From: an uncultured Eggerthellaceae bacterium
GTDB taxonomy: Bacteria > Actinomycetota > Coriobacteriia > Coriobacteriales > Eggerthellaceae
Reading direction: 5' to 3'
Length of the DNA stretch: 58,000 bases
Assembly: GCA_903789415.1 (NCBI GenBank)
Contig: CAIFEG010000010.1
Span: 1 to 58,000 of the forward strand
Shown here in pieces: positions 1 to 58,000 of the stretch. Both the position numbers and the translations under genes were made by a program. Each line of letters begins with the position of its first letter. Position 1 is the first letter of the stretch. Below the pieces are notes generated by a model, which was not told where the DNA came from, did not search any database, and saw only the letters and a list, made by a program, of their open reading frames with translations.

Positions 1-827
1 TGCCCCGGACCGTTGTTTGTCTGGTGGCAAATCACCTTGCCGATACGCTCAAGCACTTCCATGCTGTAATCGTCGGAGCCCTTCGACGATCCTGCATTCA
101 GCACCACGATATCGGCACGTGCTGCTGCCGTGCGAAGGGCGTCTTCTAAGGCTTTTGGATCATCGGGAACAATATCGTCCATGATGGCAGTTCCGCCCCA
201 TGCTTCGATTTTTCCGCGGACGACATCTGAGTTTGAATCGATTGTTTTTCCGCGCGGGACAACGCCGCCCGCACTTACCAGTTCGTTTCCACTGGGGATA
301 AATTCCACTACAGGTTTGGCGATGACCTCTACCGTAGTGTTGTTTGAAGCAGCTGCGCTTGATGCCAAAAGGGGAGTCATGACTGCTCCCGCGTGGACCA
401 TGGCATCTCCTTCCTTAAAGCGACTCCCTGCAGGAATGGTGCCTGCGTACTGTTTTGAAGGTGCCGCATCAAAGCTCACATGGGTGTCGTTGTCGGAGAA
501 GTGTACGTGTTCGACAACGATTGCGGTGTCAAAACCTTCGGGCATACCCACGCCGGTGTTGGCGAATTCCCACTGCTTGCCGCGCTCCCAATCAGAGGTA
601 TCCGGCATGCCATCTGCAAAATCGCTCCAGTGCACGGCAACCGAATCCATCGCGCAGGTAAGGCTGTTGGGCACGGTGGTTTTCGCGGTCACATCACTCG
701 CGAGCACACGCCCGTAGCATTCAGCAAGCGACACGGTTTCGGTGCGTGGGGTAAACGTATAGGCTTCTAAGGCAGCTTGTACTGCCTGGTCACGTGTCAT
801 TTCAATATGATGTGAATGATCTCTCAT
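1..827 (-). CDS. MoeA-like molybdopterin molybdenumtransferase, partial
   Basis: About 275 N-terminal residues are visible; the C-terminus lies beyond the left edge. The frame has the MoeA_N region followed by the MoCF-binding fold, with recognisable versions of family motifs: an AMDSVAV segment where MoeA has MDGYAV, TGVGMPEGFDTAIVVEHV for the TGxxxPxGaDxVv box, PSGNEL, and NAGSSKGSDDY for GGxSxGDxD. MoeA inserts molybdate (or tungstate) into adenylated molybdopterin. The motif changes suggest a divergent paralogue rather than the main MoeA. The start at 827 has an AAAGGA ribosome site. It lies 69 bases downstream of nfo on the same strand. Family is fairly sure; substrate is not. Confidence 0.8.
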   Translation of the reverse strand, partial: MRDHSHHIEMTRDQAVQAALEAYTFTPRTETVSLAECYGRVLASDVTAKTTVPNSLTCAMDSVAVHWSDFADGMPDTSDWERGKQWEFANTGVGMPEGFDTAIVVEHVHFSDNDTHVSFDAAPSKQYAGTIPAGSRFKEGDAMVHAGAVMTPLLASSAAASNNTTVEVIAKPVVEFIPSGNELVSAGGVVPRGKTIDSNSDVVRGKIEAWGGTAIMDDIVPDDPKALEDALRTAAARADIVVLNAGSSKGSDDYSMEVLERIGKVICHQTNNGPG

Positions 828-896
828 GAATGTCCTTTCTTTCTCTATTATCTGTGAAGACGCTTACGAATCTTTTGCTTTAGAACTATTGTTTGC

Positions 897-1757
897 TTAC
901 GAATTATCCCAAGCGGCACGCAGCCGCGCAATTTCAGAGGCGTATCCGGGAAGTTCGTTAGGTGTCTCTAAGAAAAATGGAAGATGACGCAGGCGTGGAT
1001 TGCGCGTTACCGCAGATAATGCGTCAAACCCGATGCATCCTTCGCCAATCTTTTCATGGCGATCTTTATGTGATCCAAGCGGATTTTTAGAATCATTGAG
1101 ATGGATCGCGTGGAGGCGGTCAAGGCCAATCACGTCGTCAAAGTGATCAAGAACGCCATCCAGGTCGTCTTTGATATCGTATCCCGCATCCCAGACGTGG
1201 CAGGTATCTAAGCACACGCCGATGTGATCGGTAAGTTTGACACCATCGATAATCGCGGCGAGCTCCTCAAAGGTGCGACCAACTTCGGTTCCCTTTCCCG
1301 CCATTGTCTCAAGAAGCACCATGGTCGTTTGTTCAGGCTTGATGACTCGATTGAGCGTCTGGACGATCTCTTCGATGCCTTTTTCTGCACCTTGCCCGGT
1401 GTGCGAGCCCGGATGTAAGTTATACATCTGGTGTGGTGTCGATTCCATGCGGTTCAAATCATCTGCCATGGTTTCTGCGGCAAATTCGCGAATCTCAGGC
1501 TTTTTTGAAGCGAAATTGAGCGTATAGGGAGCATGCGCTAAGATGCATGCAATTCCATGTTCGTGAGAATATGCGGTGAAACGTTCAATGTCTTTTGGAT
1601 CGATGAGCTTCGCCTTGCATCCACGCGGATTGCGCGTAAAAAACTGAAAGTCATTCGCGCCGATTTTTACGGCAGTTTCTGCCATCGCGAAATATCCCTT
1701 GGCGCTCGATTCATGGCATCCAATGATAAGTTGTGATTGCTGATTGTCTTCTGGCAC
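897..1757 (-). CDS. nfo: Deoxyribonuclease IV (AP endonuclease family 2)
   Basis: A 286-residue protein of normal endonuclease IV length. It cleaves DNA 5' of abasic sites in base excision repair, using a trinuclear zinc site. The zinc-ligand motifs are all present: [32 protein letters not shown] and [16 protein letters not shown], followed by GEGCIG. The start is GTG at 1757 with AAAAGGAG seven bases upstream. The gene is divergent from queT and probably cotranscribed with the moeA-like gene downstream. Confidence 0.95.
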
Positions 1758-1824
1758 GCAATACTCCTTTTCAGATTGAACCCTCCATATCCATTCAGTA
1801 TACTTCGGAATACTAATGCATCGT

Positions 1825-1890
1825 TGGGCCCTGCGTTAGTTTGCATTTTATTCGTTGCCCATGACCCCGCGGTTTTCCGTGTGGAAGGAG
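1825..1890 (+). promoter_or_regulatory. Structured 5' leader of queT, possible preQ1-type switch
   Basis: TGGGC (1825-1829) pairs with GCCCA (1857-1861). A second hairpin, CGCGG-TTTT-CCGTG (1868-1881), ends two bases before the GGAAGGAG ribosome site. This order (stem, junction, GC hairpin, Shine-Dalgarno) resembles the preQ1-II riboswitch found before queT in Streptococcaceae. However, I cannot find a loop segment complementary to the Shine-Dalgarno, which that class needs, so assignment to a known class is weak. Confidence 0.3.
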
Positions 1891-1896
1891 TTCACT

Positions 1897-2511
1897 ATGA
1901 GTTCTGTACAGGCGCATTCTGCGCGTACGACGGTGAAAAAGAAGAAACCCGAAACGGCTTCCGAGCGCACCCATCGAGTAGCACAAACAGGCGTCATTGC
2001 CGCCGTGTATGCGGCTGCAAGTTTGGTTTGCCTCGTCTTGATGCAGGGTCTTGCGTGGGGGCCTGTTCAATTCCGCATCAGTGAAGCCGTTACCGTCGTG
2101 GCAGCACTTACTTCTTCGGCGATCCCGGGGCTTACGTTGGGGTGCGTGATTGCAAATCTTATCAACACGGCAATTTCTGGCACGGGGATTTTAGGGATGC
2201 TCGACGTCGTGTTTGGAAGCTTCGCCACCTGGCTTGGTGCGAAATGGTGTTGGGCGCATCGCGAAAAACCAAAGGTTGCGGTAGCAGGCCCGGTGATCAC
2301 CAACGCGCTGATCGTTCCGGCATACCTGCCAATCTTAAGTCAGGGTCTGGGTTTTTACACCATTCCTTTTACGAGTATTTCGCTTGATGGAATGTTTTTG
2401 CCCATGTATATCTTTGGCGTCATTGTGATGGCGATTGGTGAAGGCGTGGTCATGTATGTGCTCGGCCTGCCCTTGCTTCATGCCTTAAAGCGCGCAGGAA
2501 TACAGAAGTAG
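1897..2511 (+). CDS. queT: QueT-family queuosine precursor transporter
   Basis: A 204-residue integral membrane protein of the QueT family, the substrate-binding S component of an ECF-type importer for the queuosine precursor preQ1. The family signature VQFRISEAVTV follows the first membrane segment and several hydrophobic helices come after it. A basic, hydrophilic N-terminus of about 25 residues precedes the first helix. The start is ATG 1897 with GGAAGGAG six bases upstream; the more upstream ATG at 1855 has no ribosome site. No queuosine enzymes are seen nearby, as expected for salvage. Confidence 0.85.
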   Translation: MSSVQAHSARTTVKKKKPETASERTHRVAQTGVIAAVYAAASLVCLVLMQGLAWGPVQFRISEAVTVVAALTSSAIPGLTLGCVIANLINTAISGTGILGMLDVVFGSFATWLGAKWCWAHREKPKVAVAGPVITNALIVPAYLPILSQGLGFYTIPFTSISLDGMFLPMYIFGVIVMAIGEGVVMYVLGLPLLHALKRAGIQK

Positions 2512-2752
2512 CAGGTCACACATATCACGCGCGTGCGCCCCGCACTGTACTTATGCATGGCACAATACTCATGTGCATCGTACTCATGACACCTTCGCAA
2601 GCTGTTCATAGTGGTAGCGCTTTTGCTTCAAAGTTTGTGCGTATTCGTTAGCTATTATGATCATGTGTAATATAGAAGGAATATAGCAATACAATCAGTT
2701 TATTCTCGAAAAGACAGGTGCTTGGTTAGATCCCAGGCAAAGGAGCAACACG

Positions 2753-5311
2753 GTGAAAGAATACAATCCTCATGAAATAGAGCCCCGCATTCAAAAAGAA
2801 TGGGCTGAAACAGGCATTGACAAGATAGACGAGAACAGCGATAAGCCAAAAAAGTATATCTTGGAAATGTTCCCCTATCCATCAGGCGATATTCACATGG
2901 GACATGTGCGCAATTACACCATTGGTGATGTGCTTGCACGCTATTGGCGTATGCGTGGATACAATGTGTTGCATCCTATGGGCTGGGACGCCTTTGGCCT
3001 TCCTGCAGAAAACGCGGCGATCAAGCATCACAGCCATCCTGCCAAGTGGACATATGGCAACATTGATACCCAGATGAAAAGCTTCAAGCGTTTAGGGCTT
3101 TCCTATGATTGGGATCGCACGGTGCTCACGTGCAAACCTGAGTACTACAAATGGGGCCAGTGGCTCTTTGAGCAATTCTGGAAACGCGGGCTTGTGGTGC
3201 GCAAGAAAAATCCGGTGAACTGGTGTCCTCACTGCAAAACCGTGCTCGCAAATGAGCAGGTCATTGAGGGACGTTGTTGGAGATGCCACAGTGAAGTCGA
3301 AAAACGTGACCTCACGCAGTGGTACTTCAAAATCACCGATTATGCGCAGGACCTCTTAGACGGACTGGATAACCTTCCTGGTTGGCCAAAACGTGTCAAG
3401 CAGATGCAGGAAAATTGGATTGGTCGCAGCGAAGGTGCCGAAATAGACTTCGTTCTGTGCGATGCCGATGGTAACGCGCCCGAAAATCCCACAAAAGACG
3501 ACATCATTACCGTGTTTACGACTCGTCCCGATACGCTTTTCGGCAGCACATTCTTTGTGCTTTCTCCTGAGTACAAGGGCCTTGATGATCTGATTCGCGG
3601 AACCAAATACGAGGCTGATGTTGAAAAGGTCGTCGAGCTCTACAAAAACACGACAGATCTGGAGCGCGAGCAGGGTGATCGCGAAAAACATGGCGCATTT
3701 ACCGGGCGTTATGTCTTAAATCCTGTCTCGGGCAAAAAGGTACCCATCTGGGTTGCCGACTATGTGGTAGCCGGCTATGGTACCGGAGCCGTCATGGGCG
3801 TGCCATGCGGTGATCAGCGCGACTTCGAATTTGCGCGCAAATATGATCTTCCCATTGTGCCTATCATTCTGCAAAAAGATGACAAGCTCTATGATCAGCT
3901 TAAAGATGAGCAAAATACCGTGGTTACCTCGGTTGACTGGGATCAGGCTATGGCAAGCGAAGGCGTGCTTGTCCAGTCGGGAAAATATACCGGTATGATT
4001 GGCGGCAAGCATTCACCGGCGGTCGAGGCGATCATTAAGGATCTTGAAGCCGCTGGTAAGGGACGCAAGAAAGTCGAATATCGTCTGCGCGATTGGCTGA
4101 TCAGCCGCCAGAGATATTGGGGAAATCCTATTCCGGTAATTTACTGCCCGCATTGTGGTGCGGTACCGGTTCCCGAAGAGGATCTACCCGTGCGCCTTCC
4201 TGATGATATGGACCTGGCAGCGGGGGATACGCTTGCAACCGACGAAGAATTTGTGAACACCACGTGCCCCGTGTGCGGCCGTCCGGCAAAGCGCGAGACG
4301 GATACAATGGACACCTTCACCTGTTCAAGCTGGTATTTTCTCAGGTATTGTGATCCACACAATGATAAGGCTCCATTTGACCCGAAGAAGGCAAAGTATT
4401 GGATGCCCGTCGATCAATATATTGGTGGTATTGAGCATGCTATTTTGCACCTGCTCTACAGCCGCTTCTATACGCGCGTTATCCACGATATGGGGCTGAT
4501 TGACTTCAAGGAACCGTTTACGAATCTGCTGTGCCAAGGCATGGTAAAAGATGCGAACGGGGAGACCATGAGTAAGTCGAAGGGCAATGTCATCGCGCCT
4601 GAAGATATGATCAAGGGCTATGGTGCCGATGCTGTTCGTACCTACATTTTATTCATGGCGCCACCTGATAAAGACCTTCAGTGGGATGAAGACGGTCTTG
4701 CGGGCGTGTATAAGTTCTTAAACCGCGTGTGGCGTCAGGTTTATGACCTGATGGGACAGGCAGGCGAGGCAACGCTTTTCGAAGGCGCACGTGCAAAGGT
4801 AAAGCCTGAGGAAGCGAAAAAGACCCTTATCCGCGAGCGTCATCGTGTTGTGGGCAAAGTGACTCATGACTTTAAGACAAACAGCTTCAACACGGCCATC
4901 TCTGCCATCATGGAGCTCTCGAATGCTGCGGGTGCCTATCTACGCGCAGCAAGTGCCGATACGCGCGATGAGGCCTTCTGCCGTGAAATTGCCGAAGTGC
5001 TCGTAAAGCTTCTGTCTCCTATGGCTCCGCATATGTGCGAAGAGCTGTGGCAGACGGTGCTTGGACACACCGATTCGGTACATCTGGAGTCCTGGCCAAC
5101 ATGGGATCCGGAAAAGGCCCAAGCCGACAAAATTTCGCTTGCCGTACAGGTAAATGGCAAAGTTCGCGCGCACATCAATGTTGCGGTCGACGCAGAAAAA
5201 GATGATGTGGCAGAGCAGGCGCGTGCGGCTGTTGAGAAGAGCACCGCAGGGAAAACGATTGTGAAAACGATTGTGGTGCCGAAGCGCCTCGTTAACATTG
5301 TGGTGAAATAA
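2753..5311 (+). CDS. leuS: Leucyl-tRNA synthetase
   Basis: A full-length (852 residue) class I leucyl-tRNA synthetase that charges tRNA-Leu. The HIGH motif appears as HMGH (about residue 47) within [17 protein letters not shown] and the KMSKS loop as MSKSKGNV (about residue 606). The large CP1 editing domain lies between them, and two CxxC clusters (CPHC...CWRC and CPHC...CPVC) look zinc-binding. The anticodon-binding and C-terminal domains are intact. The start is GTG 2753 with AAAGGAG seven bases upstream. The 240-base upstream gap holds no convincing T-box. Confidence 0.97.
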
Positions 5312-5318
5312 ACGTATC

Positions 5319-5365
5319 GATAGGGACGTGTGCATGGATGCTGTGGTACCGTGCACACGTCTATC
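5319..5365. terminator. Long inverted repeat after leuS
   Basis: GACGTGTGCA (5325-5334) and TGCACACGTC (5352-5361) form a perfect 10-bp stem, extended by GATA (5319-5322) and TATC (5362-5365) across a two-base bulge. The 3' side has only a short T-rich stretch, so it is a plausible but not classical intrinsic terminator for leuS. Confidence 0.5.
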
Positions 5366-5431
5366 ATTTGAAAACTCATAGGAAAGCTTGTGTGGTCCTA
5401 GCTCTATATGGCGTCTGGTGCAGGAAAGATT

Positions 5432-6106
5432 GTGAGAGGTGTTTCGTTGTTAGCAATCATTGTGGTTGTTGTCTGCGTGCTGATTATCGCAATTCCTAAT
5501 CTTGTTGCCGTTTTGGGGTCAAGAAGCTCAATACATGATGTACAAGGCGCGCAGCAGGTTGCCGAGAGTGATGGGCAGTATGATTGCCTGCTCGTTCTAG
5601 GGGCCGCGGTGTATCCGAATGGCAGACCTTCATCCATCCTGCAGGATCGCCTCGATACCGCCTACGATGCCTATCAGGCGGGGATTGCGCCCAAGATAAT
5701 CGTGAGCGGTGACGACAAAAGTGACTCCTCATATAACGAAGTCAAGGTAATGAAACAGTACCTGGTGGATCGCGGTATCCCTTCTGAAGATATCTTCTGC
5801 GACCATGCGGGCATGAATACCTATGACAGCATGTACCGTGCCAAAAATGTCTTTGGCGTCCAGCGCATCGCCGTCGTTACGCAGACCTATCATCTCTATC
5901 GGGCGCTCTTTGATGCGCGCGGCCTTGGGATGGATTCGATTGGGGTCGAAAGCGATGTGCGATCGTACGCCAACCAAGATTATTACGATTTGCGCGAAGT
6001 GGGCGCCCGCGTATCCGATGCGTGGAAGATTCTGCGCAAAGCACATTCGGAATATCTCTCTGAGCCCGTTTCCCTTGATCAATCGGGGGATGTCACTGAC
6101 TGGTAG
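5432..6106 (+). CDS. SanA/YdcF-family (DUF218) membrane-anchored protein
   Basis: DUF218-domain protein with one N-terminal membrane anchor (about residues 5-27) and a domain predicted to lie outside the membrane. Family motifs seen are CLLVLGAAV, PSSILQDRLDTAYDAYQAG, IIVSGDD and NTYDSMYRA, then VTQTYHLYRAL. SanA-type proteins affect envelope barrier function; no reaction is established. GTG 5432 has AGGAAAG upstream at good spacing and puts the membrane segment right at the N-terminus. The in-frame ATG at 5408 has no suitably spaced ribosome site and is less likely. Confidence 0.82.
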   Translation: MRGVSLLAIIVVVVCVLIIAIPNLVAVLGSRSSIHDVQGAQQVAESDGQYDCLLVLGAAVYPNGRPSSILQDRLDTAYDAYQAGIAPKIIVSGDDKSDSSYNEVKVMKQYLVDRGIPSEDIFCDHAGMNTYDSMYRAKNVFGVQRIAVVTQTYHLYRALFDARGLGMDSIGVESDVRSYANQDYYDLREVGARVSDAWKILRKAHSEYLSEPVSLDQSGDVTDW

Positions 6107-6160
6107 GTTATTATGGTCAGGCATTAGGCTGGTCGTTTCGCAGGGAGCGCGCATCGGAAG

Positions 6161-6188
6161 ACGTACTTGCATCAACGTACTTGCATCA
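6161..6188. repeat. Two tandem 14-bp repeats
   Basis: The unit ACGTACTTGCATCA occurs twice back to back (6161-6174, 6175-6188), followed by a partial third ACGT, in the gap between two convergent genes. It is probably a local slippage duplication. Confidence 0.8.
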
Positions 6189-6259
6189 ACGTGCCCGAAT
6201 TGGTCTACCCGCATTATAAGGGTATGAACCTAAGTGGCACGAACCAAAGGACGCGAACC

Positions 6260-6304
6260 AAAAAACTGCTCACGTATGCAACGGAAATCGCATGCGTGAG
6301 CAGT
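6260..6304 (-). terminator. Rho-independent terminator of the Nramp-like gene
   Basis: A 15-bp stem (6265-6279 with 6290-6304, one G-U pair) encloses a 10-base loop. Read on the minus strand it is followed by six T (complement of 6260-6265). It lies 68 bases past the Nramp stop codon. The plus-strand 3' side (TTCATT) could also serve the convergent SanA-like gene. Confidence 0.88.
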
Positions 6305-6371
6305 TTCATTATGTGAACAGCGTTGTGAGGCCGTCAGTTTGTTAGGCGTCGAGTTTGACTACGCTATTCCC

Positions 6372-7691
6372 TTACATTCCGATAAGGTTCGAAAGTGAGG
6401 TAATAAAGTTCGACATGTTTCTGTAGCACATAAACAGCGTGATGATAATGATGATCACGCCGCAGATGTTGCTGAAGGTGTGGTTGCGCAGGGCACCCAG
6501 TTTTGCGTTGTTTGCGCAGTACATCACGAAGAACGCCATGATTGGAAGTAGAATTGCGTTTGCCGCTTGTGCGACCAGAATCAGCTGTGTTGGGCTTCTG
6601 CCCCAAGCTATAGCCATGATCAGTCCGCAGAACATAACGATAATCCAGATGGCTGCAAAACGCTTGCCCTTAAGGTCTTCTTTCCAACGCAGTACGCCGT
6701 TTACCGCATATGCCGCAGAAAGTGGGGCGGTAATCATTGACGTAAATCCGGCGGCAAACAGCCCAAGGGCAATCATCCAGGTAGACCAGCTACCCATTAA
6801 CGGTTCCAGGGCAATAGCCATGACGTTGCCGTTGATTTGTCCCGACGGAACTTGTTGGCCGGACTCCATGATGATGCCCGATACCGTTGCCCCAGTTGCA
6901 TCTTGCCATGTTCCCCAAAGTGGTGCCAAGTTTGCAGCTGCGCAAATAAGGATTGCCATGCTGATGATTCCTCCCAGACCAATGGAGAGGATAGCATCGA
7001 AACGTGCGTCGCCAATTTGTTCAGGATCCTTCCATTTTTGCGCCGCAGAAGATGCGTGAAGGAACAGGTTGTAGGGAACAATAGTGGTTCCGACCAGGCC
7101 AATCGCGGTCATGAGTCCGGTTGCACTATTCTGCGGAAGCGATGGGGTAAAAAGCCCGTGTACGACTTGTCCCCAATCTGGGTTTGATGCAAAAGCGGTG
7201 ATTAAAAACACGACGCCCATAAAAATAACGATCGCGGTCAGCACTTTTTCAATGACGTTGTATTTGCCAATTAACAGAAGCGCGGCGGCGCATGCGGCCA
7301 TGATAACCATGGCAACGATCGAATTTACACTGGGGAAAACCGCTTGGATGCCTAAAAGACTGCCGGTGATGTTTCCGGTTTCATAGGCAACATTGCCAAT
7401 AAAGATTGCCAAGATAACCAGGATGATTGCGATCCATTTGAGCGCCGGGTGCTTGATGTTGTCGTGTATGTTTTCACCCAATCCTTCATGAGTGGCAATA
7501 CCGATGCGGGCAGCCATTTCCTGAAAGATGATCGTAGCGAAGGTCGCAAAGAGCAGACACCACAGCATGGTGTATCCTACGCTCGCTCCCGAAACTACGC
7601 ATGTCGTTACCGTTCCTGGTCCTACGAATCCTGCAGCTACAAGAGCGCCGGGACCAATATTCCTAAAGCGTTCGCCTAAAGTCGATCTCAT
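6372..7691 (-). CDS. Nramp-fold transporter lacking the canonical metal-binding motif
   Basis: A 439-residue protein with about 11 membrane helices and clear overall similarity to Nramp/MntH. In canonical members the first helix carries DPGN, whose Asp and Asn bind Mn2+/Fe2+; here residues 24-27 are GPGT. The sixth-helix MPHN is VPYN (about residues 205-208). Both metal-site segments are therefore altered. It is the last gene after pxpB-pxpC-accB-accC-pxpA, and B. subtilis also keeps an Nramp-related gene (ycsG) in its pxp/kip operon. I infer a substrate linked to 5-oxoproline use rather than manganese. ATG 7691 has a GAGGAG ribosome site; the upstream ATG 7754 does not. Confidence 0.85.
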   Translation of the reverse strand: MRSTLGERFRNIGPGALVAAGFVGPGTVTTCVVSGASVGYTMLWCLLFATFATIIFQEMAARIGIATHEGLGENIHDNIKHPALKWIAIILVILAIFIGNVAYETGNITGSLLGIQAVFPSVNSIVAMVIMAACAAALLLIGKYNVIEKVLTAIVIFMGVVFLITAFASNPDWGQVVHGLFTPSLPQNSATGLMTAIGLVGTTIVPYNLFLHASSAAQKWKDPEQIGDARFDAILSIGLGGIISMAILICAAANLAPLWGTWQDATGATVSGIIMESGQQVPSGQINGNVMAIALEPLMGSWSTWMIALGLFAAGFTSMITAPLSAAYAVNGVLRWKEDLKGKRFAAIWIIVMFCGLIMAIAWGRSPTQLILVAQAANAILLPIMAFFVMYCANNAKLGALRNHTFSNICGVIIIIITLFMCYRNMSNFITSLSNLIGM

Positions 7692-7811
7692 TACAATGGC
7701 TCCTCTCTCACCGAGTATTTGGATGTTTCTGGTGCGGATGTTGGAGTTGTACACTCCGGTTTTTTCGCATTCGTACGTTCAAATTGGGTGTTGTGATCGA
7801 ACTTCCTTTTT

Positions 7812-7827
7812 GCTAGGCATGCCTAGC
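7812..7827. promoter_or_regulatory. 16-bp perfect palindrome upstream of the Nramp-like gene
   Basis: GCTAGGCATGCCTAGC is perfectly self-complementary and lies about 120 bases before the Nramp-like start. The TAGGC/GCCTA half-sites are reminiscent of DtxR-family operators, and a MntR/DtxR gene lies at 17.3 kb. It could be an operator for an internal promoter. No experimental basis. Confidence 0.45.
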
Positions 7828-7852
7828 GTTTCTTCATATATTCCCAGATCAT

Positions 7853-7877
7853 GCTTGAGGCTTGGCCGACCTCAAGC
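7853..7877. terminator. 8-bp hairpin between pxpA and the Nramp-like gene
   Basis: GCTTGAGG (7853-7860) pairs perfectly with CCTCAAGC (7870-7877) around a nine-base loop, with partly complementary GATC flanks. There is no U-tract on the minus-strand 3' side, so it may be a processing or attenuation hairpin within the operon rather than a terminator. Confidence 0.35.
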
Positions 7878-7890
7878 GCAAGATCATTGT

Positions 7891-7939
7891 TTTTAACAGA
7901 CCGTTTCAACGGGCCCTTTTAACAAACCTTTTCAGCAGG
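7891..7939. repeat. Two diverged 23-bp direct repeats after pxpA
   Basis: Copies at 7891-7913 and 7917-7939 share the pattern TTTTAACAnACCnTTTCAnC and match at 19 of 23 positions. They fill the space just after the pxpA stop codon. Confidence 0.6.
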
Positions 7940-7945
7940 CCATTT

Positions 7946-8698
7946 TTATAGTGGTTGGATATCAATATGGTGTGCGTGAAGTTTCTGGCGGATGAGCCGC
8001 GTGAAATCAAGTGCTTGCGGAGAATCTCCGTGGACACATATCGTGTCTGCTTGCACCTGAATCGTCTTTCCCGTAGCCGATTGAATCTTCCCGGTTTCCA
8101 CTGCCTGGCATACACGTTCAGCTGCGAAATCTTTGTCTTCAACCATGGCATTTGGCTGTTTACGCGGAACAAGCGTGCCTTCATCGGTATAGTTTCGATC
8201 GGCAAAAAACTCGCTTGCCGTGCGAATTCCTGCTGCCTTACCTGCGGCAATCATCTGGCTTCCCGCAAGTCCTACCAGCACAAGGTCGGAATCATAATCC
8301 TTTACAGCCTGAGCCAGGGCATCGGCGCTTGCGCGATCGACGGCACAATGGTTATACAGTTGCCCATGAGCCTTCACATGGTTCATCTTGACGTTTTCGG
8401 CGGCACAAAATCCTCCGAGCGCACCAAGCTGATACAAGACGAATGCATAGATTTCGTCGGGTGACAGATCCATGTTCCGTCTTCCAAAGCCCTGTAAATC
8501 AGGATATCCCGGATGCGCTCCGATACCCACGGCTGCTTTATGTGCTCGCGCGACTGTTTTTCGCATGACCAGCGGATCACCTGCATGCATACCACACGCG
8601 ATGTTGACGCCAGATACTAATGGAATGACATTCTGGTCATTGCCGATGGTGTAGTTTCCGAAGCTTTCGCCTAAATCACTGTTCAAATCAACATGCAT
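7946..8698 (-). CDS. pxpA: 5-oxoprolinase subunit PxpA (LamB/YcsF family)
   Basis: A 250-residue LamB/YcsF protein with the family opening VDLNSDLGESFG, then NIACGMHAGDP, GAHPGYPD, KAHGQLYN and CVHGDSP. With PxpB and PxpC it forms the ATP-dependent 5-oxoprolinase that converts pyroglutamate to glutamate. It is last of the five tightly packed pxp/acc genes, 15 bases after accC. ATG 8698 is chosen because GAGGAGGTG sits seven bases upstream; the GTG at 8707 overlaps that ribosome site. Confidence 0.95.
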   Translation of the reverse strand: MHVDLNSDLGESFGNYTIGNDQNVIPLVSGVNIACGMHAGDPLVMRKTVARAHKAAVGIGAHPGYPDLQGFGRRNMDLSPDEIYAFVLYQLGALGGFCAAENVKMNHVKAHGQLYNHCAVDRASADALAQAVKDYDSDLVLVGLAGSQMIAAGKAAGIRTASEFFADRNYTDEGTLVPRKQPNAMVEDKDFAAERVCQAVETGKIQSATGKTIQVQADTICVHGDSPQALDFTRLIRQKLHAHHIDIQPL

Positions 8699-8713
8699 GT
8701 TTGTCACCTCCTC

Positions 8714-10063
8714 TTACGCTTCGCCTTTGTTAAATTTTTCAATAAACGATGTGTCGGCATTTCCCGAGCGGAATGTGTCGTTTTGTAAAATTGCATACTG
8801 TAGATCGAGGTTTGTCTGGATTCCGACAATAACCATCTCATCAAGCGCCGTGCTCATTTTTGCAATGGCTTCTGTGCGGTCAGACGCAAGAACTACCACT
8901 TTCGCGATCATCGAATCGTAGTAGGGTGATATCTCACACCCATCAAAGGTGGCCGAATCAATGCGTACGCCATTGCCACCAGGGAGATGCATTTGCTCGA
9001 TGGTTCCGGGGCACGGCATGAAATTCTTTGACGGATCTTCAGCATTGATACGGCATTCAATTGCATGACCGCGGGGGTGAACATCTTCCTGCGTAAACGA
9101 AAGGGGCTCTCCCGATGCCACACGAATCATTTCGCGCACAATATCGATTCCCGTACACATCTCAGTGACGGCATGTTCAACCTGAACGCGGGTGTTCATC
9201 TCCATAAAGTAATAGTTCTGATCTGCATCTACCAGAAATTCGACGGTGCCCGCGTTAACGTATTCTGCTGCACGTGCCGCACGGCATGCATCTTCAGACA
9301 TCTTTCTGCGTGTCTCATCGTTGATCAAGGGGCTTGGGCTTTCCTCAATCATCTTTTGATGGTTGCGCTGAATCGAACAATCGCGCTCGCCCAGGCTTAC
9401 CACGTGCCCATGCTCATCGGCAATGATTTGGATTTCGATGTGATGCGCGTTGCGAATTTCGCGCTCCAAATACATTGAATTATCACCAAATGCATTGATA
9501 CTTTCGCTCTGTGCGATGTTGAATTGCTCGACAAAGTCGTCCTCGTTTTCCGAAACGCGCATGCCTTTTCCGCCGCCGCCCGAAGATGCCTTAATCATGA
9601 TGGGCCAGCCGATTTGCTTTGCCTGTTCAACGGCTTCTTTGACGGTATGGACCGCGTTGCGCGTCCCCGGAACAACGGGAACACCTGCATCCGCCATCGT
9701 TCTTCTGGCCTGGGATTTATTTCCCATACGTTCGATCGATTTTGCTGAGGGTCCGATAAACGTGAGATTGTTATCGGCACAAACCTTCGCAAAGGTAGGA
9801 TTTTCTGATAAAAAGCCGTACCCTGGATGAATTGCTTGGCAGCCCGTTCCCTTTGCCGCACTAATAATCGCGGGAATATTTAAGTAACTGCTACTCGGCG
9901 CCGGAGGACCAATGCATACGGCCTGGTCGGCCAGGTATACCGGAAGCGAATGGGCATCGGCGGTGGAATAGACGGCTACCGATTTAATTCCCATCGTTCG
10001 GCACGCACGGATGATGCGTACAGCGATCTCTCCACGATTTGCAACAAGGATCTTACTAAACAT
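8714..10063 (-). CDS. accC: Biotin carboxylase (AccC-type)
   Basis: A 449-residue biotin carboxylase: ANRGEIAVRIIRACR at the N-terminus, HPGYGFLSEN, the ATP-grasp glycine loop SSGGGGKGMRV, and EMNTRVQVEH near the active site. It carboxylates the biotin of the carrier protein using ATP and bicarbonate. It sits 15 bases after accB inside the pxp operon. No accA/accD carboxyltransferase genes are in the window, so it may serve a PxpB/PxpC-type transferase as well as, or instead of, fatty acid synthesis. Confidence 0.95.
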   Translation of the reverse strand: MFSKILVANRGEIAVRIIRACRTMGIKSVAVYSTADAHSLPVYLADQAVCIGPPAPSSSYLNIPAIISAAKGTGCQAIHPGYGFLSENPTFAKVCADNNLTFIGPSAKSIERMGNKSQARRTMADAGVPVVPGTRNAVHTVKEAVEQAKQIGWPIMIKASSGGGGKGMRVSENEDDFVEQFNIAQSESINAFGDNSMYLEREIRNAHHIEIQIIADEHGHVVSLGERDCSIQRNHQKMIEESPSPLINDETRRKMSEDACRAARAAEYVNAGTVEFLVDADQNYYFMEMNTRVQVEHAVTEMCTGIDIVREMIRVASGEPLSFTQEDVHPRGHAIECRINAEDPSKNFMPCPGTIEQMHLPGGNGVRIDSATFDGCEISPYYDSMIAKVVVLASDRTEAIAKMSTALDEMVIVGIQTNLDLQYAILQNDTFRSGNADTSFIEKFNKGEA

Positions 10064-10078
10064 ACCCTTATCACCTGG

Positions 10079-10579
10079 TTATTCGCTATCCGGGGTAAGC
10101 TTGATGCGGAAAAGTGGCTGATCGTATTCGACTTGTTCGCCGTTTGCAGCCAAAATTTCGCTGACGATACCACTTTGCGTCGTGGTGATTTCGGTCATGG
10201 TTTTCATTGCTTCGATAAGACCAAGGGTTTGTCCTGCAAGAACTTCCTGGCCTGGTTTTACATATGGGTCTTCATCGGGGCTTGGAGAAGTGTAAAACGT
10301 GCCAACCATAGGGCTTTTGATGAGAATGGTGTCATCCTGCGTTGCTTGTGCTTCCAACGCACCTTCTTCGTGGCTGGCTTTTTTGTCGTCAATCAGATTC
10401 GCCACGCGATTGGCTAGAGCAGGAATTGCGATTCCGCCGCCTTTCGCACCCCCTAGAAGTCCACGGCGTTCGAGCTCAACTTTGGTACCATCATTTTCAA
10501 TACGCAGAGCCGATAAATCATGGTCTTCCATAATCTTGATAAGGCTTTCAAGTTCTTCTTTATCATATGAATAGGTCAT
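10079..10579 (-). CDS. accB: Biotin carboxyl carrier protein (AccB-type)
   Basis: A 166-residue carrier protein with an N-terminal helical part, a linker rich in Gly/Ala and acidic residues, and a C-terminal biotinyl domain. The biotin-accepting lysine is in EAMKTMTEI (about Lys126; the usual motif is AMKM). It begins three bases after the pxpC stop, with a GGGG-type ribosome site inside the end of pxpC. It should pass carboxybiotin between AccC and a carboxyltransferase, which in this operon may be PxpBC. Confidence 0.92.
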   Translation of the reverse strand: MTYSYDKEELESLIKIMEDHDLSALRIENDGTKVELERRGLLGGAKGGGIAIPALANRVANLIDDKKASHEEGALEAQATQDDTILIKSPMVGTFYTSPSPDEDPYVKPGQEVLAGQTLGLIEAMKTMTEITTTQSGIVSEILAANGEQVEYDQPLFRIKLTPDSE

Positions 10580-10582
10580 GCG

Positions 10583-11662
10583 TTATTTCCCCTTAGTAGA
10601 AAAATCGATCCAACGTTTCTTAGTTCGTGAAATCTCAGCTTGTTTTTGCAAGATTGGTGTGAGCCGTCGTGCGGTTCGTCGCGGGCTCATCTGAGAGGCA
10701 ATCGGGCGATGAACACGATGTCTGAGCATACGAATATAGCGTTCCGTATCGCGATAGACCCCCTGCGCCTCATCGACGCCGATGCGACGGAATCGAATTG
10801 GCGTTCCTGCAGGACTTTGCACCAGGCGCGGAATGTCCACGGTTGCAACGGTGCCAATCTTTGCATAGCCGCCGGTCGTTTGGCGATCGGCCAGCATGAT
10901 GATCGGACGGCCCTCGCTCGGAACTTGAATAGCCCCCAGGGCAATGCCGTCGGAGATAATGTCGCTTCCGTTTTTCGTTTCAATTTCGGGCCCATCTAAG
11001 CGATATCCCATGCGATCGCACTTTGACGTGGTGGTAAAGGTTTCATTGAAAAACGTATCTAACCCTTTATCGGTAAACATATCATCCTGTGGACCAGGAA
11101 TAACGCGAAGCTCAACGGTCTCGTGCGGCTTTCCGTAAAACGAATCGTAGGGCGTGTGATGTGACTCGATGAACGGAAGATAGTCCATACTCTTTGTAGT
11201 AAAGGGGAGATAATCTCCTCCTTCGATCGCACGTCCATGCCATCCACCAATGTGACAGCGAAGATTCGTCGAACAGCTTCCCATAACTTCAGGAATCGCA
11301 AAACCGCCACCCGCAACAGCCAAATATCCGTACACTCCTTGCACGGGTGCGCCGAATCGAAGCAATGCGCCGCGGTGAATCTGAATCGCCCGATACATGG
11401 GTGCGGGCTTCCCATTCAAGATTGGTGACAAATTTGCCCCGGTGATGGCGATAAACGTATCGGTTGAAAAACGAAGCGTCGGACCTGCGATAGCAAATTC
11501 CAATACGCTTGCATTTTCTGGGTTGTCCACCAAAATATTGGCAATTCTGCTCGCACGCCAATCCATCACGCCGGAAGGGGAGAACCCACTTCCCATATAT
11601 CCAAAGCGCCCTTTGTCTTGGATGGTCGTCAGAAGGCCGGGTTTTCTTACGACAAGTCCCAT
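10583..11662 (-). CDS. pxpC: 5-oxoprolinase subunit PxpC (KipA / carboxyltransferase-domain family)
   Basis: A 359-residue member of the KipA/PxpC family, which is homologous to the carboxyltransferase C-terminal part of urea carboxylase. Typical motifs are PGLLTTIQDKGRFGYMG, GVMDWRASRIAN, EFAIAGP, ITGANLSP and DRQTTGGYAKIGTV. It partners PxpB. The gene starts two bases after the pxpB stop, so translation is probably coupled. Confidence 0.94.
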   Translation of the reverse strand: MGLVVRKPGLLTTIQDKGRFGYMGSGFSPSGVMDWRASRIANILVDNPENASVLEFAIAGPTLRFSTDTFIAITGANLSPILNGKPAPMYRAIQIHRGALLRFGAPVQGVYGYLAVAGGGFAIPEVMGSCSTNLRCHIGGWHGRAIEGGDYLPFTTKSMDYLPFIESHHTPYDSFYGKPHETVELRVIPGPQDDMFTDKGLDTFFNETFTTTSKCDRMGYRLDGPEIETKNGSDIISDGIALGAIQVPSEGRPIIMLADRQTTGGYAKIGTVATVDIPRLVQSPAGTPIRFRRIGVDEAQGVYRDTERYIRMLRHRVHRPIASQMSPRRTARRLTPILQKQAEISRTKKRWIDFSTKGK

Positions 11663-11664
11663 GA

Positions 11665-12399
11665 TCAGGCCTCCTTCACTTCAGTTGTGCACTCGTAGGT
11701 GCCATCTTCGACGCGTGCGGCAATCGATTTATATTCATTTTCATCAACGGGGTCGAAGTGAAGAAATTCACCCGCCGAATATAAAATGGGTTTGTCGCGA
11801 TTCGGATCATAGGGGCGAATGGGGGTGCGTCCAATAAGCCGCCAACCACCAGGGCTGGGAAGAGGATACACACCGGTCTGCGATCCACCGATCCCTACGC
11901 TTCCTGCTTCAATACGAGTGCGTGGGGTTTCCAACCGCGGAGTTTCAAGGCGCTTATCTAAGCCGCCGAGATAGGCAAAGCCGGGAAGAAAGCCCAACAT
12001 GTCGATGAGATAATCTTTGCTGGAATGTATTTTGATAACTTCGTCGGGGGAAAGATGGTGGTAGCGTGCAACATCATCTAAGTCCGGTCCGAATTTTCCT
12101 CCATAACACACAGGAATATGGATGATCTTGCGCTGTGAGACATGACCGCCACCCAGCGTCGTCAAACGGGTACGCACATTCGATACGAGCTCATCAAAGC
12201 CAATCTTCATGGGGTCATAGCAAATCATGAGCGAGCAGAATGTAGGGATCATCTCGATGATGCCCGGAATAGGGTCTCGAGACAATTGATCTGCTGCTTG
12301 ACGGATGGCCGTTGAAGTTTCAGGTGATGTGGTATCCGAAAATACCAGGTTCAGGGCTGAGTCACCGGCAATTTTTATTTCAAATAGTGGCAACTTCAT
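11665..12399 (-). CDS. pxpB: 5-oxoprolinase subunit PxpB (KipI family)
   Basis: A 244-residue KipI/PxpB protein with the signatures IPVCYGG, DYLIDMLGFLPGFAYLGGL, RIEAGSVGIGGSQTGVYPLPSPGGW and GRTP. It is the first gene of the pxpB-pxpC-accB-accC-pxpA operon and forms the complex that hydrolyses 5-oxoproline. The start is uncertain: ATG 12399 is only one base from the GAAGGGGG ribosome site, whereas an in-frame TTG at 12393 lies seven bases away and could be the real start. Confidence 0.93.
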   Translation of the reverse strand: MKLPLFEIKIAGDSALNLVFSDTTSPETSTAIRQAADQLSRDPIPGIIEMIPTFCSLMICYDPMKIGFDELVSNVRTRLTTLGGGHVSQRKIIHIPVCYGGKFGPDLDDVARYHHLSPDEVIKIHSSKDYLIDMLGFLPGFAYLGGLDKRLETPRLETPRTRIEAGSVGIGGSQTGVYPLPSPGGWRLIGRTPIRPYDPNRDKPILYSAGEFLHFDPVDENEYKSIAARVEDGTYECTTEVKEA

Positions 12400-12728
12400 G
12401 CCCCCTTCGCGCTATTGGTGCGGGTTGTAATGAAATGCAAAAAACAAGTTGATCCAGGGAAAAAGTAACGAATTGTATGCTAAGACCCTGCATTGAGCTT
12501 TTCATAGATGGTATCACGGCGTTATGTTTGTCTTTTTCAGTTGCGTTAAATGAATCGAATTACCAGACGCTGGTAAATGAGTATGAAACGCGCTATTTAG
12601 CGCCATTCAGCTGCAAATAAAGCTGGATCTTTAGCGTCAAACGCCTTTTTCAACCGTGTTATTTCGCACAGCTTCTTATGGACAGTGTTGTTTCGAGGCC
12701 TGCTGGAAATGGATCCGCTGATAATGAA
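12400..12728. promoter_or_regulatory. Regulatory gap upstream of pxpB, rich in inverted repeats
   Basis: These 329 bases separate the nnrE stop from the pxpB start on the minus strand and hold no credible gene. They contain TTACCAG-ACG-CTGGTAA (12560-12576), a 7-3-7 operator-like palindrome, and GCGCTA-TT-TAGCGC (12590-12603), which could be part of the nnrE terminator. CAGCT/AGCTG and GCGT/ACGC small stems lie between 12609 and 12655. A TACAAT -10-like hexamer is present on the minus strand near 12475, but I see no matching -35. Confidence 0.5.
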
Positions 12729-13490
12729 TCAATAATCAACGCGCACGATATCGAGAAATTTTTGGTACGGCGTAAGGTCAATAATATTGGCAACAAAAAG
12801 TTTGCCGCATTTCGCCAGACCAAATTTCACTTCCAAGCCAGATTTCTTTACCATCATGGTTACGGTTACATCAGCACTGACGCATGGTTTGGCGGGCATT
12901 CCGTTATGGGCATTGAGCCCACTCGGAACATCAACAGCTACCACAGTGCACCCATCTTCGTGAGCTTTATTGATTTCGTCGACCCACATATTTAATGGTT
13001 TACGCACTTCAAGCCCGGAAAATCCGGTTCCTAGAAGCGCATCCACGCAGATGTCAGCAGAGCTCAGTCGTTCATGCAAGGTGTTTTCATCCGGTGCGAC
13101 ATCAACATGAAATGCGGCATTTGATTGGCATTCACGCACAGTTTCCAAGGCAATCTCATGTGCGGGTTGGGCGTTAATTGCCGCAGGGGGCTTGAGCGCT
13201 TCAACGTCAATGGAATACCCCTGACGCAGAAGTTCGCGCGCACAGACCCATCCGTCGCCGCCATTATTCCCTGCGCCCACAATTACACATATGCGCGCGG
13301 GAGCAGGTTTTATTTCCATAACTTCTTTTGCTACGGCACGACCTGCATTGTTCATCAGTTCAGACATGGTGGTTCCCGAAGCAGCAATATTGTGCTCAAG
13401 TTGCGTCACATCATCAACGTCCAGCATCGGTGCGCAAGAAGAGGAATTTTCTTCAAGCGAAATAGAGTCGAAAGTATTTTCAGTAGCCAT
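12729..13490 (-). CDS. nnrE: NAD(P)H-hydrate epimerase (YjeF N-domain)
   Basis: A 253-residue stand-alone YjeF N-terminal domain that epimerises damaged NAD(P)H hydrates so that a dehydratase can repair them. Motifs present are MSELMNNAGRAVA, the phosphate loop VGAGNNGGDGWVCAREL, DALLGTGFSG and VAVDVPSGLNAHNG. About 30 extra acidic, serine-rich residues precede the domain. The C-terminal dehydratase domain often fused to it is absent and not nearby. ATG 13490 follows AGGAGG at good spacing. Confidence 0.9.
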   Translation of the reverse strand: MATENTFDSISLEENSSSCAPMLDVDDVTQLEHNIAASGTTMSELMNNAGRAVAKEVMEIKPAPARICVIVGAGNNGGDGWVCARELLRQGYSIDVEALKPPAAINAQPAHEIALETVRECQSNAAFHVDVAPDENTLHERLSSADICVDALLGTGFSGLEVRKPLNMWVDEINKAHEDGCTVVAVDVPSGLNAHNGMPAKPCVSADVTVTMMVKKSGLEVKFGLAKCGKLFVANIIDLTPYQKFLDIVRVDY

Positions 13491-13676
13491 CGTGCCTCCT
13501 TACCATATAGTTCTTCCATTATAAAGGACAAGGGTAAAGGGCAAGAACATAACAGTATGAAAAAAGAATACAGGTTTGTTCCCATATGGTCAGGTGATGA
13601 TCGCTTGTTCTAAAATAGCAAGATAATTCGATTTGATATCTGGATGCGTTATTCAGCGTGAACAGGAGAGATACAA

Positions 13677-14867
13677 ATGTTTAATGCGAAATCAGTTGCG
13701 TTAGGAGCAGAGCCCTCTGCGATACGACAGCTTTTTGCGTACGGCCTTCAGCGAAAAGCTGAAATTGGGGAAGACAAGGTATTTGATTACAGCTTGGGAA
13801 ACCCCAATGTTCCGTCGCCTGCGGAAGTAACTGAAAAGCTTAAGCAACTCACAACGCAAGATCCTGTTTCAGTGCATGGATATACTCCGGCAACCGGCAA
13901 TCCTACGGTGCGTGAACAGGTGGCGGCATCACTTGAGCGCCGTTTCGGTGGCGATGTTACGGCTGATGATTTATTTATGACCGACGGCGCCTCAACCTCG
14001 GTGAGCATGTGCTTCCGTGCGATGGTAACTCCAGGCGCTACCGATGAGATCATTGTCCCTGTGCCGTATTTTCCTGAATATCGCACCTGGGGAGAAGCAA
14101 ACGGAGGAAAGATTGTAGAGGTTCCTTCTCGCAGCGATAATTTTCAGCTTGATATCGACGCGATCGACGGGGCAATCAATGATCACACGGCTGCGGTGAT
14201 TATCAATTCGCCAAACAACCCTGTTGGTGTGGTGTATACCAAGAACACTCTTGAGGCACTAGCCGAAGTGCTTCGCCGTGCGTCAGAGAAATATTGTCAT
14301 CCTATTTACTTGATTTCAGATGAGCCATACCGCGAGCTGGTGTTTGGCGACCATGAAGTTTCCTGGGTACCTGATATCTATGATGATACGGTGGTGTGCT
14401 ATTCCTGGAGCAAATCGCTCAGCCTTCCTGGCGAGCGCATTGGGTACGTGTATGTCCCGAAAAAGGCGAGCAATGCGCACGAACTGTTTACGGCGCTGGC
14501 CGGAGCTGCGCGTGCGCTTGGATTTGTGTGTGCGAGTGCAACATATCAGCAGGTAGTTGGCGCATGCGCAGATGTCATGCCCGATATTAAGCCGTACGAG
14601 CGCAACCGAGCACGCCTGATGAAGATCTTAGATGACTGCGGATATGAATATATCGAACCACAAGGTGCGTTCTATCTGTGGATGCGCGCCTTAGAAGACG
14701 ATGCGCAAGCGTTCTCGGATAAGGCGAAGGAACATGAGCTGCTCTTAGTTCCGTCCGATAGCTTCGGCGTTGGAGGATGGGTGCGCTTGGGATATTGCGT
14801 AGCCGAAAAGACCATTGTAAATTCCGAACAGGCTTTCCACGATCTCTATAACGACTACAATAAATAG
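13677..14867 (+). CDS. PLP-dependent class I/II aminotransferase
   Basis: A 396-residue fold-type I aminotransferase. It shows YTPATGNPTVRE, NSPNNPVGVVY, SDEPYRELVF and the PLP lysine in SWSKSLSLPGERIGY, with the substrate-carboxylate arginine region VRLGYC near the end. The overall look is of AspC-type enzymes, and the donor is probably an amino acid such as aspartate, but specificity cannot be read from sequence. ATG 13677 follows AGGAGAG. It is followed by a strong hairpin and appears monocistronic. Confidence 0.88.
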   Translation: MFNAKSVALGAEPSAIRQLFAYGLQRKAEIGEDKVFDYSLGNPNVPSPAEVTEKLKQLTTQDPVSVHGYTPATGNPTVREQVAASLERRFGGDVTADDLFMTDGASTSVSMCFRAMVTPGATDEIIVPVPYFPEYRTWGEANGGKIVEVPSRSDNFQLDIDAIDGAINDHTAAVIINSPNNPVGVVYTKNTLEALAEVLRRASEKYCHPIYLISDEPYRELVFGDHEVSWVPDIYDDTVVCYSWSKSLSLPGERIGYVYVPKKASNAHELFTALAGAARALGFVCASATYQQVVGACADVMPDIKPYERNRARLMKILDDCGYEYIEPQGAFYLWMRALEDDAQAFSDKAKEHELLLVPSDSFGVGGWVRLGYCVAEKTIVNSEQAFHDLYNDYNK

Positions 14868-14974
14868 AATTTGTTTCATGGAAGCGTAAAGCGGCATAAA
14901 ACGCGACGGGGCGCAAGCGCGCTTACGGAACAGCTTTCAAGAAGATAAAACAATACATACGACATGTGCAGATG

Positions 14975-15005
14975 AGCTCTACGAATACGCGTTATTCGTA
15001 GAGCT
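14975..15005 (+). terminator. Intrinsic terminator after the aminotransferase
   Basis: AGCTCTACGAATA (14975-14987) and TATTCGTAGAGCT (14993-15005) form a perfect 13-bp stem with a five-base loop, followed by ACCTTTT. It ends the aminotransferase transcript before the CDF gene. Confidence 0.7.
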
Positions 15006-15042
15006 ACCTTTTAGTTATGCCGGTATACATGAAGGGGCTTTT

Positions 15043-16422
15043 ATGCCAGAAGAAGACAATTTGACACATCGCGATGAGGGCGAATCAAACGCCCAAAGCC
15101 AAAGCGACGCATCTGAAGCTAAGAGTGCAGATTCAAGTCAAAAAGAGATTGAAACACTCGCGCAGACTCGGGCACGGCTCGCAGCGGATGAAAAAACCCT
15201 CGAGCACAAGCTCACGAATATTTCAATCCAGGATGCCATTAATGAAGAAGTCCAGGCGCCGAAAACTGTCGAGGCGGGGGTAGGATCCCAAGCAGAAACT
15301 TCGATGACGGGTTCTGAGCGTACGAAAGTTGTCATGAAAACAAGCGTTGTCGGTGTTATTGGTAATGTGGCGCTCACGATTTTCAAAGCTTTCGTTGGAT
15401 TCGCAACAAATTCCATTGCCATCGTGCTTGACGCTGTCAACAACTTAACCGATGCCGTGTCATCTCTGGTGACGATTGGTGGCACCAAACTCGCAGAACG
15501 TGCTCCTGATGCGGGGCATCCCTTTGGCCATGGCCGTTTTGAATACTTGGCGCAATTGATCATCTCGGGCATCATCGCCGGTGCGGGTATTGTTTCTATG
15601 TACCAATCAATCGTGCGTATTATTTGGCCCGAAGAGCCAGATTATGACATGGTTTCATTGATCATCGTTGCGGCTGCCATTATCGTTAAAATTTTCTTGG
15701 GCCGCTACATGCGAGCGAACGGCAAGAGGTCGGGGAGCGAAGCGCTGGTGGCATCCGGTGCCGATTCCGACATGGACGCGGCGATTTCTGCCACCACGCT
15801 TGTTGCAGCTATTATATTTTTAGCTACCGGGGTAAGCCTTGAGGCGTGGTTAGGCGTTATCATTTCAGTCTTCATTATTAAGGCTGGCTGGGATTTCTTG
15901 CATAGCGCCATTGATCAGCTCCTTGGCGAGCGTGTTGACCCTCATGTTGCCCAAGAAGTGAAAAAGACGGTCGAAAGCCTTCCGAACGTAATGGGAGCCT
16001 ATGATTTAGTTTTGGTCGATTTTGGTCCGCAACGCCTGATGGGAAGCATCCATATTGAGGTCCCGGATACCCTTACTGCTTCGGAGATCGATGACCTCGA
16101 ACGCTTAGTTACTCGTACGGTCCTTCAAAAAAATCAGGTGATGATTCATACGGTGGGAATTTATTCCACTAATGTGTCTGACCCGGATTCGAAGGCAAAT
16201 CGCATGCGTGATCGTTGTTACATCATTGCACTTTCGCACAAAGGCGTCATTGGAACGCATGGATTCTATCTATACCCTGATGAAAAGCGCGTAAGCTTCG
16301 ATGTGGTGCTCGAATTCGGTGTCGACCGCGATAAGCTTTTCAGCGAAATACTTAAAGAAGAAAAAGCGGCGTTTCCCGATTATGACATGCATATTGCCTG
16401 CGATATGGATGTAAGTGACTAA
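15043..16422 (+). CDS. Cation diffusion facilitator (CDF) family metal transporter
   Basis: A 459-residue CDF efflux protein. Six membrane helices begin at about residue 100. The metal-site motif of helix 2 is LDAVNNLTDAVSS (D-x3-N-x3-D) and that of helix 5 is DSDMDAAIS, with HPFGHGRFEY after helix 2. The Asn-containing site is common in Mn/Fe-type and other non-zinc CDFs, so I would not call zinc. About 95 hydrophilic, Glu/Ser/Ala-rich residues precede the first helix, and the C-terminal cytoplasmic part is longer than usual. A hairpin separates it from the aminotransferase gene upstream, and mtnN follows 51 bases downstream. Confidence 0.9.
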   Translation: MPEEDNLTHRDEGESNAQSQSDASEAKSADSSQKEIETLAQTRARLAADEKTLEHKLTNISIQDAINEEVQAPKTVEAGVGSQAETSMTGSERTKVVMKTSVVGVIGNVALTIFKAFVGFATNSIAIVLDAVNNLTDAVSSLVTIGGTKLAERAPDAGHPFGHGRFEYLAQLIISGIIAGAGIVSMYQSIVRIIWPEEPDYDMVSLIIVAAAIIVKIFLGRYMRANGKRSGSEALVASGADSDMDAAISATTLVAAIIFLATGVSLEAWLGVIISVFIIKAGWDFLHSAIDQLLGERVDPHVAQEVKKTVESLPNVMGAYDLVLVDFGPQRLMGSIHIEVPDTLTASEIDDLERLVTRTVLQKNQVMIHTVGIYSTNVSDPDSKANRMRDRCYIIALSHKGVIGTHGFYLYPDEKRVSFDVVLEFGVDRDKLFSEILKEEKAAFPDYDMHIACDMDVSD

Positions 16423-16473
16423 ACTGGGAAGTACAAAGGAAAAAGCTCAGAAGCGTAAACGAAGGGAAAATTG

Positions 16474-17181
16474 ATGGCAGATACAACCGCACCAATCGGC
16501 ATTATTGGAGCAATGGAAATCGAATGCACACAGCTTCGTTCGAAATTGGAAAATCGCAAAGATGAAACTCATTCAGGAATGGAAACTTCAACCGGTCTTT
16601 TAAACGGCGTGCCGGTAGTTGTGGTGCATTGTGGTGTTGGGGAAGTGAATGCCGCCATCTGTGTGCAAATGCTCGTGGATGTGTTTGGCGTGCGCGCACT
16701 CATCAATACCGGTGTTGCAGGGTCTCTGAAGCAGGGTATTGGTGTGATGGACGTCGTGGTGTCAAAAGATGCTGTCCAGCACGATATGGATGTGGTGAAT
16801 CTGGGCTACAAACCTGGTCAAGTTCCTGGTCTGCCGCAAACATTTGCCGCCGATCCAAAAATGATTGATGCTGCGGTTGCGGCGGTGAAAGAAGTTGCAC
16901 CAGACGTACGCGTCGTTGAGGGCCGCGTTGCATCGGGCCAGATGTTTGTCCACGATAACGATTTGAAAGCGCATATCGTCCATGTCTTTGATGCTGATTG
17001 CTGTGAGATGGAAGGTGCAGCAATCGCACAGGCATCATACGTAAATAAACTTCCGTTTGTCATTGTGCGCGCAATCTCTGATGAAGCTGATGGCAATAGC
17101 ACGATGACCTATCAGGACTTTGAACAAAAGGCAGCTGACCATTCGGCAAAAATTGTGACACGAATGGTTCAAGAGATTTAA
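16474..17181 (+). CDS. mtnN: 5'-methylthioadenosine/S-adenosylhomocysteine nucleosidase
   Basis: A 235-residue nucleosidase that cleaves adenine from MTA and SAH; its SAH product S-ribosylhomocysteine is the LuxS substrate, and luxS lies 2.2 kb away. Catalytic residues are visible as the Glu in IGAMEIE, the EMEGAAIA segment and the acid Asp in AISDEAD. Start ATG 16474 is preferred over the adjacent in-frame TTG. It is convergent with the MntR-like gene, with a terminator between. Confidence 0.95.
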   Translation: MADTTAPIGIIGAMEIECTQLRSKLENRKDETHSGMETSTGLLNGVPVVVVHCGVGEVNAAICVQMLVDVFGVRALINTGVAGSLKQGIGVMDVVVSKDAVQHDMDVVNLGYKPGQVPGLPQTFAADPKMIDAAVAAVKEVAPDVRVVEGRVASGQMFVHDNDLKAHIVHVFDADCCEMEGAAIAQASYVNKLPFVIVRAISDEADGNSTMTYQDFEQKAADHSAKIVTRMVQEI

Positions 17182-17199
17182 AAGGGCTTGCAAACGCCC

Positions 17200-17248
17200 A
17201 AAAAATAAGCCGCAAATTATTCTCGCAACGAGATGAATTTGTGGCTTA
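17200..17248 (-). terminator. Rho-independent terminator of the mntR-like gene
   Basis: TAAGCC-G-CAAATT (17206-17218) pairs with AATTTG-T-GGCTTA (17236-17248). On the minus strand the stem is followed by six T (complement of 17200-17205). A second small GGGC/GCCC hairpin with TTTT follows at 17183-17199 in the same direction. Confidence 0.82.
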
Positions 17249-17287
17249 ATGCCTTAATACGGCATATGTATGCAGAACCGGTGTGGG

Positions 17288-17722
17288 CTATTCGGTTTCC
17301 ACCGGTTCTTTTTCGTGCGCAGATGCTTCTTTTGGCGCCTTCTTTGCAAGCTGTTCTTCGTAATATTTTTTTACTGCGCTAAATGTTTCATCTGAAATGT
17401 AGTGCTCGATGCGGCACGCATCCTCCACGGCAGTATCAGGATTTACTCCAAGTGCCTTAAAAACTTTTGAAAGCACGCGGTGACGTTCATAGATTCGCTT
17501 GGCAATGTTTGTTCCTTTTTCTGTCAGCTCAACATTGGTGGAATTATTCTTCCGACGTACCAAGCCCTCAGATATAAGTTTTGGGAGGCGCTCGCTTACC
17601 GTAGGGCGTGCATTTCCTAGATACCGTGCAATATCGACACTGCGCACTCTTTCTTGCTGCTCGGATAATACATAGATGGATTCGAGATACATCTCTTCTG
17701 ATTCGTTACTCGGCTCTTTCAT
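17288..17722 (-). CDS. DtxR/MntR-family metal-dependent repressor
   Basis: A 144-residue DtxR-superfamily regulator: winged helix (about residues 10-70, RSVDIARYLGNARPTVSERLPKL) then the dimerisation and metal-binding part with RHRVL and EDACRIEHYIS. The Glu/His pattern fits MntR-type manganese sensors. It has no SH3 domain, and a Lys/Glu-rich tail of about 20 residues extends the C-terminus. ATG 17722 has TGGAG upstream and begins two bases after the LuxR stop, so the two are cotranscribed. Targets may include a palindrome at 7812 or the CDF gene; this is inference. Confidence 0.88.
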   Translation of the reverse strand: MKEPSNESEEMYLESIYVLSEQQERVRSVDIARYLGNARPTVSERLPKLISEGLVRRKNNSTNVELTEKGTNIAKRIYERHRVLSKVFKALGVNPDTAVEDACRIEHYISDETFSAVKKYYEEQLAKKAPKEASAHEKEPVETE

Positions 17723-17723
17723 A

Positions 17724-19233
17724 TCAGTCTCCATTTATACGATCATTTTTGTTTTCAACAAGGTCAATCAACTCTTGATGAGAGTGAATTTTTAACTTAC
17801 TATACACGTGTTTGACGTGGGCCTTTACTGTGTTCTTAGAAATAACCAGTTCTTCTTCAATATAGGTTCGATCTCGACCTCGTGCAAGCATTTTAAAAAC
17901 TTGCGTTTCACGAGGTGTTAAGTGTGCTCGCTCGGCAATCTGATTGCAACGAGCGTTAAATTGATCTTCAGGCGCGGTCGCCGCTTGTACTTCGGTTGAA
18001 GGATCAGTGACTTGCTCAACGATTTCTTGCAGGCTGGTATGGCGCATACCTAAAATGACGAAGGTCAAAAATGCAGCAAGGAATGCAGCAGAAAATATAA
18101 CCCATGATGTGTTCGACTGTCCCATGATCACGGTCCCGATTACCCCAATAAGGGCACCCAAAAGTGTCCCGAACGTGCAGGTGCCAAAACCCCATGAAAA
18201 CGAAGCAAGGGCGCCTTCTTTGTTTTTTTGCGGCCAAGATCATAAGGAGATACCACATAATCATCTGAAACACGGTGTTGCCTGAAGACATGATCGTGTT
18301 TCCTATGTTGCGTATTTCAATTGTTTGGTATGTGGCGAGGTAAAATCCTGCAACGATAAGTACCGTAGCAATTCCTAGCAATGCATCGGCATTAAATTTT
18401 TTGCCCGAAAAGGCATACAGGGCGATTAAGAGGGGCGGCAAGAGGCGGATAAATGCCATCTGGGCGCTCGAACTGGGCTCGCCAAATCGAAGCGAAAAGC
18501 CAAATGCAATACTAAAAACAAAGATGCATACAAACAAACTACTTTGTAGCGGCAAAAATGTGCTCGGACGGGTGACAGCAATATCGGCAGGAGCTTCACA
18601 CTGTGCAGAAAATTCCAGCATTGGTTGCGCAAGCTGAAATACTAAAACAAATGCAATAAGCATTGCCATCAGGTAGAGCGCAACGCCTGCCCATATAGGC
18701 AAAAATTCGGTAATGACAGACGCAATTCCTGTTGTGGTAAATGCCATCACGACAGACATGGGAATTTGTTGTTTTGAGAGTTTTACGGCCGAAAGGCCCA
18801 ACACGATAATGAGCCCCGCGCGTCCAACGGCGAATATCGATGATGAGATAACAAGCAGGGCAATTTGTCCGGGCACGGTAAGCGCCCATGCAAGTGAAAT
18901 CGCGCCGAAAATCAAGCAAATTGCCGCGACAATATCCAACGTGCGCACATGCAAGGCTTGTGGTCGAAATGTTGCGATGGCGCCCACCGCAATCAGTGCG
19001 ACTGCTTCCACCGTAATCGATATATCGCGCGCATACGTAAAGGTTGCATCAAAGAGGGGGAATAGCACCACATTCATGAGCACAGTTGCCCATGTAAACA
19101 AAAATAAACCTGCCGTAATACGCGCAAACGTAGCTCGTGAAGCTTTTGCTCCGTTTGTCACATCAGCCACGTTTACCGTTGTATCTGTGCTTCTTTGCTG
19201 GTTGATTGATATGTCGGTATTAAAAGTAGCCAT
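17724..19233 (-). pseudogene. LuxR-type regulator with polytopic membrane N-terminus, frameshifted
   Basis: Two overlapping frames together encode one protein of about 500 residues. The upstream frame (19233 to about 18230) gives roughly 11-12 hydrophobic helices; the downstream frame continues with more membrane helix and a LuxR helix-turn-helix (LTPRETQVFKMLARGRDR...SKNTVKAHVKHVYSKL). The join is at an A7 run (T7 at 18223-18229 on the plus strand): removing one A makes the whole gene open. Such membrane-LuxR proteins are greatly expanded in Eggerthellaceae. It may be a true pseudogene, a phase-variable or slippage-expressed gene, or a sequencing error. The start at 19233 has no strong ribosome site. 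Confidence 0.8.
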
Positions 19234-19275
19234 TCGTTACAAGTTTATCATGCGTGTGAAGCCCTCTTTTTTGAT

Positions 19276-19306
19276 TTGTATGAGGAAAAGCATAAATGAC
19301 TATACT
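19276..19306 (+). promoter_or_regulatory. Candidate luxS promoter
   Basis: TTGTAT (19276-19281) and TATACT (19301-19306) are separated by 19 bases, a little longer than ideal, in the divergent gap between the LuxR gene and luxS. A second AT-rich segment (TATATAAAT near 19351) could also act as a -10. Confidence 0.3.
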
Positions 19307-19380
19307 CAATAAAAGACCAAGCAAATCATGGTATCTGTATAAGGAACGATATATAAATTGCCACGCGGAAAGGATACGCT

Positions 19381-19875
19381 ATGCAAAAAATCGCAAGTTT
19401 CACCGTTGATCATCTTCGGCTCGAACCGGGCATCTATCTATCCAGGCAGGATCAGGATCCACAAACGGGATGTGTCGTTACTACTTTTGATATTCGTATG
19501 ACTGCTCCAAACCGTGAGCCGGTTATTGACAACCCTGCCGTCCACGCGATCGAGCACTTAGGCGCAACATTTTTGCGCAACGATGAGCAGTGGAAGGACC
19601 GTGTCGTTTATTTCGGTCCCATGGGCTGTCGCACCGGTTTTTATTTGCTTGTGTTCGGAGATTTGCAGCCCTCAGACGTGTTGGATTTGGTAAAGCGCAT
19701 GTTTGAGTTCATTCGCGATTTTGAAGGGGAAGTTCCTGGAGCAAAACCTGACGAATGCGGAAATTGGCATGACAGTGATCTCAACCAGGCGCAATGGTGG
19801 GCTCGCAGATACTTGAATAACACCCTAAATGGTATTGACGAAGGGCATATGACCTATCCCACGAAGCAAGAATAG
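19381..19875 (+). CDS. luxS: S-ribosylhomocysteine lyase LuxS
   Basis: A 164-residue LuxS, which splits S-ribosylhomocysteine into homocysteine and DPD, the AI-2 precursor. The metal ligands are all there: His55 and His59 in HAIEHLGATFLRN and Cys126 in ECGNWHD; catalytic Cys83 is in GPMGCRTGFYL. Start ATG 19381 follows GGAAAGGA. Together with mtnN it completes the two-step SAH recycling route. It is transcribed alone and ends at a strong terminator. Confidence 0.97.
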   Translation: MQKIASFTVDHLRLEPGIYLSRQDQDPQTGCVVTTFDIRMTAPNREPVIDNPAVHAIEHLGATFLRNDEQWKDRVVYFGPMGCRTGFYLLVFGDLQPSDVLDLVKRMFEFIRDFEGEVPGAKPDECGNWHDSDLNQAQWWARRYLNNTLNGIDEGHMTYPTKQE

Positions 19876-19934
19876 CTTGCGTGTACAAATACACAAAGGT
19901 GCGCAAATACATAATGTACAGTTCGTACACGCAC

Positions 19935-19973
19935 AAAGAGAGGGAGTTGCCTTGCGGCGGCTCCCTCTCTTTT
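19935..19973. terminator. Bidirectional terminator between luxS and the Tat flavoprotein gene
   Basis: AAAGAGAGGGAG (19935-19946) and CTCCCTCTCTTT (19961-19972) form a perfect 12-bp stem around a 14-base loop. A T-run follows on the plus strand and an A-rich 5' side gives a short T-run on the minus strand. Confidence 0.82.
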
Positions 19974-20014
19974 AGCAGAAACTTGCGCTTATTGTTTAAG
20001 CCGTTTTAAAACGC

Positions 20015-21721
20015 TTATGCTTCCTGAGTTGCAGCTAAGCGACCAGCACGACGGCCAAATGTCATCGTACGTCCGCATGCAAAGCCAGTTGACAGGTTTG
20101 GATAGCTGATGGCAAACAGGCCACCCGAATCGTTTCCTGTCATATACAGGCCCTGAATTGGATCGCCATTGTCATCCACAGGATGTAAGTCAGTATTAAC
20201 TGCAACACCATCAAGCGTTGCCAGATACCATGCACCCGTGCGCACGCCAAAATATGGTGGGTGATCGAGTTTCGTCAGGCGATAGGCAGGTTTGCCGTAG
20301 TCGTCATCGCGGCCCTGATCGCAGAACTGGTTATAGCGATTCCAGGAATCAACCGTTGCTTGAGGAGGAATGTTTAGTTTCTCGGCAAGCTCTTCAATGG
20401 TATCTGCCTGTTGAATATAGCCTTGATCCTGCAGGTTTTGCAGCATGGAAGGCATCCTGGTTATAGGCATATTCGAAGGCGAACCATTTTCCCATGGGTA
20501 CAGGCGGCAGCAACCAATCTCGTTCATTTGACGTACCTGCTCAGGATAATCGGAGTCCCAAATATCCACGTAGGTATGATACGGCTGCAGAACTGCTGAA
20601 TGGATCATATAGTCATAAGGACCGGATTCATTGCAGAAACGCTGACCCTTTAAATTGACCTTCAAGAACGGTTGCTCGCCGAACCAGAACCATGCACCTT
20701 TTACATCGGCGCCTGCTACTTGATCGGGTTTCACGCATGCACGGTTAAACATACATGCCGCTCCAACGGGATCCATATGAGCGCCGCACCAAAGAGCAGC
20801 TTTGATGCCATCGCCATTGTTGCCTCCGCCATTTGCAACATTGATACGGATGCGTTGGTTCCAAGGCTGACGAGCCTCAAGCATCTCGCTATTACCTGCA
20901 TAGCCACCGGTTGAAAGAATGACACCGTGGCTCGCGTTGATGCGAATGTAATGCTGATCTTTTGTATCTTGAGCAATTACACCGGTTACGCGACCACTGT
21001 CATTCTGCTCACATTTAATCAGGCGCGTGTTCCAGCGGAACTGTGCACCATGCGCTTCGGCGTAATCTGCAAGTTCTTGACCGAAGTCATCCTTGATATC
21101 ACTACTCACCGGGTTGGGGCTATGGCTTGTTGACCAGTCTTTTTCGGCAGCCTCATCACGGTCTGTTTCCCAGCCGCATTCCCAATCCATTTGCAGCTTG
21201 CCATTTTGATTCAGAATGTCGGTGAGCCAGTCAATCATAGGACCAGATTCACGTGCCCATACGTTATAGAGGTCGTAATTGAAGAACCCATTTGCATAGC
21301 GTGCCATGTCAGCACGGTGCTCTTCGATCGTAAACTGAGCTCGTGGATAGTTCGGCATACCTTCTTGTTGCAATCTTGAGTTGTACGCACCAATGTCCTC
21401 GCGGGGGTTGCGTACTCCATCAGCCATATCGATGCCGAGCACATTCGCGCCATTTTCAGCGGCACTCATCATGGCAGGTAATCCGCCTGTTCTGCATCCA
21501 ACGACAAGAACCTCAACATCAACCGTCTCGGTGATGTCTGATTCTGCAACTTCTGGGGGCTCGCCCAGCCAGGAAGGCGTTTCTTGAACTTCGGTGCGTG
21601 TATTGGTCGGTCTCTCGGTGACCTGCCCATTACCACATCCTGCAAGGGTAGTAGCGCCAACTGCGCCTAACGCTGCAACACCTGCCCCTTTGACGAATCC
21701 GCGACGTGATATATTACTCAT
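20015..21721 (-). CDS. Tat-exported FAD-dependent reductase (fumarate/urocanate/Cgr2-like flavoprotein)
   Basis: A 568-residue FAD-binding_2 flavoprotein. The N-terminus has a Tat signal (SRRGFVKG) and a lipobox LAGC with Cys29, so it is likely a lipoprotein on the outer face. The FAD fold shows VLVVGCRTGGLPA, VILSTGGYAGN and, near the C-terminus, GLYMTGNDSGGLFA. Members reduce substrates such as fumarate, urocanate, cinnamates or digoxin with electrons from a membrane cytochrome, which is encoded just upstream with an 8-base overlap. The dinucleotide loop reads GCRTGG rather than GxGxxG. The natural substrate cannot be deduced. Confidence 0.9.
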   Translation of the reverse strand: MSNISRRGFVKGAGVAALGAVGATTLAGCGNGQVTERPTNTRTEVQETPSWLGEPPEVAESDITETVDVEVLVVGCRTGGLPAMMSAAENGANVLGIDMADGVRNPREDIGAYNSRLQQEGMPNYPRAQFTIEEHRADMARYANGFFNYDLYNVWARESGPMIDWLTDILNQNGKLQMDWECGWETDRDEAAEKDWSTSHSPNPVSSDIKDDFGQELADYAEAHGAQFRWNTRLIKCEQNDSGRVTGVIAQDTKDQHYIRINASHGVILSTGGYAGNSEMLEARQPWNQRIRINVANGGGNNGDGIKAALWCGAHMDPVGAACMFNRACVKPDQVAGADVKGAWFWFGEQPFLKVNLKGQRFCNESGPYDYMIHSAVLQPYHTYVDIWDSDYPEQVRQMNEIGCCRLYPWENGSPSNMPITRMPSMLQNLQDQGYIQQADTIEELAEKLNIPPQATVDSWNRYNQFCDQGRDDDYGKPAYRLTKLDHPPYFGVRTGAWYLATLDGVAVNTDLHPVDDNGDPIQGLYMTGNDSGGLFAISYPNLSTGFACGRTMTFGRRAGRLAATQEA

Positions 21722-22349
21722 CGGTTGGCACCTCCCATCCTTCAGGAACGTTTAGATCATGACATTTTGCACAGTACAGCACGGAATTGGTGTGTGACTT
21801 GTGGCAGTCAGAGCACTGAATCGAGCCGTTTTGGTGGCTTGAATGGGGGTTGAATTCCTCATCGTTGCCTTCAAAGCCCCAAGTGCTATCCACAACTTCA
21901 TTCCAGTCGTGGCAGCCGCTCTTTAAGCAATTCTCAGGACTTGCTTGTACAGAAGTGTCGTGGTTGACCAACATTCCGTTTGCATCAACAGGAGTTGCGT
22001 CGTCCATCCATGTTCCGACCTCACTGATTTGCTGTCCAAGACGTGCTTCGTGGCAGTCTAAGCAGCTCATGTTAGCTTCGGTGCGGTGCAAAGAAGACAT
22101 CATTGCCGGGTTATCGGAGTCATATGTTTGTACATATGGATCCATTGGCGTGTGACATACCGAATTGCAGAAACTCGGTTGATTATGCCAAACACCAAAG
22201 GCAATGGCTACAACCACAATGACAGCAACAACAATGCCGCCAACCATCCAGCCATTGCGTTTCTTTTTGGCTGGAGTAGCAGCATTTTGTTTCTCAGTTT
22301 CAGGCGTTTTTGAACCTGTGCTGTCTTGCTTGCTATTTTCTTCGGCCAT
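21714..22349 (-). CDS. NapC/NrfH-like multihaem cytochrome c, membrane anchored
   Basis: A 211-residue quinol-linked cytochrome: a charged cytoplasmic N-terminus, one membrane helix (about residues 33-53) and an extracytoplasmic haem domain. Five possible haem motifs occur: CNSVCH (CX3CH, Cys61-His66), CLDCH, CLKSGCH (CX4CH), CSDCH and CAKCH. It should pass electrons from menaquinol to the flavoprotein encoded downstream; the two genes overlap at ATGAGTAA, implying coupled translation. ATG 22349 has GGGAGGGAAT upstream; an in-frame upstream ATG at 22382 lacks one. Confidence 0.9.
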   Translation of the reverse strand: MAEENSKQDSTGSKTPETEKQNAATPAKKKRNGWMVGGIVVAVIVVVAIAFGVWHNQPSFCNSVCHTPMDPYVQTYDSDNPAMMSSLHRTEANMSCLDCHEARLGQQISEVGTWMDDATPVDANGMLVNHDTSVQASPENCLKSGCHDWNEVVDSTWGFEGNDEEFNPHSSHQNGSIQCSDCHKSHTNSVLYCAKCHDLNVPEGWEVPTDE

Positions 22350-22423
22350 ATTCCCTCCCTCATAGTGTTTTTTGAGAAACAACTAGGTTACACAATACGA
22401 ATTACGCGAGAAAAAGCTATAGC

Positions 22424-22453
22424 CCAGGTGGGGTAATCTTTGTATCACACCTG
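22424..22453 (-). terminator. Inverted repeat between the small membrane gene and the cytochrome operon
   Basis: CAGGTG (22425-22430) and CACCTG (22448-22453) form a 6-bp stem with a 17-base loop. On the minus strand it is followed by GCTATAGC and TTTTT. It could end the upstream membrane-protein transcript or be an operator for the cytochrome-flavoprotein pair. Confidence 0.4.
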
Positions 22454-22491
22454 TTCAGAGAAGGATAAAAAGAAGAAACGCGAAAAGATTT

Positions 22492-22860
22492 TTATTGCAC
22501 GCCGAAGATACTATTGACGATGGCCGATACGATTGAAACGATGATTGACCCCAAAAAAGCGGCGCCAAATGAAGCCAATTGAATGCCTTCACCAAATACT
22601 GAAACCGAAAGCCATCCTGCAAGTTCAAGCATGAGCGCATTTATGATGATGGCGAAGATTCCAAGAGTTAGAACCGAGATCGGTAGACTTAAAATTTGGA
22701 GAATCGGTTTTATGGATACGTTGATCAATGCCATGAAAAGTGCGCATAGGGTAATAGGCAACCATGCGCTCGTTCCGCCAACAATGTAGATACCCGGCAC
22801 AAGCCAAACGGCAATTCCAACAGCGATGGCACAACTGAGCCAACGTAAAATGAAGTTCAT
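22492..22860 (-). CDS. Phage-holin-family-4 (YvlD-type) small membrane protein
   Basis: A 122-residue protein with four hydrophobic helices matching the PF04020 pattern: LRWLSCAIAVGIAVWLVPGI, ALFMALINVSIKPILQILSLPISVLTLG and INALMLELAGWLSV. Despite the family name, chromosomal members are ordinary bacterial membrane proteins of unknown function; there is no prophage here. It is divergent from the rlmD-type gene. Confidence 0.85.
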   Translation of the reverse strand: MNFILRWLSCAIAVGIAVWLVPGIYIVGGTSAWLPITLCALFMALINVSIKPILQILSLPISVLTLGIFAIIINALMLELAGWLSVSVFGEGIQLASFGAAFLGSIIVSIVSAIVNSIFGVQ

Positions 22861-23021
22861 GCGTATCTACCTTTCTTTGGGAAACGTCTGTCTTTGGGAA
22901 GCCTTTGCCGCCCTTATTTGTCAGATCTAGGCGTCTGACATATTCGTTTGCCGCGTTATCTATTCTATTGAGTACCAAAAACCCATATAGACGAGCGCCG
23001 AAATGATGAGAAAATGATTAT

Positions 23022-24386
23022 ATGAATACACAGCGAACACACCTTCAAACAATTCAAGAGGACATGCAAACAATCCAAGAGAACGCGCATGCCCAAAATG
23101 CTGCATGCCCTTGGGCGCGTCAGTGTGGGGGATGTTCGCTTATCGGCGACGCGTACGAAAAACAGCTTCAAGCAAAAGATGCCCAAGTAGGGTTTCTGCT
23201 CGCCGATACCTTTTCAAAAAAGCAACTTTCAGGCGTGAAGGTCCATCCCGTGCACGGCATGGACAATCCATTTTTCTATCGGGATAAAATCGCATCACCG
23301 TTTGCTCCTGTGCGTGGTAAATCGTTTCGTAGGGACAACCGCGGGCAGAATATGGGCGCAAAGAAGAAGAGCCAGAAGAATCACCACGCGCGCAGCCGCG
23401 CGGAAGCATCTGTTGCATGTGGTTTGTATGCACGAGGAACGCATACGATCGTGCCGGTTACGCGTTGTGTGGTCGAGGCACCGGTGGGGCGCAGGATCAT
23501 ATTGGCCATTCGTCGGCTAATGCTTAAGTTCGATGTTCCTGCCTACGATGAAGACAGGAAAACAGGCTTTATTCGTCATGCGATTGTTCGCGTGGGCCAT
23601 CAAAGTGGCGAAGTGCTTGTAACTATCGTGACGGCGCAAGAGGAATGGCCGCATGGAAAACAGTTTGCCAAACAGCTAGTCAAAGCGGTGCCGCAGATTA
23701 CGACCGTGGTGCAAAATGTAAACTCGCGTGTGACCAACGCGATGCTTGGGCAGAAAGAGCATGTGCTCTATGGTCCCGGTTTTATTCTGGATCGCGTGTG
23801 TGGCGTGACGTTCCGCATTTCTTCGAAGACATTCTTCCAGGTTAATTCCACGCAAACTGAAGTACTTTACGACACGGCTATTCAGATGGCGCATCTTGAC
23901 GAACTTTCTGCGGATGTGCATCGTCCGCTTCATGTTCTGGATGCGTATTGTGGTTCGGGCGCGATTGGGCTTATTGCTGCGCATCGGTATCCATCAACGC
24001 AAATCGTTGGAGTAGAGTCGGTGGCGTCAGCGGTGGCCGACGCAAAGCAGAATGCCGTGCATAATGGCATATCAAACGCGCGGTTTATCAAAGCAGATGC
24101 AACGAAGTGGATCTTGGATAGAGTAGATACATTGGAGGAAAGTGCTGACGTGGTATTTATGGATCCTCCGCGAGCGGGATCCACGCCAGCATTTTTGCAT
24201 GCACTCATAAAAGCGGCGCCCCAGCGCATCGTATATGTATCGTGCAAACCGATAACGCAGATGCGTGATTTAACCCAGCTTGTAGGTCACGGGTACGTCC
24301 TTGATGAAGTGCAACCAGTCGATATGTTTCCGCAGACGCCTCACGTGGAGACGGTATGTCTTCTAAACAGAGAAGATGTCGTTTAA
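23022..24386 (+). CDS. TrmA/RlmD-family 23S rRNA (uracil-C5) methyltransferase
   Basis: A 454-residue SAM-dependent RNA methyltransferase. The N-terminal 4Fe-4S cysteines are in CPWARQCGGC plus a later Cys in TRCVVEA. Downstream come the SAM fold (LDAYCGSGAIGL), FMDPPRAG, the catalytic Cys in YVSCKP and the base Glu in HVETV. The usual N-terminal TRAM domain is missing. A basic Lys/Arg insertion (about residues 100-130) interrupts the early part. The N-terminus carries a 21-base tandem repeat encoding QTIQE(D/N) twice, and no clear ribosome site precedes ATG 23022. The 3' end borders the McrBC island. Confidence 0.88.
   Translation: MNTQRTHLQTIQEDMQTIQENAHAQNAACPWARQCGGCSLIGDAYEKQLQAKDAQVGFLLADTFSKKQLSGVKVHPVHGMDNPFFYRDKIASPFAPVRGKSFRRDNRGQNMGAKKKSQKNHHARSRAEASVACGLYARGTHTIVPVTRCVVEAPVGRRIILAIRRLMLKFDVPAYDEDRKTGFIRHAIVRVGHQSGEVLVTIVTAQEEWPHGKQFAKQLVKAVPQITTVVQNVNSRVTNAMLGQKEHVLYGPGFILDRVCGVTFRISSKTFFQVNSTQTEVLYDTAIQMAHLDELSADVHRPLHVLDAYCGSGAIGLIAAHRYPSTQIVGVESVASAVADAKQNAVHNGISNARFIKADATKWILDRVDTLEESADVVFMDPPRAGSTPAFLHALIKAAPQRIVYVSCKPITQMRDLTQLVGHGYVLDEVQPVDMFPQTPHVETVCLLNREDVV
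24342..24386 (+). repeat. Left copy of the rlmD 3'-end duplication
   Basis: The last 45 bases of the rlmD-type gene match 28610-28654 without gaps at 31 of 45 positions, including the perfect 12-mer GAGAAGATGTCG (24370-24381). The copies bracket the McrBC island. Confidence 0.7.
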
Positions 24387-24791
24387 TACGCCAAAGACCT
24401 GCAAACAACAAAATTTAATCGCTATATTTAGAAAACAGTTAGACGACTGATGTCAGAGGAAGGCTGTACCGTTTCTTACCTCAAGAAAAACTGGATAGTT
24501 AAGTCCAATACGATACAGAAGGTTACAGAGATTTGTGGCATAAAGTCGCCAATTTTATGAGTGTAACTCTGCGATGTAAAAGTGAAGTGATTGGAACAAC
24601 AGACCACACAGGCAGAGCTTCCAAAAAAGGTTGGCACTGCCACGTCGTATACTGGCAGACTCAATAAAGTTCTGGATAAAATCGTCAACAGGATCTTTCT
24701 CCAGATGATAATGGAAAAGCTTGGATATGGCATCGAATTTACATCTTGCATATAAGAAACGAGAAGATTAGTTGAGGAAGGAATAGCTGCA
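24387..24791. other. Gene-poor, AT-richer left part of the McrBC island
   Basis: Between rlmD and mcrB, 405 bases hold only fragments. One open frame (24450-24560, 36 residues, starts MSEEGCTVSY) and another (24591-24755, 54 residues, TTG start, containing LNKVLDKIVNRIFLQMIMEK) look coding-like in composition but have no family match I recognise. They may be remains of a displaced gene. mcrB follows with GAGGAAGGAATAG upstream. The base composition is lower in GC than rlmD. Confidence 0.45.
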
Positions 24792-26843
24792 ATGAGCGAA
24801 AATTACGGCGATCACACAGTTACTGAAGCAAGGAAGATGAATAAATCTGTCCCTAGAAAGAGAGTCTGGCTTCTTTCGTGGAATGTAGATAACTGGAAAT
24901 GGGACGGATACGCCGAAATGTGTCAACAGACAAAAATGGGGGTTCCGGTTATTGAAGGCTGGTCCTGTTTAAATACTCATCCTAAAAACGGTGATGAGGT
25001 ATTTCTTATAAAACTTGGAAATTTACCGAAAGGAATAGTTGGTCACGGAATAGTTGTCCGAAAGAGTTATAAAAGTAAAAACGAGCACCATGTTTCGCAT
25101 AAGTCCGCGAAGAAAAAAACAATCAGGTATATAGATGTTAAATTCGATCGACTGATTGATTATGAGAAAGAAAAGTATCTTCCGCAGCGTGAACTACAGA
25201 GAAAATGCGGGGCACAGTATTGGAGCCCTCAAGGCTCAGGTATTGAAATCAAACCAGAAGTAGTTCCAGTGCTCCATGAACTTTGGTGGTCTGTTACAAC
25301 CGATGAACATGAAATGGTTAAGTTCGATCATAATCTGATTTTATCTGGCCCTCCCGGAACAGGGAAAACATATAACTCCATCATCTATGCTGTGGCAATC
25401 TGTGAAGGCAAACCTTTAGAAAAAGTAAAAAAAGAGCCGTATAGTGAAATATTACGACGGTACAATTTGCTTAAAGATGCCGGTAGAATCGCATTTATAA
25501 CATTCCATCAATCCTATGGATATGAGGAATTTATCGAAGGTATCAAGCCAAAACTTGACGAGAATAGTGGCACGCTCGGATACATCATAGAAGATGGCGT
25601 ATTCAAAAACTTCTGTAATAGAGCTAAATCTGTCAAAGTGCAGACATTGACCGGTGCACAGATAAAACCTCAGCCTCAAATATGGGGAATGATACTTGGC
25701 GGCACCGGAATGACTGATCTCAAAAGACAATGCTTTAAAAATGGCGAAATACGACTTGGACGGGTAGAAGTCAAAGAGGAAGATGCCAACGGTGGCTTTA
25801 CGGGAAAAGCAGGTATGTTCGGACATTCTAAGCATATAATGTATGATTTCCAGAATACGATGGAGATAGGCGATGTTGTCGTCATCGAGAAAAATAGTAA
25901 AAGTGTCGATGCGATCGGCGTGATCACGGGCGATTGCGTCTATGACAAATCTCAGCCGCAATATCCAAGAAGTCGTTCTGTAGAATGGCTTGTAAAAGAT
26001 ATTGATAAGAATATTGTCCCATTCCTTTCTAATGGGAGAAAGCAGCTCCCAAGGTTTTCGGTTTTCTCTTTCGACTATATCGGAATTAATTCGATTGCGC
26101 AGATTGTTAACGAATACCGAGATGATCAGGTTGTAAAAGTGCAACAAGAAACGAAACCATATGTGTTCATCATCGATGAGATTAATAGAGGGAACATCTC
26201 AAAGATATTCGGAGAGCTGATAACGCTTATTGAAGATAAGAAACGCGCAGGTGCCGAGGAAGCGATGGATGCCATCCTCCCATACTCAAGGGAATCCTTC
26301 TCTGTACCACAGAATGTATATATCCTAAGCACCATGAACACAGCTGATCGATCAATCGCATTGATGGATACGGCGCTCAGAAGGCGTTTCGAATTTGAAG
26401 AAATGATGCCTGAATCCGGCGTTCTGAAAGAACTGGGCATCGAGACAATTGTGATTGACGGCGTTGAGCTCAATATAGCTCGGATGTTGGATACCATCAA
26501 CGAGAGAATCGAATATCTCTTTGATCGTGAACATACTATTGGACATGCTTTCTTTGTAAAATTGGCTGACAATCCATCAATAGATACTCTATCTGGCATC
26601 TTCAAGAAGAAAGTTGTTCCATTACTCCAGGAGTATTTCTTCGAAGACTACGAAAAAATCCAGCTGGTGTTGGGAGACAACAAAAAAGACGATGAATATA
26701 AATTTATTTTGGACACGCCTGTAAAGGTCAAGGACATCTTCAATGGGAACCCAGATGTTGATCTTCCGGAAAAGCGATACCAGATTCAGGAGTCTGCGTT
26801 CGACAAGATTCAGAGTTATAAATTGATAGGCAAGGATTTATGA
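24792..26843 (+). CDS. mcrB: McrB-like GTPase/AAA+ restriction subunit with two EVE/PUA-like domains
   Basis: A 683-residue McrB-type motor subunit. Residues about 20-165 resemble an EVE/PUA-like reader (WLLSWNVDNWKW, GDEVFLIKLG, GIVGHGIVV). The AAA+ core has Walker A GPPGTGKT (186-193), Walker B VFIIDEINRGNISKIFGEL (about 458) and STMNTADRSIALMDTALRRRFEF. A second EVE-like segment (about 298-400: WGMILGG, GDVVVIEKNSKSVDAIGVI, RSVEWL) is inserted between Walker A and B. McrBC-type systems cut DNA bearing modified bases, chiefly phage DNA. The start is ATG 24792 after GGAAGGAATAG; it overlaps mcrC by four bases. Confidence 0.9.
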   Translation: MSENYGDHTVTEARKMNKSVPRKRVWLLSWNVDNWKWDGYAEMCQQTKMGVPVIEGWSCLNTHPKNGDEVFLIKLGNLPKGIVGHGIVVRKSYKSKNEHHVSHKSAKKKTIRYIDVKFDRLIDYEKEKYLPQRELQRKCGAQYWSPQGSGIEIKPEVVPVLHELWWSVTTDEHEMVKFDHNLILSGPPGTGKTYNSIIYAVAICEGKPLEKVKKEPYSEILRRYNLLKDAGRIAFITFHQSYGYEEFIEGIKPKLDENSGTLGYIIEDGVFKNFCNRAKSVKVQTLTGAQIKPQPQIWGMILGGTGMTDLKRQCFKNGEIRLGRVEVKEEDANGGFTGKAGMFGHSKHIMYDFQNTMEIGDVVVIEKNSKSVDAIGVITGDCVYDKSQPQYPRSRSVEWLVKDIDKNIVPFLSNGRKQLPRFSVFSFDYIGINSIAQIVNEYRDDQVVKVQQETKPYVFIIDEINRGNISKIFGELITLIEDKKRAGAEEAMDAILPYSRESFSVPQNVYILSTMNTADRSIALMDTALRRRFEFEEMMPESGVLKELGIETIVIDGVELNIARMLDTINERIEYLFDREHTIGHAFFVKLADNPSIDTLSGIFKKKVVPLLQEYFFEDYEKIQLVLGDNKKDDEYKFILDTPVKVKDIFNGNPDVDLPEKRYQIQESAFDKIQSYKLIGKDL

Positions 26844-28180
26844 ATGGAAAATTGCTGGAAGTAAGGGAGTTTGACAAGATATCTTGTAACCCGGATTTCA
26901 AAGCTGAATATGCTTACCTTCCTGAGGACACTTTTCATGACCTGCAGGAATTTATATATTCTTTCCCTAGCGATAAGGAATATTCAGATGCCCTCGAATT
27001 TCTTAAGCCTGGCTATCGAAGGAACGTAGGCGATATCATCTCTGTAAGCAACTATGTTGGTCTGATTCAGATGCGTAATGGCTATCAGATCCAGGTGCTT
27101 CCCAAGATTGATCTTGGCACAGATGAGGACAACGGAAACCAAGAGACAAAGCGTATATTCCTGCGTATGTTGAGAAGCATTAAGTATTTTCCGGGCAAAG
27201 TTTTTAATGAAGCAAACTTAAAAATGGATAAAATGACGCTTTATGAAATCTTCATTAATATGTATTTGCAGGAAGTAAGAAATCTTGTAAAACGTGGAAT
27301 TAAATCTTCCTATGTGCTGCAGGAAGGCAATCTGAAGTTTTTCAAAGGAAAACTTGCTGTCAATGAAAATATTAAGCTGAACATCGCCCACAAAGAACGT
27401 TTTTTCGTAAGATATGATGACTACTTGGTGGACCGGCCGGAAAATCGGCTTATCAAATCGACACTTTTCAAGCTGTACGGCATCACTGAAAGCGCGGAAA
27501 ATAAGAGAGATATCCGCCGCTTGCTGACAGCGTTTGAAATGGTCAATCCTTCAACAAATTATCAGAGAGATTTCTCCCGAGTTGTTATCGACAGAAATAC
27601 AAAGGACTACGACATGTTGATGCGTTGGTCCAGGGTCTTCCTCTTAAACAAGAGCTTTTCGACATTTTCAGGAAGCCAAAATGCGAGAGCATTACTGTTT
27701 CCAATGGAGAGAGTGTTCGAATCCTACATTGCACAGCAGCTGAAGAAAGCACTTTGCGATTCAGGCTGCGAAGTTACTGCGCAGGATAAAGGTCATTATC
27801 TATTTGATTCACCGAAACGTTTTGCTCTAAGGCCGGATATTGTCATTACCAGAGAAGATGGGTCAAAGATCGTCCTGGATACGAAATGGAAGAGCTTGGT
27901 AAACTCTCCACAAAATAATTATGGCATTTCGCAGGCGGATATGTATCAGATGTATGTCTATTCAAAAAAATACGAAACGTCGGAAGTTTGGCTGATCTAT
28001 CCAATAAACAATGAAATGCGAGGCAATAATGAGATATCATTCAAAAGCAATGATGGCGTAAGCGTGAGATTGTTCTTTGTTGATCTGGCAAGAGAACGAT
28101 TTTATGAAAGCGTTCGCACGTTATGCGATCAGTTAGTGCCAAGCAGTGATAAAGCGAACAGTGAACGAATTACCGAATAA
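26840..28180 (+). CDS. mcrC: McrC-like nuclease subunit of a type IV restriction system
   Basis: A 446-residue McrC homologue of the McrBC 5-methylcytosine-dependent restriction family. The C-terminal PD-(D/E)XK nuclease is seen as LRPDIVI (about residue 330) and VLDTKWK (about 347). The N-terminal part should dock on the McrB ring. Its ATG overlaps the mcrB stop (ATGA), so the two are translationally coupled. Codon use is richer in AGA and AT-ending codons than the neighbours, which suggests acquisition. Confidence 0.92.
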   Translation: MNGKLLEVREFDKISCNPDFKAEYAYLPEDTFHDLQEFIYSFPSDKEYSDALEFLKPGYRRNVGDIISVSNYVGLIQMRNGYQIQVLPKIDLGTDEDNGNQETKRIFLRMLRSIKYFPGKVFNEANLKMDKMTLYEIFINMYLQEVRNLVKRGIKSSYVLQEGNLKFFKGKLAVNENIKLNIAHKERFFVRYDDYLVDRPENRLIKSTLFKLYGITESAENKRDIRRLLTAFEMVNPSTNYQRDFSRVVIDRNTKDYDMLMRWSRVFLLNKSFSTFSGSQNARALLFPMERVFESYIAQQLKKALCDSGCEVTAQDKGHYLFDSPKRFALRPDIVITREDGSKIVLDTKWKSLVNSPQNNYGISQADMYQMYVYSKKYETSEVWLIYPINNEMRGNNEISFKSNDGVSVRLFFVDLARERFYESVRTLCDQLVPSSDKANSERITE

Positions 28181-28202
28181 CAGATCGAGATTTAAAGAGA
28201 AT

Positions 28203-28328
28203 ATGCCATTATTGATTGCTCTTATGATTGGACTATTCATTTTAGGCAAGATTCAAAACCTAAAGCCGGCATTATATAGATTGTGGACAACCGATCTGAT
28301 AAGAAGATTGCTAATAAAAGAATACTAA
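28203..28328 (+). CDS. Possible small membrane peptide downstream of mcrC
   Basis: A 41-residue frame starting MPLLIALMIGLFILGKI has one hydrophobic segment followed by a basic tail. The same frame is open further upstream to an ATG at 28146 that overlaps mcrC. No family is recognised and no clear ribosome site precedes either start. It may be a remnant. Confidence 0.2.
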   Translation: MPLLIALMIGLFILGKIQNLKPALYRLWTTDLIRRLLIKEY

Positions 28329-28714
28329 TGTGTCAAATTCTACGACTCACTTGAATATTCAGTAGTTAAGCTATTTTCAAAAGCAGATGAATTGAACTGA
28401 AAAGTCGTTCCAATAAGGGCTACTTTTTTCTGGTATGAGAAAAGTGATAGCGGATGATTTTGAGTATATTCCAGAGTCAGACATTCAATTGTTGTATTGG
28501 CTAATTCAAATTTATCAGATAGGCGAAGAGCCTATGTTTCCCGGTCATTTTCCCCATACTTTCGATTTTTGATATAAATCTGGCATTCATACATAGTGGT
28601 TTCTAGACACACATAGAATCGATACGCCTTCTCACTTGAGAAGATGTCGAATAGGAACCTAAACAGATATCTGTTTGCGATACGGTCAATGCCCAGGTTG
28701 ATGAAAGGAAAAAC
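28329..28714. other. Right part of the McrBC island, no credible gene
   Basis: These 386 bases are AT-rich. One short frame (28435-28572, 45 residues, MRKVIADDFEYIPESD...) has no ribosome site and no recognised family. A CTTCTCA-CT-TGAGAAG inverted repeat lies at 28628-28643, inside the decayed rlmD-like 3' end (28610-28654). The last 60 bases carry the GAAAGGAAA ribosome site of the next gene. Confidence 0.5.
28610..28654 (+). pseudogene. Decayed duplicate of the rlmD 3' end
   Basis: Read in frame, this stretch gives HIESIRLLT, a stop, then EDVE and a stop, against HVETVCLLNREDVV and stop at the end of the intact gene. The 45-base alignment is gapless, 31 of 45 identical, with several differences at third positions or transitions. 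The core GAGAAGATGTCG (28638-28649) is identical in both. This is what insertion of an element at the 3' end of rlmD would leave. Confidence 0.6.
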
Positions 28715-29041
28715 ATGAGCCTTACAGTGAATCTTTACTACAAAGGGACAAACGGTAGTGCGAGAAAATTTGCTGATGAGATGGAAGAAAGCGGCGTTGC
28801 TGCCGCAATACGCGCAGAAGACGGCAATCTTCGATACGACTATTTCATTCCGCTGCATGATCCTGAGACAATTCTTTTGATTGACAGTTGGCGTGATCAG
28901 GAAGCATTAGATAAGCATCACGCATCGCCGATGATGCAGCAGCTTGCGGAACTTCGCGATAAGTACGATCTGCATATGAAAGCCGAGCGGTACGTTTCAG
29001 TTGAAGAGCCGGAGGGCGAAGATAAGTTTATTCGAAAATAG
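28715..29041 (+). CDS. Antibiotic biosynthesis monooxygenase (ABM) domain protein
   Basis: A 108-residue dimeric ferredoxin-like fold protein of the ABM/quinol monooxygenase superfamily. The pattern LRYDYFIPLHDPETILLIDSWRDQEALDKHHASPMMQQL is typical. Members act on quinols or haem-like substrates without a metal or flavin, but the substrate here is unknown. The ribosome site GAAAGGAAA precedes ATG 28715. It ends near a shared terminator with the flavodoxin pair. Confidence 0.82.
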   Translation: MSLTVNLYYKGTNGSARKFADEMEESGVAAAIRAEDGNLRYDYFIPLHDPETILLIDSWRDQEALDKHHASPMMQQLAELRDKYDLHMKAERYVSVEEPEGEDKFIRK

Positions 29042-29119
29042 GGCACAATGGTGCCAGACACGTGTGAGCTACATGTGCTGAGATACATATGTGTGAAATA
29101 TAAATGGTGTTGATATTAC

Positions 29120-29148
29120 AAAAAGAGCCTGGGCAAATGTCCAGGCTC
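29120..29148 (-). terminator. Terminator between the ABM gene and the flavodoxin pair
   Basis: GAGCCTGG (29125-29132) pairs with CCAGGCTC (29141-29148). On the minus strand the stem is followed by TTTTT (complement of 29120-29124). It serves the flavodoxin genes and probably also the convergent ABM gene. Confidence 0.82.
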
Positions 29149-29215
29149 ATATACTTCTTCAGGTGCAATAAATCTTCAGCTAAAACGTTTCGTTAAAAAG
29201 CGTTTGTGCAAGAAA

Positions 29216-29674
29216 TTAAGCAAAAATGTCTCCGGAAATTCTGCCGTTTGCCATTTTGCCTTCAATAATATTGAGCTGCGGATAGGCGCGCTTCAGATCT
29301 TCAACCGCTGCGCCAATTCCTGAACCGCCCGATGTAGCAAACAGATACACCTGCTTGCCGGCAAAATCATTTGCATCTAAGAATGTTTTTACCACATTGG
29401 GAGCCACGCCCCACCAAATGGGGAAGCCAAGATACAGCTTGTCATATTTCGCAGTATCTACCGGTGCGTTCGTGATTGCGGGTCGAATGCTTGGATCGTT
29501 CTTTTCCTGTGTGCTTCTTGAATTTGAGTCGGTCCAGTCAAGGTCAGCACGTGAATAGGGTGTCTCTGGTTCGATTGATATCAGGTCAGCACCAGCCGCT
29601 TGGGCTAAGTCCTTTGCCTTTCTTGCGGTGTTTCCATTTTTTGCTGATGAAAAATATGCTACTAACGTTGCCAT
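29216..29674 (-). CDS. Flavodoxin-fold protein
   Basis: A 152-residue protein with the Flavodoxin_4 pattern: VAYFSSAKNGNTARKAKDLAQ for the FMN phosphate loop, YDKLYLGFPIWWGVAPNVVKTFL, and YLFATSGGSGIG. These are small electron carriers or reductases binding FMN. It lies 21 bases after a second flavodoxin-like gene, under a promoter with two TetR-type operators. The pair may detoxify quinones or similar compounds; this is inferred from context. Confidence 0.88.
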   Translation of the reverse strand: MATLVAYFSSAKNGNTARKAKDLAQAAGADLISIEPETPYSRADLDWTDSNSRSTQEKNDPSIRPAITNAPVDTAKYDKLYLGFPIWWGVAPNVVKTFLDANDFAGKQVYLFATSGGSGIGAAVEDLKRAYPQLNIIEGKMANGRISGDIFA

Positions 29675-29695
29675 GATATGTACTCCTATCAGTCT

Positions 29696-30232
29696 CTAGC
29701 GTACGTTTTTCCCAAATTGATATGCCTGTGTAACGTATAGTGATCTCTTTGTCATGCTTGGGGTTCCACACCCATATCCAAGAATTTCACCTTTATCCTG
29801 GAATCCACAATAACGCACCAGGGTTTTGTAATGAGCATCAAGTGCATCAAAGGTCCAATCTGAAGAGTTCCATGCAACAGCCAGGAGCGCCGTTGCAAGA
29901 TGTTTTGCATGCAGGCTGGAATTAAATGCACAGAAACGGTCGATAACGGCTTTCAGCTGGGCGGTCATTCCGTAGTAATACAGCGGTGTCGCAAAAACGA
30001 GCATATCGGCATCGAGTATTTGCGCGCGCAGTGTCTCCATGCCGTCTTTTTGGACGCATGGTCCCTCGTATCCGCAGGCCACACATCCCGTACAAGGGTG
30101 AATGTTTGCATGAGCAACATCGACGATGTGGATGGAATGGCCAGCTTCACGTGCACCATCGGCAAAAGCGTGGGACAGGATTGCGGTTGACCCATTTTGA
30201 TTCGGACTGCCTTGTAGTATGAGGATGTTCAT
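29696..30232 (-). CDS. Flavodoxin-family NAD(P)H-dependent FMN reductase-like protein
   Basis: A 178-residue flavoprotein: MNILILQGSPNQNGSTAIL (FMN loop), a cysteine motif CTGCVACGYEGPC, and DADMLVFATPLYYYGMTAQLKAVIDRF. The CxxC-type cysteines are typical of the iron-sulphur flavoprotein/multimeric flavodoxin group. ATG 30232 is selected for its AGAGGAGG ribosome site; an open frame extends upstream but without the family start. It is the first gene of the TetR-controlled pair. Confidence 0.88.
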   Translation of the reverse strand: MNILILQGSPNQNGSTAILSHAFADGAREAGHSIHIVDVAHANIHPCTGCVACGYEGPCVQKDGMETLRAQILDADMLVFATPLYYYGMTAQLKAVIDRFCAFNSSLHAKHLATALLAVAWNSSDWTFDALDAHYKTLVRYCGFQDKGEILGYGCGTPSMTKRSLYVTQAYQFGKNVR

Positions 30233-30324
30233 AAGCGTCCTCCTCTCTGCCATGAAAATCTTCCGAGATGATCTCAAGATGAGATCTCGAGATGTTTCGT
30301 CCGTCAATTGCGGACAGATTTTAC

Positions 30325-30337
30325 TGACGTTGTGTCA
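30325..30337. promoter_or_regulatory. TetR-type operator, site 1
   Basis: TGAC-GTTGT-GTCA, a TGAC-N5-GTCA palindrome flanked by matching C and G. It lies just downstream of the predicted -10 of the flavodoxin promoter. The same pattern recurs at 30363 and 31060. Confidence 0.7.
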
Positions 30338-30347
30338 GCGCAATCAT

Positions 30348-30376
30348 ATTATTACATTAACCTGACAGTATGTCAA
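30348..30376 (-). promoter_or_regulatory. Promoter of the flavodoxin pair
   Basis: On the minus strand, TTGACA (30376-30371) and AATAAT (30353-30348) are 17 bases apart. The -35 is embedded in operator site 2. Confidence 0.55.
30363..30375. promoter_or_regulatory. TetR-type operator, site 2
   Basis: TGAC-AGTAT-GTCA, overlapping the -35 box of the flavodoxin promoter. Its centre is 38 bases from site 1. Confidence 0.72.
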
Positions 30377-30398
30377 TATAATTTATATCCAATAACTT

Positions 30399-31019
30399 TT
30401 ATTGAAACAATTTTGAAAGAAGGGAATACGTTAAATCGTATACCGTCATTTTTGGATGGGGCGTTCCTACCTTATCCATTGCTTCCTTTTGCTTTTCGGT
30501 AATGTGCGAGTATGGATACACTCCATGCAGATAAGGAAAGAACTGAAAGCGAATCTTGAAGCACTCCTGCGTCGATTTTTTAGGTAAGAATTTATGCAGA
30601 CAGACATCAAAAGCTTCAAATGCCCTCTGCATCGCGGCTTTATATTCAAGAAGGCGTTCTGGTCTGCTGTTATCTTCAATTTCGTTGAAATTTGTAGACA
30701 GAATTCTCAGCATTGTTTCGCGTTGTTCAAGCGTATGTGCCACAGCGGAAGCGAGCTCATCTGCACTCAACGTTTCGTTGTGCTCCGCAATCGACCGCAA
30801 ATCCTCAGCCCAGTTATTGGTTTCCCTGGTAATCAGCCCTAAAAAGATTTCTTCGATCGTCTGGAAATAGTTGTAGATAGAAGGCCGTGAGAAACTGGTA
30901 AACGTTGCAATATCTTTCATGGTTACGTTGCGGTAGGAGGTCTTCTGGTAAAGCGAGGCACACGCATCGAGGATTTCATCCTTGCGCTCTTGTACTTTTT
31001 CGCTACTGATCTTTGGCAT
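30399..31019 (-). CDS. TetR-family transcriptional regulator
   Basis: A 206-residue TetR repressor. The N-terminal helix-turn-helix is RKDEILDACASLYQKTSYRNVTMKDIATFTSFSRPSIYNYF (described by residues 10-50), followed by a ligand-binding region that matches the FMN-pair-associated subgroup of anaerobes. ATG 31019 has a strong AAAGGAGG site; the in-frame ATG at 31073 lacks one. Three TGAC-N5-GTCA sites lie in its own promoter and that of the flavodoxin genes downstream, so it probably represses both. Confidence 0.9.
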   Translation of the reverse strand: MPKISSEKVQERKDEILDACASLYQKTSYRNVTMKDIATFTSFSRPSIYNYFQTIEEIFLGLITRETNNWAEDLRSIAEHNETLSADELASAVAHTLEQRETMLRILSTNFNEIEDNSRPERLLEYKAAMQRAFEAFDVCLHKFLPKKSTQECFKIRFQFFPYLHGVYPYSHITEKQKEAMDKVGTPHPKMTVYDLTYSLLSKLFQ

Positions 31020-31322
31020 TTTTCCTCCTTTAGCTTCGCAATTCAGTATGGTCTTATTCTGACACGAAGTCAATTAAAATATCAATTTGATATCAGCCGT
31101 TGCAGAAATTGAGGCGGATGCCCATACGCAATGCAACTTCTGGAAACTTCGAATCCGCGCAACCCCGAACCCACATAGCGCGAACCCATATATGTACTTT
31201 TTTCGGTGAGCAAACTGGGAAATCATTTGGCTTATTGAGGTGACGGTATACTTTTAAAAGATCATCAAGAGCCTACAAGTCATAAGGACCCTACAACGCA
31301 TAGGGTGAATGGAGCGCATTGC
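31020..31322. promoter_or_regulatory. Divergent gap between tetR and the DUF554 gene
   Basis: The tetR side holds the promoter and operator (31045-31073). The remaining 250 bases contain an ATATCAA/TTGATAT inverted repeat near 31078-31094 and GCGCAACC/GCGAACCC-like words, but no gene and no firm promoter for the DUF554 gene. Confidence 0.5.
31045..31073 (-). promoter_or_regulatory. tetR promoter with TetR-type operator, site 3
   Basis: TTGACT (31073-31068) and CATACT (31050-31045) are 17 bases apart on the minus strand. TGAC-ACGAA-GTCA (31060-31072) overlaps the -35 in the same way as site 2, indicating autorepression. Confidence 0.62.
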
Positions 31323-32018
31323 GTGGGCATCATCGTTAACACATTAGCTATTTTTATCGGTACGTTGATCGGTTGCGTTTTGCATCGCGGCATCAGCGCG
31401 CGATACGAAAATGCCCTCTTCCTTGCCGTTGGCCTCATTGCATTTGGCGTGGGTATTGGTTATGTCGTACGCGAAATGCCTAATTGTCAGTACCTTGCGC
31501 TTCCCATCCTGAGCTTAGCTATCGGTGCGGTACTTGGTGAATGGTGGAATCTTGATGGCAGTGTGCATGGATTTGTAGAGCGACACATGACAGAGGGAAG
31601 TAAAACCGCAAACGGAATCATCTCAGCGACACTTTTATATTGTGTTGGAGCACTTTCGATTGTGGGACCAGTGATGTTGGCAACTACCGGCGATAACACC
31701 ATGTTGTTCACGAATGCATCGATGGATTTCATCACGGCAATGGTCTTTGGATCCACGTTTGGGTGGGGCATGCTCATTACGCCGCTGTTTCTATTTGCAT
31801 GGCAAGGCTCAATCTACGCCATTGCGAAATATGTATCTGCAGGCTTTTTTACGGGTGATCTGATAACGGAGCTTGCCGTCGTCGGTGGCTTTTTAGTCAT
31901 GACCACCGGCATTTCGCTGCTTAAAATCCGGGATATCAAAACGCTGAATTTACTTCCTGCGCTTTTGGTTCCTATCGTATTTTTTATGGTGAAAGATTTA
32001 GTAGGGCTGCCGTTCTAA
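31323..32018 (+). CDS. DUF554 membrane protein
   Basis: A 231-residue integral membrane protein of the DUF554/YdfK family: it opens with GIIVNTLAIFIGTLIG and has GAVLGEWWNLD and LLYCVGALSIVGPV, with about seven helices. The function is unknown; a transport role is often guessed. GTG 31323 gives the usual short N-terminus and has TGGAG upstream; an in-frame GTG at 31305 would add six residues. Confidence 0.88.
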   Translation: MGIIVNTLAIFIGTLIGCVLHRGISARYENALFLAVGLIAFGVGIGYVVREMPNCQYLALPILSLAIGAVLGEWWNLDGSVHGFVERHMTEGSKTANGIISATLLYCVGALSIVGPVMLATTGDNTMLFTNASMDFITAMVFGSTFGWGMLITPLFLFAWQGSIYAIAKYVSAGFFTGDLITELAVVGGFLVMTTGISLLKIRDIKTLNLLPALLVPIVFFMVKDLVGLPF

Positions 32019-32165
32019 AACTGCCCTTTTAACCTGCTGTTTCGAAGATTTCTATTCGCGGTCTGCATCCTTTGGAAATGCGCTACAGGAAATCCTCTAC
32101 AGGAAAGCTACCGAAAATTCTCCACAGGAAATGTGCTACCGCATCTTTGGCAATACATTTGATCG

Positions 32166-32936
32166 CTACACCAGGTACATCTTGTGAAGCGTGTCTTCTT
32201 CGGCAAACCCAACCCCGCATTCATTCTCTAAAAATGTCACGAAATTGCCGTATTTCTCATCGATCGCATCAAAGGCGGCATTGATATATTCAGGACGTGC
32301 CTCAAGAAGCGGTCCAATCTTGTCTGAAAGTTTTGGTTGCTTTTGTGCCCGAAATGCCTGATGAATAATTTTGTTCCGTCTATCTGCCAGCTCGTAATTT
32401 GTCTCGCAATAATCATGCATAATCTCGTCTTCGCCAACATTAAGTACGGAAAGAATAATGGCAATGACTAGGCCTGTACGATCTTTCCCATTACTGCAGT
32501 GAAAAAGTACGCCCTTATCTCCTGCATCTAACAGCGCTTTAAAAATTAAACGCCAACGCGGAGAAACGCGGGGGTCTACCATTTTGCGGTATACACCGCA
32601 GATGTCATAGGTATCTGGGTCCCATCTGCCCTGCAGAATTTCACGCCAATTGTAATCCTGAAACGTGAGTCCGAGCGTTTTTACCGGAACCATCGGAGCC
32701 ACAATATGTTTGATACCAGGGATTTGCGGGTCGGGCTCACCATTGCGCTCCATTCGTGTGCGCAGGTCAACAATGGTGCCAATGTTGAGCTCGCCTTGTA
32801 TGCGAGCAATATCCGCGGGAGTTGCATTGCTTAACAGGCCGCTTCGATAGAGCCGATGCGGTCGTACGTGTTGCTTATAAAGATTAGAGATGCCGCCTAA
32901 ATCTCGAAAGTTTGTGATTCCTTGCATCTTCGCCAT
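32166..32936 (-). CDS. Tyrosine-protein-phosphatase-like protein (Y_phosphatase3/IphP type)
   Basis: A 256-residue cysteine-dependent phosphatase. Signatures are the N-terminal ITNFRDLGGI, YRSGLLSNAT, IVDLRT and the active-site loop FHCSNGKDRTG. These enzymes hydrolyse phosphotyrosine, phosphoserine or phosphoinositide substrates; the natural one is unknown. No signal peptide is seen, so it is probably cytoplasmic. Three near-copies of an ACAGGAAA word lie just past its end (32085-32130). Confidence 0.88.
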   Translation of the reverse strand: MAKMQGITNFRDLGGISNLYKQHVRPHRLYRSGLLSNATPADIARIQGELNIGTIVDLRTRMERNGEPDPQIPGIKHIVAPMVPVKTLGLTFQDYNWREILQGRWDPDTYDICGVYRKMVDPRVSPRWRLIFKALLDAGDKGVLFHCSNGKDRTGLVIAIILSVLNVGEDEIMHDYCETNYELADRRNKIIHQAFRAQKQPKLSDKIGPLLEARPEYINAAFDAIDEKYGNFVTFLENECGVGFAEEDTLHKMYLV

Positions 32937-33089
32937 ATTGCCATGTATCCCTATGTAATGTCCCCTCAGATATTGTTTTATTGAACACTATTGTACCGTG
33001 AGCATCGTTTTGTTGTGTACGGGTGCTGTTCTAAGATAAGTAAGATACATACATATCGAAGTTCAACTGTTGTTGGGAAAGACCACTAC

Positions 33090-34280
33090 ATGGATGTTGA
33101 TCAGGCAAAAAAGATTACGTTAGACACAACGAAAAAGGTTTTAAAAACCATCCAAGAACGTCATCTTGCCGATGCTACGACACCGGTGATATTGATGGTG
33201 TCGGGGGGCTCAGACTCCACGGCATTATCGTATATTGCACATGATTTATATAAGGAAGGCAACCTTGGACCTCTCGCTATGCTGCATGTCAACCACCAGC
33301 TTCGTGGAGGCGAATCTGATGACGATGCTCAATTTGTCCAGAAACTTGCCGATGCGCTTTCAATTCCGCTCTTCATGGTGAAGGTAAATGTGGCACGCGT
33401 GGCAAAGCAAACCGGACAGAATCTGGAGGCTGCGGGCAGGGGAGAGCGATACGCGAGCGCCCATGATGCCCTGAAAAGTTTGTGTACGCATACCAATACC
33501 GATCTCTCGCTGGGTCGTGTGTTTACCGCCCACACTGCAGATGATCGTGTCGAAAATTTCTATATGCGCTCGATTGTCGGCACTGGACCAGGTGGTTTTC
33601 GGTCCATGCGCTATGAAAAAGGCGAGGTACGCCGCCCGCTTTTGGACTGTGGGCGCGATGAACTTCGTGACTACTTGCGTGCACGCGCAACGCTTTCTGA
33701 TGAAGGCATAGAAAGTCCCACAACCCATAAAATTCCTGCGATTGTGCGCGACGAAACAGGCAATCTATGGCGGGAAGATGTGACAAATGAAGATACCGAT
33801 CGTTTTCGTGCCTTTGTTCGTCACAACATCGTGCCCGTGGCAAAGTCGCGTAACCCTCATCTTTTAGATGTCCTTACACGTACGATGAATCTTATCGCTG
33901 ATGAGGATGACATGTTGGAGTCATCGGCTGCGCGTCTCATTGAGATTCGTGTTGCGTGGGTGGACGAAGAAGGTACACCGGGGCGCCCGGGATTTGATCG
34001 GAACTGCGGTCATGGGTGCGTGATTGACCCGAAGATGGCGCGCTGTAAACGTCCGGTTTTGCGCCGGGTGGTGTTGCAGCTCCTCCATCAGATGACCCAG
34101 GCAGACGCTCGCATCGACACTTCGTCGGTTCAAGCAGTGGTGGATGCGTTTGATGAGCGCGGTCCAAAAAGTGGCTACACTGCTAACATTCAAGGAAATT
34201 TAGCCATTTCGGCAAATAAAAGGGGAGTGCGCATAGAGCCGATGGAAGATTATCGCGCTCGTAGAAAGGGCATCAAATGA
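33090..34280 (+). CDS. tilS: tRNA(Ile)-lysidine synthetase
   Basis: A 396-residue TilS that converts C34 of tRNA-Ile to lysidine so that it reads AUA. The PP-loop is VSGGSDSTALSY, followed by LHVNHQLRGGESDDD and the family segment HTADDRVENFYMR. It leads the tilS-maf-hpt-ftsH-folPK run, an order partly conserved in Gram-positive bacteria. ATG 33090 fits the family length; the frame is open upstream to 32991 but that extension is not TilS-like. Confidence 0.92.
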   Translation: MDVDQAKKITLDTTKKVLKTIQERHLADATTPVILMVSGGSDSTALSYIAHDLYKEGNLGPLAMLHVNHQLRGGESDDDAQFVQKLADALSIPLFMVKVNVARVAKQTGQNLEAAGRGERYASAHDALKSLCTHTNTDLSLGRVFTAHTADDRVENFYMRSIVGTGPGGFRSMRYEKGEVRRPLLDCGRDELRDYLRARATLSDEGIESPTTHKIPAIVRDETGNLWREDVTNEDTDRFRAFVRHNIVPVAKSRNPHLLDVLTRTMNLIADEDDMLESSAARLIEIRVAWVDEEGTPGRPGFDRNCGHGCVIDPKMARCKRPVLRRVVLQLLHQMTQADARIDTSSVQAVVDAFDERGPKSGYTANIQGNLAISANKRGVRIEPMEDYRARRKGIK

Positions 34281-35200
34281 GTCAAGCGGCAAAAAAGAAA
34301 GAAGAAGTGAAAAACAAAGAAGCGGCGAACAATCAGGAAGTGGCGAGCAAAGAAAGAGTGACAAGCAAAAAAGAAGTTTCCATGGCGCCCCATATTATTC
34401 TTGCGTCAACAAGCCCCCGGAGAAAACAAATACTTCATGCCGCAGGAATTACCTTTGATGTGATCGCTCCCAAAGTGGATGAGCATCTCACCAAAGCCGA
34501 AGCAGCAGATCCTGAAAAGGCCGCTCAAACGATCGCTGATCGGAAAGCGGGAGGAGCTCTTCAGGTACTTTTAGCTGATGAGACGCTTCGCGGAGCTTAT
34601 GTAATACTCGCGGCAGATACGATGGTTGTGCTTAACAAGAAGATCTTTGGCAAGCCACATGGGTTTTCGGAAGCGAAAGGAATGCTTCGTGCGCTTTCGG
34701 GAAATACGCACGAAGTCATTACGGGTGTTTCGGTCTGGATGCTCGTGGCGACCGATCCCATTTTGAATACACCCGATCCGAACGCTCAAGATTCGCGCTC
34801 TCAAGATTCGTCTTCCCAAACTTTGCGATCCCAAGATTCGCGCACACAAGATTCCCGCGCGTGCAATTCAGATGCGGAAAAATCAGATGAAGGGCATTCA
34901 GATGAGCAACAATCCGCCCCGCGTATTTCGATGGGACATCGCACCTTTTCCGATGTTTCGCATGTCACCTTCAAAAAACTTTCTGACGACGAAATTGATG
35001 CGTATCTCGCCAAAGGTGAAAGCTATGACAAAGCGGGTGCCTATGCAATCCAAGGCGAGGGACGAAATTTAGTAGCGCACCTTGAAGGGGATATGGACAA
35101 CGTCATAGGGTTGCCGCTTGGGCGTATCCAGCAGATTTTCCCTGACATTTTTGGCACTTCTTCAAGACCAAAAGACACGACAAATAAGGGAAATTTATAA
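34277..35200 (+). CDS. maf: Maf-family nucleoside-triphosphate pyrophosphatase with a repeat insertion
   Basis: A 307-residue Maf protein, about 100 residues longer than usual. Maf proteins hydrolyse non-canonical or excess nucleotides to NMP and pyrophosphate. Family motifs are ILASTSPRRKQIL, ILAADTMVV, GKPHGFSEAKGMLRALSGNTHEVITGV (in part) and YAIQGEG. Extra parts are a 35-residue Lys/Glu-rich N-terminus and a Ser/Gln/Asp-rich insertion (about residues 163-216) built from repeats such as QDSRSQDS, within the catalytic fold. Its ATG overlaps the tilS stop. Confidence 0.9.
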   Translation: MSQAAKKKEEVKNKEAANNQEVASKERVTSKKEVSMAPHIILASTSPRRKQILHAAGITFDVIAPKVDEHLTKAEAADPEKAAQTIADRKAGGALQVLLADETLRGAYVILAADTMVVLNKKIFGKPHGFSEAKGMLRALSGNTHEVITGVSVWMLVATDPILNTPDPNAQDSRSQDSSSQTLRSQDSRTQDSRACNSDAEKSDEGHSDEQQSAPRISMGHRTFSDVSHVTFKKLSDDEIDAYLAKGESYDKAGAYAIQGEGRNLVAHLEGDMDNVIGLPLGRIQQIFPDIFGTSSRPKDTTNKGNL

Positions 35201-35395
35201 GAGTCTTCCACGGCAGTATCGAAAAAACGTGCGCAGTGCGAACACCGTGCGAAATATGCATGATTATCTGATGCAAAAATGTGTTTGCGGATGTAATTAT
35301 GCGCATATGGTTTTGAGCTTTGATACACTTTGAATTTGTATATGTTTCTCTTGAAACATTCGTTTTGATTCGAACTATGCGAAAAGGGGCTTCTT

Positions 35396-35944
35396 TTGCA
35401 AGCGATGCGCGAAGATATTGACCGCGTTTTATTTACGCAGGAAGATCTGGAAAAACGAATTGCCGAGATGGGCGCACAAATTACCGAGGATTACAAAGAT
35501 TGTGACGATCTCGTTGTAGTTTCAGTACTTCGTGGTGCAGCAATATTCATGGGTGATCTCGTTCGTCACATTGATCGTCCACTTGAAATGGACTATATGG
35601 CTATTTCTTCTTATGGAAACGGCACGAAAAGTTCTGGTGTCGTGCGAATTCAAAAGGATTTAAGCTCGACCATTAAAGATCGCCATGTAATTGTTTGCGA
35701 GGATATTTTAGACAGTGGCCTGACACTGCAATATCTCATTCGTAATTTACAATCTCGTGAGCCTGCGTCGATCGATATTGCGCTTCTGCTCCGCAAAAAT
35801 ACTCCTGAACAGGCTAATTTGAAATGCCGATATATTGGGTTCGAAGTTCCCGATGAGTTCATTGTTGGATATGGCATGGATTATGCCGAAAAATATCGTA
35901 ATCTTCCCTATATTGGTGTTCTCAAACGAGAAGTGTATGAATAA
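35396..35944 (+). CDS. hpt: Hypoxanthine phosphoribosyltransferase
   Basis: A 182-residue purine-salvage enzyme making IMP/GMP from hypoxanthine or guanine and PRPP. The PRPP loop is VIVCEDILDSGLT; VVSVLRGAAIFMGDL and the C-terminal EFIVGYGMDYAEKYRNLPYIG are typical. TTG 35396 is chosen because AAAAGGGG sits six bases upstream; an in-frame ATG at 35405 is too far from it. Confidence 0.93.
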   Translation: MQAMREDIDRVLFTQEDLEKRIAEMGAQITEDYKDCDDLVVVSVLRGAAIFMGDLVRHIDRPLEMDYMAISSYGNGTKSSGVVRIQKDLSSTIKDRHVIVCEDILDSGLTLQYLIRNLQSREPASIDIALLLRKNTPEQANLKCRYIGFEVPDEFIVGYGMDYAEKYRNLPYIGVLKREVYE

Positions 35945-36121
35945 AAAACGCATGGAAAAATGCAGGATTGTTTTCATCGGCTGATCTCTTCGTTGTGATT
36001 GATTTACCGGTGATTTACGATTTTGTGTATATGTGTGTAAAACCGTTACATTAGTGTGCGAGCAAAACACACAATTTGAAGAAAAGCCGCATCTCGGCTG
36101 AACAATAAGGAATTTAATTAG

Positions 36122-38485
36122 ATGGCACAAAATAAAAATACGCCTACACCGCAGTCTCCTCGTACTACGGTAGTTTGGACTATTCTGCTTGTTATTATTT
36201 TCACGCTTTTGGGCATGCAACTGGTTGGAACAGGCCAGAACAATGGGCAGCAGAAGCGCGATACGCTCTCGACAAGCGACTTTACTACTGCCGTGAATGA
36301 AAACCGTGTCGTAAGCGTCGACTATGATGTCAATAGTCAGACGATTACGGGCAAATATTATCCAGCAGAGACAGCGGGTTCTGCTGCAATGGACGCATTC
36401 AATACGGGTTTCAGTGCACTCAATACGGCCACGGGAACCGACGGTATTGCGACGCAGAATCTGGATCAACAAACACTGGGTGAAGAGCGTGATTTCACCA
36501 CTTCATGGGTTGGTCAGGACACCCTAAGTGAGCTGATGAGTGCCCATCCAAATGTGCAGTATAATGTCCAGCTTCCTTCCACTGCGATGAATGCGCTGGC
36601 TTCATGGCTGCCAATGCTTTTGCTTGTGGGCTTCTTCATCTTCATGTTCTATGAAATGAGCAAAGCGAATAGTCAGCAGCTGGGTTTTGGCCATACCAAG
36701 TCAAAGATCGCAAACGAAGAACGTCCGAATGTCCATTTTTCGGATGTTGCTGGGTGTGATGAAGCCGTCGAAGAAATGAAAGAGATCAAGGACTTCTTGG
36801 CGAACCCTAAGAAGTATCAGGCCTTAGGTGCTCAGATTCCTCGTGGTTGTCTGTTAGTAGGCCCTCCAGGAACAGGTAAAACGTTGCTCGCGCGTGCCGT
36901 TGCAGGCGAAGCAGGAGTCCCATTCTTCTCAATTTCAGGTTCTGACTTTGTTGAGATGTTCGTCGGTGTTGGTGCAAGTCGTGTTCGTGACTTGTTCAAA
37001 CAGGCAAAAGCGGCAGCACCTTCCATTATCTTTATCGATGAGATCGATGCAGTCGGTCGTCAGCGTGGTGCTGGTGTTGGCGGCGGTCACGACGAACGTG
37101 AGCAAACCTTAAACCAGTTGCTGGTTGAGATGGACGGATTTTCTTCAAGCGATTCTGTCATTTTATTAGCGGCAACAAACCGTGCCGATGTCTTAGACCC
37201 CGCGCTTTTGCGTCCTGGTCGTTTTGACCGGCAGATTGTGGTTGATGTCCCCGATGTTAACGGACGCGAAAAGATCTTAGAGGTACATGCCCGCAATAAA
37301 CCGATCGCACAGAACGTAGATCTGAAGGAAGTCGCAAAGATGACCCCAGGGTTTACCGGTGCTGATTTGGAGAACTTGCTCAACGAAGCGGCGCTGCTGA
37401 CGGCGCGCCAGAACAAAAGCGTCATTTCGATGGATGCCGTCACGCAGAGTATGGAACGTGTTATCGCAGGTCCTGAGCGTAAGGGTCGCGTTCTCAATGC
37501 GGAGACGAAGCGAACGATTGCATATCATGAGAGCGGTCACGCCCTTGTGGGTCATACGCTTCCGCACGCCGACCCGGTCCATAAGATCAGCATCGTAAGC
37601 CGTGGTCGTGCCTTGGGTTATACGCTTTCAATTCCTGATGAAGACCGTGTAATGAACTCTAAGAACCAGATGCTTGATCAGCTAGCAGTTCTGCTTGGTG
37701 GTCGTGTTTCTGAAGAGCTGTTCTGTGACGATATCACCACCGGTGCAAGCAACGACCTTGAACGTGCAACGAAGCTCGCGCGCTCGATGGTTACTGAGTA
37801 CGGCATGTCAAGCGAGCTGGGAACACAGATCTTTGGTGAGCCAAATCATGAGGTGTTCTTGGGCCGCGACTACGGCAATACGAAGGATTATTCAGAGGAA
37901 ACTGCTGAGCGCATTGATGACGAAGTTGCTCGTTTGATGAAACAGGCACATGATCGCGCAGAGAAAGTTCTTTCCGAGCGCAAAGATCAGATCGCATTAA
38001 TGGCAAGCGTCCTTCTGGAACGAGAAACCGTTGATGGCGAAGCGTGCCAGGCACTTCTTGACAACAAGTGGAGCGAATACGTCGCTCATGAGCAAAGTGC
38101 TGAAGGTAAGGCTGAACGCGAAAGGGCAGCAACCACGCTCGCACATCCGGTGCAAAACAATATTGATTCCGGAAATGGTGCACAGCCTGGTCAGCCTGGC
38201 CAACCAGGACAACCCGGACAACCAATGCAGCCAGTGCAGCCAGTGCAGCAAGGCTATGGAATGCCGCAGCCTCAACAACCGGGACAACAACCACAGCAGC
38301 CTGTACAGGGGCAGCCGCGACATGCGGCACAGCCACAGCAGCCGGTGTCACCGCAGTATCCGCAGTCGCAGAATCCGCAGCAGCAGCCACCATATCCGCC
38401 ATCACAGCAGCCGCAACAGCCACAGCAACCTGATGCGAACCCGGGTCAACAGAATGGCGGCAATCAGCAAAATCCGCACGCGTAA
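36122..38485 (+). CDS. ftsH: ATP-dependent zinc metalloprotease FtsH with a long Pro/Gln-rich tail
   Basis: A 787-residue membrane protease that extracts and degrades membrane and regulatory proteins. Two membrane helices (about 16-35 and 157-178) frame an outside domain; then come the AAA+ domain with GPPGTGKT (about 247) and the second region of homology, and the zinc site HESGH (about 468). The C-terminal 110 residues are low complexity, rich in Gln, Pro and Gly with QPG repeats, and have no counterpart in the ~620-650-residue family core. ATG 36122 follows AAGGAA. Confidence 0.96.
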
Positions 38486-38548
38486 TTCTGCTGATGTTCT
38501 GAGGCGGCAAAAAGCAGCGTTCGTACAATTACAAAACAACGTAAAATA

Positions 38549-38584
38549 GCGAGGGGTAGATTGCATACGCATTCTGCTCCTCGC
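38549..38584 (+). terminator. Hairpin after ftsH
   Basis: GCGAGG-G-GTAGA (38549-38560) pairs with TCTGC-T-CCTCGC (38573-38584), with one mismatch and one G-U. The 3' side CTTGTATTG is only moderately T-rich. Confidence 0.5.
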
Positions 38585-38703
38585 CTTGTATTGTCGAAAT
38601 GCATCAAACTGAGCATACGCTCATACCCATACGCTTCACCACCATATGGGTCGCTCGAAATAATAAAGAGAAATAATTAATAAAGAGAAATTGGGGTTCA
38701 ACA

Positions 38704-40020
38704 ATGATTTGGACATGTGGACAATATAAATTTGATTCGCAAACTCCGGTAGTCATGGGCATTTTGAATGTAACGCCCGATTCCTTCTCTGATGGCGGAG
38801 TGCATTTTGATCATGACGAAGCAATCGCATTTGCCCATAAAATGGCAGATGACGGGGCTCTTATCATCGATGTTGGGGGCGAATCAACGCGTCCCGGGGC
38901 AACACCCGTCGATCCCGAAGAAGAACTTTCACGTGTCAAAGACGTGGTTTCTGAATTGGCGGCAAGTGGTATATGTGCGAGCATCGACACACGTCATGCG
39001 CAGGTTGCGCAGGCATGCGTCGAGGCAGGTGCCTCAATCATCAATGATGTTTCGGGATTCCGCGATCCCAAGATGCGTGACGTCGCAAAAAACTGTGATG
39101 CCGGGCTTGTGATCATGCATATGCCGGGCACGCCGCAGACCATGTCTGAGTATTCCTCCGAATACCATGATGTGGTTGATGAGGTGGCCCAATACCTTCG
39201 CACGCAGGCCAACCTTTTAGAATCAATGGGTGTCGACCATTCGCGCATTTGCATCGACCCTGGTCCAGGATTCGGAAAATCGCCGCAGGAATCCATTATG
39301 ATTTTGCGGAATTTGCAAGAATTTCGCCACCTAGGATATCCGATAATGGCGGCGGTATCGCGAAAAGACTTCATCGGCCATATGTACGGAATCGAAAAGC
39401 CAGCTGATCGTGATGAAGCGAGCGCCGAGGAAGCACTCCAAGATTGCGAGCAAGGGGCAAGCATTGTTCGCACCCATAATGTAGAAGCAACGGTTGCGCG
39501 ACTCAAAGAGCTCCGCCCGTATGTGCTTTTAGGTCTAGGCGGAAACCTCGCGCTTACCGGAGCTCCCGGTGAAGAACAAGAAGCGGTGATTGCCCAGTTG
39601 AACCTGGCGATCGGTGATCTTCTTCAGATTCCCGATTCAGCCATTATTGATATCTCAAGCTATTACGAATCCGAACCGGCATACGTTGAAGATCAGCCCA
39701 AGTTCGTCAATGCGGTGGTTTTGATGCGCACCGCAATCGTGCCTCACGATCTTCTCGATTATCTGCATGCAATTGAAAATGCCCTGGGTCGCGTGCGAGA
39801 AAAGGAAAACGGTCCGCGCACGTGTGATATCGACATTTTGGACTATCAGCTTTATATCTGTGACGATGAGCGATTGAAACTTCCTCACCCTAAAATGCTC
39901 GAGCGTGATTTTGTGGTAAAGCCTTTACTCGAAATTGTCCCCGGTCATATTCTTGCTGATGGAACCCCCGTTACGACGGACAAAGTGAAAGTGGGCGCCG
40001 CAACGCGCATTCCGTATTAA
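38704..40020 (+). CDS. folP: Dihydropteroate synthase / HPPK fusion (FolP-FolK)
   Basis: A 438-residue bifunctional folate enzyme. The N-terminal DHPS half shows MGILNVTPDSFSDGG, DVGGESTRPGA, IINDVSGF, and DPGPGFGKS; the C-terminal part from about residue 278 (YVLLGLGGNLA) is HPPK with YESEPAYVEDQPKFVNAVV, RTCDIDIL and LPHPKMLERDFV. It joins consecutive steps, but in reverse order relative to many folK-folP fusions. The MFS gene follows after 21 bases, so they may be cotranscribed. Confidence 0.94.
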   Translation: MIWTCGQYKFDSQTPVVMGILNVTPDSFSDGGVHFDHDEAIAFAHKMADDGALIIDVGGESTRPGATPVDPEEELSRVKDVVSELAASGICASIDTRHAQVAQACVEAGASIINDVSGFRDPKMRDVAKNCDAGLVIMHMPGTPQTMSEYSSEYHDVVDEVAQYLRTQANLLESMGVDHSRICIDPGPGFGKSPQESIMILRNLQEFRHLGYPIMAAVSRKDFIGHMYGIEKPADRDEASAEEALQDCEQGASIVRTHNVEATVARLKELRPYVLLGLGGNLALTGAPGEEQEAVIAQLNLAIGDLLQIPDSAIIDISSYYESEPAYVEDQPKFVNAVVLMRTAIVPHDLLDYLHAIENALGRVREKENGPRTCDIDILDYQLYICDDERLKLPHPKMLERDFVVKPLLEIVPGHILADGTPVTTDKVKVGAATRIPY

Positions 40021-40041
40021 CCCAAAACGCGAGGATGGTAC

Positions 40042-41463
40042 ATGCAAGAAATGCCGAAGCATAACGCTGCAACTTCGCTACGTTCTTCAGGGCGCATCGG
40101 TATTCCTGGCTTTGTTGTCATCCTGCTTGGCACCATGCTGGGCGGTCTTTCGCAGACGCAGATGAATACGGTTCTTCCGAATTGTATGGAAGAATTAGGT
40201 ATAACTGTCGGACAGGCACAATGGCTGGTCAACATCTATTTGCTGGTGTTGGGCATCGTAATCCCTATATATGCATTTCTTGCGCGCCGCTATACAACAA
40301 AAACACTGTTTTCCCTTGCACTTGTGCTGTTTGCCTTGGGCACCTTTTTTATTACTTATACCGATTCGTTTTTCTGGATGCTTGGAGGGCGCATTTTCCA
40401 AGGATGCGCTGCTGGAATCATGTTTCCGCTTTCGCAGACGGTCGCCCTCACCGATTTTCCTCCAGAAAAGCGTGCAACTATGATGGGCTTTTTAGGCCTT
40501 GCGATGGGGTTTGCTCCAAATATTGGGCCAACACTTGCCGGCGCATTTGCGGTTGCTTGGGGATGGCGCTCAAGTTTCATATTCTTGCTCGTGTGCTGCA
40601 TCCTCGATATTGTTCTCGCACGTGTCTGTATTCACGCCACGCCACCTCTTACAGGGGAAGCGAAAGGGAAAACGGAGAAGTTGGACATTCCATCGGTCAT
40701 TCTTTCAACTATTGGATTTGGAGGAATCCTCGCCGGCTTTTCGAACCTTTCATCCTACGGAGCCGCCGACGTCCATTGCATTGTCCCTTGCTTGATAGGA
40801 GTCATTGGCCTCTGCCTCTTTGTCTACAGGGAAAACCATGTTGAAAATCCGATGCTGCATTTAGCGGTTTTTAAAGATCGCGATTTTACGATAGGCACCA
40901 TTATGATCTGCGCACTCTTCTGTGCATTTATTGGCGTTACACTTCTCATTCCGCTCTATGTTCAAGAAGTACTTGGGGATACGCCACTTCAATCAGGAAT
41001 GGTGCTGTTTCCTGGTGTCATCGCTGCACTCATTATCAATCCACTTTCCGGATGGCTTATGAGCAGAATTGGTCCGCGCCCTATCGTATGCACCTCGAGC
41101 ATTTTGCTGGTTGTCGGCACAATCGGACTTTTGTATTTAGGAAATATGTCGAATCTCTGGGCGATGGCAGCGTGGCAAGGAGTTCGCGCCTTTGGAATCT
41201 CTGGACTCATTATGCCGATTTCAACCTGGTCTCTCGAACAACTAGGCATGCTCACTGCCGACGGAACCTCGGTCAGCAATGCGATTCGCCAAATTGCGTC
41301 AGCAATGGGGACGGCAACGATTGTTTTGCTTTCTTCAGAGGGGATTCCTGCAGGAGCAGTCACTGCGCAAGGGACCAATGAAGCCATGGCATTTTCTCTT
41401 GCGATGTCACTCGTTGTTGCCGTAATGGCATTTGTATTCGTTGATCGAAAGAAGAATCACTAA
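40042..41463 (+). CDS. MFS transporter, DHA2/EmrB-QacA type
   Basis: A 473-residue major facilitator with about 14 predicted helices. The start GIPGFVVILLGTMLGGLSQTQMNTVLP, GRIFQGCAAGIMFPLSQ and MGFAPNIGPTLAGAF are typical of the proton-driven drug-export DHA2 family. There is no EmrA partner nearby. The ribosome site GAGGATGG precedes ATG 40042. Its substrate is unknown. Confidence 0.9.
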   Translation: MQEMPKHNAATSLRSSGRIGIPGFVVILLGTMLGGLSQTQMNTVLPNCMEELGITVGQAQWLVNIYLLVLGIVIPIYAFLARRYTTKTLFSLALVLFALGTFFITYTDSFFWMLGGRIFQGCAAGIMFPLSQTVALTDFPPEKRATMMGFLGLAMGFAPNIGPTLAGAFAVAWGWRSSFIFLLVCCILDIVLARVCIHATPPLTGEAKGKTEKLDIPSVILSTIGFGGILAGFSNLSSYGAADVHCIVPCLIGVIGLCLFVYRENHVENPMLHLAVFKDRDFTIGTIMICALFCAFIGVTLLIPLYVQEVLGDTPLQSGMVLFPGVIAALIINPLSGWLMSRIGPRPIVCTSSILLVVGTIGLLYLGNMSNLWAMAAWQGVRAFGISGLIMPISTWSLEQLGMLTADGTSVSNAIRQIASAMGTATIVLLSSEGIPAGAVTAQGTNEAMAFSLAMSLVVAVMAFVFVDRKKNH

Positions 41464-41485
41464 TTCCGCTTGTTCGCACTTCGCG

Positions 41486-41541
41486 CATGCCGAATTGCCC
41501 ATGCCGTACTGCCCATGCCGAATTGCCCATGCCGTACTGTG
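41486..41541. repeat. Four 14-bp tandem units, alternating two forms
   Basis: Units CATGCCGAATTGCC and CATGCCGTACTGCC alternate A-B-A-B (the last diverges at the end), i.e. a duplicated 28-mer, directly after the MFS stop. Confidence 0.9.
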
Positions 41542-41584
41542 CAATTCCAACGAATGTACAAACGACTGCGTGATCTTACTGACC

Positions 41585-41638
41585 TTACTGCCTCAACGGA
41601 AGTTACTGCCAAATCGGAAGTTACTGCCTCACCGGAAG
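41585..41638. repeat. Three 18-bp tandem repeats overlapping the sensor kinase stop
   Basis: Units begin TTACTGCC and end CGGAAG (41585-41602, 41603-41620, 41621-41638). The third unit encodes the last residues and stop codon (TTACTG read as CAG-TAA on the minus strand) of the kinase, so the array seems to have grown from the 3' end of that gene. Confidence 0.88.
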
Positions 41639-42658
41639 CGAGGGGATGGAAACAACGAAGCACGCGCCGCCTTCAGGGCGATTAAATGCGTGAACCGTTC
41701 CGTCATGCGCTTCGACAACTGATTTCACGATAGCCAGTCCCAGCCCTGAACCTCCTGAATTGCGCGCTCGTGATTCATCGGTTCGATAAAAGCGTTCAAA
41801 AAGCAAGTTAGGATCAATATCGCCAAAACCTGCGCCATCATCTTTGACGGCAATGATTGAATTGCCTTTGAGCCCATACAGCTCAACATCTACATGCCCA
41901 CCAGGCTTAATAAAGCGTGTGGCATTATCCACCAAATTGGAGACAACTTCCTGAAGCCTGTCGGCATTGCCCAGCACATCAGGAGCTTCTCCGGTAACCT
42001 TCACGTTCGCCTTACGTTTTTGGATGACCGGCAATAGGGCATCAACGGCGTCATTGGCAATATCTTTGAGGTTTACCCGCTTAAGCTCCATATCGCGGTC
42101 GCCCTCTTGGATATGTTGGAGAGAAAGCAAATCATTGGTCAGGTGAGTTAAACGCTCGCTTTCCTTAATGATGGTTCTACAAAACTGTTCACGCACTTCG
42201 CGGGGCATGTCGGGATCCATCATCAGCTCTGCATCACCGTGAATTGCGGTAAGTGGTGTGCGAAGTTCGTGTGCGACATCGCCGACGAAGTGCATCTGGC
42301 GATTTTTCTGGCGTTCGTAATCATCGTTCTGCCTGATTGCGCGCGCTAACAAGTGTTGCGCATCGGCGCTCAGCTGATCAGCTTCCGCCAGACCCGATTC
42401 TCTTTGAACCTTAAGGTCTTTTCCATGTTCGTAAGCGTCGATTTGACTGTGCAAATTATGAAGGGGCTCGGTCACAAAATAGCCGATCAACCACGAGAGA
42501 AGGCACACCACCAGCACGATAGGTATGAGCTCTACAAAGGTAAAAAACGTGATACTCCCTTGTATATGGATGAGCAATATGGTGGCTATTCCCGAAATTG
42601 TTGCGGCAATTAATCCAAGAATGGCGAAATACGAAGTTAGCCCTTTAATGGAGATCAG
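41621..42658 (-). CDS. Sensor histidine kinase (OmpR-type partner), start disrupted
   Basis: The conserved frame gives two membrane helices (ending near LLIHIQ and LSWLIGYF), a HAMP-like segment, HisKA with DVAHELRTPLTAIHGD, and HATPase with NLVDNATRF, DDGAGFGD and GGSGLGLAIV. It pairs with the response regulator upstream. The reading frame is open back to a stop at about 42668 but contains no ATG, GTG or TTG before the TTG at 42577, which would delete helix 1. CTG 42658 or ATT 42649 are possible; alternatively deleting one G from the GGGG run (42659-42662) would link it in frame to an ATG just upstream. Confidence 0.85.
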   Translation of the reverse strand: MISIKGLTSYFAILGLIAATISGIATILLIHIQGSITFFTFVELIPIVLVVCLLSWLIGYFVTEPLHNLHSQIDAYEHGKDLKVQRESGLAEADQLSADAQHLLARAIRQNDDYERQKNRQMHFVGDVAHELRTPLTAIHGDAELMMDPDMPREVREQFCRTIIKESERLTHLTNDLLSLQHIQEGDRDMELKRVNLKDIANDAVDALLPVIQKRKANVKVTGEAPDVLGNADRLQEVVSNLVDNATRFIKPGGHVDVELYGLKGNSIIAVKDDGAGFGDIDPNLLFERFYRTDESRARNSGGSGLGLAIVKSVVEAHDGTVHAFNRPEGGACFVVSIPSLPVRQ

Positions 42659-42691
42659 CCCCTGAATACATTATCAATACATTATCTGAAG

Positions 42692-43390
42692 TTATTTGCG
42701 AAAACGATATCCATACCCGCGAACTGTTTCCACCATACCCGGATCGTAGCCCGCTTCTGCGATTTTATCGCGCAAGCGTTTGATGTGCGTATCAACCGTT
42801 TTTGTCTCAGTCAGATATTCCCATCCCCACGCATCGTGGAGAAGATCTTCACGGGAAACTACCTTGCCAGCGTTCTTCATTAAGGCGGCCATCAGCTCGA
42901 ACTCGCGAGGCGTAAGATTAATCTCGCCCTTGTCACCGGTTGCCGTATGAGCGTCTTCGTCCAAAGTAATTCCGCTTGCGGTAAGTTTATGATCGGGCGC
43001 CGGCGCATCTTTGCCACGGCGAAGGAGCGCACGAACACGCGCAATGAGCTCGCGCAAACCGAATGGCTTTGCCAGGTAATCGTCGCCGCCAATTTCGAGT
43101 CCAACTACTTTATCGAGTTCGGTATCGCGTGCAGAAAGGAAAAGCACCGGTGCGTTGGTGAAACTGCGCAGGCGGCGACACAACTCATACCCGTCCATTC
43201 CCGGAAGCATAATATCCAAAATGAACAGGTCGTAATTATTTTCCTTAGCCATCTTGAGCGCTTTTTCGCCATCATCGGTGGTATCTACTCGAAAGCCTTC
43301 TTTTTTCAAGGCGTAACTTACAAAATTTGTAATACTCTCTTCATCGTCAACCGCGAGAATATATCCCTGGTTCTCGTTATTATCAGCCAT
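42692..43390 (-). CDS. OmpR/PhoB-family response regulator
   Basis: A 232-residue two-component regulator: receiver with AVDDEE, phosphorylated Asp in FILDIMLPGMDG, and the Lys in AKPFG; then a winged-helix DNA-binding domain with LTPREFELMAALMKNAGKVVSR and VRGYGYRFRK. AGGAG precedes ATG 43390. The kinase follows on the same strand after about 33 bases. Confidence 0.95.
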   Translation of the reverse strand: MADNNENQGYILAVDDEESITNFVSYALKKEGFRVDTTDDGEKALKMAKENNYDLFILDIMLPGMDGYELCRRLRSFTNAPVLFLSARDTELDKVVGLEIGGDDYLAKPFGLRELIARVRALLRRGKDAPAPDHKLTASGITLDEDAHTATGDKGEINLTPREFELMAALMKNAGKVVSREDLLHDAWGWEYLTETKTVDTHIKRLRDKIAEAGYDPGMVETVRGYGYRFRK

Positions 43391-43717
43391 AAAATTGCTC
43401 CTGACTCATCGAAATGTGTAGTGTTACACGCACCTTGCAAAACACTGAGTGCTGAGCTTACGCGCGACCACTTGGAGTACATCTAGCTTGTATTATATAT
43501 ACATTGACCCGTGCATATATCCCTCTAATTTGCTGTTAGTGAGGTGTTGCACGGAATGCACAATTTATGGATGTTGTGTACTACATATTTTTATCGCACC
43601 TGAGTAATATGGTCTTGAAAAGACATGGCTATATGCAAACGCATATCTCTAGTAGAACGCGGCTGGTTCGGTACAACCTGATAGCTTGTTACGAGAGGGT
43701 GCACAGGAAGGAACTAT
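43391..43717. promoter_or_regulatory. Divergent gap between the response regulator and coaX
   Basis: A 327-base gap without a credible gene. TTGGAG (43472-43477) and TATATA (43494-43499), 16 bases apart, form a possible plus-strand promoter about 200 bases before coaX. A GTGTA/TACAC small inverted repeat lies at about 43419-43432, near the response regulator start. GCACAGGAAGGA just before 43718 is the coaX ribosome site. Confidence 0.4.
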
Positions 43718-44533
43718 ATGCTTCTCGCCATCGATGTTGGAAATACGCAAACTGCGATTGGTGTGCACGGAAATGGTGAATGGAAACACGTCTGGCGTAC
43801 GCGCACATCAACTAATGAGACGTATGATGAGCTCCATGCCAAGCTTCTGGCACTTTTTACTACTGCGGGAATCCAAACTTCAAAAATTCATGGCGTCGCT
43901 CTTTCTTCGGTCGTACCTTTTTTGACGGATACCTGGAAAATTGCGGTTCACCACATGTTCCATTTAGAACTTATCGAATCAACGCGTAACAATGCCGAAG
44001 GACTTGTGAATTTTTCAGCGTATGCTCCAGGAGACCTAGGCGAAGATCGTATCGCTGATTGTGTAGGTGCACATAAGCTTTATGGCGACCCCGTGATCGT
44101 GGTTGATTTCGGGACGGCTACCAACATGGAAGCGATTGATGCCATTGGTCATTTTCGCGGCGGCGTTATTGCTCCGGGCGTTCGTACTTCTATGAATGCT
44201 CTCGTACATGGCGCAGCTTTGCTCCCTGAAGTTGGCTTGGAACGACCTCCTGTTGTGCTTGGGCTCTCTACGCAAACAGCAATGCAGGTGGGCATCGTAT
44301 ATGGTGAAATTGAACGTGTAGATGGTATTGTTCGTCGTATTTGGAAACAGCTGGGCTATGGAAAAACACGCGTAGTAGCTACCGGCGGTCTTGGAAATGC
44401 AATGGGTCCGATGTGTGAAACAGTGACCGATATCAACAATAAACTCACCTTGCAGGGGCTTCGTTTTATTTACGATCATGTGCTGTTTAAGACCCATACA
44501 ACACCAGAGGACTATATCTTAAAGACCTCCTAA
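43718..44533 (+). CDS. coaX: Type III pantothenate kinase
   Basis: A 271-residue CoaX, first enzyme of coenzyme A synthesis, insensitive to CoA feedback in known members. Motifs are [14 protein letters not shown] (phosphate loop), [29 protein letters not shown] and the C-terminal [16 protein letters not shown] precedes ATG 43718. Confidence 0.95.
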
Positions 44534-44627
44534 TCAAACTGTTGAAGTAAACATAATATCTGAATTGGGATATCGAAGGTTTTTCAGATATACGTGTATT
44601 GATAAAATTAACTCAGGTAGAAGGGCC

Positions 44628-44652
44628 CGCGCCTTGCATGCAGGTGAGCGCG
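44628..44652 (+). terminator. GC-rich hairpin between coaX and fhs
   Basis: CGCGC (44628-44632) pairs with GCGCG (44648-44652) around a loop that contains TGCATGCA; it is followed by AGTTTTA. It could end coaX or act in the fhs leader. No tetrahydrofolate-riboswitch core was recognised. Confidence 0.4.
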
Positions 44653-44711
44653 AGTTTTATGTATACATCTATGTTGTGTTCCATCGGGTTTTGTCGAGAA
44701 AGAGGTTTGTC

Positions 44712-46379
44712 GTGCAGTCAGACATCGAAATCGCGCAGGCAGCGCATCCCCTGCCAATTACTGAGATTGCAAAGCGCGCCGGAGTTCCACAAGATTGTCT
44801 GGAGCTTTACGGAAACTACAAGGCTAAAGTTGACTATCGAATGCTTGCACAAAAATCGTATACACCCGGCAAGTTGGTGTTAGTTACCGCCATTAATCCA
44901 ACACCTGCAGGTGAAGGTAAAACCACAACAACGGTGGGCTTGGGCGACGCGATGCGCATCTTGGGCAAAAATACCGTCATTGCTTTGCGTGAGCCCAGTT
45001 TAGGTCCGGTATTTGGCATTAAAGGTGGCGCTGCGGGAGGCGGCTATGCTCAGGTAATTCCGATGGAAGATATCAACCTGCATTTCACCGGTGACCTGCA
45101 TGCGATTACCGCGGCAAACAACTTGCTTGCTGCCATGTTGGACAACCACATTAAACAGGGAAACCAGCTGGGCATCGATGTGCGCCGCATCACCTGGAAA
45201 CGCTGTATGGATATGAACGACCGTGAACTTCGCCACATGGTGGTAGGTCTTGGTGGTATCGCAAACGGCGTTCCTCGTGAAGATGGATTCGACATCACTG
45301 CTGCCTCTGAGATTATGGCAGTACTGTGCTTGGCAACCTCTATTTCAGATTTGAAAGCACGGCTTGCGCGGATTGTGGTTGGCTATACCTTTGACGATCA
45401 GCCGGTTACGGCGGGTGACTTACACGCGCAGGGAGCGATGTGTGCGCTTCTGGTTGATGCGTTGAAGCCAAATTTAGTGCAGACGCTTGAGGGCACGCCC
45501 GCATTCGTCCATGGAGGACCATTCGCCAATATTGCCCATGGATGCAATTCGGTTATGGCAACCAAGATGGCATTAGCTCTTGGCGATTACTGCATTACGG
45601 AGGCCGGATTCGGTGCAGACCTTGGAGCCGAAAAATTCTTCGACATTAAGTGTCGGATGGCAGGGCTGAAACCCGACGCAGTGGTTGTGGTGGCAACCGT
45701 TCGTGCGCTGAAATCTCACGGCGGAGTGGCGAAAGCCGATCTTGGGACGGAAAACCTCTCTGCACTTGAGGCGGGACTTTCGAACCTCTTACAACATGTG
45801 GACAACATTAAAAATGTCTACAAATTACCGTGCGTGGTGGCGGTTAATCAGTTCCCCAGTGATACCCAGGCCGAAATTGATTTACTCATGGAAAAATGTG
45901 GCGAAAAAGGCGTGGGCGTCGCGCTCTCGCAAGTGTGGGAAAAGGGCGGCAAAGGCGGCATCGATCTGGCAAAACAGGTTATCAATTTATGTGAAGAGCC
46001 GAATGACTTTTCATTTAGCTACCCTCTGGATGCCTCGATTAAAGAAAAAATTGCCGATGTGTCCCAGCGCATTTATCATGCCGATGGCGTGGTGTATGAA
46101 GGAAAGTCGGAAAAAGAAATCGCACGTTTGGAAAAACTTGGGTTTGGTAAGCTTCCTATTTGCATCGCGAAAACTCAATACAGTTTCTCCGATGATGCGC
46201 AAAAGCTTGGCGCACCGCGTGGATTCAATATCCATGTGCGCGATGTGAAGGTAAATGCGGGTGCAGGATTTATCGTTGTACTCACCGGTAACGTGATGAC
46301 GATGCCGGGACTGCCAAAACACCCTGCGGCAGAGGCGATTGATGTAGACGAAAACGGAAAGATTTCGGGACTGTTTTAG
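44712..46379 (+). CDS. fhs: Formate--tetrahydrofolate ligase
   Basis: A 555-residue enzyme making 10-formyl-THF from formate, ATP and THF. Typical blocks are [17 protein letters not shown] (ATP loop), [22 protein letters not shown] in part, and [13 protein letters not shown]. It heads the one-carbon run fhs-fchA-folD. GTG 44712 is used because AAAGAGG lies six bases upstream and the N-terminus then matches the family; the frame stays open upstream to 44565 but without such a site. Confidence 0.95.
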
Positions 46380-46429
46380 CCCGATTTTGTACGCAATTAA
46401 TGCGGATTGAGCGGTACGTAAGGAGCGGC

Positions 46430-47041
46430 ATGAAGATAGATACGGAGTTTCTCGAGCAACTCGCAAGCCCAAAACCAATGCCAGGTGGAGGAGGAGCGTG
46501 TGCATATGCCGCCGCGCTTGGTGCCGCCCTTGCTCAGATGGTAGGGAACCTCACCGTCAATAAACCTGATTTCGAACAAGATCGTGCACGCGTGGCGCTT
46601 GAGAAACTTGCGGTTCATCGTGAGCGCCTGATTTCGTTGATAGGTGAAGACACTCGGGCGTACATGCCGCTTGCGCGTGCGTATAAAATGCCGCACGAAA
46701 CGGATGCACAACGTGAGGTTCGCAACCATCGCATTCAAGTGACACTTATTCCTGCATGCGAAACGCCGCTTCGTATCATGGAAGAATGCAAAGCTGTCAT
46801 CGAACTTTGCGATGAGCTAGCCAAAATTGGGCCTCATATGACACTTCCCGATGCGGGGGCAGGAGCACTTTTGGCAGAAGCAGCTCTGCATGGCGCCTCT
46901 CTTGACGTATACATTAATGCACATGCGCTCACAGATCGTGATCGTGCACAAAAGTATACCGATAAGGCGGACGCGCTTGCGGCGGACATTAAAGGCAAAG
47001 CACAAGCTGTCTATGACAGCGTTCTGAAAGAAGTGCGTTAG
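46430..47041 (+). CDS. fchA: Methenyltetrahydrofolate cyclohydrolase (FchA, FTCD_C family)
   Basis: A 203-residue all-helical protein of the formiminotransferase-cyclodeaminase/cyclohydrolase family. It shows FLEQLASPKPMPGGGGACAYAAALGAALA (first 35 residues, in part) and, later, DAGAGALLAEAAL. It interconverts 5,10-methenyl-THF and 10-formyl-THF. It is placed between fhs and a folD whose cyclohydrolase residues are lost, so it probably carries this step alone. ATG 46430 follows AAGGAG. Confidence 0.9.
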   Translation: MKIDTEFLEQLASPKPMPGGGGACAYAAALGAALAQMVGNLTVNKPDFEQDRARVALEKLAVHRERLISLIGEDTRAYMPLARAYKMPHETDAQREVRNHRIQVTLIPACETPLRIMEECKAVIELCDELAKIGPHMTLPDAGAGALLAEAALHGASLDVYINAHALTDRDRAQKYTDKADALAADIKGKAQAVYDSVLKEVR

Positions 47042-47989
47042 ATGCCAGAAATTTCCAGTCAAAAAAGCGCGGGGTCTCATTCAGACGCGCAAAAGAAATC
47101 CTGCGCACGTAAGCTGTATGGAAAGCCGGTTGCGCAAGAACTTCTTTCTGATGTCGCTGCACGTGTTCGCCGGCTTGCCGCTGACGGTGTTACTCCGTGT
47201 TTGGCAATCGTTTCGGCGGGGGAAGATGGCGCAAGTTCCACCTACGAGGGTTCGCTTATCCGCAGGAGCGATGCACTTGGGATTGCAACGCGTCAGATAA
47301 AAATTCCCCACGCCGCAACGCAGCAACAAGCAGAACAAACCATTGCGCGCGTTAACAGCGACCCGACGATTTCCGGATGCCTCATATTGCGCCCGCTTGA
47401 TGCGTCTCTTGATGAAAATGCGGTTTGCGATGTGCTCGAAAGCAAAAAAGATGTCGATGGCATTTCTGCGGCATCACTTGCGAGCGTTTTTTCGGGGCGC
47501 GGTTTTGGGCTTCCTCCGTGCACGGCCGAAGCGTGCGTGCGCGTTCTCGACTATTACGGCGTTGATGTGCGCGGCAAGCATGTGGTCATCGTTGGGCGCA
47601 GCCTTACCGTTGGCCGTCCGCTTTCGATGATGCTGCTGGCGCGCAACGCAACGGTGACCATCTGTCATTCGAAAACGGAAAACACCGAAGAGCTTTGCCG
47701 CCATGCCGATGTAGTGGTGTGTGCGACGGGACGCGCAAAAGCATTTGGAAAAGCGTTTTTTAGCCCTGGTCAAACTATTTTGGACGTGGGAATCAATTTT
47801 GATGATGCAGGGAAGCTGTGCGGCGATGTCAATGCTGCAGAAATCGAAGATATTCCGTGCGCATATACACCCGTTCCTGGTGGTATAGGTGCCGTCACCA
47901 CTGCGGTAACAATGGAACATGTGGTTCGCCTCGCCGAATATCAAAAAGAACGCCAAAGAAAAAGCGAGAAAAAGCAGGCCGATGAATAG
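47042..47989 (+). CDS. folD: FolD-family methylenetetrahydrofolate dehydrogenase, cyclohydrolase residues missing
   Basis: A 315-residue FolD homologue beginning right after fchA. The NAD(P) domain is intact: GRSLTVGRPLSMMLLA, TICHSKTEN, DVGINFDD, PVPGGIGAVTTA; KDVDGI and PCTAEA are kept. In the active site, the usual YVxxKxK is YEGSLIR, so the catalytic lysine is Leu; the usual VQLPLP is ILRPLD, so the Gln is Leu too. These residues are needed for cyclohydrolase activity in characterised FolDs. I infer a dehydrogenase-only enzyme working with FchA. Confidence 0.9.
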   Translation: MPEISSQKSAGSHSDAQKKSCARKLYGKPVAQELLSDVAARVRRLAADGVTPCLAIVSAGEDGASSTYEGSLIRRSDALGIATRQIKIPHAATQQQAEQTIARVNSDPTISGCLILRPLDASLDENAVCDVLESKKDVDGISAASLASVFSGRGFGLPPCTAEACVRVLDYYGVDVRGKHVVIVGRSLTVGRPLSMMLLARNATVTICHSKTENTEELCRHADVVVCATGRAKAFGKAFFSPGQTILDVGINFDDAGKLCGDVNAAEIEDIPCAYTPVPGGIGAVTTAVTMEHVVRLAEYQKERQRKSEKKQADE

Positions 47990-48000
47990 CCGATGAATAG
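47979..48000. repeat. 11-bp tandem duplication at the folD-tsaEBD junction
   Basis: CCGATGAATAG occurs twice (47979-47989, 47990-48000). The first copy supplies the folD stop codon and the second contains the ATG at 47993. Confidence 0.85.
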
Positions 48001-50902
48001 TACATCGATGAACAACATGCCGATAAACACTCCATATGTCTGGAAAAGCCATTCGGTTGACCAAACGAGACAATTAGGTCGCACGCTCGCTCCATTTCTT
48101 AAACCAAATGATGTTTTCATCTTGTCGGGAGATTTAGGGGCAGGCAAAACCCACTTTGTCCAAGGTGTGGCAGAGGGTCTCCATATTAAAGATGATGTCA
48201 CAAGCCCCACGTTTGACCTGATTACCACGTACTCACGAGGGCGCCTTACCCTTAACCATGCCGATTTGTATCGCCTCGATCACCCCGACCAGCTCGATGA
48301 TATTGGCTACTGGGACGCACTCGAGAGCGGAGCGGTGAACTTCATTGAATGGGGAAATCGTTTTGCTGACGCAATCCCCGAAGAGCATATCGAACTTCAG
48401 TTTACTGTTTTGCCTAATGGTACGCGGATCATTACGGCACTGCCGCATGGAGCGCGCTACGAACAGCTTGCCCGCGCGTGGCATCATGCGACCGAATCGC
48501 TTGGCGTAAAAGAGCAAAAAGATACTCCGGTATCCCAGCAACCGAACGATTCAGCTCATCCTGAGGCGCCATCTATTGAGCTTGACTATGCAGGTGAAGT
48601 GAAACCAGATGAAGTGAAGCCAGCAATCCTAGGAAACGCGGGCACTACTTTGCCGCAGCTGCATTCAGATCTCAGCAAAGACTATATTTTGGCAATGGAT
48701 ACTTCTAACGAGTCGGTCGCCATTGGCCTGGGTAAACTCGACCCACAAACAAAAACGGTCACGACAGCGGCAAGCGTCCATTTCCATACCCATCGCGCAT
48801 CAAATGAGCAATTGCTTCCGCAGGTTGACATGCTCATGCGTCGTGCAGGAATCGAACGCGGACAAATTCGTGCCGTTGCAGGGGGAAGAGGCCCTGGATC
48901 GTTTACCGGTGTGCGTATTTGTCTTTCGACCGCAAAGGGCATCGCATCGGCGCTTCACGTGGCACTTGTTGGGGTTTCGACCATGGATGCGGTGGCATAT
49001 CGCCTGTTTGAGCAGGGAAAGCGCGGGCAAACGTTGGTGCTTGCTGATGCGATGCGCAAAGAGGTGTATCCCGTGCGCTATCTGATCGACGACGAGGGCA
49101 TCCACCGTCAAAATGACGATACCGTTATTAAGGCGGCGCTCGAGAGTGAGATGCTGCACGCCCAGCTCAAACAGAACAATGCCGATGGAGACGTTGCCGC
49201 GGGTGAGAAGGCTGATGGCGCATCGGGAATTGTTTCATCGGGAACCGATACATCTAAAACTGATACATCTAAAACTGATCCATCTAAACCAAGTGGCGTA
49301 CTGACCACTGGTGGTATTCTAACCACCGGCGATGTGTTGATTACGGGCGATGCGCTCGTAAAATATATGGATCTCTTTGGTGATCTGGGGCAAGTCGCAG
49401 ATAAGGAACTCTGGGTTGCATCCGGCGCTTCGCTTCTTGCCTGCGTGCAAGATGAATGGCAGCGCGGCTTAATTGACCCTTTTGATGTTGACCGTCATGA
49501 TCCTTCGCTCCTGCTGCCCGTATATACACGTCTGTCGGATGCGGAAGAAAACGAAAAGGCACGGGCGCATAATAGCGAGTCGCGCGATCTGCGCACCGGT
49601 GTCCAACATGAAGGCGAGCGCGTTGATGCTCCTGTTGCATCGGCAACATCTTCAAAGCAGGTTGCGGGTATGGATCTTTGGATTGACCAGCAACAAAATG
49701 TTGATCGCGGCAATGAAGATGAACACGGCGAACGTACTGCGCAACTTGGGCAAGCCGTTCAAAACGAACAATCCAGCCAAACCGTTCAAGCCGGACAATC
49801 CGAACGGCCCGCGCAAACCACGCCACCGGTCGCCTCCAGTGCACAAGAAATACCGCACACTATTCGTCCGCTGATTCTTGCTATTGAGTCAAGCTGTGAT
49901 GAAACAGGGGCAGCGATTGTCGACGGCAACGGCGATATCGTTTCTGATGTTGTGGCAAGTCAAATTGATTTTCATGCCCGTTTTGGTGGCGTCGTTCCCG
50001 AGATCGCGAGCAGAAAACATATCGAAGCGATCTGTGGGGTCACTCAAACATGTCTGGAGAGAGCGGCAACGCACCTTCATGTCGATCACCTATCGTGGCG
50101 AGATCTCGATGCGGTCGGCGTTACGTATGCGCCCGGTTTGGTTGGCGGTCTTGTTGTGGGCGTTGCCTTCGCCAAGGGTGCATCATGGGCTGCAGGAATT
50201 CCGTGTATTGCAGTAAACCATCTTGAAGGGCACATGTATGCGAACCGCATCACGCATCCCGACCTAAAACCTCCCTTTGTTGCATCTCTTATTTCGGGCG
50301 GCAACACGATGTTGGTGCACGTGCGTGACTGGGGCTCATACCATGTCATGGGGCAAACGCTTGATGATGCTGTCGGGGAAGCGTTCGACAAGGTTTCGAA
50401 GGCGCTGGGACTTGGGTATCCCGGTGGCCCCATCATCAGCAAGCTTGCCGCAAAGGGCAATCCTCGTGCGATTCATTTTCCCCGTGCGATGATGCATTCA
50501 GGAGATCTGCGCTTTAGTCTGTCGGGCCTCAAAACCGCAGTCATTACCTACATAGAAAAACAGAAGAGGGCAGGCAAAGAGCTTAATCTTCCTGATATTG
50601 CGGCAAGTTTTGAAGCTGCGGTGGTGGACGTACAGGTAAGTAAGGCGCAGCATGCCATACAGATGACGGGCGTCCATGATTTCTGTGTCGGCGGGGGCGT
50701 TGCAGCGAATCCGCAACTTCGCCAAGCATACGAAAAGATGTGTAAGCGCATGGGTGTTCGCCTTACGATGCCGCCCGCATCTGCCTGCACCGATAATGCG
50801 TCAATGATCGGGCTTGTGGCGCTTACTCGTTTTCGGCAACATAAATTTATGCCGCTTGACGGGGATGCGTATGCGCGTGCTGATTTGAATAAGCCGTATT
50901 AA
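47993..50902 (+). CDS. TsaE-TsaB-TsaD fusion (t6A tRNA modification)
   Basis: A 969-residue chain joining three t6A37 proteins. TsaE ATPase: residues about 10-165, Walker A GDLGAGKT (46-53) and TSPTFDLI. TsaB: about 228-525, starting ILAMDTSNESVAIGLG with GGRGPGSFTGVRI. TsaD: about 625-969, starting LILAIESSCDETGAAIVDG with the metal motif NHLEGH (about 742), ISGGNTML and GEAFDKVSKALGLGYPGGP. Low-complexity Ser/Thr/Gln-rich linkers lie within TsaB (TDTSKTDTSKTDPSK) and between TsaB and TsaD (about 540-620). Together they transfer threonylcarbamoyl to A37; TsaC is not in the window. Start may be 47993 or the in-frame ATGs at 48008/48017. Confidence 0.93.
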   Translation: MNSTSMNNMPINTPYVWKSHSVDQTRQLGRTLAPFLKPNDVFILSGDLGAGKTHFVQGVAEGLHIKDDVTSPTFDLITTYSRGRLTLNHADLYRLDHPDQLDDIGYWDALESGAVNFIEWGNRFADAIPEEHIELQFTVLPNGTRIITALPHGARYEQLARAWHHATESLGVKEQKDTPVSQQPNDSAHPEAPSIELDYAGEVKPDEVKPAILGNAGTTLPQLHSDLSKDYILAMDTSNESVAIGLGKLDPQTKTVTTAASVHFHTHRASNEQLLPQVDMLMRRAGIERGQIRAVAGGRGPGSFTGVRICLSTAKGIASALHVALVGVSTMDAVAYRLFEQGKRGQTLVLADAMRKEVYPVRYLIDDEGIHRQNDDTVIKAALESEMLHAQLKQNNADGDVAAGEKADGASGIVSSGTDTSKTDTSKTDPSKPSGVLTTGGILTTGDVLITGDALVKYMDLFGDLGQVADKELWVASGASLLACVQDEWQRGLIDPFDVDRHDPSLLLPVYTRLSDAEENEKARAHNSESRDLRTGVQHEGERVDAPVASATSSKQVAGMDLWIDQQQNVDRGNEDEHGERTAQLGQAVQNEQSSQTVQAGQSERPAQTTPPVASSAQEIPHTIRPLILAIESSCDETGAAIVDGNGDIVSDVVASQIDFHARFGGVVPEIASRKHIEAICGVTQTCLERAATHLHVDHLSWRDLDAVGVTYAPGLVGGLVVGVAFAKGASWAAGIPCIAVNHLEGHMYANRITHPDLKPPFVASLISGGNTMLVHVRDWGSYHVMGQTLDDAVGEAFDKVSKALGLGYPGGPIISKLAAKGNPRAIHFPRAMMHSGDLRFSLSGLKTAVITYIEKQKRAGKELNLPDIAASFEAAVVDVQVSKAQHAIQMTGVHDFCVGGGVAANPQLRQAYEKMCKRMGVRLTMPPASACTDNASMIGLVALTRFRQHKFMPLDGDAYARADLNKPY

Positions 50903-51042
50903 ACTTCGCTGCATATTTGTGTTGCATTGTGCTGCATATTTGTGCTGCGCGTAGTTGTACTGCGCAAAGTTCCGTTTTAGTATGAAGCCTTTAGTGCTCG
51001 TTTTGGTGTTCGCCCACGTTTTGCTTTGAAGAGGAATGATAT

Positions 51043-51828
51043 ATGATTTCTCAATCGCATGACAATGATATAGAAGAAAAATCCGTCGATACCGCCACCG
51101 GAGAGGCAGCTCCTGCGGATATTTCTGAAACTCGCGTCAAATCGGTCTTTAGTGAAATCGCGACGCAATACGAGAAATTTAACCATGTATCAAGCTTTGG
51201 TCGCGATCGTGTATGGCTTGATCGCCTGGTTGAACTTGCGCCGGTCGATTCAAAGACGCGCATGCTCGATGTTGCTGGCGGTACGGGTGAAGTAACGTTC
51301 CGGATGTGCGCGGAAAAGGCACCAGAATCAATCCTTTTGACTGACTACACACCCGCAATGCTTGAGGTAGCGAAAAAGCGCATCGATCGTGGCGATGCAA
51401 AAGGTACACCAGTGCTCACTAAGGTCGTCGATGCTCAGGACATGGCTCTTGCCGATGATTCTTTCGACGTGGTTACGATGGCATATGGAATTCGTAACAT
51501 GCCGAAGCGCATGCAGGCATTAAAAGAAATCTTGCGGGTCCTTCGCCCTGGTGGTACGGCAGTTATCTTGGAATTTTCCACGCCGAAAAACCCCATTGTC
51601 AGGTTTTTCTACCATGGGTATCTTCGGTGGGGCATTCCTGCATGGGGGCAGCATTTCACGGGGCATCGCGATGACTTCGTGTATCTAGCGAAATCTATTC
51701 GCGCATTTCCCGATCAAGAACACTTTTGTGAGATGTTGCGCACTGCAGGGTTCACGAATGTCGAATATCACAATGTAACTTTTGGTGTAGCGGCACTCTA
51801 TCGGGCACAAAAACCAGTGACTGAGTAA
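51043..51828 (+). CDS. menG: Demethylmenaquinone/ubiquinone C-methyltransferase (UbiE/MenG)
   Basis: A 261-residue SAM-dependent methyltransferase with the UbiE/MenG patterns YEKFNHVSSFGRDRVWLD, MLDVAGGTGEVTFR, AYGIRNMPKRMQALKEILRVLRPGG and EFSTPKNP. In a menaquinone-using anaerobe it most likely performs the last methylation of menaquinone. The C-terminus is slightly unusual. AGAGGAATG precedes ATG 51043. Confidence 0.88.
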   Translation: MISQSHDNDIEEKSVDTATGEAAPADISETRVKSVFSEIATQYEKFNHVSSFGRDRVWLDRLVELAPVDSKTRMLDVAGGTGEVTFRMCAEKAPESILLTDYTPAMLEVAKKRIDRGDAKGTPVLTKVVDAQDMALADDSFDVVTMAYGIRNMPKRMQALKEILRVLRPGGTAVILEFSTPKNPIVRFFYHGYLRWGIPAWGQHFTGHRDDFVYLAKSIRAFPDQEHFCEMLRTAGFTNVEYHNVTFGVAALYRAQKPVTE

Positions 51829-51950
51829 CGGGTAATTAAGTATGTATGAAGACACCACAATAAAGCAGATGACAATAGACTGTGAACGTATAAACTAAAG
51901 AGCGCGTATATGTGCGCATGTGTTTGTATGAAGGTATGGAAAGTAGAATT

Positions 51951-52187
51951 ATGGCTGGGAAGAAACCAACGCAAAAAGCAAATCACTCTCGTCAAAAGAT
52001 GAGCACAGAAAAGCGTATGGACCGTGTTGAGCAGGCACGGAAACGCGAAGAGGCGCAAAAAGCTGCTGCTGAACGAAAGCAGCGAGCACGCAAAATTGCT
52101 ATTGTCGTGATATGCGTGATTTTGGTTCTTGCACTTGGCGTACCAACAGTGGCACTTTCCTTCTTAAGCGGGTCTGGCGCTGCATAA
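51951..52187 (+). CDS. Small basic coiled-coil protein with C-terminal membrane helix
   Basis: A 78-residue protein not assigned to a family. Residues 1-46 are highly charged (Lys/Arg/Glu/Gln) and probably helical; residues 47-70 (IAIVVICVILVLALGVPTVA) form one membrane helix, with a short glycine-serine end. The layout, tail-anchored with a basic cytoplasmic coil, would fit a protein tied to membrane complexes; it lies between menG and tatA. ATG 51951 has GGAAAG upstream. Confidence 0.7.
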   Translation: MAGKKPTQKANHSRQKMSTEKRMDRVEQARKREEAQKAAAERKQRARKIAIVVICVILVLALGVPTVALSFLSGSGAA

Positions 52188-52338
52188 GTTTTGTTTTTTA
52201 TGCGGTGAAAGATATGCATATTTCACGCGCGCATATATTAGTATTTTCAATTGAAGCTTCTATCGCGGTATACTATTTTCGTTTTGCGCATAACGTGAAG
52301 TTGCGCGCATACCATGATATAGATGATGAGAGGCAATT

Positions 52339-53367
52339 TTGTTCGGACTCGGCGCTAACGAAATCTTTCTAATTCTCCTTTTTGGGTTTCTTATTTTCGG
52401 TCCTGATAAGCTCCCCAAAATGGCAAAAACCTTAGGTCAGTTTATTGCTAAATTTAGAGATGCTCAGGCAGAGATGAATAATGTCATCAAGGAGGAAGTA
52501 TATGATCCTGATGACAAGAAGGAACCGGTTAAAAATCCGCTCGATTCGTTAAACAAGCTTGAAAACAACGCAAGCAAAGATGACAAAGCGGAAAGTTTTA
52601 CCGAACGCAAAGCTCGATATGACCGTGAGCGTGCGGAACGGAAAAAGGCAGAAGAGCGTAGACAGCAAGCTGCACAAAGTGCTGCTGCGGCAAGTGCTGC
52701 AGCACGTCGTGCGATGGAACAAGACGAGATCGATCGGGCAAAGCGTAATGCTCCTGCGAAGAAATCGGCCCCGTCTACGACAGGAAAAACTGCAGCAACA
52801 ACATCTGCTGCTGCACAGAAAAAACCTGCCGCAACTTCTTCACCTACTTCGGCATCAACGACGGGCACAGCGGCGAAGTCTTCTCCTGTGACGAAGTCTC
52901 CTGCAGCAACAACGTCGAAAGCAGCAGGGAAGCCTAAAGCTGCAACAAAACCTACGTCGGTGAAAAGATCGACGGTTGCTACAAAACCAACAAGTGTGAA
53001 AAAAGCCGACGCTGCCAAGGCTTCAGCGGCAGCAAAACCTGGTGCAAGGAAGGCAACCACGGCAAAGAGCCAAACTGCCGCAAAGAAACCAACTGCTGCG
53101 AAAAAGCCAACGACGGCGGCAAAGCCTGCTGCAAAGAAACCAACGGCAGCAACAAGAACATCAACGGCGAAGAAAGCTCCAGCAGCGAAGAAACCTTCGT
53201 CTGTAACGAAGAAACCAGCTGCTTCGACGAAGACGGCTGCCAGCGCATCTTCGATCGACGTTGATGCACTCTATGGTGTGGCGAAAGCACCATCGAAGAC
53301 AAGGAAATCATCAACGAAAAAAACTTCAACACAAAAAAGTTCAGCGTCTGAAAAGAAGGGGGAGTAG
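52339..53367 (+). CDS. tatA: TatA/TatB-family translocase protein with a long Lys/Ala/Thr/Pro tail
   Basis: A 342-residue TatA-type protein. Residues 1-20 are the membrane segment (LGANEIFLILLFGFLIFGP) with the conserved FGPDKLPKMAKTLG hinge and amphipathic helix, then a charged coil to about residue 135. The last 200 residues repeat AAKKPT-, KKPAA- and TAKS-like words, strongly basic and histone H1-like; TatA/B are normally 60-170 residues. The Tat system it forms with TatC, encoded next, would export the flavoprotein at 20 kb. Start is TTG 52339 with GAGAGG upstream. Confidence 0.88.
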   Translation: MFGLGANEIFLILLFGFLIFGPDKLPKMAKTLGQFIAKFRDAQAEMNNVIKEEVYDPDDKKEPVKNPLDSLNKLENNASKDDKAESFTERKARYDRERAERKKAEERRQQAAQSAAAASAAARRAMEQDEIDRAKRNAPAKKSAPSTTGKTAATTSAAAQKKPAATSSPTSASTTGTAAKSSPVTKSPAATTSKAAGKPKAATKPTSVKRSTVATKPTSVKKADAAKASAAAKPGARKATTAKSQTAAKKPTAAKKPTTAAKPAAKKPTAATRTSTAKKAPAAKKPSSVTKKPAASTKTAASASSIDVDALYGVAKAPSKTRKSSTKKTSTQKSSASEKKGE

Positions 53368-53369
53368 TC

Positions 53370-54212
53370 ATGCCAATTGGACCTGCACGAATGCCTCTTC
53401 TTGACCATCTTGGTGAGCTGCGTATGCGCTGTGTGCGCATTGTTGTATGCTTGCTTATTGCGGTGTGCGTGTTTTATATGGCCACGCCCACTATTGCGCA
53501 GTTCATGTTGGCGCCTGTCGCGGAATACATGCCGCAAAATGCAGATGGTCAGCCGGCTCTCGCCGTTTTCGGTGCGTTCGATGCCTTTCAGGTACGCTTT
53601 AATATCGCTATTTGGTCATCGATACTTGCGTGTATGCCGGTGATTATGTGGCAAACGCTTGCATTCTTTCTGCCGGCACTGAAGCCAAAAGAACGCAAGT
53701 GGTTTATTCCAACATTTGTTATTGCCGTAGGACTATTTATCTTCGGCACGGTGTTTTGCTATCTCGTAATTTTGGACCCCGCGTTCCAATGGCTCACCGA
53801 CCAGGCATCGGGCTTTGCAAATATCGTTCCTCAGGCGGACCGATGGATTGATATTATCATTAAGTTCGAAATCGGCTTTGGGTGTGCATTCGAACTTCCG
53901 CTGGTGGTGTTCTATCTGACCATTTTCGAGGTTATCCCGTATTCGAAGCTCCGCCACAGTTGGCGTACGGTCTATGTTGTCTTGTTGGTGCTTTCTGCAA
54001 TGATTACCCCAGACTCTTCGCCTGTTACCATGATGCTTCTGTTTGTACCATTGGTTGCAATGTATGAGGTCTCAATGTTTGCGGCTCGTGTGGTGCTGGG
54101 CAAAAAGATTCAGCAGCAGGCAAAAGAAGAAGCCGAAGAGGCAAAAGAAGATGCTGAGATCGAAAAGGAATGGGAAGATCGCAAGAAGAAACGTGCAATG
54201 AATCGCGCGTAA
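53370..54212 (+). CDS. tatC: Sec-independent translocase protein TatC
   Basis: A 280-residue TatC with six membrane helices. Typical blocks are MPLLDHLGELRMR at the N-terminus, FGAFDAFQVRFNIAIW, the Pro-rich cytoplasmic loop FFLPALKPKERKW and the conserved FEIGFGCAFELPLVVFY. The tail is charged (Glu/Lys). ATG 53370 lies two bases after the tatA stop, and a strong terminator follows. Confidence 0.93.
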   Translation: MPIGPARMPLLDHLGELRMRCVRIVVCLLIAVCVFYMATPTIAQFMLAPVAEYMPQNADGQPALAVFGAFDAFQVRFNIAIWSSILACMPVIMWQTLAFFLPALKPKERKWFIPTFVIAVGLFIFGTVFCYLVILDPAFQWLTDQASGFANIVPQADRWIDIIIKFEIGFGCAFELPLVVFYLTIFEVIPYSKLRHSWRTVYVVLLVLSAMITPDSSPVTMMLLFVPLVAMYEVSMFAARVVLGKKIQQQAKEEAEEAKEDAEIEKEWEDRKKKRAMNRA

Positions 54213-54301
54213 ACGTAATGAAGTGGACGTAAAGGTTTGATTCGGCAATTCGCGCAGTCTTGTCCTTTAGGCTTTTTCTAGATAAAAATACAACGATTAT
54301 T

Positions 54302-54338
54302 ATGCTCGGGTCCTACACAATAGCATCCGAGCATTTTT
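54302..54338 (+). terminator. Rho-independent terminator after tatC
   Basis: ATGCTCGG (54302-54309) pairs with CCGAGCAT (54327-54334), followed by five T. It ends the tat transcript. Confidence 0.92.
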
Positions 54339-54419
54339 CGTATACATACACTCTTTTGGCTGCGTATCTTGACGCTGCCGTGTTACAATCCATGTGAAAG
54401 GTGTTACGAAGGAGTTTAC

Positions 54420-54983
54420 ATGCACGAAGTTGGCATAATTTCTGGTGTACTCGACGCGGTGGATAAAAGCGTTGCTGCAAATCATGCCGATAAAGTCTAT
54501 GCAGTTAATTTGTCTGTAGGTGAAGAAACCGAAGTCATCAAAGATTGCATGGATTTTGCGTGGGAGGCGCTCACACCGGGAACAGTGTGTGAAGGTGCCG
54601 AGCTTCATGTCAATATGATCAAGCCGAAGAGCGTGTGTTTGGCATGCGGCAATGAATTCGAACATGATCGCTTTCATAACGATTGTCCGAAATGTGGGAG
54701 CTACGAAACACAATTGATCGCGGGACACGAGCTGACGATTGACTCGATTGATGTCGATATTCCCGATGATGAGTCCGCGGAAGATTCGGCTGAAGAACCT
54801 CAAGAAAATTCTGATGCGAATGCTGCTCCGCATACTCCCGATGCCTCGGCTGCCGAAGCATATACCGACGCGATGAATTCATATGCTGACTCACTCAAGA
54901 GTGAATATCGCCAAGCTCCAACTGAAGAAGAGAAGCGTTCTGGAGATCATGAAATGCAGAATGAGAAGGAATCTCAGAAATAA
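54420..54983 (+). CDS. hypA: Hydrogenase/urease nickel chaperone HypA with an acidic tail
   Basis: A 187-residue protein. The first ~115 residues are HypA: N-terminal MHEVGI with the nickel-binding His2, and the zinc site CLAC...CPKC (about residues 73-101). HypA delivers Ni2+ to [NiFe]-hydrogenase with HypB. A further ~70 residues, rich in Asp/Glu/Ala/Ser, are not part of the family. AAGGAG precedes ATG 54420. HypB follows after a 160-base gap. No hydrogenase structural genes are in the window. Confidence 0.92.
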   Translation: MHEVGIISGVLDAVDKSVAANHADKVYAVNLSVGEETEVIKDCMDFAWEALTPGTVCEGAELHVNMIKPKSVCLACGNEFEHDRFHNDCPKCGSYETQLIAGHELTIDSIDVDIPDDESAEDSAEEPQENSDANAAPHTPDASAAEAYTDAMNSYADSLKSEYRQAPTEEEKRSGDHEMQNEKESQK

Positions 54984-55146
54984 GCCAGAGACGGCTACCT
55001 TTACATGGTGTCATCACATAGTACCGTGCAGCTTTGTGTGATTGATTTTGTGTGGTTATAATTTGCGCGCGAAGGCTATCAGTTCAAAGTCTCCGTGTGT
55101 TCGTTTCATACGGTATGAACGAGGACGTATTTGAAAGGACTCAGAT

Positions 55147-55818
55147 ATGGAAACGGTAGATATTAAACAACCGGTTCTCCAACTCAACGATAAACTTGCA
55201 AAGGAAAATCGCGAGAACTTCGCCAAGCATGGGGTGTATGTTCTCAACATTCTTGCAAGTCCTGGATCAGGTAAAACGTCAACGATCATGGCAACCATTG
55301 ACGCACTCCGTGATACGTATAATATCGCGGTCATTGAGGGTGACATTGCTTCAAATGTCGACTCCGAACGCATTGCAAAACTTGGAATTCCTGCAGTTCA
55401 GGTGAACACGGGTGGTGCTTGCCATCTTGAGTCGGATATGATCAAGCGTGCGGTTGACCAGCTGGATCTTGATAACCTTGATTTAATTTTGCTCGAAAAC
55501 GTCGGGAACTTAATTTGCCCTGTCGATTTTGACTTGGGCGAAAACGCGAAGGTTATGATCTTGTCTGTTCCTGAAGGTGATGACAAACCCTTGAAATATC
55601 CAGGAGTGTTCCAGGCGTCGAAGGCAGTTATCTTAAATAAGATCGACACGCTTCCTATGTTTGATTTCGATCAAAAGGCCTTTGAAGACCATGTTCATGC
55701 GCTCAACCACGAAGTGCCTGTGTTCCCGATTTCGGCAACGAATGGCCAAGGTGTCGATGCATGGGCCGACTGGCTCTCCAAGCATATTGAAGACGCACAT
55801 GCACAGCAAGGTGAATAA
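55147..55818 (+). CDS. hypB: Hydrogenase nickel incorporation GTPase HypB
   Basis: A 223-residue HypB, the GTPase that loads nickel into [NiFe]-hydrogenase. The P-loop is ASPGSGKTSTIM; others are EGDIASNVDSERI, the metal-site segment ENVGNLICP, and NKID for guanine recognition. The His-rich N-terminal metal store found in some HypBs is absent. AAGGACTCAGAT precedes ATG 55147. Confidence 0.95.
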   Translation: METVDIKQPVLQLNDKLAKENRENFAKHGVYVLNILASPGSGKTSTIMATIDALRDTYNIAVIEGDIASNVDSERIAKLGIPAVQVNTGGACHLESDMIKRAVDQLDLDNLDLILLENVGNLICPVDFDLGENAKVMILSVPEGDDKPLKYPGVFQASKAVILNKIDTLPMFDFDQKAFEDHVHALNHEVPVFPISATNGQGVDAWADWLSKHIEDAHAQQGE

Positions 55819-55944
55819 ATTCTTTAGATCATTTCGCAGACGAAAAGGGTGGAACGTAAAACCGAAGCGTGTAATGCGTGAGTTGATACGTAACAGTTTT
55901 TAATATTTCGTATATAAAAACTAAATAGAGATCTATATATAATG

Positions 55945-56002
55945 AATGCGCATCATTTACCTCGCAACTTTTTAACAAGTTGGCGGAGTTGTGGTGCGCA
56001 TT
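55945..56002. terminator. Long structured hairpin between hypB and nadE
   Basis: AATGCGCATCA (55945-55955) pairs with TGGTGCGCATT (55992-56002), 11 bp with one G-U; an inner stem CAACTT/AAGTTG continues it with small bulges. The 3' side is TTTTGG, a weak U-tract. It may end hypB or be a structured nadE leader. Confidence 0.5.
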
Positions 56003-56056
56003 TTGGATGGACGTACAATAGCTGCAAGAAAAAAGCTGTAATTCAAGGAGTTCTTT

Positions 56057-56890
56057 ATGGATATCAAGCCGCTCGAAGCCTACGATGCATGTGTGAAAGC
56101 TCTTGATGAATTTGTACATGATGCGGGATTTTCCGATGTAGTGATCGGACTTTCTGGCGGTCTTGACTCTTCGGTTGTTGCGACAATGGCGTGTGATGCA
56201 CTGGGAAATACTCATGTCCATGGATTCATGCTGCCGGGACCATTCTCCTCATCAAGCTCTGTTACCGATGCTCGATATCTTGCGCAGAACCTGAACTTAA
56301 ATGTGAAAACCATTTCCATAACCCTTCCGTATGAAAACATCAAAGGGGTGTATCACAAGGCCTGCGACCAGGCAATGGGAGAAATTGCGTCGCAGAATAC
56401 GCAGGCCCGTCTCCGCATGATTTTCCTGATGGCGGTTGCAAATGACCACAATTGGCTCCTGCTTAATACGGGAAATAAATCCGAAGCGCAGATGGGCTAT
56501 TCAACCCTTTACGGAGATACCGCCGGCGCGTTTGCCCCAATCGGCGGGCTGTACAAAACCGATGTGTTTGCTGTCGCCCGTGCGCGCAATCAAAGAGCGA
56601 TTGAAAATGGCGAGACGGCTCCCATCCCGGGATCGGTGCTCACGAAGGCTCCCAGCGCAGAACTTTCGAAAGATCAAGTTGATGAGCAGGCACTTGGTAT
56701 GCCATATGAAGATCTCGATCGTATTTTGATCGGACATTTCGAATATGGGAAATCCGCCAAAGAATTAGCCAAAGATGAGCGAGATCTCGTAAAGGTAGAC
56801 AATGTCATTACGCGTGCACGTTCCTTTGCATTCAAGCGTGCAGCTGAGCCCCCATTCCCTGATACCCAATTCTATACAAGCCAGGCATAA
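56057..56890 (+). CDS. nadE: NAD synthetase (ammonia-dependent type)
   Basis: A 277-residue NadE of the ammonia-using, single-domain type; it amidates nicotinate adenine dinucleotide to NAD. The PP-loop is LSGGLDSSVVATM; RMIFLMAVAN, NTGNKSEAQMGYSTLYGD, and APIGGLYKT follow, with the C-terminal segment ITRARSFAFKR. CAAGGAG precedes ATG 56057. Confidence 0.93.
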   Translation: MDIKPLEAYDACVKALDEFVHDAGFSDVVIGLSGGLDSSVVATMACDALGNTHVHGFMLPGPFSSSSSVTDARYLAQNLNLNVKTISITLPYENIKGVYHKACDQAMGEIASQNTQARLRMIFLMAVANDHNWLLLNTGNKSEAQMGYSTLYGDTAGAFAPIGGLYKTDVFAVARARNQRAIENGETAPIPGSVLTKAPSAELSKDQVDEQALGMPYEDLDRILIGHFEYGKSAKELAKDERDLVKVDNVITRARSFAFKRAAEPPFPDTQFYTSQA

Positions 56891-56908
56891 TGCGAGGTAT
56901 GCGCTTGC

Positions 56909-58000
56909 ATGGACGTACTGTATGACAAAACGCGCCTATCTGCACGTCAGTGGCTTATCGATATAGGGATTGCCGTTGCGGCTTTTCTTTATTCCTGGCT
57001 GCATCTTGTGCTTTCTTCTAATGTTGTGGTGATGCAAGATACCGCGTTTCGGCAATTAGTCGGATATTTGAGCGCAAATCCCACGCCCGCTATGGTGGTG
57101 GCGTTTGCGTTGATGGCGGTGCCGCTTGTCGTACGACGGATTTTCCCCATTCCGGTAACTTTGATCGTTTTCGTTATGTATGTCGTGCTTGTTCAGGCTG
57201 TGGGCGATTATGGCGTCTCGATTATCAGCCCTGCGATTGCGCTGTTCTCCATTGCCGAGAAGGGCGACCTGAAAGTCAGCCTTATTTCGACGGCGATCTT
57301 AATTGCGGTTGTGCTGGGGATGGAAGCGCCGTTTATCAACGCCCATCTCATGTGGATTTTACAGGTCCAAAATATCTCGGTTTTAGCCGTTGCGATGGCA
57401 TTTGGCATCGCGATTTCAACGTATAGACGCTACATCGTCGAAGTTCGGGCACGTGCACAAGCAGATGCCGAAGCTCGCGAAGAGGAAACCAAGCGGAGGA
57501 TTTCACAAGAGCGAATTGCGATTGCGCGTGAGGTTCACGACATTACGGCCCATTCGCTTACTGCAGTCAATCTGCAGGCCACCGCTGCTGAACGGCTGAT
57601 TGATAAAGATCCGCAAACCGCCAAACAGGCAATTCAACAAGTCCGCAGCACCTCTAAAGAAGCACTTACCCAGATTCGCCAACTCGTTCATGGTCTCAGG
57701 GAAAATGATGAACCTGCGGAAATGGCTCCCACATCAGGAACGGAAGCGCTTGATTCGCTGATAACTTTTGCGGCACAGGCCCATGTTGATGTGAGCATCG
57801 ACCGTACGAATTACAAGAAAAGTGAGGTGCCATCCTATGTTGACGTGGTGCTTTTTGACATTGCGCGTGAAGCGATGACCAATATCATCCGTCACGCGCA
57901 TGCAGTTCATGCTCATATTGAACTCGGGATATCCGCAAATCACGCATATATTACGATTTCCGATGATGGCGAGGGAGTCGCTCAGGAAGACGATATGCAT
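56909..58000 (+). CDS. Sensor histidine kinase, NarL/DesK type, partial
   Basis: The first 364 residues are visible; the right edge cuts the ATPase domain. Residues about 10-170 hold six or so membrane helices, then a charged coil and HisKA_3 with the phosphoacceptor His in AREVHDITAHSLTAVNLQ, and the start of the HATPase region (AREAMTNIIRHA, ITISDDGEGV). Such kinases pair with NarL-like regulators, probably just beyond the edge. The start at 56909, 18 bases after nadE, has GCGAGGT upstream at a slightly long spacing. Confidence 0.88.
   Translation, partial: MDVLYDKTRLSARQWLIDIGIAVAAFLYSWLHLVLSSNVVVMQDTAFRQLVGYLSANPTPAMVVAFALMAVPLVVRRIFPIPVTLIVFVMYVVLVQAVGDYGVSIISPAIALFSIAEKGDLKVSLISTAILIAVVLGMEAPFINAHLMWILQVQNISVLAVAMAFGIAISTYRRYIVEVRARAQADAEAREEETKRRISQERIAIAREVHDITAHSLTAVNLQATAAERLIDKDPQTAKQAIQQVRSTSKEALTQIRQLVHGLRENDEPAEMAPTSGTEALDSLITFAAQAHVDVSIDRTNYKKSEVPSYVDVVLFDIAREAMTNIIRHAHAVHAHIELGISANHAYITISDDGEGVAQEDDMH

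Follow-up and report, generated by a model that had tools for sequence, protein, structure and literature searches.

In the 58,000-nucleotide stretch of DNA analyzed here (the window), which comes from an uncultured Eggerthellaceae bacterium, an rlmD gene is followed by an mcrBC operon lying between two spacers, and the second spacer ends at a second copy of the last 45 bases of rlmD (Table 1). The ordinary gene order in this family is rlmD, tilS, and hpt, and tilS starts less than 400 bp past the end of rlmD in 21 of 77 loci, compared with about 8.7 kb past it in the window. Between the island and tilS (28655-32990) lies a block of genes encoding an ABM monooxygenase, flavodoxin-like and FMN-reductase-like proteins, a TetR-like regulator, a DUF554-like protein, and a tyrosine phosphatase. 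This block mostly has no counterparts behind rlmD in relatives, the phosphatase alone recurring close behind rlmD, and, in the relatives examined, the gene for the ABM monooxygenase was not found in the 20 kb that follow rlmD. A scan of genome contigs yielded no close relative in which the rlmD site is empty.

Table 1. Features of the rlmD locus, with coordinates given as positions in the window.
Feature	Coordinates	Strand	Evidence
rlmD	23022..24386	+	Pfam PF05958 at 2e-15; relatives with 50-56% identity in nearly all family genomes
Left copy, present rlmD 3' end, HVETVCLLNREDVV*	24342..24386	+	31/45 to right copy; nearest end is the one supplied by the G062 element
Spacer, decayed short open frames, no recognized gene	24387..24791	.	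39.5% G+C
mcrB, AAA+ GTPase with N-terminal EVE and an extra stretch	24792..26843	+	PF07728 AAA_5, PF01878 EVE
mcrC, PD-DxK nuclease subunit, full length	26840..28180	+	PF10117 at 3.1e-91, profile positions 3-318 of 318
Spacer, decayed short open frames	28181..28609	.	34% G+C; no recognizable integrase remnant
Right copy, probable displaced and decayed rlmD 3' end, HIESIRLLT*EDVE*	28610..28654	+	31/45 to left copy; RlmD C-terminus profile 20.3 vs 17.4
ABM-domain monooxygenase, first gene right of the island	28715..29041	+	PF03992 at 1.4e-13
tilS-like gene, usual downstream neighbor of rlmD in the family	32991..34280	+	Distance comparison across 77 loci

The insert has a G+C content of 39.9%, compared with 51.1% for rlmD and 48.3% for the window, and the step in G+C content coincides with the insert. 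The first-pass annotation, which had described an AT-richer insert carrying only mcrBC and gene fragments, was correct in this respect: the open reading frame (ORF) list and a Pfam scan of the island yielded only mcrB and mcrC and no transfer genes, and the three small open frames tested had no convincing Pfam match. Its statement that no integrase is present was likewise upheld, given that no recombinase was found among the island ORFs or by Pfam in the tested frames, and a search for a remnant of a serine recombinase C-terminus upstream of the right copy was negative. In the source genome assembly (G000), no PF07508 recombinase was detected. Look-alikes of a decayed serine recombinase 3' end before the right copy, spotted by eye, ranked no higher than other tiles of the window and were rejected. 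Searches of plasmid, phage, and viral collections produced no informative match.

The mcrBC operon is intact by domain content and belongs to the EVE type. The translated McrB contains the Walker A motif GPPGTGKT and the motif MNTADRS, as well as an EVE domain (PF01878, residues 25-119) that scored 23.5 bits, just above the cut-off of 23, and the translated McrC contains the motifs PDIV and DTK. The island pair thus combines the GTPase with Walker A and MNTADRS, the PD-DxK McrC, and the EVE reader domain that define McrBC type IV restriction. Additionally, Walker A and Walker B of McrB are separated by an extra stretch (window positions 25650-26010), with a PADLOC PDC-S02 match at residues 339-407, which may be a further recognition domain in addition to the N-terminal EVE. 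The EVE-McrB architecture is common (PMC7641849), and insertions in the McrB GTPase domain have been reported to be frequent (PMC11090510).

The second copy of the rlmD end in the window is real. The two copies are identical at 31 of 45 positions in an ungapped alignment, share the perfect 12-mer GAGAAGATGTCG, and are closed by in-frame stops, TAA and TAG, respectively. The runner-up ungapped match of the rlmD-end 45-mer across the whole window, on both strands, has 25 of 45 identities, and the binomial probability of a 31/45 match is 9.8e-10 per position, or 1.1e-4 such matches expected on both strands of the 58-kb window. Furthermore, with an RlmD C-terminus profile built from 80 relatives and the reverse strands of the 80 loci used as controls, the right copy scored 20.3 bits and the left copy 21.6, compared with a control maximum of 17.4. 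Thus, the repeat reported in the first-pass annotation, including its 12-mer, was borne out. A 30-nt DNA profile did not separate the right copy (17.6) from the best control (17.7), and the similarity did not extend significantly beyond its upstream border when gaps were allowed (score 47, with 2000 shuffles reaching 49 and another tile of the window also reaching 49). The sequence ATGTTTCCC at 28534 was considered as a further rlmD fragment and rejected, since the + strand of the window contains the motif ATGTTYCC six times.

The right copy reads HIESIRLLT*EDVE*, with an extra in-frame TGA at the position of AGA in the left copy; the translation proposed earlier, HIESIRLL...EDVE, was right as to the match and the terminal stop, but it is not an open frame. 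Reading the first eight codons of the two copies from the sequence, we found that all eight differences fall at codon positions 1 and 3, a pattern that looks like the divergence of two working gene ends and not like a recent duplicate in decay. The left copy is probably a tail supplied by an incoming element, and the right copy is probably the former native rlmD tail, now decaying. Among about 135 gene ends, the one nearest to the rlmD tail of the window is the tail supplied by an element in genome G062 (25/30 over positions 7-36, compared with 21/30 for the right copy of the window itself), a resemblance that may be inflated by shared A+T-rich codons. Other element-supplied tails also rank high against the rlmD tail of the window, and across the whole RlmD protein G062 is 50% identical to the window, compared with 55% for the closest genome.

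Intact-type elements are present at the same gene end in two genomes of the window's family, a 10.8-kb element directly behind rlmD in G062 and a 7.8-kb element in the same arrangement in G027, where the recombinase frame is interrupted, and in one genome of another family, G326, with an 8.8-kb element in this arrangement. In these elements, the displaced rlmD tail forms part of a large serine recombinase gene, at its 3' end, and rlmD in turn acquires an element-encoded tail of roughly 100 residues, which the rlmD of the window does not have. The G062 recombinase has Resolvase, Recombinase, and zinc-ribbon domains, and its last residues, NHDE-CVVLAERVER*, are the displaced RlmD tail. Close homologs of the element recombinase were found in only 3 of 398 genomes of the class (G062, G027, and G326), and all four copies are downstream of an rlmD-family gene, one of them behind a paralog in G062. 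This genome (L206, L211) encodes a second large serine recombinase about 16 kb behind the rlmD paralog, with an RlmD-like tail at its end, so that the element family may use paralogs too. A related recombinase was found in 51 of 397 Lachnospiraceae genomes, and its gene ends in an RlmD-like tail at at least 20 of the 30 loci examined.

The use of an rlmD/rumA-family gene as an integration site is already known. In Streptococcus, integrative elements (ICEs and IMEs) with a single serine integrase target rumA, a member of the same gene family as rlmD (PMC4701971, PMC5704250), with attR located inside the integrase gene and the 3' parts of rumA exchanged (PMC4701971), and elements have been described that kept attL and attR after losing the integrase and transfer genes (PMC5704250). 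Hence, the earlier suggestion that an rRNA methyltransferase gene serves here as the integration site fits the intact elements of relatives but is not novel.

We further compared about 100 rlmD ends of the family, many of them from draft genomes, with their own downstream DNA. Clear second copies were identified in G032 (92/94), G011 (85/88), G136 (37/38), G072 (36/37), and G001 (30/31 and 29/36), a short-range second copy in G018, and decayed second copies in G116 and G025. By comparison, a repeat of the gene's 3' end farther than 500 bp downstream was seen in 1 of 76 control loci for tilS and 0 of 56 for hpt. These relatives belong to other genera, so their repeats are informative on the behavior of the site and not on the history of the window itself. 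The cargos between the two rlmD ends encode Fic (G011 and G136), SMI1 and a GHH nuclease (G001), an acetyltransferase (G072), and a DUF1796 protein with a DUF4143 ATPase (G032). A PF07508 search and the reading of open frames near rlmD recognized no integrase in these five small cargos. The rlmD 3' end is thus used in relatives by both intact and stripped elements.

The repeats themselves differ among genomes. In relatives, the 5' border of the repeat lies anywhere between a point more than 80 nt ahead of the HxE codon and one 26 nt past it, so there is no single core common to all cases; the start of the similarity is within 2 nt of the same codon in the window and in G032, G116, and G001. 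The G011 repeat is a nearly perfect copy of over 80 nt of rlmD coding sequence, and the G032 repeat spans 94 nt, crossing the stop codon. The latter is present in four copies, all at the rlmD locus and nowhere else in the genome, and its interpretation as a dispersed repeat was rejected because of this confinement. These four copies (L150:305-4897) separate three modules, namely, a DUF1796 protein, a lipoprotein with the DUF4143 ATPase, and another lipoprotein. An apparent rlmD-end repeat in G074 (L100), which matches the reverse strand too, was discarded as a dispersed repeat. In G025 (L085), three partial rlmD fragments of the GATATGTTYCC type lie in a row at +860 to +951 from the rlmD end and another element-type tail lies at +7463, which suggests repeated insertions.

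Similar Fic proteins (L067:17950-18777, L061:17815-18918, and L143:16152-16988) are encoded directly behind rlmD in G136 and G135, which represent one genus, and behind rlmD in G011, which represents another, and the PADLOC candidate PDC-S72 was identified in both Fic proteins scanned. No repeat was detected in G135, tilS is directly behind rlmD in G133 and G134, which belong to the genus of G136, and another Fic protein is encoded behind rlmD in G024.

The proposal of a defense hot spot at this site holds in part: several cargos are defense-like or toxin-antitoxin-like (Fic, DUF4143 ATPase, and SMI1 with the GHH nuclease), but this does not apply to the others, and the loci searched yielded no further McrBC beside rlmD. 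For the near homologs of mcrBC (G078, G058, and five Lachnospiraceae genomes), rlmD was not within 1.5 kb, and no rlmD was found beside mcrBC in the 9-18 kb examined in G327, G409, G400, and a wider stretch of G078. It is conceivable, although we consider it unlikely, that the rlmD 3' end in this family is a cassette-capture site, to which small integrase-less cargos rich in defense and toxin-antitoxin genes would have been repeatedly added, each with its own version of the gene end, via a trans-acting recombinase or integrase-free recombination, the four-copy array of G032 being the furthest case.

We favor, with moderate confidence, the interpretation of 24387-28609 as the remnant of a mobile element that integrated at the rlmD 3' end and decayed to a CIME-like state, with EVE-McrBC kept. 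We infer which recombinase type acted, in what sequence the events took place, and what the island does at present, as follows. An element recombining at HxETV codons of rlmD-family genes would have inserted at the rlmD 3' end, with a large serine recombinase as the most plausible enzyme, as in the intact elements of relatives. The end of the element itself would have given rlmD its new functional tail (HVETVCLLNREDVV*), and the original tail, HIESIRLLT-EDVE, would have been pushed to the far end, where, no longer selected, it would decay. The recombinase and any transfer genes would have been lost later and the McrBC cargo kept. McrB is predicted to bind modified DNA via its EVE domain and to move by GTP hydrolysis, with McrC cutting, so the selected function would be restriction of modified phage or plasmid DNA.

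Several lines of evidence are in accord with an element remnant: the real second copy together with the coinciding G+C step; the elements of G062, G027, and G326 at the same gene end, and the RlmD-like tails of the Lachnospiraceae recombinase genes; the integrase-less cargos of G032, G011, G136, G072, and G001 and the decayed copies of G116 and G025, set against control rates of 1/76 and 0/56; the left tail of the window being closest to the element-supplied tail of G062; and the precedents of rumA 3' exchange (PMC4701971) and of elements keeping attL and attR (PMC5704250). Against it, no integrase, relaxase, or remnant of either was found in the island, PF07508 is lacking in G000, the rlmD of the window is without the element tail of about 100 residues, and the 5' border of the repeat varies in relatives. 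Moreover, the 12-mer sits at the 3' side of the repeat and could equally mark a different crossover point. The decayed element envisaged in the first-pass annotation fits the duplicated ends around the cargos of relatives and the three intact elements, but the right copy is more readily explained as what was once the native end than as a duplicate of the left one that has decayed.

The main rival is integrase-free capture, in which the rlmD end of a relative, together with mcrBC, would have been joined to rlmD by homologous recombination within the gene at one border and by illegitimate recombination at the other, leaving the donor tail on rlmD and the native tail behind the cargo. Such capture would account for borders of the duplicated stretch that differ between genomes, for the long and nearly perfect coding repeat in G011, for several cargos without a recognized recombinase, and for a similar Fic gene behind rlmD in two genera. 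We nevertheless deem it rather unlikely, considering that intact recombinase elements use the same gene end, that the similarity begins at nearly the same codon in the window and three relatives, and that no candidate donor, with another McrBC next to rlmD, was found.

The perfect 12-mer in both copies could alternatively be the core of an island of the kind that a tyrosine recombinase usually inserts at gene 3' ends, with no relation to the serine-recombinase elements. Repeats crossing the stop codon are common for tyrosine-type islands, and the G032 repeat is of this form. However, the reading of open frames in the inspected loci revealed no tyrosine recombinase beside rlmD, the similarity extends on both sides of the 12-mer, and the differences in the first eight codons are confined to positions 1 and 3, as between two functional gene ends, making this origin quite improbable. 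A chance similarity beside an ordinary mcrBC operon appears highly improbable: only 31 of 45 bases match, the gapped local alignment is no better than the best unrelated tile, and with the 30-nt DNA profile the right copy merely draws level with the best control, but only about 1e-4 such matches are expected in the window, the 45-mer match and the RlmD C-terminus profile agree, and several relatives have a repeat of this kind behind rlmD.

To conclude, the window alone is a modest result, the probable remains of an element that hold an ordinary EVE-type McrBC. Across the genomes compared, the rumA/rlmD integration site of streptococcal elements is also used in the bacterial family of the window, where several rlmD insertions are integrase-less, with small and often defense-like cargos. 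The rlmD 3' end is a precise spot to seek strain-variable defense genes, and a test case for how stripped islands keep moving or become fixed.

Among known systems, pseudo-SCC elements are integrase-less cargos at the 3' end of the rRNA methyltransferase gene rlmH. The island resembles them in the lack of an integrase and in its location at the 3' end of an rRNA methyltransferase gene, but involves a different gene and recombinase family and contains neither ccr genes nor SCC repeats. From EVE-McrBC type IV restriction systems (PMC7641849, PMC11090510) it does not differ in any essential way, with an EVE domain, a GTPase, and a PD-DxK McrC partner. A CIME is a cis-mobilizable element that lost its integration and transfer genes and kept attL and attR (PMC5704250); the ends in the window, unlike those of a CIME, are diverged and decayed, but the cargo similarly lies between two gene ends where intact elements also insert, and is accompanied by neither integrase nor transfer genes. 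Compared with the ICEs and IMEs at rumA of Streptococcus (PMC4701971, PMC5704250), the window has no serine integrase, mobility genes, or long element-encoded rlmD tail, but probably shares with them the target gene family, the exchange of the 3' part, and the displaced gene end at the far side, and intact relatives of these elements are present at rlmD in the family of the window.
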